The notes beneath the pieces are model-generated. The model searched no databases. It was not told the DNA's origin and saw nothing but the letters and a program-made list of their open reading frames with translations. DNA of 64,000 bases from the NCBI GenBank assembly GCA_001630475.1, contig KV419433.1, positions 1 through 64,000 of the forward strand, written 5' to 3'. Of this stretch, positions 1 through 64,000 are shown piece by piece; the stretch's first letter is position 1, and every line of letters begins with the position of its first letter. Source of the DNA: Sistotremastrum niveocremeum HHB9708 (Eukaryota > Basidiomycota > Agaricomycetes > Sistotremastrales > Sistotremastraceae). The position numbers were made by a program, and so were the translations under genes.

Positions 1-1027
1 GTCCTTTCCAGACACTAGCCCACTGCATTCTTAATCACCGTCTTTATCCATTTACATGGCACCACTGAGCCAATACCAAATTTCAAAGGCCAACATCACA
101 ATTCACCAACGAACCCTCGGATATTTTTCCAGCCAAATTTCTTAATCCCATTGCCCACTATATCGTCTGACAGCAACGCAACATATCACACTCTAGTCAA
201 CAAGCCCTCGGTACATAGCATACCTGAGTAGTCACGAACATGTACTACTCCTTATAGTAGAAAACGGCATATTTTAAGTGCAGTAGTACATATTTGACAT
301 CGGGGGGTGCAAAATGTGCCGACATGCGACTTTCGTCAACTTAACTGATAATTTTCTGCTATTGCAGTTCAATATGCATCTGAAACCGTGTATGATTACA
401 GTGGAACTTATCTGTATGGCGTTGGAGTGTACTGGCAAGATCAACAGCTCTGGTCAACTTAATTTCTAAGGATGAACAGGTCAACCAGTCTATCTGGGCG
501 AAGACATGACACAGACAGCAGTTATTGTGGAGTTTTAGACAGGCATTGTATCTGTTTTTAGACTCATGAAACTGGGAAATGGTACTGAGTTACGACTGGA
601 TTGCAGAAGAATGTGCTCGGGTGACATGGGCGGACTGCCTTAGGTGAATTTGAAATTTCAAACTCCGCTAAATAGGTTTGACCGATCCAAGGGAGTTTGA
701 AATTTCACACCCAGCTCAAATTGAATCATTAATTTTAGCAGACTCGCAATGTATATGGTGTCGAACACTCAGTGAAGCCGAGGTATTACTAGTCTACTGG
801 CACAGACGATTCTCCAGAGCAAGGTCAAGATTGTGGGCACTGGACATTCATCATCAGCGCCTGATTGATCCTAATGAGGAAGCAATTCCAAGAAGCCCCG
901 TTTTAACTAGAAAAAAAGAAAAAGACTTATATTTGAAACACTGCGCGAACCTCCACCGTAAGCATCTGGGATGAAAGATGACTCTCACGCAATGTTTACA
1001 CAATTGAAAACACAGGAAAATAAAATA
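1..1027. other. AT-rich stretch without a recognised gene
   Basis: I see no gene here that I can support. One 98-codon open frame (678-974, +) has no family resemblance I know and its start lies in a hairpin, so I do not call it. Two small inverted repeats are visible: arms of about 10 bases (atgtactact / agtagtacat) near 241 and 283, and the longer hairpin listed separately at 651-707. The stretch leads into the tandem array that starts at about 1028. Confidence 0.5.
651..707. repeat. perfect inverted repeat (hairpin)
   Basis: The arms tgaaatttcaaactcc (651-666) and ggagtttgaaatttca (692-707) are exact reverse complements, 16 bases each, around a 25-base spacer. The function is unknown. It could be a short foldback or the remains of a terminal inverted repeat. 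No target duplication was seen beside it. Confidence 0.7.
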
Positions 1028-2845
1028 AGGAAGTGTGTCAAGAGGGAATTATTTTGAAGCACGCTGACGCTGACGACGGGCCATCAAAATCCACGGGCGC
1101 CAATCACAAGGGCCTGAGTGAGCTAATAGAAGAAAATTCCAAAGCAGCCTCACATCACTACCGTCTTGGATAGCTGTATTGCAAGCAGACAGAACCGATG
1201 AGAATTAACATGCATCATAAAGTTAATTTTTATCAAAAATTTCAGTCAGACATATATTCAGTAAATTGTGTCAAGAGGGGGTTTTTGAGAGACGCCCTAC
1301 AGCTGGAGTCAACTGTAGGGCGCCAATCAACAGCGCTAGACAGCGCTAGAAGGAGAAAACAATAAAAAAAATCGGACTTACCAAAAAAAATGCTTTTTGT
1401 GATTGCTATTGTGTTATTGCAATTCGCCAGACACAATGATTGGACAGAAGAGAATCAGATGTGTTGGAATCTGAAGAGCAGAACGTGAACTAACTTTTAA
1501 AAATGACAAATCAATCCAGAGAAGAATACAGAATAAATGAATCGTGTCAGGTGCAGAGTTTTTGGACACGCCGAAGTGTGAAAGGCGAGAGGGAAATGCA
1601 TGCAGTATGGCGCCTATCAGATCAAAGGGCCTGACATTGAATCAATCACGAAGCTCTGCCAAAGGCCGATAAGCTTTGTGATCAATAAATTGTTAAACCT
1701 GGACTAACAAGACAGAGACTGCACAGATGTACATCAAAAGTGGATAGAACGAAAGAGTTCAAGCCAAAGATGTCTACACCAAGAAAATAAAATAAAACAA
1801 AACCACGTAAGAACAGAAAAATGTGACAGGAGGAAATTTTTCAGAGGCCATGCTGACGATGGGCCATCAAAGATCGGATCAATCAAAAAAAAGATCACGA
1901 GCGCTTGATAAGACTAATAGGAGATAAAGTCTGAAGCGGGCTCAAAGAACCAGCGTCATGAATAACTGTATCCAAAGCAGACAGAACCAAAGAGAATTGG
2001 CATGAGATGTTGCGTAAATTTTATCAGAAATTTCACACTGACATATATTCGTGCAAATGTGTCAGGAGGGAAGTTTTGAGGGATGGTACGCAGCTCAAAA
2101 GCAATCATCACTTGGCGCCTATCAGAGGCGCTTACACTGAATCAGCCACGAGGCTCTGCCGAAGACCGACAAGCTTTATGATCAATATAGTGTTAAACGC
2201 AAGCTCATGAGACAGAGACTGCACAGATGTTCATCGGAAGCAGATGGAATGAAAAAGCTCTACCCAAGGAAATGTAAGCTAAAAAAAAAAAATAAAACTA
2301 GACCAAAGAAGAGCAGAAAAATGTGTCAGGAGGGAATTTTTTAGAGGCCACGCTGACGATGGGCCATCAAAGATCAACAGGCGCTAATCACAGGCGCTTG
2401 ATAGATATAATAGGGGATCATTTCGGAGGTGGGCTCACATAATCAGTGTCATGAATAACTGTATCAAAATCAGACAGAAACAAAGAGAAATGCCATGCAA
2501 TGTGAAGTTAATTTTTTTTTTAAATATCAGTCTGACATGTATTCAGGAAATCATGTCAAGAGGGAAGTTTTGAGAGACGCCCAGCAGCTGGGGTCAACAC
2601 TTGGGCGCCAATCACCAGCGCCAGAAGCAAAACGTGAGAATCGGATTTACCAAAAAAGGTAAAGAAAAAGATCACTTCAGTCTTATTGGAATTCGTCTGA
2701 CAAAATGATTGGTTAGAACAGAATCGGATGTGTCGGGATTTGAAGAGCAAATCGTGAATTAACTTTTAAAAATAATGAAAAAATACAGGGAAGAGTCCAG
2801 AATAAATGATTCGTGTCAGGAGCGGAGGTTTCCGGACGCACGTTA
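1028..2845. repeat. tandem array of three alternating monomer types (satellite-like)
   Basis: A motif close to tgtcaggaggga recurs at about 1034, 1266, 1545, 1822, 2058, 2325, 2556 and 2816, so monomers are roughly 235-275 bp. By their bodies they fall into three types. Type A (starts 1034, 1822, 2325) carries a gacgatgggccatcaaa-like word. Type B (1266, 2556) carries gagagacgccc and a shared tail near aacttttaaaaat. Type C (1545, and the body of 2058) carries tggcgcctatcag and gacagagactgcacagatg. The order is A-B-C-A-(B/C hybrid)-A-B-C, and the last C is cut off at about 2845, where transposase-like coding begins. Copies have diverged, so the array is not very young. Short open frames inside it are not genes. 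Confidence 0.75.
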
Positions 2846-3518
2846 AAGACGAGAAACTATTCTCTCGCTATCGCTCTTTCATTAGCCTCTCGTAACTGAA
2901 TGAGAAGAAATCCAGGCTTCGTCGGCTGAAGCAGATAGAGGATGGCAAGAGAATCATTATGGCGGTGGCGAGTGGGAAGGTCTCCCGTGTGAGTGCGCTC
3001 GTCCGCACGGCAGTCAATCACGGGTCTGGCTTGTCGGCCATACTGGGATTGATGGAGAAAGCCGCCGAGAAGTTGTACCACCCAAAGGGGTATGAGGAAG
3101 AGGAGATCTTGAAGGGTTTTATTATGCTGAAATTTGGAGGAGCCAGGACTGCGGCTGTAGCGAACCATGCAATGGGGGGAGCCAGCAAGGAGACAGTGCG
3201 ACGACGAATGAAGACTGCGCCGATGAAGATCAGCGTTTTGATCCCGTCCGTGACGGAGATCCAGGAGAACCTTCGATCGGCGTTCCAGGTTGACTTACCC
3301 GGAGCCGAACCGCGTCCTCAGGGCCCTGGCAGCCGAGGTTATGGCTATGTTCTGCAATTCGACGAGATTGCCTGCGAGAAACGGATTCGTTACGATCCTG
3401 GCACCAATCAGATTATAGGAATTGCATGAGAACATGCCCACAAATGTGCCATCCAGTTCAATTCGATCGACGACGCCACCCAGCTCTTCCACGACATTGC
3501 GGATAAGAATGTCATGAT

Positions 3519-4027
3519 TAGTGTTCCAAGGTCCAGTTGCTGTGACTGGTGGCAACCGGCAGTCGCGACCGGACCGTGACTGGACCGCAGTTGCCGGTCG
3601 CCTAGGTTCTTGGAAAATCAGGCAACCGGCAACCGCAGTCATGACCAGTCGTGACCGTGGTCGCAACCGAGGACCCTTAAGGGTCCCCAACCAGGGTAAC
3701 CAGAGGGTATTTTGGGTCTCAAATGGGTGTTTATGGTGACATATCTGGTATATTTTGGTCTCTATATGCATGTACCACATCATATGAAGTGTATATACAG
3801 TATATATAATATAATAATGATTAAAATATTTACAGAAGACTAGTTGTGACTGGAAAAAGTGGCCATGACTGGTTGCGCGACTGGTCGCAGCCGTGACCGG
3901 TCGCTGGACCGCAACCGCAGTCGCAGTTGCCAGTCATGCCAAATTTTGGACGGCAACCGGACCGGCAGTTGCCAGTCGCACCCTCCGGGGGTCAAAAGTC
4001 CAGTCGTGACTGGACCTCAGAACACTA
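3519..4027. mobile_element. hAT-type MITE, copy 1 (509 bp)
   Basis: The ends are inverted repeats beginning tagtgttc, continuing imperfectly for about 28 bases through ggtccagt...gactgg. The element is flanked by the 8-bp duplication GTCATGAT (3511-3518 and 4028-4035). An 8-bp duplication with such ends is typical of hAT elements. There is no transposase. The interior is rich in short caaccg/cggtcgc words in both orientations, with an AT-rich core. It sits in the transposase-like gene between the first and second acidic motifs. Removing the element and one duplication restores the reading frame (K N V M M A T E). Short open frames inside it are not genes. Confidence 0.9.
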
Positions 4028-7000
4028 GTCATGATGGCGACTGAGGTGCGTGCGAGTGTTCTGATTCTCTGAATACTGAGAATGACTGAATCATACAACC
4101 AGGTAACTGTAGGTTGCATCGGAGCTATCGCAAAAGAGACAAGAGTCTATGCCGCTCGAGCTCTGTCTGTATCCGGCACGTGCAAGAGTGAGGACGGTCA
4201 AACTCACCCCAGTCTCATTCAAAATCACATCAACGCATGCAAGGAGTTGAAGGATGGCTATATCATGTGTATCGCGTCAGATGGAGAAGCTCGACGAGGG
4301 CTTTCCTTCAACCTCCTGACGATGCAGAAGCCTCTTTCCCCATCCTCCCCCATTTACCCCCATCTTCGGCATCTCGAACTTATGAATCTCTACGTGGGCC
4401 AGGACGACCTCACCGGAGACAAAGATTACAAACATATCTTCAAACGGCTCCGAAATCTCCTCCTCCGCTCTAACGGTGTCCTGGTTGATGGCGTCCTTAT
4501 CACTCCCCAGACCCTCGAAAGTCACTTCCGCGATGTCGCACTCTCAGAAAAGCGACGGAGTGCTTTGTTGAATCCATCTGACAAACAAGATGTCGTCTTA
4601 GCTTACAATCTGCTAAAGGAGATCAATCAACTGCCACCACCCTCGTCCTCTCATTCTCCAACATTCGCAGTCGCTCGCAGAGCGCTAAATCTCCTCGGTT
4701 CATTATTCGAGTACCTCATCGCACCGTATACGTCGCCCAAAATGACACTCTCTGATCAACTCACCTCTCTCAGCGCCGCAGCGCATATCCTCATCGCCCT
4801 GTACACCCAGCATTGTGCAAAAGGCAAATTCATGCCTGTACAGCTCTTCGCCGATATTATGATCATGATTAAAAACGCGTATTTTTGCGTTGCCAAAATG
4901 AAAGCCTATGATCCTGAGGGCGAGTTCTGGCTGATTCTCATGGGCACGGATCGGTTAGAGGTTTTATTCGGGATGGTTCGCACAATGACGGGGAACGATG
5001 TGAATCCGGATCTGTTGCAATTGGCAGGTCGATTAGGCGACGCGTCTCTTTGTGCTGAGATCCTGGCTCGTTTTCCTCATTGGGACCGGCTTCCTCGGCG
5101 AATAAAGATACCAGAGTGGACAGAAAAGGGCGAAGTGAGTCAGAAGACGGATCACATCAATCCTGGATCCTGGACAGGAGATGTGAAGGTCGCTCATGCT
5201 ACTCCGCTCACATCGTGGCGCTCAGGTCATCGCAAGGGCGTACATATCCTCTCCAGCCTCCGGTCACCGTTCGATTGGGACGCCCTCAAATCCACTCCCA
5301 ATGTGGATATGCTCCAACCTTTTGGAGAACCAGTCCTCAAACGAACCAGTGAGATTCCACCCGAAGATGACGAAGGCACCCAACTTGACCAGAATAATAA
5401 CCTCCCCCGACTCGATCGCCCGGATACAAACACCAAGCGACTTCGCAAGGAGGTCGACATTGAAGATCTTGCAGGGGCTGCTGATCCGTCCCTTGAATCG
5501 ACGAAAATGACCGTCGAAGTCGATGGGAAGAATCTCAATAAGGCACGAGTTTTATCTGAGCTTTTCAAGCACCACCGCCACCCTCTTTCGACCGATCGCC
5601 TAAAACGTGTGGCCGATATCCCCCGTTTCAACTCTAATACGTCCGACACATCTACTATTATAGACGACGAGTCAGTATTTGGCGGCCCCATGCTCTCGAT
5701 TCACGATCCTGTCGCCACGCTCCTGTCCGTGGGAGAGAATGTGTTTCTCGCGGTTGGCGAAGTCCTCACCATCAAGCAAGCTAATAAGCGAATGGACAGC
5801 ATTCAAACCGATCGACTCAAGGATAGAACAATCACGCTCACCCTCCGCATCATGCATCTGTCCTTGCGCACTCAAGATGCCCAGACAGCAAGCGGGAATC
5901 AAGCCGATTGGGAGTGGAAGCGTACTCACGGCGACACCATCACCGTCCCTGCCAGACTCTGCCAGCTAATCAACCCCCCAGTCGAATCCTCTGCTGGTCG
6001 CCCCCCCACATTCATTTTCCAGAGCGACGAGCTGAGGAGCGTAGCTGCATCCTTATACGACTCCCTCTCACGAGAAGACTGGGCGCAGATTCCCACGGTC
6101 TCCGAGGACCCAAACTTTCCTTACCGAAACGAAGCAGGTGAGTAATACAGTATACACACCTTCGTGTACTTACCGTGCAACAGACGAAGCGTGCTTTATC
6201 TGCGAGAAAGATGGTGTCAGCCGCCCCGATTTCAATGCCCTACAGTACTGTTCCTACTGTGCCGCCAAACTCGACTGGACCAAAGTCCAACTCGTTCTGG
6301 CGCATATAGCGGCCCATTTGCTGCATGACGCTCGGGTTTCGAAGAGTGTTCCTCGGTGTGGCTTCTGTGGCAACCCCGATCCTGAATGCCGGTTCCAATT
6401 CAAGCCTGGATCCAAAGCTCTAGACGTCAACAAGTGTTCGGGATGTCGCGTATTCAACGCCACGGGTATTACTCAGCTTCGTTATGGTCCCGCGTCTAAA
6501 TCCACCAAACGATCGCCATCCTCGAACGTCCCCTTAAAATGTCCCCTGTGTCCGGCCAAAGCGCCCCTGGTGTGGAAGTACTCACTCGTCCCTCATCTCC
6601 AACAAGTACACCGCGCGGATCCACAGAAATACGAATCGCACTGGAAACTCGGGCCATCAGAAGAGAAGTGGTTGAAGAAGGTGTACAACAATCGCTTGGT
6701 TGTCAAGAGGACGACTCAAAAGACCTTTGCTTCGAAACAGAAGCGGACCATGAAGATTTCTGAGGCGCACAGTTCGCGTCTCGCAGGCACAGAGAGGTAC
6801 GTTGTTTATTGTCGCACATCTTTATCTTACTACATCATTAACTCGAGCTAGAGAGGAAGCAGACGAAAACACGGCGAGACCGACTCGTACATCGACCGAA
6901 TCATTCATTGATGATGACAGTGAGTCCGAAGATTCTGAAGACCAAGACGAGGAAGAGGAGGAAGCCGAAGAGGGTGAAGACGACGAAGATGGGGAGGAGG

Positions 7001-7377
7001 AGGAAATGGAGGAAGACGAAGGCGAGGAGGAAATGGATGACGAAGACGAGGAAGATGTTGAGAATGAAGCTGGTGGTTTGGACGAAGAAGAAGTTGATGA
7101 TGAAGATTCGGACCGACAAGAAAAAGAAATTGAAGTCGAGCCAAGCAACGAAGACCTCAATCTGTCAGCTCCACTCACTCAAGCGCGTCAATCGGAAGCG
7201 TCATCCTCAACATCAGGCGCAGCCGCAGCCTCGTCATCTACTCACGGGGATGACATGGAGGTCGATGTCTCTCCAGAATACGAACCCCCTCACCAACCTA
7301 ACCCGCCGCCGCCGGCGATACCACCACCTGCACCTATTCCTGCACCTACAGCTGAAGTAGACAATCAGGGTCGTACA

Positions 7378-7886
7378 TAGTGTTCCAAGGTCCAGTTGCT
7401 GTGACTGGTGGCAACCGGCAGTCGCGACCGGACCGTGACTGGACCGCAGTTGCCGGTCGCCTAGGTTCTTGGAAAATCAGGCAACCGGCAACCGCAGTCA
7501 TGACCAGTCGTGACCGTGGTCGCAACCGAGGACCCTTAAGGGTCCCCAACCAGGGTAACCAGAGGGTATTTTGGGTCTCAAATGGGTGTTTATGGTGACA
7601 TATCTGGTATATTTTGGTCTCTATATGCATGTACCACATCATATGAAGTGTATATACAGTATATATAATATAATAATGATTAAAATATTTACAGAAGACT
7701 AGTTGTGACTGGAAAAAGTGGCCATGACTGGTTGCGCGACTGGTCGCAGCCGTGACCGGTCGCTGGACCGCAACCGCAGTCGCAGTTGCCAGTCATGCCA
7801 AATTTTGGACGGCAACCGGACCGGCAGTTGCCAGTCGCACCCTCCGGGGGTCAAAAGTCCAGTCGTGACTGGACCTCAGAACACTA
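7378..7886. mobile_element. hAT-type MITE, copy 2 (509 bp)
   Basis: This copy has the same length, ends and orientation as the one at 3519-4027, and I see no base difference between them. It is flanked by a different 8-bp duplication, GTCGTACA (7370-7377 and 7887-7894), so it is an independent insertion and not a segmental copy. It splits the same transposase-like gene between the acidic tract and the PHD finger. Without it the frame reads on (D N Q G R T R S R). The near-perfect identity suggests recent mobilisation by a hAT transposase encoded elsewhere. Confidence 0.9.
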
Positions 7887-8186
7887 GTCGTACAAGATCT
7901 CGACGCGTCCGAGCACGACCAGCGTGGCATCAAATAATCAATTTATGTACTTGTCAAAGGTCCATTACCGATGAGGAGATTGAGAGGGGGGACAATGTCG
8001 TTCGATGCGACGAAGCAAGCTGTGAGACGCGTCATGTGAGTTTGAGATTGAGATCTGACGATTGATATCATTGACTAATGCGACTTTCAGTACCATCTAT
8101 CGTGCTTGAACGACGGCGAAGGGTACGCTGGATGGGTTTGCGAGTCTTGCGAAGATGCGCAAGCGTCGAAACGTCGAAGAAGATGA

Positions 8187-8793
8187 TATATTGGGTCATT
8201 TAATAGTTGTTGGTACTATTATACATTGTCCTTTGCGATCTATGCAGCGTCAGCGGCCGGACGATGAGATTGAGAGCATCCGGACAGGGTGACTCGATGA
8301 CGGAGGACGCTGGTAAGCGGTCGGCATGGCTGTCGGCATCGGATAAACCTCGGCACTGGCCTTGTGCGGTAGGGAGTTTCGGATATATCGGAGTTAAGGG
8401 TGTGTGTGTGTGGTGTGGGGCCTTCCGCGCGCAAGTCGACCCATGTTCCGCGACTGCAAAATTGAAACCCCCTTGAAACAGCTAGTTGAGTAGCTCAAAC
8501 CATGTACTCGATCGGATATAGATGATGATAAGCCAGTTGCCGATTCTCGAAAAGCGGAGGCTGTGTGAGAATCTTTCGCTGATGTAGCGGAAAAGTGGGA
8601 TTAACGCGAATAGAACCCAGGGCATCAAGTTGGTTGACAACGCGTTAAGCGCTCAGTTTGCTGACACATAAAAACAAGCACAAATACAGGCCCGCCCCGG
8701 CCCGAGACTGTGTTTGTTGACTTCTGTTCGATAACACCTCATCATTGGAAGATGATCTCCACGATGAAGCCGCAGGACCGAGCTCATCTACTT
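8187..8793. other. spacer without a recognised gene
   Basis: About 600 bases between the stop of the PHD-finger exon and the next MITE. A gtgtgtgtgtgtggtgtgg microsatellite-like tract lies near 8400. I see no coding frame with family resemblance and no terminal repeat for the upstream transposase gene. Confidence 0.4.
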
Positions 8794-9093
8794 TAAGGTT
8801 TAACACGAGTCCAGGCAAAAAACAGGTACCTGCAGGTATACCTGGCAAGGTACCTGCTTACTAAGCAAGGGGCAAGTACCAAGTATCAACTTTTTGGAAA
8901 AAACACTGACCAAGCAGGTACTTGGACCAGGTACCTGCTGTTTTTAGTAGGGAAAACAGGCAGGTACCCAGGTATGAGTACCTGATTTTGGGGGTTTTTT
9001 GGAGGCAAGTATGAGCTCAGGCCCTGAAAAAAGCAGGGAGGTACCTGCCACAGGTACCCAGGTATGGCAAGTATGGACTCGTGTTAAACCTTA
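8794..9093. mobile_element. hAT-like MITE (300 bp) with repeated GGTACCTG motifs
   Basis: The terminal inverted repeats are perfect over 20 bases (taaggtttaacacgagtcca and its reverse complement). They are flanked by the 8-bp duplication ATCTACTT (8786-8793 and 9094-9101). The interior contains many copies of the palindrome-like word caggtacctg and of ggcaagta, so a single strand could fold extensively. There is no coding capacity. Its ends differ from the 509-bp MITE, so it is a separate family. Similar internal words recur around the gap at 13.2-13.5 kb. Confidence 0.9.
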
Positions 9094-9101
9094 ATCTACT
9101 T

Positions 9102-9800
9102 AATCCGGTAGGTTCTTTCCCATCTCCTACTGAGTAAGTGCTGACACCCGGTCTACACATCGATTGGACAAGGCTCTGAGCCTTGAGTGCCTCACCGGGT
9201 CGAAGATACTGTGCTCCAACAATCATATGTCCCAGTCACGCGTCACACCGCCTCATATTGGGACACTAAAAAGTGTCCCGTCACTTGTCACAAAAGATTT
9301 TGGGACACTTTCTATATGAAATAAAATATTAAAATTATTTTTTTTGCCCAGAAATGCGATTTGGGACACATTTTTTCTCTTGGTCACACAAAAATTCTTG
9401 CCTTGGGACAGTGGGACACTTGGTTCATTTTGGTCACACGTCACAGGGGTAGGGACACTAGTTTGTTGGAGCACAGTATGAGAGCGATAAATCCAATGAA
9501 GAAGCCAGAATTTCTTCCTCCTACGGCTGGACTGGAGCGAGTAGCCAGTGTTGCGACTGGTTCCGAGACAACAGCTCGATAAGGATCATCATCTTCTCGT
9601 AGAACCTGATATTCTTATCCATTCCTCTCGAATTCCGCTGCAGAGACTCCAGTAGGATGGGACATAAAAAATCACAGATTCCATCGGAGGTGATGGCATT
9701 GAATGCAAATCGCGTTCTCGCATCAACATCAATAAAGGTACTGTGAGTGTGTGCACAACTCAAAGATCAGGCGGCCGAAGGTCAGCGATTGGAAGCAGTA
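9102..9800 (-). pseudogene. degenerate minus-strand gene fragment, paralog of 21440-22000
   Basis: Stretches on either side of the TA-MITE resemble the minus-strand block at 21440-22000. Examples are ctgagccttgagtgc versus ctgagccctggcctcagtgc, aaatccaatgaa versus caatccaatgaat, and the word ggacataaaaaatcacagattcc versus ggcctggaaaatcacaaattcc. On the minus strand both give a hydrophobic segment close to GFIGL. I do not recognise the family. The copy is split by a transposon and looks decayed. Confidence 0.4.
9209..9476. mobile_element. MITE with TA target duplication (268 bp)
   Basis: The ends ctgtgctccaacaa and ttgttggagcacag are exact inverted repeats, flanked by TA on both sides (9207-9208 and 9477-9478). 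This fits a Tc1/mariner-type non-autonomous element. The interior repeats tgtccc/gggaca words in both orientations and has an AT-rich centre. It is inserted in a block that has a paralog at about 21.5-22.0 kb. The exact duplication is ambiguous because the flanking ATA/TAT is itself palindromic. Confidence 0.75.
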
Positions 9801-9999
9801 TTCGAGTGAGTTTCGAAAACCAGCTCAAGAACCCGGTACTTTCAGGGTCTTACTCATTTAGGATTTTTACTCAAATGGGAAGCTCTCTTTACGGATTTGA
9901 AGATTGATGGAAGGTGGATTGGACAGACGAGCCTTACATGCCGACTACGATATTCTCATCAAGACGACAATGCACCAGCTATTATGGTCGGTGAACCTC

Positions 10000-12020
10000 G
10001 TATCACGCGGAAATTACTAGCATAATTTGAATGAGCCACTTGATCGCAACACAGTCATAGATCGACTTACCACATTGGCTTTGATAAGCGCACTGGCAGG
10101 AGGCGCACGACTTCCGTCTGCCTCTAGATCTAAGAACTTATCACCGGAAGACTGAGAGGGTCCATCGGTTTCGACGGATAAATCAAGCCCTAAACGATGC
10201 ATCGGGGTTCCGGTCGGTTCAAGATTGATGGTATCACAGTAATTGACCAATCTTGATCGTAGCTGGGTCCGTGTATTGAGTCTGTTTTTTCCACAGCTGA
10301 ATGTGCTGCTTCTCTGAAATTCTGCGAGAAAATGCTTACGACGTTATCATGGCGTTGGCGAACACTGTATCGAACAGTTAGTTCAGCGAAAGCTTTGAAA
10401 TATATACAGAGACTGTTACTCACGCTCGATAGTCACCTCAAAGACTGCAAAGAATGCAACGTTCTCCGGCAAAGCTTGAGACTGATATGAAATGGTACCT
10501 AATCACTATCCTCATAAAATCTCCGGATGTTGCTAACGCACCAGTATCACAACCATTGTATCTCCGATACTGTCTCGATGGTCAGTCATTTGGAACGACG
10601 AAAAATGAAATAACTTACGCAGTGACGATGCCAGTGTTTATCGAATATATGATCAGCGTCGTGAGGAGTGTGTCGGTCCTGCGCCACATATAAATTAGTT
10701 CGCTGGAAAGAGTTGGATGTGCTGAGAAAGACAACCTTTTGTAGCCGGTTCGACCTTTATATAGGTAATAGCACATCGAGAGCGTGATGACTACGTCGGA
10801 AGAGACACATATAACAAGACAAGCAGTCATCAGATGCTACATGCGACTGAATCAATGCCTGAAAGAGAGGGAGAAACTTCGGAAATACCATATTTGTGGG
10901 AATGTGAATTAAGTCCGTAATATGTGTCGCTTCGAAGCTAAAGACCAGTCTGCTCATTGTCTTTTTAAACGATATAAAATATGCACAACTTGCCATTTTA
11001 CAGTGAACGCTGTGAGAGTACGATATGTCGGTATTTGAATTTTGTTCTGATATCAAAGAAAACATACCTGCGATACTACCTATTTTGTGCAGATCAGCAT
11101 TTGGATGTATGAAGAGTAACCCATTGACATACCGACATGGGCAATGTCCATCAGAACCTGTGATGCCAAAGGCAGGATTAGCAAATAGCACCTCGCGCTG
11201 TAGTGAGCTTACAAGTGTTCCGCACAGCGGCTTGTTCTTGCTGCTCACTGGATCAAAGAGAGATCAATCTGACGTGACAACACGCGCATTGAAGGTTTGA
11301 CGGACATGTCCACAATCTCCCCACGAAGAAAAGATGACATATTGTTTGAACGGCGCACTGTAACCCGGTTCAATACAAGAGCGACTTTTAGCAAATGGGA
11401 GTGCTGACAGTTACTGGGACTGTGATCTATCACGAGTCTCACGATGCGTCTGAAGTTTCGAAGTGGCAGATAACTACCTTAACGCTCCTACGGGACACTG
11501 ATCAGCGTTCTGGACATGTGCGGATGGGACACCTCCTTACCATGGAGGGATCAGCAGCGAAAGGTAATCTCCAAACCCAACGATGAAGAAGTGGTACATA
11601 AAAGACCAACACAAGCACATGTGGAGCGTCGAAAGAGCTCTGTTGTTAGCAGCATCTTAGTACCAAAGAAGGTCGACAAATAAGCCGCCTGACATGACCG
11701 ATAAAACCTGGATTGTTTCAAGATCGACAATGAGAAAGAAGAGAAACAATTATTCGGGAATCCACCGCACCGTAGCTTTGAGAGGTTTGGAATCGTTGCT
11801 GAAGGTCCGAAAATAAGAGATTCCTTGGAACGACGTGAGACCATAGAGACTAGAATCACATCCGAAATTGAGTTTCTACAAGAAGAGGCTCGGGAGTTCA
11901 GCACCACCTTGAAGTCAGGAAGATACAGATCATCAAAACCCCTTCCCCGTACGAAGCAGGATCCGACAAGGCGACGGCCGTCATTTCTTCAGGTTGATCT
12001 TCACGGAGAGAGGGATGCGC
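10000..12020 (-). CDS. DUF6534-type seven-TM membrane protein, copy 1 (possibly decayed)
   Basis: The minus-strand pieces match the fungal DUF6534 family. One is ALSTLHMCLCWSFMYHFF (about 11570-11635), equivalent to the DTLHxxxxxHxxYxY segment. Another is a GDYLSLLIPPW stretch just after it. A third is RTDTLLTTLIIYSINTGIVTA (about 10615-10680), the family's DxLIxxxIxYxINTG motif. Several short introns separate them and I could not settle all splice sites, so the boundaries are approximate. Such proteins are predicted integral membrane proteins of unknown function, greatly expanded in mushrooms. A second copy at 19.5-21.4 kb aligns along its length. Some conserved stretches appear broken, so this may be a pseudogene. 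Confidence 0.55.
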
Positions 12021-13170
12021 CTACCCGACGAAGTATTCGACGTTCAGCCCGAGAGGCTGTTATATGTCATGCCATTGAATAATAGAGGCGATGCAAGCAA
12101 TGGAGAAGGATCTACGTTGAGTTACTTGATCGTATAAGTGACAGCGTTCTCTACGAACCAAGTTGGTTTACGCGGAAGTGCAACTGCTAGCGCTGAAGTC
12201 GGCAGCATGAGCCTTGCTCCAAAACGAGCCTCAATCTCGTATGTGTACGTCGGTCACGGCGCATCAATCCACCTGCAAGCATTAGGAGGGCCCCTAAAAG
12301 TTATAAGTAACCCAGCCCGATGTTTTGCGCTTGTCTTCGGTGCTCTTGGAAGAAGACTTACCTGCTCAAGATCAGAAGGATCTAGTGAATAGATAGCCAA
12401 GGTGGTCCATATGTCGGCCTTGAAGTTGAATCCAAAGGTCACTTGCTGGCACGATGAAAAGAGAGGATTAACGCGACAAATCCGAAGAATGGAAGAAATT
12501 GATGAAAGAGTTGATGGACAAGGTCTATGGCCGCCCGCTTCGGCACGTTCCGAGGACTTCGGCGTGGAAGCATCTCGTCTTCTGAAGCTTCTGCATCAAG
12601 TCGCACAAACGGGTCCATCATTCTATGTCCTCAAAGTAAATTTAAAATGGTCGGTTTTCCTCGGCGGCTGCGGTCACTCTGGCCGCCACTGCCGATCTGT
12701 CAACCGTGCGGAGAACCATGGAGTGGCGGCTATTCGCACGAGACTCACCGACGTCGACAGGTAACATGGAAAGGCTAAGGCCACTGAGGGCGCGTGGATG
12801 TCGTCTTCAAGAGTGGACTGAGGCCGCATGCTGACCGATATCGGCCACCTCGGCCATTTTGCCGACATCGTTGATCTGAGTTACTACACTCAAACCCACA
12901 TGCAGATTCGATGGGGTGCATCATACACTACGCCGGACAACAATGGGGTGATCTCAATACTATGAACCAAATATTCAGATATTATCTTACTTCGAAGCGC
13001 TCTGTCGTATCTTGCAATTTGGTGAAGCAACCTCCTTTCACTGTGGCGCAGGCGAGAAAGGAGGTTCGGGGCGATGCGGGAACACGTAGGGCTCGTAGAT
13101 AGAACCTTTGTAGTGTAAGCCACAGAAATCAAGAGTGAAATGTGGATGGAAAATGCGAATATGTGTGATT
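12021..13170. other. intergenic DNA without a recognised gene
   Basis: Open frames of 60-128 codons on both strands overlap one another and show no family resemblance. A minus-strand stretch near 12.3-12.4 kb (ADIWTTLAIYSLDPSDLEQ) reads like coding sequence but I cannot place it. No RNA gene or transposon end was seen. Confidence 0.35.
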
Positions 13171-13519
13171 TTAGAGAGTAAGGCCTCCAATGAATATATA
13201 CTTGCCTTACCTGGGTACCTGCATGCAGGTACCTGCCTGTTTTTTTCAGCCAAAATCCCATACTTGTACTTGGCAAGTACANNNNNNNNNNNNNNNNNNN
13301 NNNNNNNNNNNNNNNNNNNNNNNNNNNNNNNNNNNNNNNNNNNNNNNNNNNNNNNNNNNNNNNNNNNNNNNNNNNNNNNNNNNNNNNNNNNNNNNNNNNN
13401 NNNNNNNNNNNNNNNNNNNNNNNNNNNNNNNNNNNNGTGTATTAGGCAGGTACCCTTGGCAAGTATACTTGCGGATATCCTTAAACGGGCTATATTCGTT
13501 GGAAGCCTTATTAGAGAGT
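13171..13519. repeat. palindromic repeat element interrupted by the assembly gap
   Basis: The left arm begins ttagagagtaaggcctccaa (from 13171) and continues tgaatatatacttgcc. The right arm is its imperfect reverse complement (ggcaagtatacttgc, then cgttggaagccttattagagag to about 13519). Between them are caggtacctg and ggcaagta words like those of the MITE at 8794-9093, and 155 unknown bases. It is probably a foldback element or MITE of a related family. The unresolved centre agrees with strong self-complementarity. No clear target duplication can be read. Confidence 0.55.
13282..13436. other. assembly gap (155 N)
   Basis: A run of 155 undetermined bases in the middle of the palindromic repeat. 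Open frames that run through it are artefacts. Confidence 0.99.
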
Positions 13520-14359
13520 TTGAAGAGACTGGAACTTTGAAGGAAGAACTCGAGAAGTCACAGGCAGTCCTCTTGACTCCTGCAATCGACTCTTGAACTC
13601 TTAGACTGGGTGAGATCGCACAATAGAGAGTGAACTCTGCTCTGATTGGGAACTAAGGAAAATACATGAGCCGTAAGGCCTCTATTTATACTAGTACGTC
13701 TCAGGAGCTCGGATATACTACTAATAGTCCATATGCGATGTATCGAGGAGTTCATGAGAAGAAAAAGGAGAAAGTCGAGGGGACTATCGAGGGGAAGTGG
13801 AGCCGAAGTGTTTTTATGAGGTTTTTCTAGGGGTTTCGTGTCGGCTTGTGGAGTCGTATATTGAGTCTGAGAGGGGGTTCGATGACATTAGGAGTGTGGG
13901 CGATTCGATAGGAGTGAGGGGTGAATTGATATGGCGATGATTTCGAGGGGTTTCGACGAGGCGAGGGGGAGTTATACACGCGCGGCAAGCAAAGTCAATG
14001 ATATTCAATGAATATCGTCGACAATCGGTGAGTAGGCCCGACAATATATGACATCCGAAGTGTTACCGAGACATTCGGCATTACTCGGTGAACACGTTCG
14101 AACTCCGCTAATGTCGTGCTATATTGCTTGAACGTCTCGCGTGCTCTTCAACGATCTTCAACGATTGTCAACGGTCTTCAGCGACGTTCAATCTCTACCT
14201 ACGTGTATCGACGGGCACCGGCGTTCCGCATCGACATCGGCCGACAATCGTCGAATATGAGCGAAAAAGACCTTATAATGAACGTGCAGCGATCTGCTGC
14301 CTGTGCCCCCTAAATCGCCTTCTGCATCCTGCGTCTCTCTCTGCTTACTGCTGCTTATC
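13520..14359. repeat. motif-dense left flank of the KDZ transposon region
   Basis: The stretch is gene-free and rich in variants of a short word close to ttcaacga or tcgacga. The clearest run lies at about 14145-14195, where cttcaacgat, ttcaacgatt, gtcaacggtc and ttcagcgacg follow each other. The same vocabulary fills 18650-19260 on the other side of the two genes. Dense subterminal motifs of this kind are common in large DNA transposons, where they bind transposase; that role here is inference. I found no convincing terminal inverted repeat by eye. Confidence 0.45.
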
Positions 14360-16295
14360 ATGCCTGCGAAACAAAACCCTGCGGACTGGACTACCTTTTA
14401 CAAGCCTGCTCTTGTGAAACTCGCCCGTAGCCTTGAGATTCCAGCCACCGACAGGCACACTCGTGAGCAAGTCAAGGCACTGATCCAAGATTGGCGCGAC
14501 AAAAACCCCAACGCTCCGTTTGATACGGAAGCGGCGCTAGGCTATCGCGCAGAACCTCAAGCTCCAGCACCTCCTGCAGCCAAGAATAGCAGCGAGAAGG
14601 CCCTTCAAGACCAAGCCGCGGGAGCTACTGCTGGCAGCGCAACTGGGTCAGTCGTCATCATGTTAGTATGGTGACAACCTGCTGAATATACCAAGTGCTC
14701 TGAAGCGCCTCAAGGACGGAGGCGTCGCTCGAGACCCTCCTGCGGCTACTCATCCCGCTTCTGTTGGGCTCCCAAAGCTCCAGACCGCGCGTCCGCCCGC
14801 GGGGCCTATGGTTGCCCATCGAGTCGCAGATGGCGATCACAATCCCGGTCTGTCAGACTCGGAGAGCAGCCAGGCTAGGTCAGTCAACTTGGATCACCAC
14901 CGCGTGCCCCCTTTGCTGACCATGAATATTCTAGCCCAACAGGCGACAACGAACCCTCATTGCTGCCAGGGGTAATCAAGGACAATGCACCTACGGTTGT
15001 GCATGACAATGCCAAGAGTAAGTCGCGGGCGTTATTGTGCTACCTTACGATGCTGACTCTTTTTCTTCTGTTCAGTCCTTGCTGCCATTCACGATCAAGA
15101 TCATCCGCAAGAGGCACCTCGCCTGGTGATGATCCGTACTGGTCCAGATCTGCCTCTCCGCGAGAAATTCAGTCCACAACGCAACACCATTGTGCGCTAT
15201 GTGGAACTGGACAAAGCGTTGCCGAAGATCATTCAAGAGGACACTCCTCGCAAAGGTATTATTGCACCGGCTTTTCAGACATGTATTCTAAGCGAACATC
15301 CTTACAGGTCGGCACGGTGACCTCTTTAGGGAATTGAATGATAGGGGAATGCTCAAGATTGGCACCACTGAAGATCCCGCGCTTGGGCAGGTTCATCGTA
15401 ACCTCAAGCATGCCCCGTTCAACGAGTATGAACTTTTCGGGGATGATCTGTCTGCGCTTCCGATGCGGTTGTTTTTCAAGGAAGACAAGGTATGGCAGCA
15501 AGTGCGATGTCCTGACATTGACAACTGACATAATTGGCAGACATCGTCTACAGAGAAGATCACTGCTGAACGCGAAGGATCAGAGATTGCATCTCACCGG
15601 GCAAAGTCAGGAGAGTTAGAGGGCCCGGTGCAGGGGGATGTGAAGTTGGATGACGATCCCGACTTCATCGAGTGGATTCGTGAAGTTGGGGAAGTGGATC
15701 GCGAGATTGCGGAAGCCAATGTGAAAGGCATGGAACAGATTTGTGCGCGCTATCAGCAATTTGTAGACCTCAAGGAGAAGTTCCAGAATTTCTACAAGGG
15801 CCGCAAAGGAGGGTATCGTATTAGTACTGGGTACAACGGTGCGTCACTTCCCGTTTTGAGACAAGTTCTGCTGACAGGCAATGAACACCAGAGGATCAAA
15901 TACCGACGGCCTTCCAAGGGAAGGACTTCACCCTTGTAGCCATCAAGAAGGCTGCGGTGATGTTAGGAGGTACCGAGCAAGGTGATCGCACCCTGCTTGA
16001 CATTCTTCCCGGACAGGAAGGGAAATTGAAGAGGCTGGCTGAGTGGATGGCCGATCCGCAGGGCAAGCATGCTTCGTTCTTTGGTCGCATGTCTACAAAG
16101 AATTTCAAGCAATGGAAGATGCAGGTGTTGAACAATGAGATTCCTGCGATGCCCGCTGCTCCCAAACGTGCGGTTGCATCGGGAAGTCGTCAGATTCAGG
16201 GTCCCTCCAAACGGGTCGCTGGTGCTGCTGTGGATCACCGCAGGTCTATGGAATATGGAGAAGAGGATGATGAGGTCGAGGAACTAGGATACTGA
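14360..16295 (+). CDS. SAP-like hypothetical protein, probable companion gene of the KDZ transposon
   Basis: Seven exons (14360-14646, 14696-14878, 14935-15017, 15076-15255, 15308-15489, 15541-15838, 15892-16295) join in frame to 538 aa. All introns are GT-AG and 49-58 bases. I chose the ATG at 14360 because the helical N-terminus follows it directly; an in-frame ATG lies upstream at 14303. Residues 1-50 (FYKPALVKLARSLEIPATDR, then REQVKALIQDW) look like a SAP-type DNA-binding helix-extended-helix. The middle is Pro/Ala-rich and disordered. The rest is helical and charged, and the C-terminus is acidic (EEDDEVEELGY). No enzyme motif is visible. It lies 75 bases upstream of the transposase gene, on the same strand, inside the same pair of motif-rich flanks. 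That suggests an accessory DNA-binding protein of the element. The SAP assignment is tentative. Confidence 0.65.
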
Positions 16296-16370
16296 GCTCA
16301 GTAGTGAATGGCACTTTAGGCCCACACTGAAGGCACCGACTGTACCAAATACAAATATACAAATGAATAC

Positions 16371-18535
16371 TTGGTTAGCGCAATCATGCTCCTAGTTCGA
16401 GATGCCATTCGTCTGCTACAAGAGCGCTTTGACCCCGATTTCCCCTTGGTTCAGGCACTGGTGCTAATCTGCACGTTCTTTTCTGTACTCCCGTTATATC
16501 GGCTGCATCGCAACCAGCAGGCAGGCCGCTTTCAAAGGGAAAACACAGCATGGTGGAATGGCATCCAGCACTTTGTTCAGCAGACATATTTTGTCCCTCC
16601 CGAGGGTGCGGAAGACGAACAGGACTATTGGGACAACTCCTTTTACAGGTTTGCTCATGACATGCAAAGCTTGTTTGGCGAGCTGGAGGAGAGTCGCACC
16701 CAAGATCTACCAGAGAAGATTTTGACAACCCGGATTCTGCTGGCAACGGAGAGACGCAACTGCATCATCTGCACTCACGAGCAGAACTCGCTGCGGAAGC
16801 GGGGGCGGTTATCAAATGTTGTATACCTTGATGAGCACCACAGATCTCGCCAAGCTGTCCTTGCGGTGGCTACCTGTATCCGATGTCATGCAGAATACTA
16901 TCCTGATCGCATCACCTTCCTGCCACGACCTCGCGAGAGAGTCCAGCGATTGGAGTATCATTGCACTTATTTAAGGGTCTCACGACATGGCGTATGGATT
17001 CATCGCAAGTTGGCAGAGGCGCAAGAACGTGCCGTTTTTCGCTTTCGAGTAGGATGGGCCAACTACGCTGCGTTCCTCAATGACACCTATGGTGCAAACT
17101 TCATCACCGTCCGCCAGTCTCAACGAATGTTCCTAGAGCATTTTGGGCGCCGTTTGATTGTAGCTCACCAACTCGAAGAGCAATTCACCTGTCCTGCGCA
17201 CCCCTCGCCAGCCCTTTTTGCTCGCTCGCTCGTTGCTCTGATTGGCAAAGATGGCGGAGTTGTTGCGGGAGCACTCTTGCATACATGTCCCCAATGTACG
17301 CATGCGAAACGTTTCCGAACCGACCTCAGTCACGCTGGGGCTGTGCTTGAGAACAACATTTCGGCAGTTGCGGACATGCCTACGGAAAATGCAGAAGAAG
17401 ACGGAATGCCGGTGAGTTACTTGCAGACTCGGAAACAGTGGGCCAATACTTCTGTGTACTGAACGGATCCCGCTCTATAGCATGGTCAAGAGCCTCCCCA
17501 GGATCAGAACCCTGGCTCGAGTGCTCCTCGACGTTCGGAGGATGAAGAACGTGTACCGGAAGTAGCTGAACGAGGTGTTGTCCGATGTGCTGTTATAGAT
17601 GGGAAAACCATGGGGCATCGAGTAAGTTTGCGAGATGAACTAGTCTGTATTAGCTCGCTGATACTGTTGTATAGCTCTGTGCTGTTAAGGACTGTAGGAA
17701 TCCGCTTGTAAATTACCGAGACGGTCGTTTCTGCGCCACCCATTCCGTGCTCATCCATCGATGTGGCGTGACAGCCTGTTCAAACGGTGTTGCCAATGGC
17801 AGCTTGGTTTGTCACAACCCTGAGCATATTCGCGTCTTCACGGATTGGAAGTCTCGTTTCAAGCGTCTCAACTTTCTTGGAGTCCAACGTGTTCTCCGCC
17901 GACAGAATCTTCTCGAAGAGCAGGGTGAAAACACTGGTCCTCGATTGCATGTCACACCAACAGACACCAAGAACACCTTCCGCGCTCGCTCTGTATACTG
18001 TCTTCAGACTGTACAATGGGCTTGTGGTGTGCCTGTTGGTTGGGGGAAGTGCTATAGCGCTGAGAGCACCCCTCAAGTGCTTTCTATTCTTGATCGCATT
18101 TGGCCCCCAGCTTATGCTCGCCTCAAACCGTCATTTGTAGTCTTTGATAATGCATGCGGGTTGCTCAAGCATGTCGCAAATGTGAATGCCGTGAGCAATT
18201 GGCTTCATACAACACGGTTCGTGGTGGATGCTTGGCATTATACCGGACACCAGGTAACCGATGCTCTCTGTCGTGAATACTGTAATCCAGCACCTTTGGA
18301 TGGTTCACAGCCAGATTTGGTAGTCCCCAAAACTGACGCTGCAGGTCGTGTTCACCTAACCCGAGCGTTCAATACAGAAACTGCCGAGCAATTCAATGCC
18401 TGGCTTTCGGGCTACGAAGCCATAGTACGTCAGATGAGTGACTTTAATTATGATTTCTTCATACACTGTCTGTTTCTATTGTACAAAGAGTCAGTGGAGG
18501 CAAAGATACTGAAAGATGCGGAGGATGCAGATTAA
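16371..18535 (+). CDS. KDZ-family transposase with CxC5 and CxC6 cysteine clusters
   Basis: Three exons (16371-17411, 17481-17621, 17675-18535) join to 680 aa. The N-terminal 300 residues hold a cysteine cluster (CIICTHEQ, then ATCIRCHAEYYPD) of the CxC5 type found beside KDZ transposases. Exons 2 and 3 give RCAVIDGKTMGH, AVKDCRNP, GRFCATH, HRCGVTACSNG and CHNPEHI, the CxC6-type cluster. The C-terminal part is the RNase H-like core: FVVFDNACGLLKH, RFVVDAWHYTGHQ, REYCNPAP and AFNTETAEQFNAWLSGYE. The last Glu motif fits the family's catalytic acid. KDZ elements are cut-and-paste transposons expanded in basidiomycetes and linked to TET/JBP genes; no TET/JBP gene is present here. I see no stop or frameshift, so the gene looks whole. 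The start at 16371 versus the ATG at 16386 is uncertain. Confidence 0.85.
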
Positions 18536-18539
18536 TACA

Positions 18540-19420
18540 ACAATTCTCAGAGTCTCGATAGAGTATAATACATCCAATTTAGCAGCTTCTCGCCGTTCTC
18601 GGTGGATTATCCTATGTAGCACCCCTCAACCTGGGATTGACACCTGTCATACCCTCCGCTGAATTGTTGCAGCAGTTTTCAATGAATATCATCATGATTC
18701 ACCAATTGTCATCAATCTTCAATGAGACACATAAGCATTTGCACAGGCGTTCGAGCACTTTGGGCCTGAAGTTCATCGATGTTCATTGATTGTCAGTGAT
18801 TTTCAACCAGGCTGAGCATGCTGAGGCTGAGCGATTGTGAACGATTATGAACGAGTTTCAACGAGACTCGACGAGATACAGGCGTAATGGACGAGAGTCA
18901 ACGAGATCAGTATTCGGCGAAATTCAAGCAGTGTCGACGAGATTTAATGGGAGTCGACAGGGTAATAACAGTGTTGACGAGATTCAACGACATTCGGCAG
19001 TGTGATACGAGCGGGTCGACAATAATAGTTGATGTTCGACGAGGTTCAGCAGGGCACATGAATATTCAGCGATGTTCAACGATAGTGGTCGACATTATTG
19101 AAGAGAGCCGAAGTGTGCCGAGAGAGATCGAGGATCTGCGGGCGGGTCCGTCAGGTCCATTGAGGTTCGTTGAGAATCGTCGAGCATGGATGAAGATCGA
19201 TGACATTCGCTGAGTAGCCGGTGAGGATTGATGAACGTGGCTGAATATCGGCGATATCGGGTGACTTTGCAGGCTCGGCGTTTATTACTGGCGAGGGGAG
19301 AGGTCGGAGTCTCGGAAGCTCGGACTTATCGGACTTAAGGGGACTTGGGACTTCGAAAGGCAAGAATATTCTATTATTCTCTACATTGGGGAGCTTCGAT
19401 GTCACCACTATAACTGCCAA
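18540..19420. repeat. motif-dense right flank of the KDZ transposon region
   Basis: About 600 bases (18650-19260) are packed with variants of ttcaacgag, tcgacgag, ttcagcga and ttcaatga, spaced 10-25 bases apart. Examples are gtttcaacgagactcgacga (18865), agagtcaacgagat (18896) and tgttgacgagattcaacgac (18973). The composition mirrors the left flank at 13.5-14.3 kb. No coding frame is credible. I infer subterminal transposase-binding repeats. The outer limit is unknown, and the paralogous DUF6534-type gene begins at about 19.5 kb. Confidence 0.45.
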
Positions 19421-19499
19421 GGTCTACATATTATTCTCGGACGTTTATTCACTCATACTGGTTTTCAACAAGGCATTGGGAGGAAAAGCAAGCTGTCCT

Positions 19500-21400
19500 T
19501 TCGCCTCTAGATCGAAAAGGTTGGAGCATGGAGATTCAGAATGCCCTTTGCTGTCGGGAGATGAATATAGCTCCAGATGATGCATTGGTCGTGCACTCGG
19601 GGCATATTTGTTTGAGTTAGAACCAGCGCTGTCACTCGCATATCTTTCTCTTAGCTTGGTCCTGGTGTTGAGGCTATTAAATTCGCATCAGCTCGGTACT
19701 GTACCTTTCTAATGAATATTCTTGGAGGATATGCTTACGAGGTCAAGACAGCATTGGCGTACACTGGTACCGAGCGTGTCATCAACTTCAAGCGGGAATT
19801 AGTACGAGGATAATTCCCACTCACACTCGATCGTGATTTCGAATATCGCAAAGAATGCAACGTTGTTTGGAAACAGCAAGAACTAATAAACATGACATCC
19901 GATTACCATGAGTAATGCCGCTAAACATAGAAGACGCACCGTTGCCATAACTATCACATCTCCAACGCTGTGGTAACATTTGCTCGATGTGGACAGTGAT
20001 AGAGCAAGAGAACTCACGCAGTGATTATTCCAGTGTTGATCGAGTATAGGATAAGAGTCGTTAAAAGTGTATCAGTCCTGCTTCACTCAAGTGATCCAGC
20101 AAGAATTGGAAGCTGTCAAACCAACCTTTTATAGCCCGTTCGACTGGTATGTAAGTAAAAGCATATCGACAGTGTGATAACGACGTCGGAGCATAGGCTT
20201 GTGCTCAGACAAGCAGTGACCAAGCGCTATACGAGACACAGTCATGAGCTGAGAGGGCCATAGCATATCCATATCCATACCTTGTTCTCCGGAATACCTG
20301 TGAGTTCTGTCCAATATGTCGCTTGAAAGCTAAGCACCGCAAAATTCAGTACGTCTGTCATCATGTTCAGAATCCAGGACATGCCATTTGACAGTGAACG
20401 CTTCCATTGGATGATATTAATAGATCGGATGCTGCATCCCGTTTGAGGTTCGAGGAAGACACACCTGCAATGCTGCCTAGATCCTATTCAATGCAGGTTT
20501 GGAAATATTCGTCACATGGACGTACCGACATGCGCAAGCTCCATGAGGGCCTATGACACCGCCAGAGTAATCAGTGAATATGGTAGCGTATAATTTTGCG
20601 TTCCTTACAATCATGCTGCATACAACCTTGTTCTCGTTGCTCACTATAAAACATATGTCAAAGCCGAAAGGCGCACGTCCTTTGACGTACAGGTCCATAT
20701 TCTCGTCACGAAGAAGAGGTGACATATAAATTCACCGACACACTGTTCAGAGTTTCAAGGCCAGAAATTAAAATATCCAACAGCATAGAATCACTGACGG
20801 TGACTGGGATGGTAAGCTTTCAAAGGCACGATAAATCAAAAAGCCACTCAGGCAGCAGAGAAAAAATCACCTTAATCGTCCTGCATAAAACCGCCAGTTA
20901 CGGTCAGTACGACATAATAGAACCACAAGATTCTGACCATATAGGTACCAGAAGCGCAAAGTAGTTTCCGAATTCAACGACGAAGTAATGGTACGTGAAG
21001 ATCCAGCACAGGCACACGTGGAATGTTGAAAGAGTCCTATTGAAATAAAGTTGGAGATTTTGCAATCGTAATTTGTCCGATAAAACAGCCCTACATGACG
21101 GAAGCAACCTGTGATCGTTACATCAGTACCGACATGGGATAATTTTCTTCATCAGTCGTCGCACCATGCCTTTGAGAGGCTTGGGATCACTAGCAAAATT
21201 CCGGAAATATAATATTCCTTGGAATGAAGTAAGTCCGTAGAGACTGGAACCGTTTCAGGTGAATTCCCAAAAAACTTCGACAAAGTTAGGTTCACCTCGA
21301 AGATAGGAAAATGCAGATCATCACAACGCCTTCTCCGTATGACGCTGGTTTAGACAAGGAAACGGCCGCCATCTCCATCTTCGATTAACTTGCCTTCGTT
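19500..21400 (-). CDS. DUF6534-type seven-TM membrane protein, copy 2
   Basis: The minus-strand pieces include GILYFRNFASDPKPLKGMVR (about 21160-21220), the family's first-loop YFRxFxxDxxxLK stretch. Next comes STFHVCLCWIFTYHYFVVEF with GNYFALLVPIW (20930-21030). A TTLILYSINTGIITA segment lies at about 20025-20075. These lie in the same order as in copy 1, with several short introns, so I give approximate limits. The family is a set of predicted integral membrane proteins of unknown function expanded in Agaricomycetes. This copy reads slightly better than copy 1, but I could not confirm an intact frame end to end. Confidence 0.55.
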
Positions 21401-21439
21401 TTGAGCTTGGGGAGAGAGAGGTAGTATGACCACAGCTTC

Positions 21440-22000
21440 ATACTACGACGGCCAAGAGCCTCTTTATAGCCAGTTTCTTTCCCTCAAGGGCTGTGATGTA
21501 CGGGACTGCTTCTCCGCGAGTGTTAATACCCTGGGGTGGGGAGAGTAGTCCGCTCGCCGTTCGGTCTGCAATCTTGCGTCGGGACACTAATGCTGAGTTC
21601 GGCAGGACAATCTGTTGGTTCAGACTGAGCCCTGGCCTCAGTGCGTACATGATCCACATCAATCCAATGAATCCGAAAACAGGGTTATTATGCCCACAAG
21701 TCATCCTACGAGGTAACTTATTCGGAGAGATACCTGGGTTGTCCAACCGGCCGGAAACGCCGGTTGTCCGTTTACTATCAGATAAAGAGTGGAAGAATGG
21801 GGCCTGGAAAATCACAAATTCCTGTGGGTGATGGGATCGTCCGCAGGTAGCCTTTTTGCATCAGCGTCGATCGAGGTACGGAATAAGACTGTGAAAGTGC
21901 AGGCACAGCTAGTGTCAAGCGGTCGAGAGTCACCGAGGTCATTGAGGTGGGTTCGACGATAGTGTTCTGCATCGAACGCCTGATTCAAGAGTCGTATGAC
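21440..22000 (-). pseudogene. minus-strand gene fragment, paralog of 9102-9800
   Basis: A 125-codon minus-strand frame (21438-21815) contains NPVFGFIGLMWIMYALRPGL, a probable membrane segment, and resembles the block at 9.1-9.8 kb. The family is unrecognised. It lies upstream of DUF6534 copy 2, whereas the related block at 9.1-9.8 kb lies downstream of copy 1, so the order is shuffled. A plus-strand frame of 158 codons (21947-22423) overlaps the right end and has no resemblance to anything I know. Confidence 0.35.
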
Positions 22001-22660
22001 TGTACGGCGATTCAGGACAGCGAGAGCGGTTCATCGCACGAAAATGTGTCAAGCAAGGTGCCAAGGTCCGACGAATCGTTTTCTCGCCTTTTGCTCATGC
22101 CGCACAAAATCGAAGGGGTTGACAGAGACAGGATTCAAAGTGCTGATCTACTTTTCGCATCTCGTGAAGACAGAAGACTTCTGACAAGCAAATTCTCAAA
22201 CTTGCCACAAATCATAAATGTGACAAAACGACGCACTCATGGGTGTAACTCACAAAAATATTCTTTGGAGCCCCCAATTTTCTCTCGCTATTTCTTCTTG
22301 TTTCCTCGATCCCGGGTTGGCATCAATTCTGCTATAGACTTGATCTGGATGAGGGTTGAAACCTACCATAAAGGGAAAGACGACCAGATGGCACTCAAGC
22401 ATCGCCACAGCATGCCAGCATAGCATGGTATACCTAGGAATTGTATTTGCAGACATAGACCTGGAAAATATGTAAAGGGTTCAAGGTGAATCCAGTAATA
22501 TTCGAGATGAGGCTCTACGAGCAGATTTGGTTGGATTTTTATTTTTATGCGGAAGCAGAGAATTTGATCGGAAGCTTGCCTTTTCTGGCTAAGACTCAGG
22601 TTGTTGCCCCCAAAACTACGCGAGCGCTGACGTAACCCCAAAGCACTCGTAACCGCATCC
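22001..22660. other. intergenic DNA and promoter region of the acyl-CoA synthetase gene
   Basis: No gene is supported here. The last 100 bases before the ATG at 22661 should hold the core promoter of the downstream gene. I see no clear TATA box. Confidence 0.4.
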
Positions 22661-24953
22661 ATGTCGCCTTCTCAGTCAGTTGAAGTCAGTGATACTGCAC
22701 CTTCTGGAGAAACCAAGATTCGTCGTGCTTCACAGCAGGTCAATGGCCTGATTGAACGTCCAGTTGACGGTGTTGACACTGTCACGGATGTCTTGAACTA
22801 CGCCGCGCGCGTTCATGGCACCAAAAATGCTGTGGGTTGGCGCGAGATTATTGATGTTCACGAAGAGGAGAAAGAGATCAAGAAGAACGTTGGTGGCAAG
22901 GAGGTCGTGGAGAAGAAGAAATGGAAATATTTCCAACTTGGTGACTACCAGTACATCTCCTTCGTGCAAGTGAAGGAGGCTGCGCAAGAAATCGCGCTCG
23001 GCCTCGTGGACCTGGGCATTGAGAAGGGGCAGGTTTTCAACATCTATGCGCAAACCAGGTATGACATCTGAACATCATTACATTTGCCTTGGCTGAGACA
23101 TCCAACCATCCCAGTGTCAACTGGCAGCTCGTCCAACACGCTTGCTGTTCTATTGGGACGGTCATAGCCACCGCTTACGATACCCTCGGCGAGTCGGGCC
23201 TCCAACATGCCCTAAATGAACCAGACTGTGCTGGTGTATTCACTAATTCCGACCTACTCCCAACTCTTCTCAATGTCGTCCCAAATACTCCCTCTATCCG
23301 CTACATCATCTATGATGGAAAGGCTTCGCAAGCTCATCTTGACAAAATCAAAGCTGTCAGAGATGGTGCCATCACCGTCTTACACCTCGACGAACTCAGG
23401 GCTCGTGGCAAAGGCAAGGACGAAGCGCCTCTCAGGGATCGTGCCCCCAAGCGGCCAGACCTTGCCTGTATCATGTACACAAGCGGGTCCACGGGCGCGC
23501 CCAAGGGTGTCCTCCTGACACACGCGAACCTCATATCCGCAGTTGGATCCATTCGCAATCATACCATCGGCCAGAATCTCAAGAGCTCGGATTACTTCCT
23601 GGCATTCCTCCCCCTTTCCCACGTCCTCGAGTACATTGTCGAACTCGCCCTGTTCTTCATTGGCGTCACGACTGGCTATGGTCGCGTTAAAACGCTCACC
23701 GACGCCTCGGTGCGCAACTGTCTCGGTGACATTCGGGCGTTCAGGCCCACGATCATGGTCGGCGTGCCTGCGGTCTGGGAGTTGATCCGCAAGGGCATCG
23801 TCGGCAAAGTCAACAGCTCGGGCGGACTGAAGAAGTCTGTCTTCAATGGTGCACTCGACTTGAAGAAGTTGGGCATCCCAGGTGTGACGCAATTGATCGA
23901 CGCTGCAATCTTGAGTCAAGTCCGAGCGCAGACCGGTGGAAGGCTGCGATTAACCCTCAGCGGTGGAGCAGCTCTGAGTAAAGAGACTCAAGAGTTCCTC
24001 ACTCTCGCTCTCGTGACTGTTCTTCAAGGTAAGCTTTCACTGCCGCTTATATGACGTCATGTCGTGTTTCGTGTGCTGACAAACTTGTTATTAGGTTATG
24101 GCTTGACCGAATCGTGTGGCATGTGTGCGATTCTTTCCCCCGAACATTTCGAATATGGAACCGCCGGCGCTCCCGTTGGTTCGATTGAGATCAAGCTTCT
24201 CGACGTTCCTGACGCTGGATATTTCGCTACGAACAAGACGCCTCAAGGCGAAATTCTCATTCGTGGACCTAGTGTCACCTCCGGTTACTTCAAGCGCGAC
24301 GACCTGAACCAAGATGAGAGCATCTTCACCAAAGATGGTTGGTTCCGCACCGGAGATGTCGGCCAATGGAACGCCAACGGAACCTTGAGCATCATCGATC
24401 GTATAAAGAACTTGGTGAAGTTGCAGGGCGGTGAAGTAAGCTCCTATATCTGTCATCACTAAAATATCGAGCTCATCATCATCTTCAGTACATTGCTCTC
24501 GAACGTCTCGAATCGACCTACAAGTCATGTAACCTCGTCTCCAACATCTGCGTCCACGCCGATACCAACGCCAAACAACCCATCGCTATCGTCATCCCTC
24601 ACGTCCCGAATCTCCGTCATTACCTCGCCTCCACCGGTAACAAGAGCATCAACTCCGAAGCCGAAATCCACGAACTGTGCGAGAAGCCTGAGGTGGCTGC
24701 TCTCGTGTTGAAGGAGTGCAATGCTGCAGGCAAGAAAGCCGGCTTCAAGCCTATGGAGATGCTTCAAGCTGTCATCCTCACTCCCGACGAGTGGACACCT
24801 GAGAGCGGGCTTGTTACCGCCGCTCAGAAGATCCAGAGGAAGAAGATCGCTGAGACTTTCTCAAAGGAAATAAAGGTACGAACTTCTCATTGTCGTAGTG
24901 ATGATGCAGAAATCTAATTTTGCCCGTAGGCTGCTTACAAGAACCAAGATTAA
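22661..24953 (+). CDS. FAA1: long-chain fatty acid-CoA ligase (acyl-CoA synthetase)
   Basis: Five exons (22661-23058, 23115-24028, 24095-24435, 24489-24875, 24930-24953) join in frame to 687 aa, close to the roughly 700 aa of yeast Faa1/Faa4. The enzyme activates long-chain fatty acids: it forms an acyl-AMP, then the CoA thioester, feeding lipid synthesis and beta-oxidation. Visible motifs are AQTSVNWQL (split by intron 1), the nucleotide-binding IMYTSGSTGAPKG, the adenylate motif GYGLTESCG and the FACS signature GWFRTGDVG. The latter is followed by the DRIKNLVKLQGGEYIALE stretch that places the catalytic hinge and Lys. The C-terminal KIQRKKI and short last exon (AAYKNQD) are typical of fungal Faa proteins. 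The paralog number (FAA1 versus FAA4) cannot be told from sequence alone. Confidence 0.95.
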
Positions 24954-25350
24954 GCACGTCCTTATTCTCTTTCCATTTCACGAATTGTACTCTTCCATTT
25001 GTTTCTTGTCTTGATTTCATCCACGATATGACTGTGCCATCCAATCACCCTTTCGCCCTCTTTTACCCCTAATGGGCTTACTTTGTGAACAATCCTGTAT
25101 ATTACACAAGCCTTCTCTCAATCTTGATGTTACGTCATTGCACGATATACGAGAGCCGTTGAGTGAACTGTCCGACACAACTGCGCCTGTTTTCGCTTGC
25201 CCCCACATTCATCATGTGAGACGAGTTTGCGCTCGTTGCTTGCTGAGCCTGTGTAGAGACTGCGAATAATGCCTATCGGTTGCAACTGATCCTGCAAGCC
25301 CAGTTCACTTTTCATATTATGAATTTCTATGGCGCATCTAATGCCAATAT

Positions 25351-26882
25351 TTAAAGGCCGATTTCGTCTGGGTAAGGGAGATGATGTGTATCGCCAACGG
25401 CCACAAACGTGGGCTTTGATTTCAACAAAGTAGAGGTAGCCTAAAGAAAGATGATCAAAGAGTGAAATAAACCGGGGAGCAGAGTCACGAACTTTGGTAA
25501 AGCTCGACGCGTCGACCTTGCTGAATGAATCTGCGACGCTCAGTAGTGAAGACGCAGCGCCTGAGATGAGCTATGGGGTGTCAAGTCAGTCATGCAACTT
25601 TCCGAAGCGAAAAGGGAATCATACTTGAGGGCCATAGGCGGAAACGAGGCCTTCCCGGCTTTCGGTGGCAGCGGTAGCAAGGAATTTGGCCTTGGCCGAT
25701 GCAGCAGCCAATTCCTCCTTCTTCACGTTACCAGCAGCCGCATCTTTCAGTGCCTGGTATGCGACTTTCCCAGCTTCCTTCGCCTTCTCTGCAGTAGGCG
25801 CCTGAATGAGCAGACCGAATAAGGCCGCATCGGAGTAAGGAAGAAGGACAACAGAGGCGGAGGCACCCTCGGGGAGAGTGGCAGCGAGTGGCGAGACACC
25901 CTTGGACCATTTCACAGAAGGGACGGTGGAGAGATGAGATGCGAGGATGGCAAGCTCGGGAGTCACAGCTGACGCGAGGCCGTATCCGATGAACAAGGTC
26001 TGCAGAGCGCCATGGGAGTGCTCGGAATGCTGCACTCGTGATTCACCACCGAAGTAAGTGGTCTTGGTGGGCGCAGCGATCTTGTTGCCGGTGGTGGCAG
26101 GTGCAGAGCCGAGATACTTCTCGACCAATTTCTGCAGGGTAGCCTGGTCAATTCCGGTGCCGAGAATTGCGACGTTGTCCTTCGCAAAGGCACTCTCGGC
26201 GTAGCTTTTGACGTCTTCGGCGGTGAGATCGGATTTTTGGACTGGAATGAAGAGGGGAGATCCGAGGCCGGACCGGAAGGCGAGAGCATGGGCAATCTCG
26301 AGAGCTTGATTGGCAGGATCAGAGATAGCATGCGTCGACTCAGATGCAACTGCCGGGATCACACTCTCTTCGAGCTCATAACGAGTGAAGCGGGTGGACG
26401 TCAATGACGAGGCGAGCGCATCAACGAAGAATGACCTGGATCAAAGTTCGTGATCTGTTATCATAACTGAATGAAAGCTGGTACGTACTCATCGCCGCGA
26501 AGGAAGTCTGCCGTATATGCAATGTGTTCGCGGGTCAATGAAGTGGACAACACTCCTCCATACAACTCGGTTTCACGAACGAGACCTAGTGCCGACCTCT
26601 GGCTGGTGTTCTGGAACCAGGAGTGGATATATTAGGACGGACGACTCTTCAAGATTGTGTAGTCAGACGTACTTTGAAGGCAAAGTTCTTGAGAACTTGT
26701 GCGACCCCAGTCTTGGATTCATATCTCGGGCCTGCTTTAGCCAAGATGGTGACGCTTGAGGTCGGCTCGCCGTTATCCACAGCTGAGACCTTGTATCCCG
26801 CGGCCTCCACTACTGTGGCAAAAGATTTCTTCGCATTTGAAGAGCTAATTCTTCGCGAAGCCACGCGCGCTGTCGAGAGCAT
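25351..26882 (-). CDS. QCR2: ubiquinol-cytochrome c reductase core protein 2, mitochondrial
   Basis: Five minus-strand exons (26882-26673, 26610-26489, 26435-25625, 25570-25493, 25440-25351) join to 436 aa, the usual core 2 length. The N-terminus MLSTARVASRRISSSNAKKS is an Arg/Ser-rich mitochondrial presequence. The body has the inactive M16 peptidase fold: GPRYESKTGVAQVLKNFAFK, SALGLVRETELYGG and VRLLP-like strands. The first domain lacks the HxxEH zinc site, as in complex III core 2. The C-terminus TFVAVGDTHHLPYPDEIGL is a good family match. It sits on the matrix side of complex III and supports bc1 assembly. I chose the start at 26882 because the frame upstream of it does not look like a presequence. 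Confidence 0.93.
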
Positions 26883-28263
26883 CGTCGAAAGCTCCGATGG
26901 GATATTCAAAGCAGCGAGCAGAACGATTTGCGGTTTGAAGCGGAGTTTAAACTTTATTCCGACCACACCACGAACGATCACCACCAAGATTGCCACATCC
27001 TCTCGTCAACAAACGTCTGATGGCCAGTTTATTTAATGTTCCACTAGTGGGAAAGCTGAAGAATGCGCAAGACGTTTCTCGAGATAATCTTATTTGAAGC
27101 GAACATAATGAACAGCGTGATCCTGTCAATCACTGCCATTGACCCGCTCGTGAAAGAGGCCGAAAATCTGATGCCCACAATGCCCATTCTATTCGAGAGC
27201 TCCAGCGCAGTGAAGACTGTGCCTTGATGTCATCAGAAACATGAACTTCCCTTCTGGCCTGTCTCTCTACGTCGAGTCTACGATTCGTAGTACGAACGCA
27301 AATCTCCGCTTGCCAATGCCACCAGTCGCGTAACGAACGAAGATCCACCCCGAGCATCAGGTCGTGATGCCTATCCTTCGTTATCAGCGATAGCTATGAC
27401 TGTGTCGACTCTAGGAACGCTGTCTCGGATACATGACTTCTACACTGTCCGCGGCTGCTCGCCCTGGCAGTATTATCTGTTCTCTTTTTGGACTGGCATG
27501 CGCAGTGATATGTCCGAACAGAACTATCCAGGAAATAGGAATTTGCACTTGGAGATAAGATGAGCATCTCGTTCTTTGAAAAACGGCATTGCTTCTCGAA
27601 GACGAAGACAACGACGACGCGATGTAACTCCAAGAACCTGATGGCCTTATACGCGCGAAAAATACCCGCCCGACCGCTGCGATTTCTTTCACAAATCCGT
27701 CAACCAATATGGCAACGTGCTTATGATGTTCTGATACATCCAAGGTCAGCCCCTGGCTGTTGCTGAGTGGCCAAAACGTGTGTTTCGGGAACTATCGCCA
27801 GTACTGGACCATGGCTGGTCATGACGATCCGGCCCTTGAATCGTATCTTCTCATGCCCGTGATCGCGGTCCGTTAGATGGTGGTCGTCTAGGACCTTTAC
27901 TCCACTTGTCAAGTCGAACCCGGGCCTGTATTGGCCGCTCTAAATTTCCTCGCGAGCCGATACTAAACAAATCACATCACTCACGCGTTGGTCCATCCTC
28001 CCCCATTGCTGGAATATAAGTCGTCCTGTGGCACAGGTGCTATTCCAGAAGACAGTGGTACCTCATTCTGGGTGCACCTAAAGTTTGATGCCATCATTAA
28101 TGCGGCGTCTACTGCACCCGCTTATTTGTTAGCAGATCAAGACATCTTTTCTGACCATCCGAAGCCGAGTCTAGAGCCTCTCATCAGTACTAAAGCAGTG
28201 CCATCTCACGCGTCTTTCTTTTCCTCTGTCCCAGCAACCAAGAGAGGCCTCAATTTGCATCCG
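26883..28263. other. intergenic DNA without a recognised gene
   Basis: About 1.4 kb between the divergent core protein 2 gene and the membrane-protein gene, so it should contain both promoters. Several minus-strand frames of 60-110 codons (27130-27743) overlap one another and resemble nothing I know. A plus frame opening at 27988 runs into the next gene, but its first 92 codons look like untranslated leader. Confidence 0.4.
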
Positions 28264-29773
28264 ATGTCCGACTCGGACTCGTTCGCTTTCGATGGATTGA
28301 GACTTGGTCCCCATCCTCAGACTGTGGTCGCTCTGTGGCTAGGGCTACTGCTTGCTGGACAAGTGGGCCTGCTTCTTCTGCTTCTGACGATCATATTTTC
28401 GACTACACTACCACCTCGGCTTCCGGTCCTGTTAAACTTCATTCTGATTTCTTTTCTCGGTACACCAGTGCAACTGATTCTGTAAGTAGGGTATCCCAGT
28501 CTGAACAGATGTCATTTTAAACTTCCGATCCATGCAGCTTCTACACTGGTCAAATCTTGAACCCAGTCGTTCCTTATGAAATCTGCTTGACGCAGACAGT
28601 CCTGAAGCACGCCGTCGATGCAGCGTATGTTCGCCTCCTTCAAGGAAACGACGGATGCTGATGCAGTATAGATTCTTTCCGGCACTTCTCTTGTTTACGA
28701 TCGAGGTATGTTCTTTATATATTCAAAACGACAACTGGTGATGGACTTCTGTCAGTGTTATCGCTCTGCCGCCCATGGTCCTAAACCATATCAAATATCA
28801 ACCATGAGGAACTCGGTGGTAAGTCTCACCCCCAGCTCTCGAGCCACTTTTAAAGAGAAATTTAGCTCCTTAGCCTTCCATATCTTCACGCCATTCCATG
28901 GGGCCTGGCTGTTCTGATCGTGAGTCTCTCTCCACGCCATGGCAGTCTTCGAATCTAACTGCTCATAGGTGGGAGTCAGATATCCCAACAAAGTGTCCAG
29001 GGAATTGCACGGACACTTCTGTTCGCTTGCCGACAATTCTATGTATGGTCTACAATATCCGTCATTCTTGGCTACCTCACCAAAAATCCACAAAGGGGTC
29101 TGGCTTCAACAATCGAAACGGCCATTTTTGTCTTTCTGATGATCGTATGGCAAGGTAGTTTCACTCATTAATGCGAGACACACCGAACAATTTTGAGTTA
29201 TTACTGCAGGTCGACTTTGGATGCTTTGGTGGAGACGTCGAAAAGCCGCCAAGACTTTCGGCTTCGTTCACCAGTTAAATCTAGCCCTCATCCTCCGTAT
29301 CGCCATGTTCACAACTTGGGAGTTAATCAGGTAGATGAATTTGCTTTGTATTGAATCTTCCAAAAAAACTCTAAACCAAGCATTAGCCTTCTATACTCCT
29401 CAAGATCCGCCACAGGAAACACCCCAATAGCGAGCTCGTTCCTAGCCACTTGTAGGTCCAAAGATCATACTTTACTTGACCCCCCTCATCCTCTCATCTC
29501 AGTGCCCCTGACAATATTCCTGATATTCGCAACGCAAAGGGTACGTGTCATGAGTGATCCAAAATCTCTCCACCTGAAAAGTGTCAGAATATTCTGCGTT
29601 TGTGGTTTCGTTGTATTATGGGACGACCGACGGAGGTACCGACCATGCCGCCTGCATCCCAGCACTCTCAGATTCGTGAAATCTCTATACAACCGCTGGA
29701 ACCTGTAGAGTTCATGGAATCTCGGAGACATGTCAATGGCATGACTGGTTCGATGAAAGCTGAATCCGCTTGA
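28264..29773 (+). CDS. multi-pass membrane protein, fungal-specific, about seven TM segments
   Basis: Exons read by eye: 28264-28485 (TVVALWLGLLLAGQVGLLLL, then PVLLNFILISFLGTPVQLIL), then one starting FYTGQILNPVVPYEICLTQT. A less certain middle follows (YRFFPALLLFTIE; GLAVLI). Next is GSQISQQSVQGIARTLLFAC with ASTIETAIFVFLMIVWQ (about 28980-29155). Then come RLWMLWWRRRKAAKTFGFVH, a stretch ending TIFLIFATQR, and a hydrophilic tail ending at the TGA at 29771-29773. This architecture, with N-terminal SFDGLRLGPHP and a basic loop before the last helices, resembles a large Agaricomycete family without assigned function, possibly receptor-like. The splice junctions at 28620-28680 and 28740-28960 are unsettled, so partial decay cannot be excluded. 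Confidence 0.6.
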
Positions 29774-30470
29774 AATATATGTTTCCCTAGCTGGCAGAAA
29801 GCCATTTTCTTTGTATTTTCTAGACTAGTGCCGCACCGACGGGACCGTGACTTTGAAGTCGACCACTGTCGACACCGCGCCTTGACTCAACAGTTTTCTT
29901 GAGGAGAGGAGAGCGATAAGGAAAAGCCATTGTTGACATTGTGTCCAGCGCAATCGTACCAGTCGGGACATTGGTGCATCAGTCATGACGACTACCAGCA
30001 AAGGAACAATACCAAGCTGAACAATGCGGTTCTCCAGGTTCTCCTGAGTCATATCAATCATAAGACAATTGTCTCTTCATGTAATATAAATTCGGATCCG
30101 GTTGCCAACCCGACCCCATGCCACTCTTTTTCCCAATATATAATGGGAGGATAAATATCGCCCGTCGCCTCCATTCTCGCCCCCCAGTGAATCATATCGA
30201 GTGTCCCCACTCAAAGACCTCTCGATCACGTTTCATCTCCCCGACGTTTTCGGACTGAACGTAACGCTTCCCATTGTTGCTCTCGAGACGTGACGAGTAC
30301 AACTCTACCCGGGGCACCAGCATCATTATTCGGAAAGTGTAAAATACCTCTACAACCACCAAGAGTTATTCACCTTGTCAGTGAAAGTCTCCATATTCGA
30401 GAAAATCGTTCTATTAAACCCCCACCCAGATCGATCCTCAAACAAGTCCACTTAACACCCTTTCATCGCA
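29774..30470. other. intergenic DNA without a recognised gene
   Basis: About 700 bases upstream of the homeodomain-like gene. An AT-rich aatatataatggg stretch near 30137-30150 could serve as a core promoter. No supported coding frame is present. Confidence 0.35.
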
Positions 30471-30737
30471 ATGCCGAAATTGAACCGTTCTCGCTGGCTG
30501 CCTTATCAACGAGAGATCCTAAGACGAGAATGGGCGATCACCGACCGTCCCAGCCCCGAGAAGATGTCACAAATTGCAGCCGAAGCAAATATGCACCCTT
30601 CTCGAGTGAAGGTTATCTTCCTCAACTTGAGGCAAGCTCGAAAGTGCAAAGCTAGGGGCATGGTCGAGTCAGATTCGGAAGAGGAGGAGAAGTCATTGAA
30701 GCGGTTGAACGAGCTTTTTGTGTCGGCGAGGCTTTAA
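30471..30737 (+). CDS. small homeodomain-like protein (88 aa)
   Basis: The single-exon frame starts MPKLNRSRWLPYQREILRRE. Residues 6-61 follow the homeodomain pattern: a basic N-terminal arm, a first helix (PYQREILRREW), a loop rich in Pro, a second helix (PEKMSQIAAEANM) and a third helix RVKVIFLNLRQARK. In the third helix the hallmark WFxNxR becomes IFLNLR. The invariant Trp is Ile, while the Phe, the base-reading Asn and the Arg are kept. An acidic tail (ESDSEEEEKS) and a short helix follow. With 88 aa it is little more than the domain. It could be a diverged transcription factor, a dominant-negative microprotein, or a relic of a longer gene. No neighbouring mating-type gene (HD1/HD2 pair, MIP) is seen, so I do not call it a mating locus. 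Confidence 0.6.
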   Translation: MPKLNRSRWLPYQREILRREWAITDRPSPEKMSQIAAEANMHPSRVKVIFLNLRQARKCKARGMVESDSEEEEKSLKRLNELFVSARL

Positions 30738-31046
30738 GTCGCATATTCCCCAAGCTCTCAGGACATCCTTCAACTTGAGCGGAGCTTGCACTGATCTGTC
30801 CATCAAGAGGTGTATCTTGGATATAACTCGTCAACACTATCGTCACTGTAGAGAGCCACGTCGAAATACTATTGCGGACTACAAACAGAGCACTACATCC
30901 AGACTGTCAATATTGACGATCCGAAATAACCAGATACAGTAGTCGAGATGAAGACCTGTCTGAGACGCAGACACTATTATATTACTTAGTCGGATCATCT
31001 TGTTGGAAGAAACAATCGAAACAGTCAAATCCAGAACACAAACCTA

Positions 31047-32569
31047 TCAGACGATATCGGTTTTCAGACCCTCTGCTTTCTCCCCGTCATCAACATACGG
31101 TTCGATTACGTAAGGCACGGCGGTTGTAGCATCGCCGGCTTTATCGGCGGTATGCTCAACTTTCCAAACCTCCTCGTAAGCCCATAGAGCGCCGAGCTCG
31201 CGGCGACAAAGAGCTACACCAACGATGCCGAGACACATCAAAGGAAGGGAGAACCACATTACAACAGCTCCGAGAGTGTATATCTCTTCGACCTCGATGA
31301 CGTTATATGGGGCGAAGGCCGCAAAGGCTCCCAAGTTGGCGATAACCCAAGTGATAGTGGCGGTGATAGAGTAAGGTTTGGAGAATCTGGGGATTTGAGA
31401 ACTTGGAGGGATGACAAAGCCGGCGCTTAGTGCGAGCCTCTTGTTCTTCACTTCGGGGGTATCGACTTTGATTAGCGATTGGACAATCTGGTCTTCGACC
31501 TCTGGGTGGGCCTTAAGGTGGTTGTCGAAATCGAAACGATACGACAGGGCGATGATACCACCCGGGAAGAGACTCCAGTAAATAGCAGTCAAATAAGGCA
31601 TCCACTTGGCGAATTGGGATGCGATGAATTCCTCGAGAGCAGGGGGGATTTCGTCATCTATGGAGTTCGGTTCTCCCGATCCAGATCCAGCCAGGAACAT
31701 CATAGCGAGTCCTCCAGCTACGCAACAAGCCTGAAACAAAATGAGCAAAGAAGACTCTCCGCGATGACAGTGCACTTACGAAACCGCCGAATACCCACTT
31801 GAGGACAGTCTTGAATTTGACGATAGGATAGCGTTGTGCTTTTACGGTAGCAACGGTTCCACAGAAGATGAGCAATGGCCCAGCAAATCTCAATCCATCG
31901 CACATGCCAGCCACGATCACGGCGTACGAGACGACCGTCGCTGCAATCATATGGTAGCGGAAGCGTTTGAATACCTCAGCATCAGCGTGGAAGGCAGGCA
32001 CTAATAATGAGCAGTTGAGATGGAATTGTTCGGGAAGGGAACTCGAGCTTACTTCCTGCCACATTTCTGTGAATTGAGTAGGCTTTGGGGAGCAACTCGA
32101 CGAAAGTCTTAGTAATAAAGTTGAGATTATTTCAATAAATCGACGTGGGCGTTGCTGGAGATAACTCACCCCAATGAGCAGACAGAAGAAGAAAGGTCCC
32201 GCAGACAGAGCGAAGACAATATCATAGACGGCTTTTGGAATGAAGACGCCCACGATTGATAAGACCGGAAGTATAAAGAATGGAATGTAGACTGCAAGAG
32301 TCAAAGCCAGCGCAATCTTCTGAACCCTTGTCATCTTGAATTTCTCCTCATCCTTCTTGACGAACGTAGGAGTATGTTTAGCAGCAATCCAAACCTACGG
32401 GCCAACATCAGTTCTGGCGCTCTCACGAAACTCAAGTTTCAAGCGCGGCAAGACTTACACGAAGGGACGACGAGCTAGCAGCGAGATATGCTAAGAAGGC
32501 CGGGACGAAATATACAGATTGAGACTTGACCGCCTCTATCAGGCGTTCCATGTCGAGGTTGGGTAACAT
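31047..32569 (-). CDS. multi-pass membrane protein D, possibly diverged signal-peptide-peptidase-like
   Basis: The first exon (from 32569) ends SSSLR, and the second starts VWIAAKHTPTF. The rest holds hydrophobic segments IALALTLAVYIPFFILPVL, IVFALSAGPFFFCLLIG, HMIAATVVSYAVIVAGM and FGGFACCVAGGLAMM. Next comes YWSLFPGGIIALSYRFDF, and then IPPSSQIPRFSKPYSITAT with two last helices. The PGGIIALSYRFD and SKPY elements recall PGxFxALxxRFD and KPYF of signal peptide peptidases. The catalytic YD and GLGD motifs are not found, so if related it is a pseudoenzyme. It is a tandem paralog of the gene at 32840-34269, with the same first splice position after SLR. An in-frame ATG 72 bases upstream of the chosen start is possible. 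The stop is TGA at 31047-31049. Confidence 0.6.
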
Positions 32570-32839
32570 GGTCGTTGGATAAGAGCTTGAGGAGGCGCAA
32601 TTCTGCGGCCCCGGTGTTGGCAAGGGCTCCGGCACCGCCATGCCGAGCGGGGCAAGCTGACGTCAGCAAGGCTGTACGCCACATAATTGCTTCCGTGTCA
32701 GCTTGTCGTGTGCAAGGAACAAGCAGTCTGATTGAAAGTCAAGCTGAGAGATAATAGTCCGAATATAATTTAGAAATTATTATGCTACATGTCGATGATT
32801 GAAGATCAAAATATAAATGATAGACAGGCAACACCGCCT

Positions 32840-34269
32840 TCAAGCCTCAGGGCTTTTCATCTCGGTTGTTTTAGTAATGCTTGAATCGCCGTCTTCGAGA
32901 GATACCTCCGCCTGCAGGGTTGGGACTTTCCACTCCTCGCGATAAGAAAGGACCTCAGAGAGTTCTCCAAGAAGCCAGGCTCGTATTCCGATCCCAGTGA
33001 ACATGGTCAAAAGGGCAATAAAAGAAGAGTGTGCGCTGAACTCCGGGAATGGGGGGCTGGAATTGCTTTCGGACGAGATTTTGATGGCAATAAAAGATGA
33101 AGTTAACCAGGCGAATAGGGAGGTTTGGAAGTAGCCCCTCGGGAAAGGCGGCATCTGTGATCGAGGCGGAATGATGATGCCCTGGCCGATCGGGCCTCGT
33201 ATAGTGTCTTGTGATGGGACGACTTCAAGTGCCGGTGAGGCAAGGGTGTCATTGGATGTCGCACCTGATCTCCATAAATGAAAGTCGATGCGATAGCAAG
33301 TGGTTAAAAGGACTGTTGGGAATATAGTCCACATCATGTTCATGAAAACGGGGGATGCTTCGAGCCCCGTTGGTTTCGACCGATGAGAATGAGAGAATGA
33401 GAAGGGTTGAAAGGCGAGAAGAAGGAATGCCTGAAAAGTAATCACAATCAGACGAGTAGATGGCGGGAAAAGGGACGACGACTCACGAAGAAACCGGAAA
33501 TGCACAGGCAAAGCCATTTCATAGACATTGTGTGACTCATCGGCGACGAGCATATGAGATAAATGATCGCTGCGGAACAGATCCATTCCGCAAAGTGATA
33601 GCCCCGATCTTCTGCACCGACAATCATGATGCATGGCACCCAGACAAGGATGCTCGCGGCTGTCTGTCGCTTGCTACGCGCCTCGTCCACAGTTCGGAGG
33701 AAGACCACTGGATGTTTCGTGAGCTTGATTAATGTTTTCAATATTTGAAGGACTTACCTCCCGCCGGATTCCGGTGGACACTATACCGATACACTTCAGG
33801 CTCACGGAAAAGCAACTATTGCACGCAGTTCAACAATACGAAGCATGATGTTAAGCTTGGGAAAGGAACGCACCGCGCTGATGCTAATAAAAGATACAAG
33901 TCCCACGAACACTCGGGTAAAGTATCCGTCGACCTCTACACCCGGTGGCATCCTGTCTTCGAAGTTCGTTGCGAAGTAGACAAGGCCAAATATGATGAGA
34001 GCGCTGATAACCAGCACTCCGCAGACGACTGCAAGGCGATGTTTCCATATTCGGTCTTTCTGAGAACGTTCAAGTTGAAGTGCGGGAACATTTTGAGCTG
34101 CGACCCAAACCTGTTCCAACGGTCGTCAACTGAGTCATCGAGATCATTTCAAGAGTGTACGAACTCGCAATGAGGCTGGGGCTGCTAGCAAAGCTCCTGA
34201 TAAAAGTGGAAGAAAGAGTGGAGTGTATCCATTCAGGATATCTAGCATCAGCTCTGAACTGAGTGCCAT
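32840..34269 (-). CDS. multi-pass membrane protein E, tandem paralog of D
   Basis: The first exon starts at 34269 (MALSSELMLDILNGY) and ends APASLR. The second starts VWVAAQNVPALQ, exactly parallel to the neighbour's SLR/VWIAA junction. It continues with LAVVCGVLVISALIIFGLVYF, RKRQTAAS-like and AEWICSAAIIYLICSSPM segments. After a further intron come AFLLLAFQPFSF, MMWTIFPTVLLTTCYRIDF, IIIPPRSQMPPFPRGYFQTS and two last helices, then a hydrophilic tail ending SPEA. The IPPxSQMPxF and YF motifs are shared with gene D; overall identity is low, so the duplication is old. The function is unknown. The exon pattern between 33450 and 33810 was not fully settled. Confidence 0.55.
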
Positions 34270-35658
34270 CCTAGTTTAGCAATGCAGCCTTGCCAAAGGT
34301 TTGGAACTGCGGACGATGGTCAGGATGGAAAGACAGGGGCTCGGCGGCAACAGCCGAATACCGACAACCGGAGACCAGATGCCGAAGCGCAGTTCCCACG
34401 ATTGGTTCTTTCGAGGAGGATGCCGAGCGATGCCGAGTGCTATTCATGTTTGTTGACTCCTATTCCTATCTTGGTCTTGCTTGAAGCCTCAAACCATGCT
34501 CAGTCTTACGAGCAGAATCTGTGTGTCTTTGACCGTATCGATTTTTCGACCTTGAAGACCGTTCGATTCGTTCGGAAACTCTAGGCGACGTCTCCTTGTC
34601 TCTTGACATCATCTGCATTAAGAACGAACCCTAACCCAACACAACGGTCAAAGGCACCACAACATTGAGTCGTACGTTTACACTCCACCGATAGAAGTTT
34701 GCTATCTTTTCCTCAGTTACTCACGAACGATATGCTATTCCTACGTTACAGAAATAACTTACAACTACCGTGATGGTCGCCAGGCTTGTGCGCACTCACA
34801 GGATGACGTCCGGCTCGCACGGCTGGAGTGGCCGCTGACTTTATCTGGTTGGAGAAGGCCCTGTGTCAACCCTAAAAACTGCGGCATCTCATCATTCGCA
34901 TAAACGGCTAGTTGAGTTGACTGTTGAGACTGACTAATCGACAGTGCTGGCTGCGGCAGAACCAGAGCATGCTCCTACTTTCCATTTGGATGAGCATAGC
35001 GTCCACAAATCATTCTCTAGACAGTTCTCGCTGGCCTCTTGACTGTCATCTACAAAATATTGAAGTCCAAAACGTCAAAATCAATGATCCGAAGAAACAC
35101 CTTCCAGGTCAAGGCAGGGTTGCGTCACTAACAAAACGCGGGCCGAGCAGCATTCTTAAATGATCTTCTCACGAAAGCTTCGGAAGAGCTTTATTTTCGA
35201 AACTACGCGCCCACTCCACCCTGAATGTATCTGTTTCATAACCCCATTTCTGCATTCCCGAATCGTTTTACGCGCCGCAGGCAGACCTTCTCCTCCCATG
35301 CAATAATCAACGAAAGCTATGTTCGCGCTCGTATTGGACTCCAACGCAGTGGACTCCCACCTCATCCCCGCGACTCTCGAAACCTGTCTCGTTGAAACAC
35401 CCTCGCGACTCTCCAGCGAATGATAGGCAGCGCAACTTTGTTCACCGTCCGTTCACGACGGCCTCAATTGTGGGATTTTTGACGACCGTCGTACTGGAAC
35501 AGCATGCGCTTGTTTCCCTTGATGCGTTTGCCATGAGAGTTGACTAGAGTGCCGTTGCTGTATAAAACGTCGAGCGTTGAGGCTCGGTGATCCTCAGGAC
35601 ATTCAGTTCTCTTCGCATTCGACCCCTTCCTCCCTTCATCAGCAGTCTAGCAGCAGCA
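34270..35658. other. intergenic DNA upstream of the manganese peroxidase gene
   Basis: About 1.4 kb without a supported gene. Open frames of 60-100 codons (34282-34584, 34924-35163) resemble nothing known. The last 100 bases hold the peroxidase core promoter. A single ccctaaccc near 34629 is isolated and is not telomeric repeat. Confidence 0.4.
35561..35567 (+). promoter_or_regulatory. TATA box of the manganese peroxidase gene
   Basis: TATAAAA lies 98 bases upstream of the ATG at 35659, a normal distance for fungal peroxidase genes. A pyrimidine-rich leader (cttcgcattcgaccccttcctccc) follows. I did not find a clear metal response element by eye. Confidence 0.6.
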
Positions 35659-37128
<1,470 letters not shown>

Positions 37129-37769
37129 GCTTGTTCATAAGAATCATAAGAGCTTGAGTGAAGATAATTCTGACTATCTAGTAGTAATGATACAGTCACA
37201 TTTTATGATCTTTCATTCGTACTTCCCGATCGTTTTGTACGTTCGCTAGTGACTGGAATATTATATATTCACCGATCCGTCTTTCTCTCGATCCCCAAAG
37301 TCATATATCGAAGCAAATGATCGGGACTTTGGAACAAGCTTCGGAATCATCGCGCGCCGAGACTGCTTACGTAAAGCATGACCTTGATTATTTTCTACGA
37401 CTGTGCCAGTCCAAGTCCAATTACAAGATCTCCTGACGACGCAATGCGAGAATATAGAAAGAAAAATGTACGACAAATGAGGTTGGAAGGGATAACACGA
37501 TAGCTAAGATACAACTTGAAGATACTGTAACCCTAGTACTAAGAATATATGCAGGAAACAAAAGGAGAGTGAGGAATAAAGAGCGACAATCATACCGTCC
37601 ATCCATCCATCTAGATAACCAACTTCGGTGGACCGCAACACTAGCATGTCACATAGAAGAACAAACCAAGGGCCCGATAACTGATAACTAAAACTAAAAG
37701 AATGACAAGGCTGGTTGGCCGATAGGATTAGAATGAATAAATGTGTGGGTGGTGTGTGATGTGCGAGAT
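37129..37769. other. convergent intergenic region (3' ends of two genes)
   Basis: About 640 bases between the stop codons of the peroxidase (plus) and the first O-fucosyltransferase-like gene (minus). Both transcripts should end here. No gene or repeat is seen. Confidence 0.4.
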
Positions 37770-39646
37770 TTATGTCGTACGCGATTTCTTCCAGAATCGC
37801 GTCGTGTAGTCGTCTTTGAAATCCACCATCCGGAGCATTGCGACGTTGCTCGTGACGCTCGAGAACTAATGCACATCATACATCAGATGAGGGAAGAAAG
37901 GATGAAGGAGAGAGACGTACCCCGTTACCAATGAAAGCCTCTGCCCTCCTCGCAATCTCCATATCAACAGCAACACTCGCCATTTTCTCTTCCCTGCTCT
38001 CCATCACCACCTCCGGACTCAAAGTATGCACAACATTCTCCCATCCATCCGCGAGAATCATCTCCTTAAATTTATCCAAAAAGTCCAACTGGCCATTGGA
38101 CATGATGTATACATTCTTCAATGATCCTTTCGTGTAATCCCGGACTTCGCGGAGCTTTTCAAGCATTTGTTCTTCGGTTGGCCAACAGTGACGGAGGACG
38201 TTTGCGTGGTCTTCGTCGGATGGATAGCCGGATCTGTCGAGTTGGGAGTCGGGGAGGGCAGGAACCATTGCCCAGACGTTATATGGGAGGCCCCATTTAG
38301 CGAGATTGTGACAATGACCCTGCATATATGATTAGACAGCGTAAATTTGAGACCGAGTGAATTGGCGTACCTGATAATCTCCTCTCCGGACGGCAATGAC
38401 GAGGAGACCGGGGATGGTGTACTTCGTCCGTGGATCGGGCACTTTCCAAGATTCGGGCATCGAGGCCATGCGGTGGACGTAGCGTTCGTAGACCCAGTTA
38501 ACCATAGGTGCCCACATGAATTCGGTCAATACGGGTGATTTGGAGATCTCCTCCCAAATCGACACGATCTTGACATTATCCATGAGCCTGAGAAAATAGA
38601 TTAGACAGAGAATATAAAGAAGGTCGAATAAACGCACTTGAAGTCGAAGAGACTCGATCCAGTCATCTCCACACACCTCTCTTTACCCTCAGGATCAGGC
38701 TGCGTCAGCCGCTCTACCCACTTGTCGATCACGAGAGCTCCTTCATCGTCACCAGGAGCGCCAAGACCCATTTTCTTCCCTTCTATCGCGGTGTTAAATT
38801 GTATGCGTTCCGCGCGGGGACAAACTTGATGCCAGAAGAATTGATTAATGGAACGTGGAGCGCGGTACGTCTCGTTCGTCCAGGGAAAGGGGGCGCCAGC
38901 TGCGGGGCCGGCTACCATGTGCGTTAGAGGATATCCCGGGGCTGGATATCCGATGTCTCGGAATGCGTAGGAGCGGTTGGCACGGTGAGAAAGGTAAGCG
39001 TTGAGTATGAGTTCTTCGAGCTGAGTATAGTAAAGGTAAGACAACGAGGAAAAATGAACGAGAAAAGTGACTTATTTATTGAAACCCATGTGGATGTATT
39101 GATTAAGGAAAGTGATGTAGCGTCCTGTTCTTCCTTCTGGGAAAGGAAGATCAAGGTTGTGCTGTGGCAGAGCATCCTCGCGTTGACGGACGCATTCTAG
39201 ACTGAAGTTTTTGGGATGGAAACAGGAGGCGGGCGCCCAACGGCTCTCTTCGTCGACGTCGACGCTCGGTGGCATAGCTATCGATTCTGCGCGTATAAAC
39301 TCAGTTTTTCGACCTGCAGACTGATCGGTGATGTCGTACCTGAAGTGTCGACCTTGCAAAGTATAAGACCAATCATGAGGCCTACTGATAAGAAGCCAAG
39401 GCCAATACTCGTCCACATCCATATTCGATGTTCAGGAATCTCTGAAAAAGCATCTAGCCGTCGTCTGCTCGTCGACGTCGACAGCTGCTCTCCATTTTCC
39501 TGCTCCCGTAAATCGTCGACTGAGGTATTTCCGGTGCCTTCCTCAGCGCTGTCTTGCTCGCTAGAATGTCTGGGTAGGAGGTCGTATTTTTCCTCAGCGT
39601 GCTCTGAGGGGGGGCCCTTATTGAAGAGCGACTTGAGAAACGACAT
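37770..39646 (-). CDS. O-fucosyltransferase-like type II membrane protein, paralog A
   Basis: Six minus-strand exons (39646-39340, 39277-39076, 39024-38638, 38587-38371, 38319-37921, 37865-37770) join to 535 aa. An N-terminal cytosolic tail (MSFLKSLF...KYDLLPRHSS) precedes one membrane anchor (IWMWTSIGLGFLSVGLMIGL), so the protein should be Golgi/ER-lumenal. The lumenal part has GRYITFLNQYIHMGFNNQ, like the Gly/Asn-rich first motif of protein O-fucosyltransferases. It also has VIAVRRGDYQGHCHNL, like their RRxD motif, and a C-terminal EAFIGNGFSSVTSNVAMLR. I infer a GDP-sugar glycosyltransferase of the GT-B fold; donor and acceptor are unknown. Joining exons 2 and 3 requires an AT-AC intron (39025-39075). 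It is one of three paralogs in 8 kb. Confidence 0.75.
39025..39075 (-). other. AT-AC intron in paralog A
   Basis: The intron starts ATAAGTCACT and ends TACTATAC. No GT donor can be placed before the in-frame TAA that would otherwise follow GFNK. With the AT-AC boundaries the protein reads GFNNQLEEL, as in the two paralogs. The donor ATAAGT fits a U2-type AT-AC intron rather than the U12 ATATCC consensus. Confidence 0.8.
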
Positions 39647-40645
39647 GGCGGATGGGGTGGTTAGGGTGAAACGAGGATAAGGAGGAAAATCGCGTCGCCT
39701 AATTTTGTCCGGTATTACTGTTTCCTGTCTCGGAGCGGACTTCGGAGATGGTGTGCCTGAGACGGCCGCACAGACTTTGAATTGGTTTAGCCTTAGACGC
39801 TCAGTTCTGGGCTTCAGGGTCTTGTAATTTCAGATGGGGATGTTCAACTTGTTTTTCTACTCTACACTATTTGCCAATAGGAGCCCAACTCATTAGAGAG
39901 AGGAGTGTACAATGACTAGGTCAAAATCTCCTAAGTGGAATTTAATATAATCTTATCAGTCTATTCCGACTCCGAATAATGGACGTTACGTAAGACGTCG
40001 ATCAGAGTGATCGAAGCAATGCGGATCGTTTCGGATGCCGGAAGAGCAGAAGTCGGAAGCAACGTTGTCTCGCATCGACCAATGAGCCCTTCTGTGAGAA
40101 TGGTGCCGCGAGCAAGGTGCAAGTCTACCTTGTCAGAATGCCGTCTCCGCATGTCATGGTCGGCTGATTGACTTGAGCGCTGAATTTTCGTCCAAGGCTT
40201 CCTTGGCAGCTCGTGCTGCTCGTCAACAAGAAGATCGACAGAATGATGGTCTGCATTTTGTTCTTGATTCTTGAATTGGAGACCTATTTAAAACTAGCAC
40301 CGAAGACAAAGTGGGCCTAACAACAGGGAGGCCGAGAAACGAAAGATGATCGATGATCTTCGACCCTATTTTAATTGAGTGCGCCGTGCGCCGCGGGCAC
40401 CAATGCCGCGTATGTACCTGTCATTTCACATCCATATCATTGATTTGATGCCGTGAAGTGAAGCCTATTCAAGGTCGAAATGTACTCGAAATATGTGAAG
40501 TGAAAGACGATGAATGCGTTAGAAAACAAGATAGCAAGAAAGTATACGAACGGAATGATAGCAAAAATAAACACACACACAAATCAACCTCCGTGATACA
40601 CAGCTTACCTCGACGGGAGCGCCTCAAAAAGATCAAGAATAACAG
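39647..40645. other. intergenic DNA between paralogs A and B
   Basis: About 1 kb that should hold the promoter of paralog A (read leftward) and the 3' end of paralog B. No supported gene or repeat is present. Confidence 0.4.
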
Positions 40646-42569
40646 TTACACCCGACGTGATTTCCTCCAAAACCGTGTCGTATAGTCATCCCTATGATCT
40701 ACCATCCTCAGCATAGCCACATTGCTCGTCACGCTCGAGAACTAATTCCTTATCAGCAACTAATATATACGAGAATCATGAGAAAAGAGCGTACCCCATT
40801 CCCAATAAACGCCTCCGCCCTCCTCGCGATTTCCATATCAACAGCAACACTGGCAAAGTTCTCTTCCTGCGAAACCATCCTCACCTCCGGACTCAACGTA
40901 TGAACAACATTCTCCCAACCGTCCTCCAATAACATCCCCTTAAGATCTTCCAAATATTGTTCATCGCCGTTCGACATGATGTAGACGTTCTTTAATCTCC
41001 CGTCTGTATAGTCTCGGACTTGACGCATCTTTTCCATCATTTGGGATTCGGAAGGCCAACAGTGTTGCATAAATTTTTCGTGCTCTTCTTTAGAGGGAAA
41101 GTCGGATCTGTCGAGTTGGTCTGGGAGGGTCGGAACCATTGCCCAGAGGTTGAAGGGATAACCGGCCCAAGCGAGATTATGGCAGTGACCCTACAAGATT
41201 TATGAGGAAGAGAGGTGAATGTAAGGAGTGACGTACGGAGAAGTCTCCTCTGCGAATGGCAAGGACGAGAAGACCGGGAATCGTATATTTCGTCTTTGGA
41301 TCGGGGATCTCCCATGAGTCGGGCATAGACGACATTCGATGAACGAAACGCTCGTAGACCCAATTGACCATAGGCGACCACATGAACTCCGTCAATACAG
41401 GTGACTTTGAGAGTTCCTCCCATATCGAAACGACCTTCACATTATCCATCAATCTTCACGGCACATCAATCTCGGCACCCCATAAGATATCAATATAACT
41501 CACTTGAAATCAAAAAGACTCGAAGAAGTGATCTCCACACATCTCTCCTTACCCTCCGGATCACTCCTCGTCAATCTCTCAACCCACTTCTCAATCACCA
41601 AAGCTCCCTCATCTTCGCCGGGTGCACCAAGACCCATCAACTTTCCCTTATTCTGAGTATGTAATTGTACCCTCTCCGCTCTCGGGCAGACTTGATGCCA
41701 AAAGAATTGATTCACAAAACGGGGAGCTTGATATCCATCACTCGTCAGGGGGAATGGTGCACCGGATATCGTCCCGCCGATCATTTGAGAGAGGGGATAT
41801 GCGGGTGTTGTCGAGCCGTGGGGTTGGCCTATGTCTCTGAAAGCGTATGAACGATTTGAGCGGTGTGAGAGATATGCGTTTAGGATTAATTCTTCTAGTT
41901 GAGTAAGAGCAGGTCAGCGCGGTGCTTGCGTATATGAGGAGAGAACTTATTTGTTGAAGCCTTGGTGGATGTATTGGTTTAGGAATGTTATGTATCGCCC
42001 TGTTCGGCCTTCGGGGAATGGAAGATCGAGGTTATGTTGAGGGAGGGCATCTTCGCGTTGACGAACGCATTCGATGCTGAAATTCTTTGGATGAAAACAA
42101 GATGCCGGTGACCACTGTTCTTCCTCTTGCTCAGAGATCATCGATGAGGTCGGCAAATTGATATCTATCTCGTCCCGTTCAGCCATTCGGAGAGTAAGAA
42201 AGGGGAGGACGTACCATGAGTGTCAATATTACAGACTATGATTCCAACCATCAATCCGAAGGATAAAAATCCCAGCGCGAGACTCGTCCACATCCATATT
42301 CGATGGTCAGGAATATCCTCATAAACTTTGGTCCGCTGCAAGCGAGAGGGCCAGCGCGAGGTTGGATTTAGAGCCCGTAACGTCGACTCAGGATGCTCAT
42401 CATGTCCCTCGCCCGCGTCCAGGACCTCATCCTCCTCCGGTGAATCTTCGTCCTCATGTTGTTCAGGTGAATGTCGAAGGAGAAGGTCATATTGCTCCTC
42501 CTTATCCTCAGATTCTTCACCTCTCTTCGTAAAGAGAGACTTTAAGTCGAAGAATGACCGAAAAAGCAT
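40646..42569 (-). CDS. O-fucosyltransferase-like type II membrane protein, paralog B
   Basis: Six minus-strand exons (42569-42215, 42164-41951, 41902-41504, 41453-41237, 41190-40795, 40741-40646) join to 558 aa. The layout is the same as paralog A: an acidic cytosolic tail with YDLLLRHSPEQ, an anchor IWMWTSLALGFLSFGLMVGI, then GRYITFLNQYIHQGFNNQ, VLAIRRGDFSGHCHNL and EAFIGNG. The first ATG of the conserved MLFRSFFDLKSLF start is used; an ATG 78 bases upstream is also in frame. Exons 2 and 3 are joined by an AT-AC intron (41903-41950). Here the base after the AC makes TCAA, so no AG acceptor is available at all. Intron positions match paralogs A and C. Proposed function and caveats are as for paralog A. 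Confidence 0.75.
41903..41950 (-). other. AT-AC intron in paralog B
   Basis: The intron starts ATAAGTTCTC and ends CTGCTCTTAC. The downstream exon begins TCAACTAGAAG, which lacks the AG that could mimic a normal acceptor in paralogs A and C. This makes it the strongest of the three cases. A branch-like gctgacc lies 9-15 bases upstream of the end. Confidence 0.85.
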
Positions 42570-43534
42570 GGTACATGGGGATGTTATCAGTGAGGGTCGC
42601 TGAGCGCCAGGCACGAGACATCTTGATTCTTGATGGTATAGGTTCACTAGAACGCTTTCACAAGCATCTGGGGGCCCTCGGAGCGCATCTCGGAGGACCT
42701 ACTCCTTGCCGGGTTATCCTATTCCCGGAGTTTGGACCGAATCTGAGGAATCTTCACAAAGTCCGGAACCATGATTTATTTTAGCTGACAGGCGATTTTG
42801 AGCCTGCTACAATTTCAAAGTAACGGAGAGCCGGGCTTCGGAATCAAATGACCGAAGTCTTGCAGTCATAATTAATAAGTATGGCGCGTGCTTGGTTGCT
42901 AACAGCTGTGTTCCACGAAACGAAGCTGAGATGCATGACCATGTTGCATAATATTTTGTACGAAAATCCTGCCACACGTTAGAGCATCACACAAGGATAG
43001 GGTTCCAGCAGAGTCAGCTGAGTAGAGCACATTGCCACTATCTCAAAGGGAAGAGAAGAAGCCTGAAGAGCAACGAAGTTCTCACAGGCTTATCACAAAT
43101 GGCTGTCAGGACCGCCACTCCTTCTTTTGCTTCCGTATTCCGAAAGGAACGTTCTATGATCGCGTGCTTACATACTCTTCCGAGTTAGGCTCGGCCGGTG
43201 ATCGGGGTTTTGCCGCCGTCGGGTTTCGGGTGTTCCAAAATGAGCATATCAGGTTCCAGATAGGAGAGGCAGTATTCCTAGTCATGAGTAGAAAACCTGC
43301 CTATAAGCCTCCTATTTCTTCGTCAACACTAATTTAAAGCCTTGAAGAAGGCAAGATGCCAGTCGGAGTTTCGGAAGTGTCTAGACCGTAGCGCCAAGGC
43401 TAAATCCAAACGTGTAATTCGGGGATCTAAGACATCCGAGAGCCGCTCCGAGACAGGAAATACCGTCAATACTACCGTGCTTATCCTCGTTTCGCCCTCA
43501 CACCGCCCTAATCGGCCTAACAACCCGTCCCACC
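42570..43534. promoter_or_regulatory. divergent promoter region between paralogs B and C
   Basis: 965 bases separate the start codons of two divergently transcribed paralogs, so both promoters lie here and could share regulatory sites. No TATA box is clear on either side. The 101-codon plus frame at 43032-43337 has no support. Confidence 0.4.
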
Positions 43535-45414
43535 ATGTCGTTCCTCAAGTCGCTTTTCAAAACGCGCACATCGACAGAGGTCACCGAGGAAAAATATGAC
43601 CTCCTACCCAGACATTCTACCGACCAAGACAGCGCTCACGAGGGCAGTGGCGAGGCCTCTGTCGACGATTTACGCCAAGATGAGCAGCATGGAGAGTCTC
43701 AGTCGACGTCTAGAGGCCTAAGACGGCTGAAACTCTTTTCTGATCTTCCTGATCATCGAATATGGATGTGGACGAGCATTGGGCTTGGGTGTTTGTCTGT
43801 TGGCTTGACCGTTGGGCTTATTGTATGCCAGATCAAGACTCCAGGTACGCGTTGATGAACTCTTTTTGCTGCTCGATTGTCTCAATTTTGATGCAGACTC
43901 CATTGCCTCTACACCCAGCCCTGTTCTGAATGAAGAAGAGCGATGGGCGCCCACGTCATGTTTCCATCCCAAAAAATTCAGCATCGAATGCACTCGTCAA
44001 CGAGAAGACGCTCTCCCTCAGCACAATCTCGACCTTCCCTATCCCGAAGGCCGCACAGGTCGCTACATCACATTTCTTAACCAATACATCCATCAAGGCT
44101 TCAATAAATAAGTCTTCCTTCTTTATCTCTTCGTTCTCAGACTGACTTGTCTTCACTCAGCTAGAAGAACTAATACTTAACGCTTACCTTTCTCACCGCT
44201 CAAACCGCTCTTACGCATTCAGAGATTTTGGCAATCCACACGGCACATCAACACCCGCCTACCCCCTAAACTATATGATCGGTGGAACTACTGCCGGTGC
44301 CCCCTTTCCCCTGACACAAGATGGATATCAAGCTCCACGATTTATTAATCAATATTTTTGGGAACAAGTTTGTCCGCGAGCGGAGCGTGTTCAACTTAAT
44401 ACACAAGTTGAGGGGAAGCTCATGGGCCTTGGGGCTCCGGGAGAGGATGAAGGTGCACTCGTGATTGATAAATGGGTCGAGAGGTTGACGAGGCCGGATC
44501 CTGAGAATAAGGAGAGATGCGTGGAGATGACATCATCCAGTCTCTTCGACTTCAAGTGAGTTTATCTTCCTTCACGTCTTAAAAGCGATTTAAGTTGCGG
44601 CTTCAGGTTGATGGATAATCTCAAAGTCGTCTCGATATGGGAAGAACTCTCTAAATCGCCCGTTTTGACGGAGTTCATGTGGTCACCTATGGTCAACTGG
44701 GTTTACGAACGTTATGTTCACAGTATGGCTTCGATGCCCGATACTTGGCAAATCCCTGATCCCAAGACCAAATACACAATCCCAGGTCTTCTCGTCGTCG
44801 CCATCCGCAGGGGTGACTTTTCCGTGTGTACTGTATCTGCCGCTCCATCCCCGTAATCTCATCTATTATTTAGGGGCATTGCCATAACCTTGCTTGGGGT
44901 GCTCTCCCTTTCAACTTATGGGCCATGGTACCCGCACTTCCCGATTCCATGGACCGTTCCGACTTCCCTTCAAAAGAAGACCACGACAACGTCATGCGTC
45001 ACTGTTGGCCCACTGAGGAACAGATGATGGAGAAGATGCGCGAAGTCCGTGATTACACCGGCGGATCGTTGAAGAATGTTTATGTCATGTCGAATGGGAA
45101 GGAGGAATATCTTGAGAAGCTCAAGTCACTTTTGCTCGAAGATGGATGGGAGAACGTTGTTCATACGCTGAGTCCTGAGGTTAAGATGGTCACTTTCGAG
45201 GAAGAGATGGCTAGTGTCGCTGTTGATATGGAGATCGCAAGAAGAGCAGAGGCATTCATCGGCAACGGGGTGCGTTTGCATGTCACGCTTCCTCGCTTCA
45301 TGCTAACTTATATTATAGTTCTCGAGTGTGACTAGTAATGTTGCCATGTTGAGGATGATGGACTACAAAGACAACTTCACCACACGCTTCTGGAAGAAGT
45401 CGCGTCTCACATAA
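43535..45414 (+). CDS. O-fucosyltransferase-like type II membrane protein, paralog C
   Basis: Six exons (43535-43844, 43897-44107, 44157-44555, 44607-44823, 44874-45269, 45319-45414) join to 542 aa. The start MSFLKSLFKTRT and tail YDLLPRHSTDQ match paralog A, followed by the anchor IWMWTSIGLGCLSVGLTVGL. The lumenal domain has RYITFLNQYIHQGFNNQ, VVAIRRGDFSGHCHNL and ARRAEAFIGNGFSSVTSN. Exon 5 (396 bases) matches B, and exons 4 and 6 have the same length in all three paralogs. Exons 2 and 3 are joined by the AT-AC intron at 44108-44156. It is divergent to paralog B and probably arose by inverted duplication. I infer a Golgi/ER glycosyltransferase of unknown specificity. Confidence 0.75.
44108..44156 (+). 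other. AT-AC intron in paralog C
   Basis: The intron starts ATAAGTCTTC and ends TGTCTTCAC, 49 bases. There is no GT in the last 25 bases of the preceding exon that could act as donor in frame. The join gives GFNNQLEEL, identical to the paralogs. A branch-like gactgac lies 10-16 bases upstream of the end. Confidence 0.8.
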
Positions 45415-48400
45415 GCACCTTCCCCCTCGTTCTACTGGATCATATCGATCCTTTCCATTCTTTTTGTTGTGATTTTTGCACGTTTTATGGCCTGCTAGTG
45501 TTGCGGTCATCTTGTAGTTAGTCCTTGCATGACGGACGGACGATACCCGTTAGACTCTTGTTTCATCCCTTGCTATCCACTATCTCTGTAATCTTTACCC
45601 GTACATCTACTTGCTTTCTTGCATCGTCTCTCTACTCGGCACCCACTCATGCATATTGATCTGCTTTCAATTAATCGACGCAACTGGCGAATGATCACTG
45701 AATGCACCTGGAGCATGGATCGAAGTGCGGTCCCAGAATTTGGGTTGCTGATATGCGACAGTAGGCTATTGTGGAAGTCCAGCGCCGTCAATAGTAGTTG
45801 TTTGGATGCTACGAGTTTCCTAGCAATACGTGAGTGATGCGAAATGTCAGACAACGTCTCGTACCCTTATCTGTGTTTATCATTCTCTCCTCTCAGAAGG
45901 TATAACATTTTTTGAACTTCCCGTCTCAAGTCTATGCTCACTACTTTCGTTAGGACATTCAAAGACTTTAGTGCCAGTGTCGAGACGAACGGCAATATTC
46001 GCGATGAACATGCTAATTGAGGTTCAAATACGAAACGTGCTCGTTTCATTTGATCTCAGGATGACCTATAGACGTAAACCGAACGTAATAGTAGGAAAGC
46101 GGAAGCAAATTATGAATCCGAGACCGGGAAGAAGCATGACTTCATGAGATGTTTCCTTCCGTTCAATCAACTCAGGAAACTTTGACCTGCTTGCATGCAA
46201 AGGCACACTTATCATGGCATTTGCGAAAAAAGAGGGCGTGCGAAAAGTGCACCCATACGAGAATATAAGGTCCTACGGCAAAACCAGAAGGTTGCGTGCC
46301 GGCTTGGATCTCCGCCTATGGCGTCTTATCAAACCTAATAACCGCAGGCGCTTAGAGCTCTGAAATGAGGCGATCTCCCGCGAATTCTGGGGCCGTGTGG
46401 CCGCGCTTAGGCCGGCTTACCCATCTATAGGCATGAACTAAGTCCTTACGTTGTTTACTCCGCTAGCTCACATCTTTTTCAGTTAGAGACCCTGTGACGG
46501 TCCTGATCGAGAAGAATATCCGTGTCGGGTTTGAAGACACTTGCTATAGCAGAAGCTATAATTTTCAACTCGAGAGAAGCCTTTTTCCTTGTGAACAGCG
46601 AGTATTTTGCCGCTGGCTCAAATTTGAAGATTATTGAATGTATGGAAGGTATACACATGGCGTGAAATTTTACGAGCTTGTTTCGAACATCAACACGCGC
46701 AAACTGGAGGCTATCGCCGAAGCCCAAGCGGCCAATTGTTCAGGATTCAGGAGATGTAAATGAGGAAAACAAAACCAACCTACACGAGTCTTTAACTGAA
46801 CACTGTTGAATCACCAGCTATGATTGTTTGCCCACTCTCATGGACTCCCTAGTGTTGCGCCCATGTACCTCGGATCGCCACTTGTCCGCAGACACATCCG
46901 ACGCTATCCCATCCGGCTACAGCGCCACGTCATGGAAAATGGAGCAGACAGTCGTTGGTATCCCAGAAGGATGTCCATTCGCTCTCTGGATTATTCCTCG
47001 TTGTTGACGATATGTCGCTCCGTATGCGTGCCGTCGGTGCCGACCCCTATTCGCCCAAGATTTTCGGTTTGCTGCATTCTGTTTCATCGAATGCCTGGCA
47101 ATTATCCAGCCCCTCTAATCCTCTGACCCAGGCCACGAAGTGGATAGTCGAAAACCGTGGGCGATGAAGAGTTCGGGGATCACGTTCGAATGGACCGAGA
47201 AGCCCGTCCCAATTGTTGACAAGTACATGGTGCTCAAGTCCTGTTTCGTTCAACGGATCATGGGCGTCGAATTGTATAATCACTATTTGGACTGGCATCA
47301 AAGACTACGAAGTACGGGAGAGATGAGAGACAGGCAGTCAACATACCGCTTGCTAGATGATCTCCGGTGGACTGAGAGAATGACGAACGCTGGCCATGCC
47401 TCAAGTTAAGGTACGCAACCCATCTCTTCAGTCTCATGTCCGAGATCCTAATGCTGAGGATGCAGAAGCTGAAGATCTGTTCCTGACAGTGATAGTCGGC
47501 GCGCTCACCAAGCGCCCTAATCATTCTATCCGGTGGCGGTCTGGCGGAAATACTCCATGAAAGCCAAACCTGGCCCTCTGGCATACCTGTTGCGTACGGC
47601 ATTCCGGTCAAAATCCTGGGGATACAGATCAATCTACATAAAGCACATCCAATGCGAGAGAAATATAGAACATGAACGGTTTGTTGACTCGAGTTTCAAC
47701 TCAGTACGCATTCGCTGATTACCGACAGCTATAGTAAACTTCGCTCTCGGGGTCTGAATTTATGTTTTCAAAGGCTCGGCGACTTATCCTCAGGGCAAGA
47801 ACATTCGCAGCCTTGATAAGCTGATAGGTCCGTTTCATCCGTATGAGGCGCAATTGTCTTCAGAGTGCCGATATTATCAGGTTGAGAGAAGGTCAACAAA
47901 AGAAGAAAGCTAAATATATCCCCTTTATCATCTGACAGACGCCAGCGGAGAAGGACCACAATGCCAACAGATAATAGTGAGTGGCGGACATCAGGTACCC
48001 AACACGGTCGAACTCAGACTTATCAAATTTATTTTAGGCACAACAAGCTAAGAAATGGGAAGCAAGCTCATCTTCACCACCTCATACGACATGATACTAT
48101 CATTCGCGCGGGACCGTAAAGCGGGTCGAGTGGCATCGGGAATTTCCCTGCCCCGCTTTCTCGATCATCGTAATTCCGGCTACTAAGAAGGTTGCCGCCG
48201 GCGCTTAATCTATCAGAGCCGAACGAGAATCTTAGGACCGATATTACTGGCTGCATCTACTCTTAAATCTACTCGAGCACCATGGAAGAGTGTCTGGCTG
48301 GGCACTGCAGTGAATCCGGGGACGAAAACGGGGGTTCTCACTGATCGACACGAGCTCGGGTTCTGATATGGCGCGTTCATCGAGATGCGCGACTTCGAGA

Positions 48401-50096
48401 TCTTGGACGATTGTAATCAAACTTTCGGGAACTTTGGAGCTGGATAATTGGCCCCTTTTACTTGCATTTGGACGTTTTCGATGCTGTCCGATCGGCGATG
48501 GTTACCTATCATTTGCCATTTCTCGGAAACTCGAGAGACTTTGGGGATTCTCATTCGCTGCAACCATCTGATAACTCAGGAAAGAGTCGGAAGTTGTTTT
48601 GGATACTGGTGTTGTGCTTTTACGGCCGCCAGGACTTGATATGAACGTCAATAGCGCGAGGGGTGTCGGGTGTCGCCGGAAACGTGGCTTTTTGGCCTCG
48701 AGGAGGTATGATTCATTGAACTTGAGTTCAAAGCGCTTGAAACTGACGTAGAACGTGCGCATTAGCCCACTAGTTCTCTTCATGACACACCGCCGGAGCC
48801 GCGCCCAAAGTATCGACCTGGACCATCTGATATACGCCTCAAAATTTCGGGTTCATGATATCTTGATGCTAAGATGCGGATTTTGTGGAATTATTGACCT
48901 GTGATGTCGGCAGTGTGCTCTCGAGAATGTTGTTGAACCCTCCGAGCCATTCGCCAGACTCAGGATATTCCTTGGGCCTAGCAGGGGCCCGTTATTCGAT
49001 CTCGGCGGAAATGTTACAAAAAGGACTCAACGTGCAGTCTACCCGGTCCTAACACCTTGCTCAGCTCTCTCGACAGCCTCTCGGTCTCTCTGACGGCACA
49101 TATCGCATGCGGGAGTCGGTGTCCTGACGGCCAGTCAAAAAAGTCAGCTTGGGCTTCTAGACGCGCGCTATATCCTCATCCATAAGGTAACTCCGCACAC
49201 CGATAGAACTGTCATGAAAAGAAGCGCTGATTAGTACATGATTAGACGGAGATGAACGGACGCCACTCGCCTCGCGGAAACTAAGAGCTTGAGTGATTAC
49301 GACTCGTGTACTCCCTTTCATCGTCAGCTCGCCCCCTGCCCCAACAGCCAAGTATACCATCAGCGATGTTTGCCAAGCTAGGAGATATTCGTAAGCATAC
49401 CTTTCAGTGCAGTCAATTGGAAAATTCAGAAGCCTGATCATATCATATTTGACAGACGAGCGTCGACAGAGGACTGGAAACGAGAGAGGTACGGCGAGCG
49501 GGTGAATAAGGAGCTGAAGCGCCCTATGGCCATGGATTCGCCGGAATTGAGTTGAATTGCAATGTCTTCAGGACTATGGCAGGGAGTGTACTCGAGCGAC
49601 GGCTTAAGCGCCGGACTCCGTGGCTGTTGAGAGGGGGTTGACGATGATTTGGTTGACATGTGACACTCTCCGGTTGGGACTGGTGGATCAAGGAGTGTTT
49701 TGAAAGCTATGAGACCGGACTACGCTGATAACACGATGTGATGAGCGAGCCGAGGGGGGTCGAGAGGCTCTAATGGCAGGTCGCTCGTGGAATATTGAGT
49801 GGGAGTCTGACGCTCGCGACAATGATGACAGTGTCGTCAGAGAGCTGGTCCTTTAGTACGATTGTAAAGCATGTAATCGTTTTGGGCGAGAGGAAGGGAG
49901 GAAGAGGTGGGTGGCCTCTGTGGTTCGGTGTTGATCGTCGTCCACGGAGTGGCTTCGCGTTTGGAGGCTCTGAGAGGCGGTCCTGAGAGTCCTGGATGAG
50001 CGTGTAGCTTTGAATGGATGTCGGGATGTGTCTGACCGAATGGTAGGACAGGACGATGTCTCACTGGCTCTCTGTTGATTTTTTGCTTCCGCCATT
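45415..50096. other. gene-poor stretch, 4.7 kb
   Basis: I can support no gene here. Short frames at 46824-47409 (plus), with pieces such as VDDMSLRMRAVGADPYSPK and TFEWTEKPVPIVDKYMVL, and at 49157-49659 (minus, two frames overlapping by ATGA) read somewhat like coding sequence. They match no family I know and are not continuous. They could be decayed genes or lineage-specific ones with many introns. No transposon ends or tandem repeats were noticed. Confidence 0.4.
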
Positions 50097-50792
50097 GTGC
50101 AGACGACGATCCTACCCATTCTTATCTATCCTGATCCATTCGCTCTTCCACCTCGCCAGGGACCTCTTTCCACCTCATTATATCCTAACGACCACTTTTC
50201 TTCATCATTGGATGTCTCTTTCATGATCTCTCATCGGGGTGGCAACCTAGGTGGTCTACCCTACATGCGCTCACGGTATGTGATCGATGCACTTGTGGAC
50301 GGTGTTTGACCTCATATTCTTCTTTTCTCTCTGCTCAGATGCTCTATTGGTGATCAGAGTCCATCGGCCTATGTGGCAAAGCTCACGGCGATGGGAGTGA
50401 CCAGATATTGCTTCCGATGTCTTGAGGCTATTGTCTCCTTCGCTGATTTGGCAGGGATGCTCGGTTGCTGTTTGTATCTCAAGACGTGCCAATCAACGCA
50501 ATGGGTATTATGCGCATTGAGAATAAGGCGGTTGTTGATTCGAGGAGGAATTGTGCATGCATCGATCAATGCGCGTTGTTTGACGATATTTGGATTCCGC
50601 ATCCGGCTGTAAGTCTCTCCCTTTTAACACACGATCAGAGCATTTTCTCATTGTGAAAATGGAACTTTCCAGCGCTATGGAATTCATGAGATGCTCAAGA
50701 ATTATTTCCGAGAAAATCCGAGCGAAATCCATGAACGTCAGCCGAGAACTGGGACCAATGCGACGATACAAGGCCCACAGGCTCTTGTATAA
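50097..50792 (+). CDS. small hypothetical gene
   Basis: A first part (from 50097, MQTTILPILIYPDPFALPP) runs to GLPYMRSR at about 50278, where a gtatg donor follows. After an intron ending at about 50338 the frame continues CSIGDQSPSAYVAKL. A later exon reads DARMLFVSQDVPINAMGI and CACIDQCALFDDIWIPHPA to 50608. It then joins across an intron (50609-50672) to RYGIHEMLKNYFRENPSEIH and a stop at 50790-50792. The last junction is clean, but the join between the second and third pieces is unresolved. No family is recognised. The alternative is a decayed gene. Confidence 0.35.
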
Positions 50793-51049
50793 ACAAGACC
50801 AAAACAACGCCATTCCTCATCGTCCAGGACTATAGCACAACGGCCCACAATGGCAATCGCTGATCATAGCTGCCCATTGTCCGTCGCTTCGGACGCTATG
50901 GGCCTCGAAAATTTAAATAGCTCGGGCCAGAGATGCCATTTTCTCTTCTTCAATACCGCTCTTCAATTTCTTGCTGCTGCAACTTTTTCCTCGTGCCTGG
51001 CGCATTTTGCAAACCCCAGTATACCTCCTAATACTCCAATCAGCAACTC

Positions 51050-53314
51050 ATGGGTCCCTCCGACGATCACCCACCAAGTGAAGACCTTTGGTCCAATCGC
51101 AACATCGACAATGCGATCAATCTCTCCATGTTTATTGCACAGACGTCCGATCGACCGCAGGCGGTCGACAACCCTGGGACTCAAAGCCCACCGTTATTCT
51201 CAAACTCCCAGGCAAGTCTCATAACTATATATTCACGACCTGGTGTTTACTTTGATATAGGGAACGCTATCCTCCCCCCTGCAACCGGGCACGCCTTCCC
51301 AAGGGGCGTCTTCATCTGATATAAGTCCTTCGGACTTTCTGGGGACCCACTATTTGTCCGAGTTATCCGCTCCTTCTTTCGGACTGGGTCTTGAAGAAAT
51401 CCTTTCTCTCAATGGTGGTTATACAGGCCCTACATCTTTCACACCCGAATTCGATTTATGGACTGGTGAACCCAGCCATTCCTTGTCGGCTGGTTTCCGA
51501 CTTTCAGAGCTCTGGGCTGATGTGACCGAACGTGAGTAAAAAGTCTTCATCTGCGTCCAGTCCCTAATGGTTAGCATTAGCCCTTCCTGTTCCAGCTCCC
51601 GAACTCGGTGGCCCAGTTCTGACACTCGATGACCTTGCATTGCCGCCAATGCCACTGCTGCCACCGCTGCCGCCCACTGTAGATCCTAGTCCCCCCGCCC
51701 CTCTTAACGATTTCTTTCCTCCTCTCCCTACTCCTACTCCTCCTCCCACCCAACCTTCGGGGTCAAAGAAGCGGAAAGCGTCATCGAAGCTCGAAGAGTC
51801 AAAAGATGCTCCATCGAATCCGGGCAGGCGTAAGCGTCCTCGTCTCGAAGCCAACGCGTCGCAGGCTGGACCTTCGACACCAAAGCAACACGACCCCCCT
51901 ACCCCCAGTCATTCAACCCCATCCTTCGCCATTCCTAGCACCTCATCTACCCCTCTGCATCGTTATTCACCTACCCAGTCTTCCCCTCTCGCTAGACCAC
52001 CCGTCACTGCCGTCAGCCCATCAGAGTCCCAGAGTAGCAGTGTTCCACACCGTCCCCCGACTGCACGCTCGCATCGAGGACCTCCGTCCAGTCCACCAGC
52101 GGCACCCGTGGCATCTGGTTCGGCTATAGGACCTCTTGCAGCGCCCACCAGCTCGTCTCCGACTCTATTGGAGTCAGAGGCTCCGGTAGCAGGACCTGTC
52201 GATCTTCCTCTTCCTCCTGCTCCCACCCGAAGCAAGAGGAAGAGAGACGTTTCAGACGACGCGCAAGAGGTCCAAGCCCCATCCAAACGTACGAGGCGGA
52301 AGTCGACTACAAGGAAGGGGAAAGCCAAGGCTACGGATGAGGACTTCGAAGAGTGGGGTATGCGATTTGCCTACGACCCTAACGAGACCATCGTCGCTTC
52401 AGAGCCTGGGGAGGGAAATACCAGCGCGCAGGGGAAGCAGTTCGTTGGAAAGCCGAAGAAAGAGCTCCCTTGTCATTCCGTACAGCGTGATCCGGCAGAG
52501 ACTCTAGATGAGCTTTTCAGGCGCTACACAACAGGCGACGACAAGTCAGGCTTTGTCTGTGTATACCCGGACCTCGCCAATCCGGGACAGGACGGCGGCA
52601 GCATGGTTCCGTGCAGCGACAGGGACACCGTGAGGCGTCATTTGCAGAAGTTATATCGCTATGAGCGGAACCTCTATGACCGGGGCAGGCTTCGGCTACA
52701 GGACGCGCGTTTGGTGAATCTCTTCCATTACTGCAAGAAGCTGGTGAAGGATTCTTGCGTCTATGAGTGCAAGGATGATGAGTGCATGAAGAAGGGTGAG
52801 CCTGTGACATTCTCTCGGTGGGATGCTGCCAAACGTCATTACCATCATCCACGTCATCGTCAAAACGTACGTCTGCTGCATCCATTCCGTTGATCTTGTA
52901 CTCACTTCCGTGTCAGATTTCGTTGAAGATCGATGGAGAGTATGACCGCGTGGCTATGAGTGCGGAGGAAATCGCAAAATTTGAACTGAAAGAAGAGGAG
53001 GAGAAGAGGCGCGCCAAGGCGAAGAGGGAGGCAGACAAGGAGGCAAAGCAGAAGGCAGAACCGACTCCGAAGCCGAAGCCGGAACCCAAGATGACGAAGA
53101 CGACGAAGACGAAGACGAAGCCTAAACCCAAGAAGACCAAGAACGCTGTTGCTGTACGTTGAATTTCACATCTACCTTCGAGCGATTTGACTTATTCGTT
53201 AGTCAGTCTAGTTCTCGAAGGAAGCTTGAGGAGGCGCTAGAGGATGGTTTAGACGATGTGGAGAATGAGTATGAGGAGGCGGACGATCCAAACGACTCGG
53301 ACTATCACAACTAA
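51050..53314 (+). CDS. Pro/Ser-rich nuclear protein with zinc-finger-like C-terminal region
   Basis: Five exons (51050-51211, 51261-51531, 51581-52866, 52917-53153, 53207-53314) join in frame to 687 aa. Residues 1-145 are acidic and aromatic-poor, like an activation region. Then come Pro-rich runs (PPMPLLPPLPPTVDPSPP) and basic patches (KRTRRKSTTRKGKAK) that look like nuclear localisation signals. Around 52540-52860 are two C/H-rich modules: CVYPDL...PCSDRDTVRRHLQK, and CVYECKDDECMK...RWDAAKRHYHHPRH, similar to degenerate C2H2 fingers. A charged Lys/Glu coiled-coil-like stretch and a KPKPxP tail end the protein. The first intron (51212-51260) has a GC donor (GCAAGT). The likely role is a DNA-binding regulator, with no family name that I can give. 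Confidence 0.7.
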
Positions 53315-53718
53315 TGGTCCTTCCCGCCCTTCAACCGATAGTGTTCCTTCCACGACTTTATTTTTCTGTAGGCGATCCGAGCGGGCTCGGGGCGCCTTTA
53401 TTATTAATACTGCTGTGTTGTATTCGCTCTGTTTTCTGTGTTTCCTGTATTGCTTTGGTTATTTAGTCTGCTGTATTCGCTTTCTAGCATTAATCATGTA
53501 ATAGTACTCATTTTCTATTCGAGTTCGAGCTTGTGTTCGAGCAGACGGTTCATGAATACAAGTCGCGTGGGGCTATGGCCATGGGTCATGATCAGGAGAA
53601 AAGCTTACGTAAACGACGGGCGCTCGATATTTTTTGTTTTCGAAGCTCAGTCGCGCTTTCACTGGAGACTCGTCGACACTCTGCGTCCATCAAAGTTTGA
53701 TTGCCCTTGTCTCCCACC

Positions 53719-56700
53719 ATGGAAGACCGACCTCACAAGGCGCATCATGCAGCTCAGTCAGGCGCGAAGGCGGAGAAGAAAGCCGACAAGAAAGGGAAAG
53801 GGAAGGCGAAGCAGCAGGGATTCAATGAAAAGGTACGTCCTACTGTTAGGTCTATCATATCCTGGGATTCTGATATCATTTTACTTGGACTCAGGCCTTT
53901 GCACCCAAGTCTGGCCGGAGGGCTGATAGACAAGGTCGACGAGCGGTTGAAATTGACCAGACGAGGTTGCATGTTCCTCTCGTGAACCGGACACCCGACG
54001 ACGAGCCTCCACCTGTGATCGTTGCTATTGTCGGACCTCCAGGGGTGCGTCTTGATATCTCTGTGCTCATGCAAAAGTTGCTGAGGAAGGTCTGTAGGTT
54101 GGCAAGACCACTCTCATAAAGTCGCTTGTGAAGCGCTACACCAAGCACACCTTGACCGAAGTCAAAGGTCCTATCACGGTTGTGAGCGGAAAGAAGAGAC
54201 GACTGACATTCGTTGAATGCAACAATGATATGAATTCCATGATTGATATCGGGAAGATTGCCGACTTGGTTCTCCTAATGATCGACGGTTCATTCGGTTT
54301 CGAAATGGTACGCTACTGTCATCATTCTTCTACAGCTCTATATTCATAAACATCCTATAGGAAACCTTCGAATTTCTCAATATCCTCCAAGCCCATGGCT
54401 TCCCCAAAGTCATCGGCGTCCTAACCCACCTCGACCTCATCAAAAAACTCGCAACACAACGTGCCACCAAGAAAGCGCTCAAAAAGCGTTTTTGGACAGA
54501 GATCTACCAAGGCGCAAAGCTCTTCTACCTCTCCGGCATCCTCAACGGACGTTACCCCGATACCGAAATCCTCAATCTCTCCCGATTCATCAGCGTCATG
54601 AAATTCCGACCTCTTGTCTTCCGAAATACACATCCCTATATTCTCGCAGATCGATTGGAGGATATGACTCCTCGACAGGATGTCGTCGCTAATCCGAAGA
54701 TGGATAGGACAGTGACATTATATGGATATCTTCGTGGGACGAATTTACGAGAGGGCACGGCGGTGCATGTACCTGGAGTTGGGGATCTGAGAGTGAAGAG
54801 TGTGAAGGCACTTGGAGATCCTTGTCCACTACCGACAACCGAAAGCGAGAAGAGGAGAAAGCTGGCTGATCGACAACGACTTATACATGCCCCTATGAGT
54901 GATGTTGGAGGAGTACTCTATGACAAAGATGCGGTTTACATTAATGTCGGAGGAAGCTTCACGAGAGGGGCGGAAGGAGGTATGTTCTTTCTTGTCATTT
55001 ACCACGGGCTTGTGCTCATGATGGAACAGTACCTCAAGGCGAGGGAGAGCAGATGGTCATGGACCTGCAAGATGTCGATGAAGGGATCGAAGCCGGTATA
55101 AAGAAGAGTCAGATAAGGCTCTTCGGGACGTCAGAGAAACCCCTCAGTGTTGGCGATGCTCGATTGCCTGGCTCCGATGAGTCTGATGACGAGTCTGAGA
55201 GCGACGCGTCTGGCTCAGGTTCCGGATCCGAGGACGAAGACGAAGCATCCGACGTCGATTCAGAGCTTGGCGATTCGGACGAGGATGCTGAAGACGACGA
55301 AGAAGAGCAGGAAGAGGACCTGGACGATCCCTCTCGTGGTGATCGAGGTCGAACTTCTCTGCGTCGTCCGCCACGTTCATTACCATCTCTCCCTTCGACA
55401 TCAAAATCGAAAGAAGGACGAGAAGAAGTCGAATATGCCGAGTCGGATGATGATCTTGGAGACGAGAGCGGCCCTTCGAACCGCGTTGATCAGGACGATC
55501 ATGTTGAGATCGGCGACGACGACGAAGATGACGAAGATGAAGATGCTGACGAGGACGAAGATGAAGAGGACGAGGCTCCCCGATGGAAAGCAAATCTTGC
55601 ACAGAAGTCTCAAGAAGCTTTCAAGCAATCGATGAAACGTCGGAAAGTGGACTGGATATCCCTCGTCTACTCTACCGAACTCGACCCTGTCGAAGTCGTT
55701 CGACGCGGTACCGGGCACGATATTCCTTCAGATTCTGATTCAGAGAATGGCGAGGAGGAAGAGGACGAGCTGTTCGTTGTTAAGAAGGATAAGGATGGGA
55801 CTGGGGTTGGCGAACAGGAGGTCTTGGACCAAATCAAAGAGGCTATCGATGAGGAGAGCTTGGAGAGATGGGAAGATGAAGATGTCTTGGATGGGATTCG
55901 AGGTCTGTTCATCACCGGCGGTCAAGGAGGTGATGGTGCTGGCGAAGCGGAGGGAGGCGAGGAAGAAGGAGGGGACTTCGAAGATCTCGAAGCTGGCGAC
56001 GGTGCCGAGAACGAAGAAGGCGAAGATGGAGAATCTTCAGCTCCTACACCAAAACCAACGATGAGCCTCGAGGAATCGCGTGCTGCAGCCCTAGCAGCGA
56101 AGAAAGAAATCCTGAAGCGCAAATTCGACGAACAGTACGATGATCCCGATGATCCCGATGGAGGGGAGAAAATGGATTTCTACGAGACGAAGAAAGACGA
56201 GATGGCTCGACAGCTTGCGCTGAATGCGAAGGAATTTGAGGGGCTGGATAAGGAGAGCCGATTGATGGTTGAAGGTCATCGACCGGGTTCATACATCCGT
56301 ATCGAGCTGATGGACGTCCCTTGCGAACTCATCGATTCCTTCGATCCTGCTTATCCTCTTCTCGTCGGTGGACTTCTTCCCGCAGAGGAGAAATTCGGCT
56401 TCTTACAAGTCAGGATCAAGAGACATCGATGGTACACCCGGACGTTGAAGACGAATGATCCGTTGATCTTTTCGCTTGGGTGGAGGAGATTCCAGAGTAT
56501 ACCGATATACTCGCTGGATGACCATTCGATACGGATGCGGATGCTCAAGTATACTCCGGAGCATATGCATTGCTATGCCACCTTCTATGCACCTATATCC
56601 CTCCCCAATACCGCCTTCTGCGCCTTCACATCTCTATCCTCCGGAACATCGAATTTCCGAATCAGCGCGACGGGAGTGGTACTTGACGTTGATCGATCGA

Positions 56701-57590
56701 GTAAGATCGTCAAGAAGATCAAGTTGACGGGTTACCCGATGAAGATATTCAAGAACACCGCGTTCATCAAGGATATGTTCAATTCGGCGTTGGAAGTAGC
56801 CAAGTTCGAGGGTGCGAATGTAAGGACGGTTTCCGGCATTCGAGGGCAGGTCAAGAAGGCGCTGGCGAAGCCTGATGGAGCTTTCAGAGCTACTTTCGAA
56901 GATAAGGTTCTTATGAGCGGTACGTGCTTGGCTATTGTTTGAGATATCAAAGACTGACAAAAAACTGTAGATGTCATATTCTTGAGAGCTTGGTATAGCA
57001 TCGAGCCGAGGAAGTTTTATAATCCGGTGACTTCGATGTTGCTGAAAGATAAGGGAGAATGGAAAGGGATGAGATTGACGGGCGCTGTTCGTCGGGACGA
57101 GGGGATCAAGACTCCCCTCAACGTCAACTCCACGTACAAGGCACGTACAGTCTCGATTTCTTATGCAGGACCGACTGACCCGAGTTTGCAGCCCGTGGAA
57201 CGGATTGCTCGTCGTTTCAATCCTCTCAAAATTCCCAAGAAGCTCCAAGAAGCGCTCCCCTACGCGTCGAAACCCAAAGTTATGAAGCCTCAGAAGCGCG
57301 AGACATATCTTCAGAAACGAGCCGTGGTTCTCGAGCCGGAGGAGAAGAAAGCAATTGCACTCATGCAACAGATACGAGCAATCCGGAAAGACCAGGTCGT
57401 TAAGCGGAAGGAGAAGAAACATGAGCGAAATGAGCAGAAGAGAAAAGAGATTGAGAAACGCGAGGAAGGGAGGAAGGAGAAAGAGAAAGAAGAGCGCAAG
57501 GAGTACATGAGGGTGGCAGGTATCAAGAAGAAGAGGGAGGAGGCGCTCGAGAATGGTCAGGGGAGGTCGAAGAGGCGACGGATGAAGTGA
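53719..57590 (+). CDS. BMS1: ribosome biogenesis GTPase BMS1
   Basis: Six exons (53719-53832, 53895-54044, 54098-54307, 54361-54979, 55030-56919, 56971-57590) join to 1200 aa, close to yeast Bms1. It is an essential nucleolar GTPase that binds Rcl1 and U3 and drives 40S subunit maturation. Visible are [20 protein letters not shown], the P-loop [40 protein letters not shown] (the base-specificity motif) and [32 protein letters not shown] follows, then a long acidic middle (55190-55600 and 55740-56030). The conserved C-terminal domain has [27 protein letters not shown] and [11 protein letters not shown] Lys/Arg-rich tail ends KRRRMK. I chose the ATG at 53719 (context CACCATGG) because MEDRPHKAH resembles the yeast start; an in-frame ATG at 53701 is possible. 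Confidence 0.97.
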
Positions 57591-58009
57591 TTTCCTACTT
57601 TATTTCCAGTATTATAGCAGATCTAATCATGTGGTGGCTCTTCACGTTACTGGCTGAACACTGCTGCGCGCGCTATTGTAGTGGATTCGGCCGTTATGTC
57701 CGGGAAGAGGCCTTAGGCAAACAGACCACAACAACGCACGAAAACGTGCAGCGTTGGCGAGCTCAGAAGCCACGCGAGCTCTCCTTTGACGCTCTGTAAT
57801 CTTTCGACTTACGACTATCTAATACGACATCCTTCGAGTCCGTCTCACACCCAAAAAAGTGGCTTGCGGAATCCACGTCAAAATTCTCAGCTACAAACTG
57901 GTTGAACTTGCGTCGAGACTGACGAGCGTGCTGGACGCCCACCAAAAGATGTACAGCACTTCTATTATGTTTCCTTCACTTTCAAGCTTATTGTGAACAA
58001 TAGATCGGC
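57591..58009. other. intergenic DNA between BMS1 and NUP192
   Basis: About 420 bases with the BMS1 3' end and the nucleoporin promoter. No gene, TATA box or repeat is seen. Confidence 0.4.
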
Positions 58010-61000
58010 GTGATGAACTCTCTCGACGCGCTCTACAACTCACTACGCGGACTCGAGCCTACATCCCCAGGCTCGTACCTCCAAGATGTTCATTTCGAAC
58101 TCATAACGGCTACCCAAACGCTTCGATCACTGTTTGATATTCCGCCTCGAAATCCTGCCGAAGAAAGAGAGATCAAATCAGGTGAATGCTATTGTAACAT
58201 CTTATATATCCCAGCTGACTTCTTTGCAGGAAAGGCGAAAATTGGGGACCGAACACTAGTCCTGAATGGCGCATTCATCTCAGAAGTCCTTTTCCTCGCC
58301 CAGCATCTCGACATATCAGAGCTCCGTGTCGCAGAGCTGGTGGATACAATCATGTGCACAGATCCGAATCTGATTCCAGAGGACCGGATCGAGAAAGCGA
58401 TTGCCCTCTATCACTCTCGTCGAGAAACTTTGGTTGCATGTCTGCATCTGATTGTGCAGGGAGTGTTTGCAGAAGAAGTTGATGATCGACCGAGGATATT
58501 GGGAGAATATGCGAGGAATCAACTGTTCGGCGATTTAGTTCCGTTGTCAGAAGGGAGGCGAGGCGCATTGGGTGAAAAGATCCTGGAGGAATGCAAGCGG
58601 GTCGAGGCAACCATGAAGAGGGTTGCTGATGCCATCACAAATGCCAAGTCAAGAACTGACCTTCAAGGTAACGAATTACAGTCGCTCTCATTGCTAGATA
58701 CTGACAGACCCCTACCCAGGTGGCACATTGGGCCGAACAGCCCTAGAACTTCGACATAACTACCTTATCCAAGAACGATATTCCCTCACATTCCTCCTGT
58801 ATCTATGCGCTCAGTCTCGCCTGCTCACCGGCATTGACATCGTGAAACTCATCTCTACCCTCGCGGAAAACACTTCCACTTCGAGCGAAACTAGCCCGTA
58901 CATCCTCTGTACGATCCTGAAGGCCCTCGATCCTCATGCTCCCGCGCCAAATCCTCTCTTCACCGACCCCGTCTTTATCAAACTGGTCTCACAGCAGCTG
59001 AACTTCGGTCCACAAGCTCCTGGCGCAGGAGCAGCCGCTGGAAGAGAATGGAAATCTCCCAAATCTCTTCCCACTAAGTCTCTCCTTCAAATGAAGTGGG
59101 CTCTGTTCGGTCGAGCCGCCCTTGCAGCCAATGTACGACCTGGGAATGGCTTCACGGAAGAATCTATCGAAGGCTCAATAAAACTCGCCATCGAGAATGA
59201 TGCCTTCACCGCTCTTCTCGCCCTTGTCTTCCTCACCGAGTCGTCCCAAAAAAGCAAATTCGGACGAGACCCTCTTAGCTATGCCTTCGCATTGCGCTCG
59301 GAGATGAACGAGAATGGATTGACGGCCAGTATCGGAAGACGAATCAGACCGGAATTCCGAGGTTTCGTGCTCGAGACTGTCCGAGATGCATGTCTGGACC
59401 TTATTGGCGATGCGCCGACGATCTTGAGGAGCGTTCGGATCCGACAGGAAGATCTGCTCGGTGCATCAGCTCACCGCCCCCCACACCATGTTCCATCTGG
59501 TACCACCTCATCATCATCGAATCCTCAACCTCGAACCGATATCTCCATATTCTTCATTCTACTCGGAACACTCTACACTCTCCTCCCACCAGATTCGGCT
59601 TTGGACTTCTTTACACCTCTCGACCCGAAACAATATTCTCCTCGCGAGGCGAATTTGAATATTTTCTTGAAATGGGCAAGCGACGTCAGTGATTGGGACA
59701 TGAGAAGAGCGATGTTCGAGATGATTGCTGGACTGTGTAATGGGAAAAATGTTGCTGAGATGGGCTATAATCTTCTTGCGGGTGGAGGTCAAGGCGTGCT
59801 ACCTATGGCTGCCCCTGGCATTGTCGGTATTGGGGCATTGGGCGGATCGGTGGGCGGAGAGGGACTCGCGGGCAGTGGAGGGCTGAGTTGGAAGGCCCTT
59901 TTCAGGACGCTCGATCAACTTGCGAGCAGACTACCCAACCCTCGTAGTAGTGCTCAACATCAACACCAGCAAGCTCAACAACATCAACAGAGATTCCCTA
60001 GTTCTCGACCTCCACCCCATGCTCCCACCCAGGCACAGGGTGCACCACCTTCTCCGCAGGAGATCTTCCTCCTTTCTTCCTTCCTCTCAATCCTTCGAAC
60101 GATCGTCTCTTATGCCCCTCGAGCCAGGTTGGCTCTTCACAATCTCACTTCTCTCCGCGCGATCTCCTCGATCGTGACCCTCATCCCATGCCACATACCT
60201 CTCGAACTCAAAGGAGTCCTCTTCGCAACTCTCAGTGAATTCTGCAAGGCCGGTGCAGGAGTGGCTGGTGTAGAGATATGCAAGGAGGTTTGGAGTGCAT
60301 TGGAAGAAATAGAGGTTTTAGGCGGTGAGGAGTACTCGGGTGTCAACGATGCTCGCGGAGGATTGTTCGGCGGGTTCGGAGGGATAGGTGGAATCGGAGG
60401 AGCTGTACAGGTCAAGAGCGGTGTATCTTTTGAACTCGATGACGTGGAGGTTCCTGGAAAGCGATATCCGTCCACGTACGGCTTCATTACCCTCCTGAAT
60501 TCCCTCATTCACACACCGAAATCTATACCATTATCCAAACGACTTCTCACATACGAGCCCACGCACACTGTCCCTGATAATCTCGGTGCTCCAAGGAGAC
60601 CCCCGGGTATTGGACCCTATGTGAAATTTGTGATTCACAAAGTCCTCTTACCCACATTGAACGAGAGGAATCCCAGGGAGTATGCGGACACTGCGGAAAA
60701 GTGGATGATGATCGATGAGTGTCTCTGTTTCTTGGAGAATTGTCTTGCTTCGTACCCTCTCGACGAGTTACTGCATCTCGCGGATACTGATATGACAGTT
60801 ATCAGAAGAGCCGTGGCGCATCCCGGATTTGAGGTTCTCCATCAGCTTCTGACGGATTCCCCACTGGTGAACGCTCTCCTCAACTATCTTCATCAAGGAG
60901 CATCGTTCCTCGAATCTTCCTCATCGTCTTCAAATGGAGCGGCTCCGTCTCCTGAGTTCGAGAAGACAATGTTGCGAGTGCTGAGAATCACGCACCGAAC

Positions 61001-64000
61001 CCTCGAAATCCAAAGCATCTTCATTGAGGTCCTCACTCCCCTGCTCTCCGACATCGATACATCGTCTTTACTTCCTACGTCCTCCGGTCCATTTATGTCA
61101 AGTTCAATCACTGGACTCGATCAGCGATTGGTTTGGAGCCCTGATTGCGTCATTTCCATTGGCCTGTGTATCACCTATGGATCGGAAGAAGAACTAGTTT
61201 TGATGGGCATCCGAACCCTCGCAATCCTTAGCGCAAGTCCGTCTTGGACCGCTATGGATCAAGTCAATATAGTTGGTTCTCGAAGACACGTCAATCGACT
61301 CGCAGTTGCACTGGAAAGGAATGCGGATTCTCAGCTCATTCTTAACGCATTCGTGAGGATGTTGAATGAAGATGTCATCGGATTCGTATCCGAACCTGAT
61401 GTTCAGGCTACAACCGGAGCTGGAGCGCCTATCGAAGATCTTTATCGGCCTTCATTGATCGAGGCTATCCGATGGGAAATATTGGATCTCCTGTTGGATA
61501 ATACCAGCGCGAACAGACAAGGCCCCAACCTAGGACATTTGTTGCTTGGTTTCATCGAGAGTGGGAACGAGCTCATACTTCAAGATCCGAGAGAAGCAGG
61601 AGCGAGGATATCATGCTTGCATATCATCCTGAACCTGCTTAATCGTGGTGTTCCTCGTGTATCTGGCGCTCTGTCGAAGTCCACGCATCCGGTCGTGGAA
61701 CTCGACACCAGACCGCTGTACGAAACAAATCCTGCTCTGGCGGAGAAATGTTATAGGTTGATCTATCAACTCTGTACTCAGGATCTTACCCGCGAGACAA
61801 CGATGCGGTATCTCCGTACTCGAGAGAACTTCTTCGTACGACATTTGTCAGCCATGCCTTCAGCCATCCCCGTCCCCCCGTCCTCTGAAGACGGAGCGAT
61901 GGGCCAGATTCATTATTCGGATCAGACCCAGGTGTCCACATCCTGCGAAACAATCGTGGCTTTCCTGAGATTGAGATCATGGGTAGTTGAGGCTGTCGCA
62001 CAAGAAGTTCATCTTCTCACGCGCGCTGGACAAGTCAACCGGGTGCAGGAGATTTTAGAGATCCTCTTCGGTTTGAGCTCGGACCGATCTGCTGAAGAAG
62101 AGGAAGAAATCGATGAGTATGGAATGATGGGCGGGTTCAATCCCTCGACCTTTGATCCTGGTCAATCGTTGACTAAGATTGTCGAATTATTCTATTCGTT
62201 CGATTTCGACTGGGAAGAATCTTACGAAGTTACTCAAGTTCCTATACAGTTCTATTCTGGCATTAATCTCCTTGCATCCATCCGGACGGATTATGCAGGC
62301 TGCGAGCTTGTCGACCGGGATACTCTCATACAGATGCTCCAGGAAGCGAAGAATCAGCTTCAGCCCCAGCTCACCACGGATGCGCAGAAGACGCAATTGG
62401 AAATCGAGACGTCGTATATCCTTGCCAGCTGCACGATTGAGAATCATCGAAGAGAGATTCAGCATGCGAAAGGTGTCGGGCTGGACTCTTGGAGACGGCT
62501 CCTGGATATTTGCCTTGCCAAATGCTTCGATCGCTTACCACACGACCGTCGGGAGTCGGTTTTGATTGACCTGCTCCGAGCTCTTCCTCCCACTATTCGT
62601 TCAGGGGCTTTATCTGCGCAGGCAACGGTCTCGCTATCGGAGACTATTGTGTCGCTGATGACGAAACTGCGGGCGGACCGATATCAGCAAGTGATAGTAC
62701 AGTCACCCGTCGACGATTCTTACGCGGCGACGCTCCCCACTGAAAACCTTCTCACTCTCCTCAAAAGCATTCTTGAATGCATCTTGGACAATAGTCAGCT
62801 GGAACTCGTCCGAGGAAACCTTTATGCTGCACTGATCAACTTCCTTAATCTTGTTGACTCAAGTCGTCGGCAAACACCCTCAAGTGCCGACTCGCATGCG
62901 TCAATTGCGAGATTGAATATGTCGCAGACATTGGATGACGTTTCTTCCTTCAATGGGGACTCGAGCTCTCTCGATCTTTCATTCAGCCAGCGCCCCTCCA
63001 AAGCTCCTCGTTCAGATCTGGAGTCCGGAACATTGGAAGTCCTCAGCATGGTGGTGGAAAAGCTCATGCAGGTTGTAGCCCGAGACGCTATCGACGGAAC
63101 CGAGGTTTGGAGATCTGTAGCCTTAACCTTTCTCGATTCCCTCATCAGGATCTCGAGATCCGAGAAGTCGCACCCGGTCCTGACAACGCTCGCAAAGCAG
63201 GGTGCTTTGTACACGCTCGTTCGTGGGATCAAAGATATCGACGCGGATATCGAGATGCTCTATGATCCTGATCCAAGTCAGTGTTTCACGCTATCTGCAC
63301 ACTCTTGCGCCTGACCATGACTTCAGTGAACCTCAACTCCCTCTATGTCTATGAGGCACGTATGGCGTTGCTTACACGAATTGCTCAGACTCGACAAGGT
63401 GCCGAGCGCTTAGTGGACTCGCGGCTGTTCCCTGTCCTGACGCAATGCGAATTCATTGACGCTAAGCCTGAAGCAGATCGAAATATACTTGGTGAGGTCC
63501 ATCTCCTCCCACGTTTCTATCACTCATTGTGTGCTAGATGCGTCGAGTTTCCTGCCAAACGCCCTTCATCGCTACCATCAGCTCCTGTTGCCGGCGCTCC
63601 AGCTCATCGACAGCGTCCTTGCAACCCTTGGCTCCTCCTCTAAGCAGGCATCCAAACAGGCGCGTTGCCCAACCAGTCCGATCTATTCACACTAATATAC
63701 AGACAGGCCTTCGACTTCCTCATTGCTCACCGTGAAACGATCACCATCCTCCTAAAGGACAACAGTTCCGAAATATCCTTGGCTTCATTCCAGGATCGAC
63801 AACTCCTCGTCTCCATCTGCTCATATGTTTTCCCAAGCATCGAACGCACGAAATTGGTGGGTTCCTCATGTGATTTGCGCCTTGGGCGCATAGGCGCCGT
63901 CTCTGATGGAGGTAATATATTGACAGGGCCCTGCGGATTTTGGACCCATCCATGCTGCGGTAGCGAATATTGGTGCACGTTGCCTGGTCCCTTCACGCTG
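58010..64000 (+). CDS. NUP192: NUP192/NUP205 scaffold nucleoporin, 3' end outside the window
   Basis: Seven exons are read in frame: 58010-58181, 58230-58667, 58720-63276, 63327-63491, 63538-63659, 63707-63856, and 63927 to the edge. Together they give about 1890 residues of a family that usually has 1700-2100. It is an inner-ring alpha-solenoid of the nuclear pore that binds NUP93 and NUP53. Recognisable stretches are LVLNGAFISEVLFLAQHLDI, ALELRHNYLIQERYSLTFLL, YPSTYGFITLLNSLIHTP, GIGPYVKFVIHKVLLP, WMMIDECLCFLENCL and, at the edge, DFGPIHAAVANIGARCLVPS. A Gln/His-rich disordered loop lies at 59950-60040. Intron 1 (48 bases) has no in-frame stop, and intron 5 appears to use a GC donor (63660). 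A 150-residue low-complexity Gly/Pro insert around 59800-60060 looks lineage-specific. Confidence 0.9.

What the first reader, a model, noticed from the sequence alone, without database searches (positions are those of the whole stretch)
39025..44156. AT-AC introns at the same codon in three tandem paralogs
In all three O-fucosyltransferase-like genes (introns 39025-39075, 41903-41950, 44108-44156) the exon ending GFNN must be joined to QLEEL. The only boundaries that keep the frame are ATAAGT...AC. An in-frame TAA follows directly if no intron is removed. In paralog B no AG exists at the acceptor side. All other introns of these genes are ordinary GT-AG. The donor ATAAGT is the U2-type AT-AC form, known from rare cases such as sodium-channel genes, not the U12 form ATATCC. 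Conservation in three diverged copies means it predates the duplications. This class is very rarely annotated in fungi, so automatic gene models would break here.
Basis: partly seen in the sequence, partly recalled or inferred. Interest (0 to 1): 0.75.

Follow-up and report, generated by a model that had tools for sequence, protein, structure and literature searches.

The report
AT-AC introns in fungal gene family
Four related genes in one fungus appear to share a short intron with rare AT-AC ends instead of the usual GT-AG, probably inherited from one common ancestor, which matters because ordinary gene finders could break these genes here and because it offers a natural test of how the splicing machinery pairs the two ends of an intron.

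Summary
In each of the three tandem O-fucosyltransferase-like genes, of all ways to cut out 30 nt or more across the site, exactly one rebuilds the conserved GFNNQL. It begins ATAAGT and ends AC (39025-39075, 41903-41950, 44108-44156). Retention stops one codon later; cutting from the AT to the next AG loses the frame. The other 12 introns fit GT-AG. New here: a fourth paralog on another contig, about 48% identical, has the same intron. Four more distant paralogs lack it and read G-x-N-N unbroken; that motif's G and both N are invariant in 8 of 8. The four carriers form one side of a tree branch (100/99), so one origin is simplest. Donor and acceptor stayed fixed although synonymous sites are near saturation. 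The donor type, and U2 and U6 genes found without U12, U4atac or U6atac, point to the major spliceosome, but U1 was missed too. No RNA and no other fungus could be examined. It is best read as a U2-type AT-AC intron, a known kind, in an unusually conserved fungal case.

The parts
37770..39646 (-). Gene A, O-fucosyltransferase-like, 6 exons, 538 aa
   Evidence: Open model with one stop at the end
39025..39075 (-). AT-AC intron of gene A, 51 nt; donor ATAAGT 39070-39075, acceptor AC 39025-39026
   Evidence: Only split giving GFNNQL; letters checked
39036..39040 (-). Branch-like CTTAC, its A 12 nt before the intron end
   Evidence: Motif search; function inferred
40646..42569 (-). Gene B, O-fucosyltransferase-like, 6 exons, 558 aa
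   Evidence: Open model with one stop at the end
41903..41950 (-). AT-AC intron of gene B, 48 nt; donor 41945-41950, acceptor 41903-41904
   Evidence: Only split giving GFNNQL; letters checked
41913..41917 (-). Branch-like CTGAC, its A 11 nt before the intron end
   Evidence: Motif search; function inferred
43535..45414 (+). Gene C, O-fucosyltransferase-like, 6 exons, 542 aa
   Evidence: Open model with one stop at the end
44108..44156 (+). AT-AC intron of gene C, 49 nt; donor 44108-44113, acceptor 44155-44156
   Evidence: Only split giving GFNNQL; letters checked
44142..44146 (+). Branch-like CTGAC, its A 11 nt before the intron end
   Evidence: Motif search; function inferred

Best explanation
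One intron, present in the common ancestor of genes A, B, C and D, has AT-AC ends and is removed by the ordinary (U2-type) spliceosome. Inferred steps: U1 and then U6 read the donor through positions +2 to +6 (TAAGT), the major-class consensus; U2 marks the CTGAC/CTTAC branch site 11-12 nt before the end; in the second step an A at the first intron base goes with a C at the last, so AC is used and the CAG four bases on (A, C, D) is passed over. Changing back to GT-AG would need both end bases to change nearly together, so the form is trapped and inherited through duplications. Exact removal rebuilds the codon of an invariant Asn in the G-x-N-N motif; failure meets the TAA that lies inside the donor, so an unspliced message would give a truncated protein.
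For: Unique split in 4 of 4 genes. Retention, AT to the first AG, and GT at +4 to the first AG each lose the protein in 4 of 4. Donor ATAAGT with G at +5, AC end and a YTNAC motif at 11-12 nt kept in 4 of 4. Intron lengths 48-51 against 46-55 in the 12 sister introns. Carriers on one side of a branch, 100/99. dS 1.67, 3.40 and out of range among A, B, C with dN 0.15-0.21. G and both N invariant in 8 of 8 paralogs, read unbroken in the 4 that lack the intron. U6 in 5 places and U2 in 8, no match for U12, U4atac, U6atac. Passages: yeast has no minor spliceosome, yet AT-AC is the most efficient pair after GT-AG in a mutated intron (PMC6726248); trapping of U2-type AT-AC introns with G at +5 is proposed (PMC2831892, section 16); C. 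elegans, which seems to lack minor snRNAs, has probably at least 42 AT-AC introns (PMC3033335); no convincing minor introns in Ascomycota or Basidiomycota (PMC10639083).
Against: No transcript evidence. U1 was not found either, and none of the RNA families rang in the 14 control genomes, so missing minor snRNAs prove little. One survey did detect minor snRNA genes in one fungus, Cutaneotrichosporon oleaginosum (PMC7072748, passage), which I recall to be a basidiomycete. The branch motif is short and each intron holds a second YTNAC. Among the 12 sister GT-AG introns 7 have a motif at 11-13 nt only under the looser pattern YTNAY; 1 of 12 has YTNAC there, and 3 of 12 have no such motif 6-25 nt from the end.
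Confidence: 0.88

Rival explanations
1. It is a U12-type intron whose donor has drifted, still removed by a minor spliceosome.
For: AT-AC ends and a branch-like motif close to the acceptor (11-12 nt) also suit U12-type introns. Minor snRNA genes were reported in one fungus, Cutaneotrichosporon oleaginosum (PMC7072748, passage).
Against: Donor ATAAGT in 4 of 4 instead of ATATCC; CTGAC or CTTAC instead of CCTTAAC in 4 of 4; U12, U4atac, U6atac not found while U2 and U6 are.
Confidence: 0.05
2. The segment is removed with canonical GT-AG or GC-AG ends elsewhere, giving a shorter protein.
For: Gene A allows one in-frame GT-AG split, B and C two GC-AG splits each.
Against: A differs from B and C in place and type; donors are weak (TGG|GTTTCA, AAG|GCTTCA); all five remove the GFNN motif, whose G and both N are invariant in 8 of 8 paralogs. 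D has no open GT-AG or GC-AG split of 40 nt or more.
Confidence: 0.04
3. The segment is retained and all four genes make truncated proteins or are dead.
For: The unspliced frame stops at once in 4 of 4.
Against: Both sides stay under strong protein-level constraint: dN 0.15-0.21 with high or saturated dS among A, B, C, and their downstream exons are open to the end.
Confidence: 0.03

Closest known systems
U2-dependent AT-AC introns of sodium-channel genes, such as SCN4A intron 21
   Same: AT-AC ends, G at +5, present in several sodium-channel genes, major spliceosome (PMC2831892, passages and section 16)
   Different: Here about 50 nt, in a fungal glycosyltransferase-like family, and splicing not shown by experiment
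AT-AC protointron and alternative AT-AC junctions in budding yeast
   Same: Fungal major spliceosome joining AT-AC (PMC6726248, passage)
   Different: [quoted passage not shown] here it is the only form that gives the protein, in four paralogs
AT-AC introns outside the U12 class predicted from ESTs, 2 listed for Phakopsora pachyrhizi
   Same: Non-U12 AT-AC introns in a basidiomycete (PMC2846911, table passage)
   Different: The passage I saw says nothing of conservation in a gene family

Membership tests
U2-dependent AT-AC intron | First two bases AT, last two AC | tested here: met
   4 of 4, only split giving the conserved peptide
U2-dependent AT-AC intron | Major-class donor with G at +5 | tested here: met
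   ATAAGT in 4 of 4
U2-dependent AT-AC intron | Removed by U1, U2, U4, U5, U6 | not testable with these tools
   No RNA or biochemistry; U2 and U6 genes present, U1 not found, U4 and U5 not searched
U12-type intron | Donor RTATCC | tested here: not met
   ATAAGT in 4 of 4
U12-type intron | Branch site CCTTAAC | tested here: not met
   CTGAC in 3, CTTAC in 1 of 4 near the acceptor
U12-type intron | Minor snRNAs in the genome | tested here: inconclusive
   U6atac, U12, U4atac no match; U11 not searched; U1 missed as well
O-FucT, PF10250 | Whole-protein score above the curated cut-off | tested here: not met
   Gene C: 26.9 bits against 31.5, profile positions 224-323 of 326 only; 8 of 8 paralogs match at E up to 1

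The most novel reading that the evidence does not exclude
The intron arose directly as an AT-AC intron in a lineage without a minor spliceosome, was locked in by the two-base barrier, and now works as a built-in switch: poor splicing leaves the TAA carried inside the donor, so enzyme output of the whole family depends on how well the second step accepts AC.
Probability: 0.1. Interest if true: 0.75.

Novelty: new member of a known kind. Interest (0 to 1): 0.5.

Why it matters
U2-type AT-AC introns are few, and the best-studied are in animal sodium-channel genes. A family in which one such intron can be followed through several duplications, in a fungus that probably relies on the major spliceosome alone, gives a natural test of the pairing between first and last intron bases and of whether the AT-AC form is a trap. 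It also warns that automatic gene models for this family may be split or truncated; in fungal annotations AT-AC is so scarce that one survey says it should count as a minor non-canonical type there (PMC7072748, passages).

Tried and rejected
Considered and rejected: GT-AG, GC-AG, AT-AG and retention readings. Orthologs were sought in bacterial and archaeal genome contigs (112 pattern matches, none a relative) and viral contigs (2 and 118 pattern matches, none a relative); these collections are not meant to hold fungi, so the nulls mean little. A single-protein search of solved structures gave nothing. The profile search gave 8 weak hits: Toll-like receptor 3 at E 0.2, 0.21 and 1, and O-fucosyltransferases 2 and 1 at 0.36-0.81 over the C-terminal part. 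That G-x-N-N-Q corresponds to the GDP-fucose loop of known O-fucosyltransferases is recalled, not shown; Pfam covers only the C-terminal part. Structure prediction was not tried, since the spliced protein is not a straight translation of the window. A paper search for U1 snRNA, AT-AC II and sodium channel found none, and two papers on sodium-channel introns are not held. Origin by sliding of a neighbouring GT-AG intron (15 nt downstream, same phase, in 3 paralogs) was left open. A census of AT-AC introns in the whole genome was not made.

Full report
The observation. The window holds three O-fucosyltransferase-like genes: A (37770-39646, minus), B (40646-42569, minus) and C (43535-45414, plus), each with six exons and an open frame of 538, 558 and 542 aa. 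In each, the frame after GFN runs into AAA TAA, and the conserved QLEEL resumes about 50 bases on. The other 12 introns fit GT-AG, with some freedom in the ends of intron 1 of each gene and of introns 4 and 5 of C.

A fourth copy. A search of the window's own genome with protein C gave 27 matches, which I group into 8 genes: A, B, C and one each on contigs C3, C12, C9, C85 and C53. The C3 gene (D, locus L028) is 47-49% identical to A, B and C over 192-196 codons and has AA|ATAAGT...TTTAC|CCAG at the same codon, 50 nt, again the only split giving GFNNQL. The other four read G-W-N-N or G-L-N-N without a break. Three of them fit a GT-AG intron (AA of the motif codon plus 15 nt, same phase) further on, and one has none there. 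In the alignment of all 8, G53, N55 and N56 (numbered in its first row) are invariant; the AT-AC intron splits the codon of N56.

History. On a tree of the 8 proteins the four carriers are one side of a branch with support 100/99. The tool flags D and the C53 gene as long branches, the root is only a midpoint, and some rows were partly assembled by eye. Among A, B and C synonymous divergence is high or out of range (dS 1.67, 3.40, infinite) with dN 0.15-0.21, yet the six donor bases and the last two are identical in 4 of 4, while bases 7-24 are 11-56% identical pairwise. Loss of the intron in the other four genes cannot be told from gain in the ancestor of the carriers.

How it works. Shown by sequence: the ends, the donor, the motif spacing, and what follows from failure. 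Retention, or GT at +4 to the first AG, stops after GFNK in 4 of 4; AT to the first AG loses the frame in 4 of 4. A CTGAC or CTTAC lies with its A 11-12 nt before the end, and no AG lies between it and the AC, in 4 of 4. Of 12 sister GT-AG introns 7 have a similar motif at 11-13 nt under the looser pattern YTNAY, but only 1 has YTNAC there. Inferred: recognition by U1, U6 and U2, and the choice of AC by the first base. The literature seen makes this reasonable: AT-AC was the best pair after GT-AG in a mutated yeast intron although yeast has no minor spliceosome (PMC6726248, passage), and trapping of such introns has been proposed (PMC2831892, section 16).

Major or minor spliceosome. The genome gave 5 U6 and 8 U2 matches and none for U6atac, U12 or U4atac. 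U1 gave none either, U11 was not searched, and the families did not ring in the control genomes, so this is a lean and not a proof. Surveys report no convincing minor introns in Ascomycota or Basidiomycota (PMC10639083, passage) and U12 splicing missing in Basidiomycota (PMC2846911, passages). Against that, one survey detected minor snRNA genes in a single fungus, Cutaneotrichosporon oleaginosum (PMC7072748, passage), which I recall to be a basidiomycete.

Comparison and novelty. It meets each sequence feature of a U2-type AT-AC intron that I could test, and fails two of the U12 type. Eight searches of the paper library (two searches listed 20 of 46 and 20 of 38) listed no title or abstract start that reports such an intron kept through a fungal gene family. 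I saw passages of 7 papers, so this is a limited statement. The kind is known; the degree of conservation in a fungus is the interesting part.

Noticed in passing
L029, L030, L031, just after the G-W-N-N codons: Three distant paralogs fit a GT-AG intron starting GTACGT 15 nt downstream of the AT-AC site and in the same phase, as if an intron had slid or been gained twice close by.
   Followed up: partly
Contig C6 of the window's genome, 389996-858216: All 8 U2 snRNA matches reported lie dispersed on one contig, on both strands; one scores much lower, 73.4 against 119-123 bits.
   Followed up: no
Whole genome: No U1 match with the general Rfam model although U2 and U6 are clear, so U1 here may be diverged.
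   Followed up: no
window 1-64000: The window contains 155 N bases.
   Followed up: no
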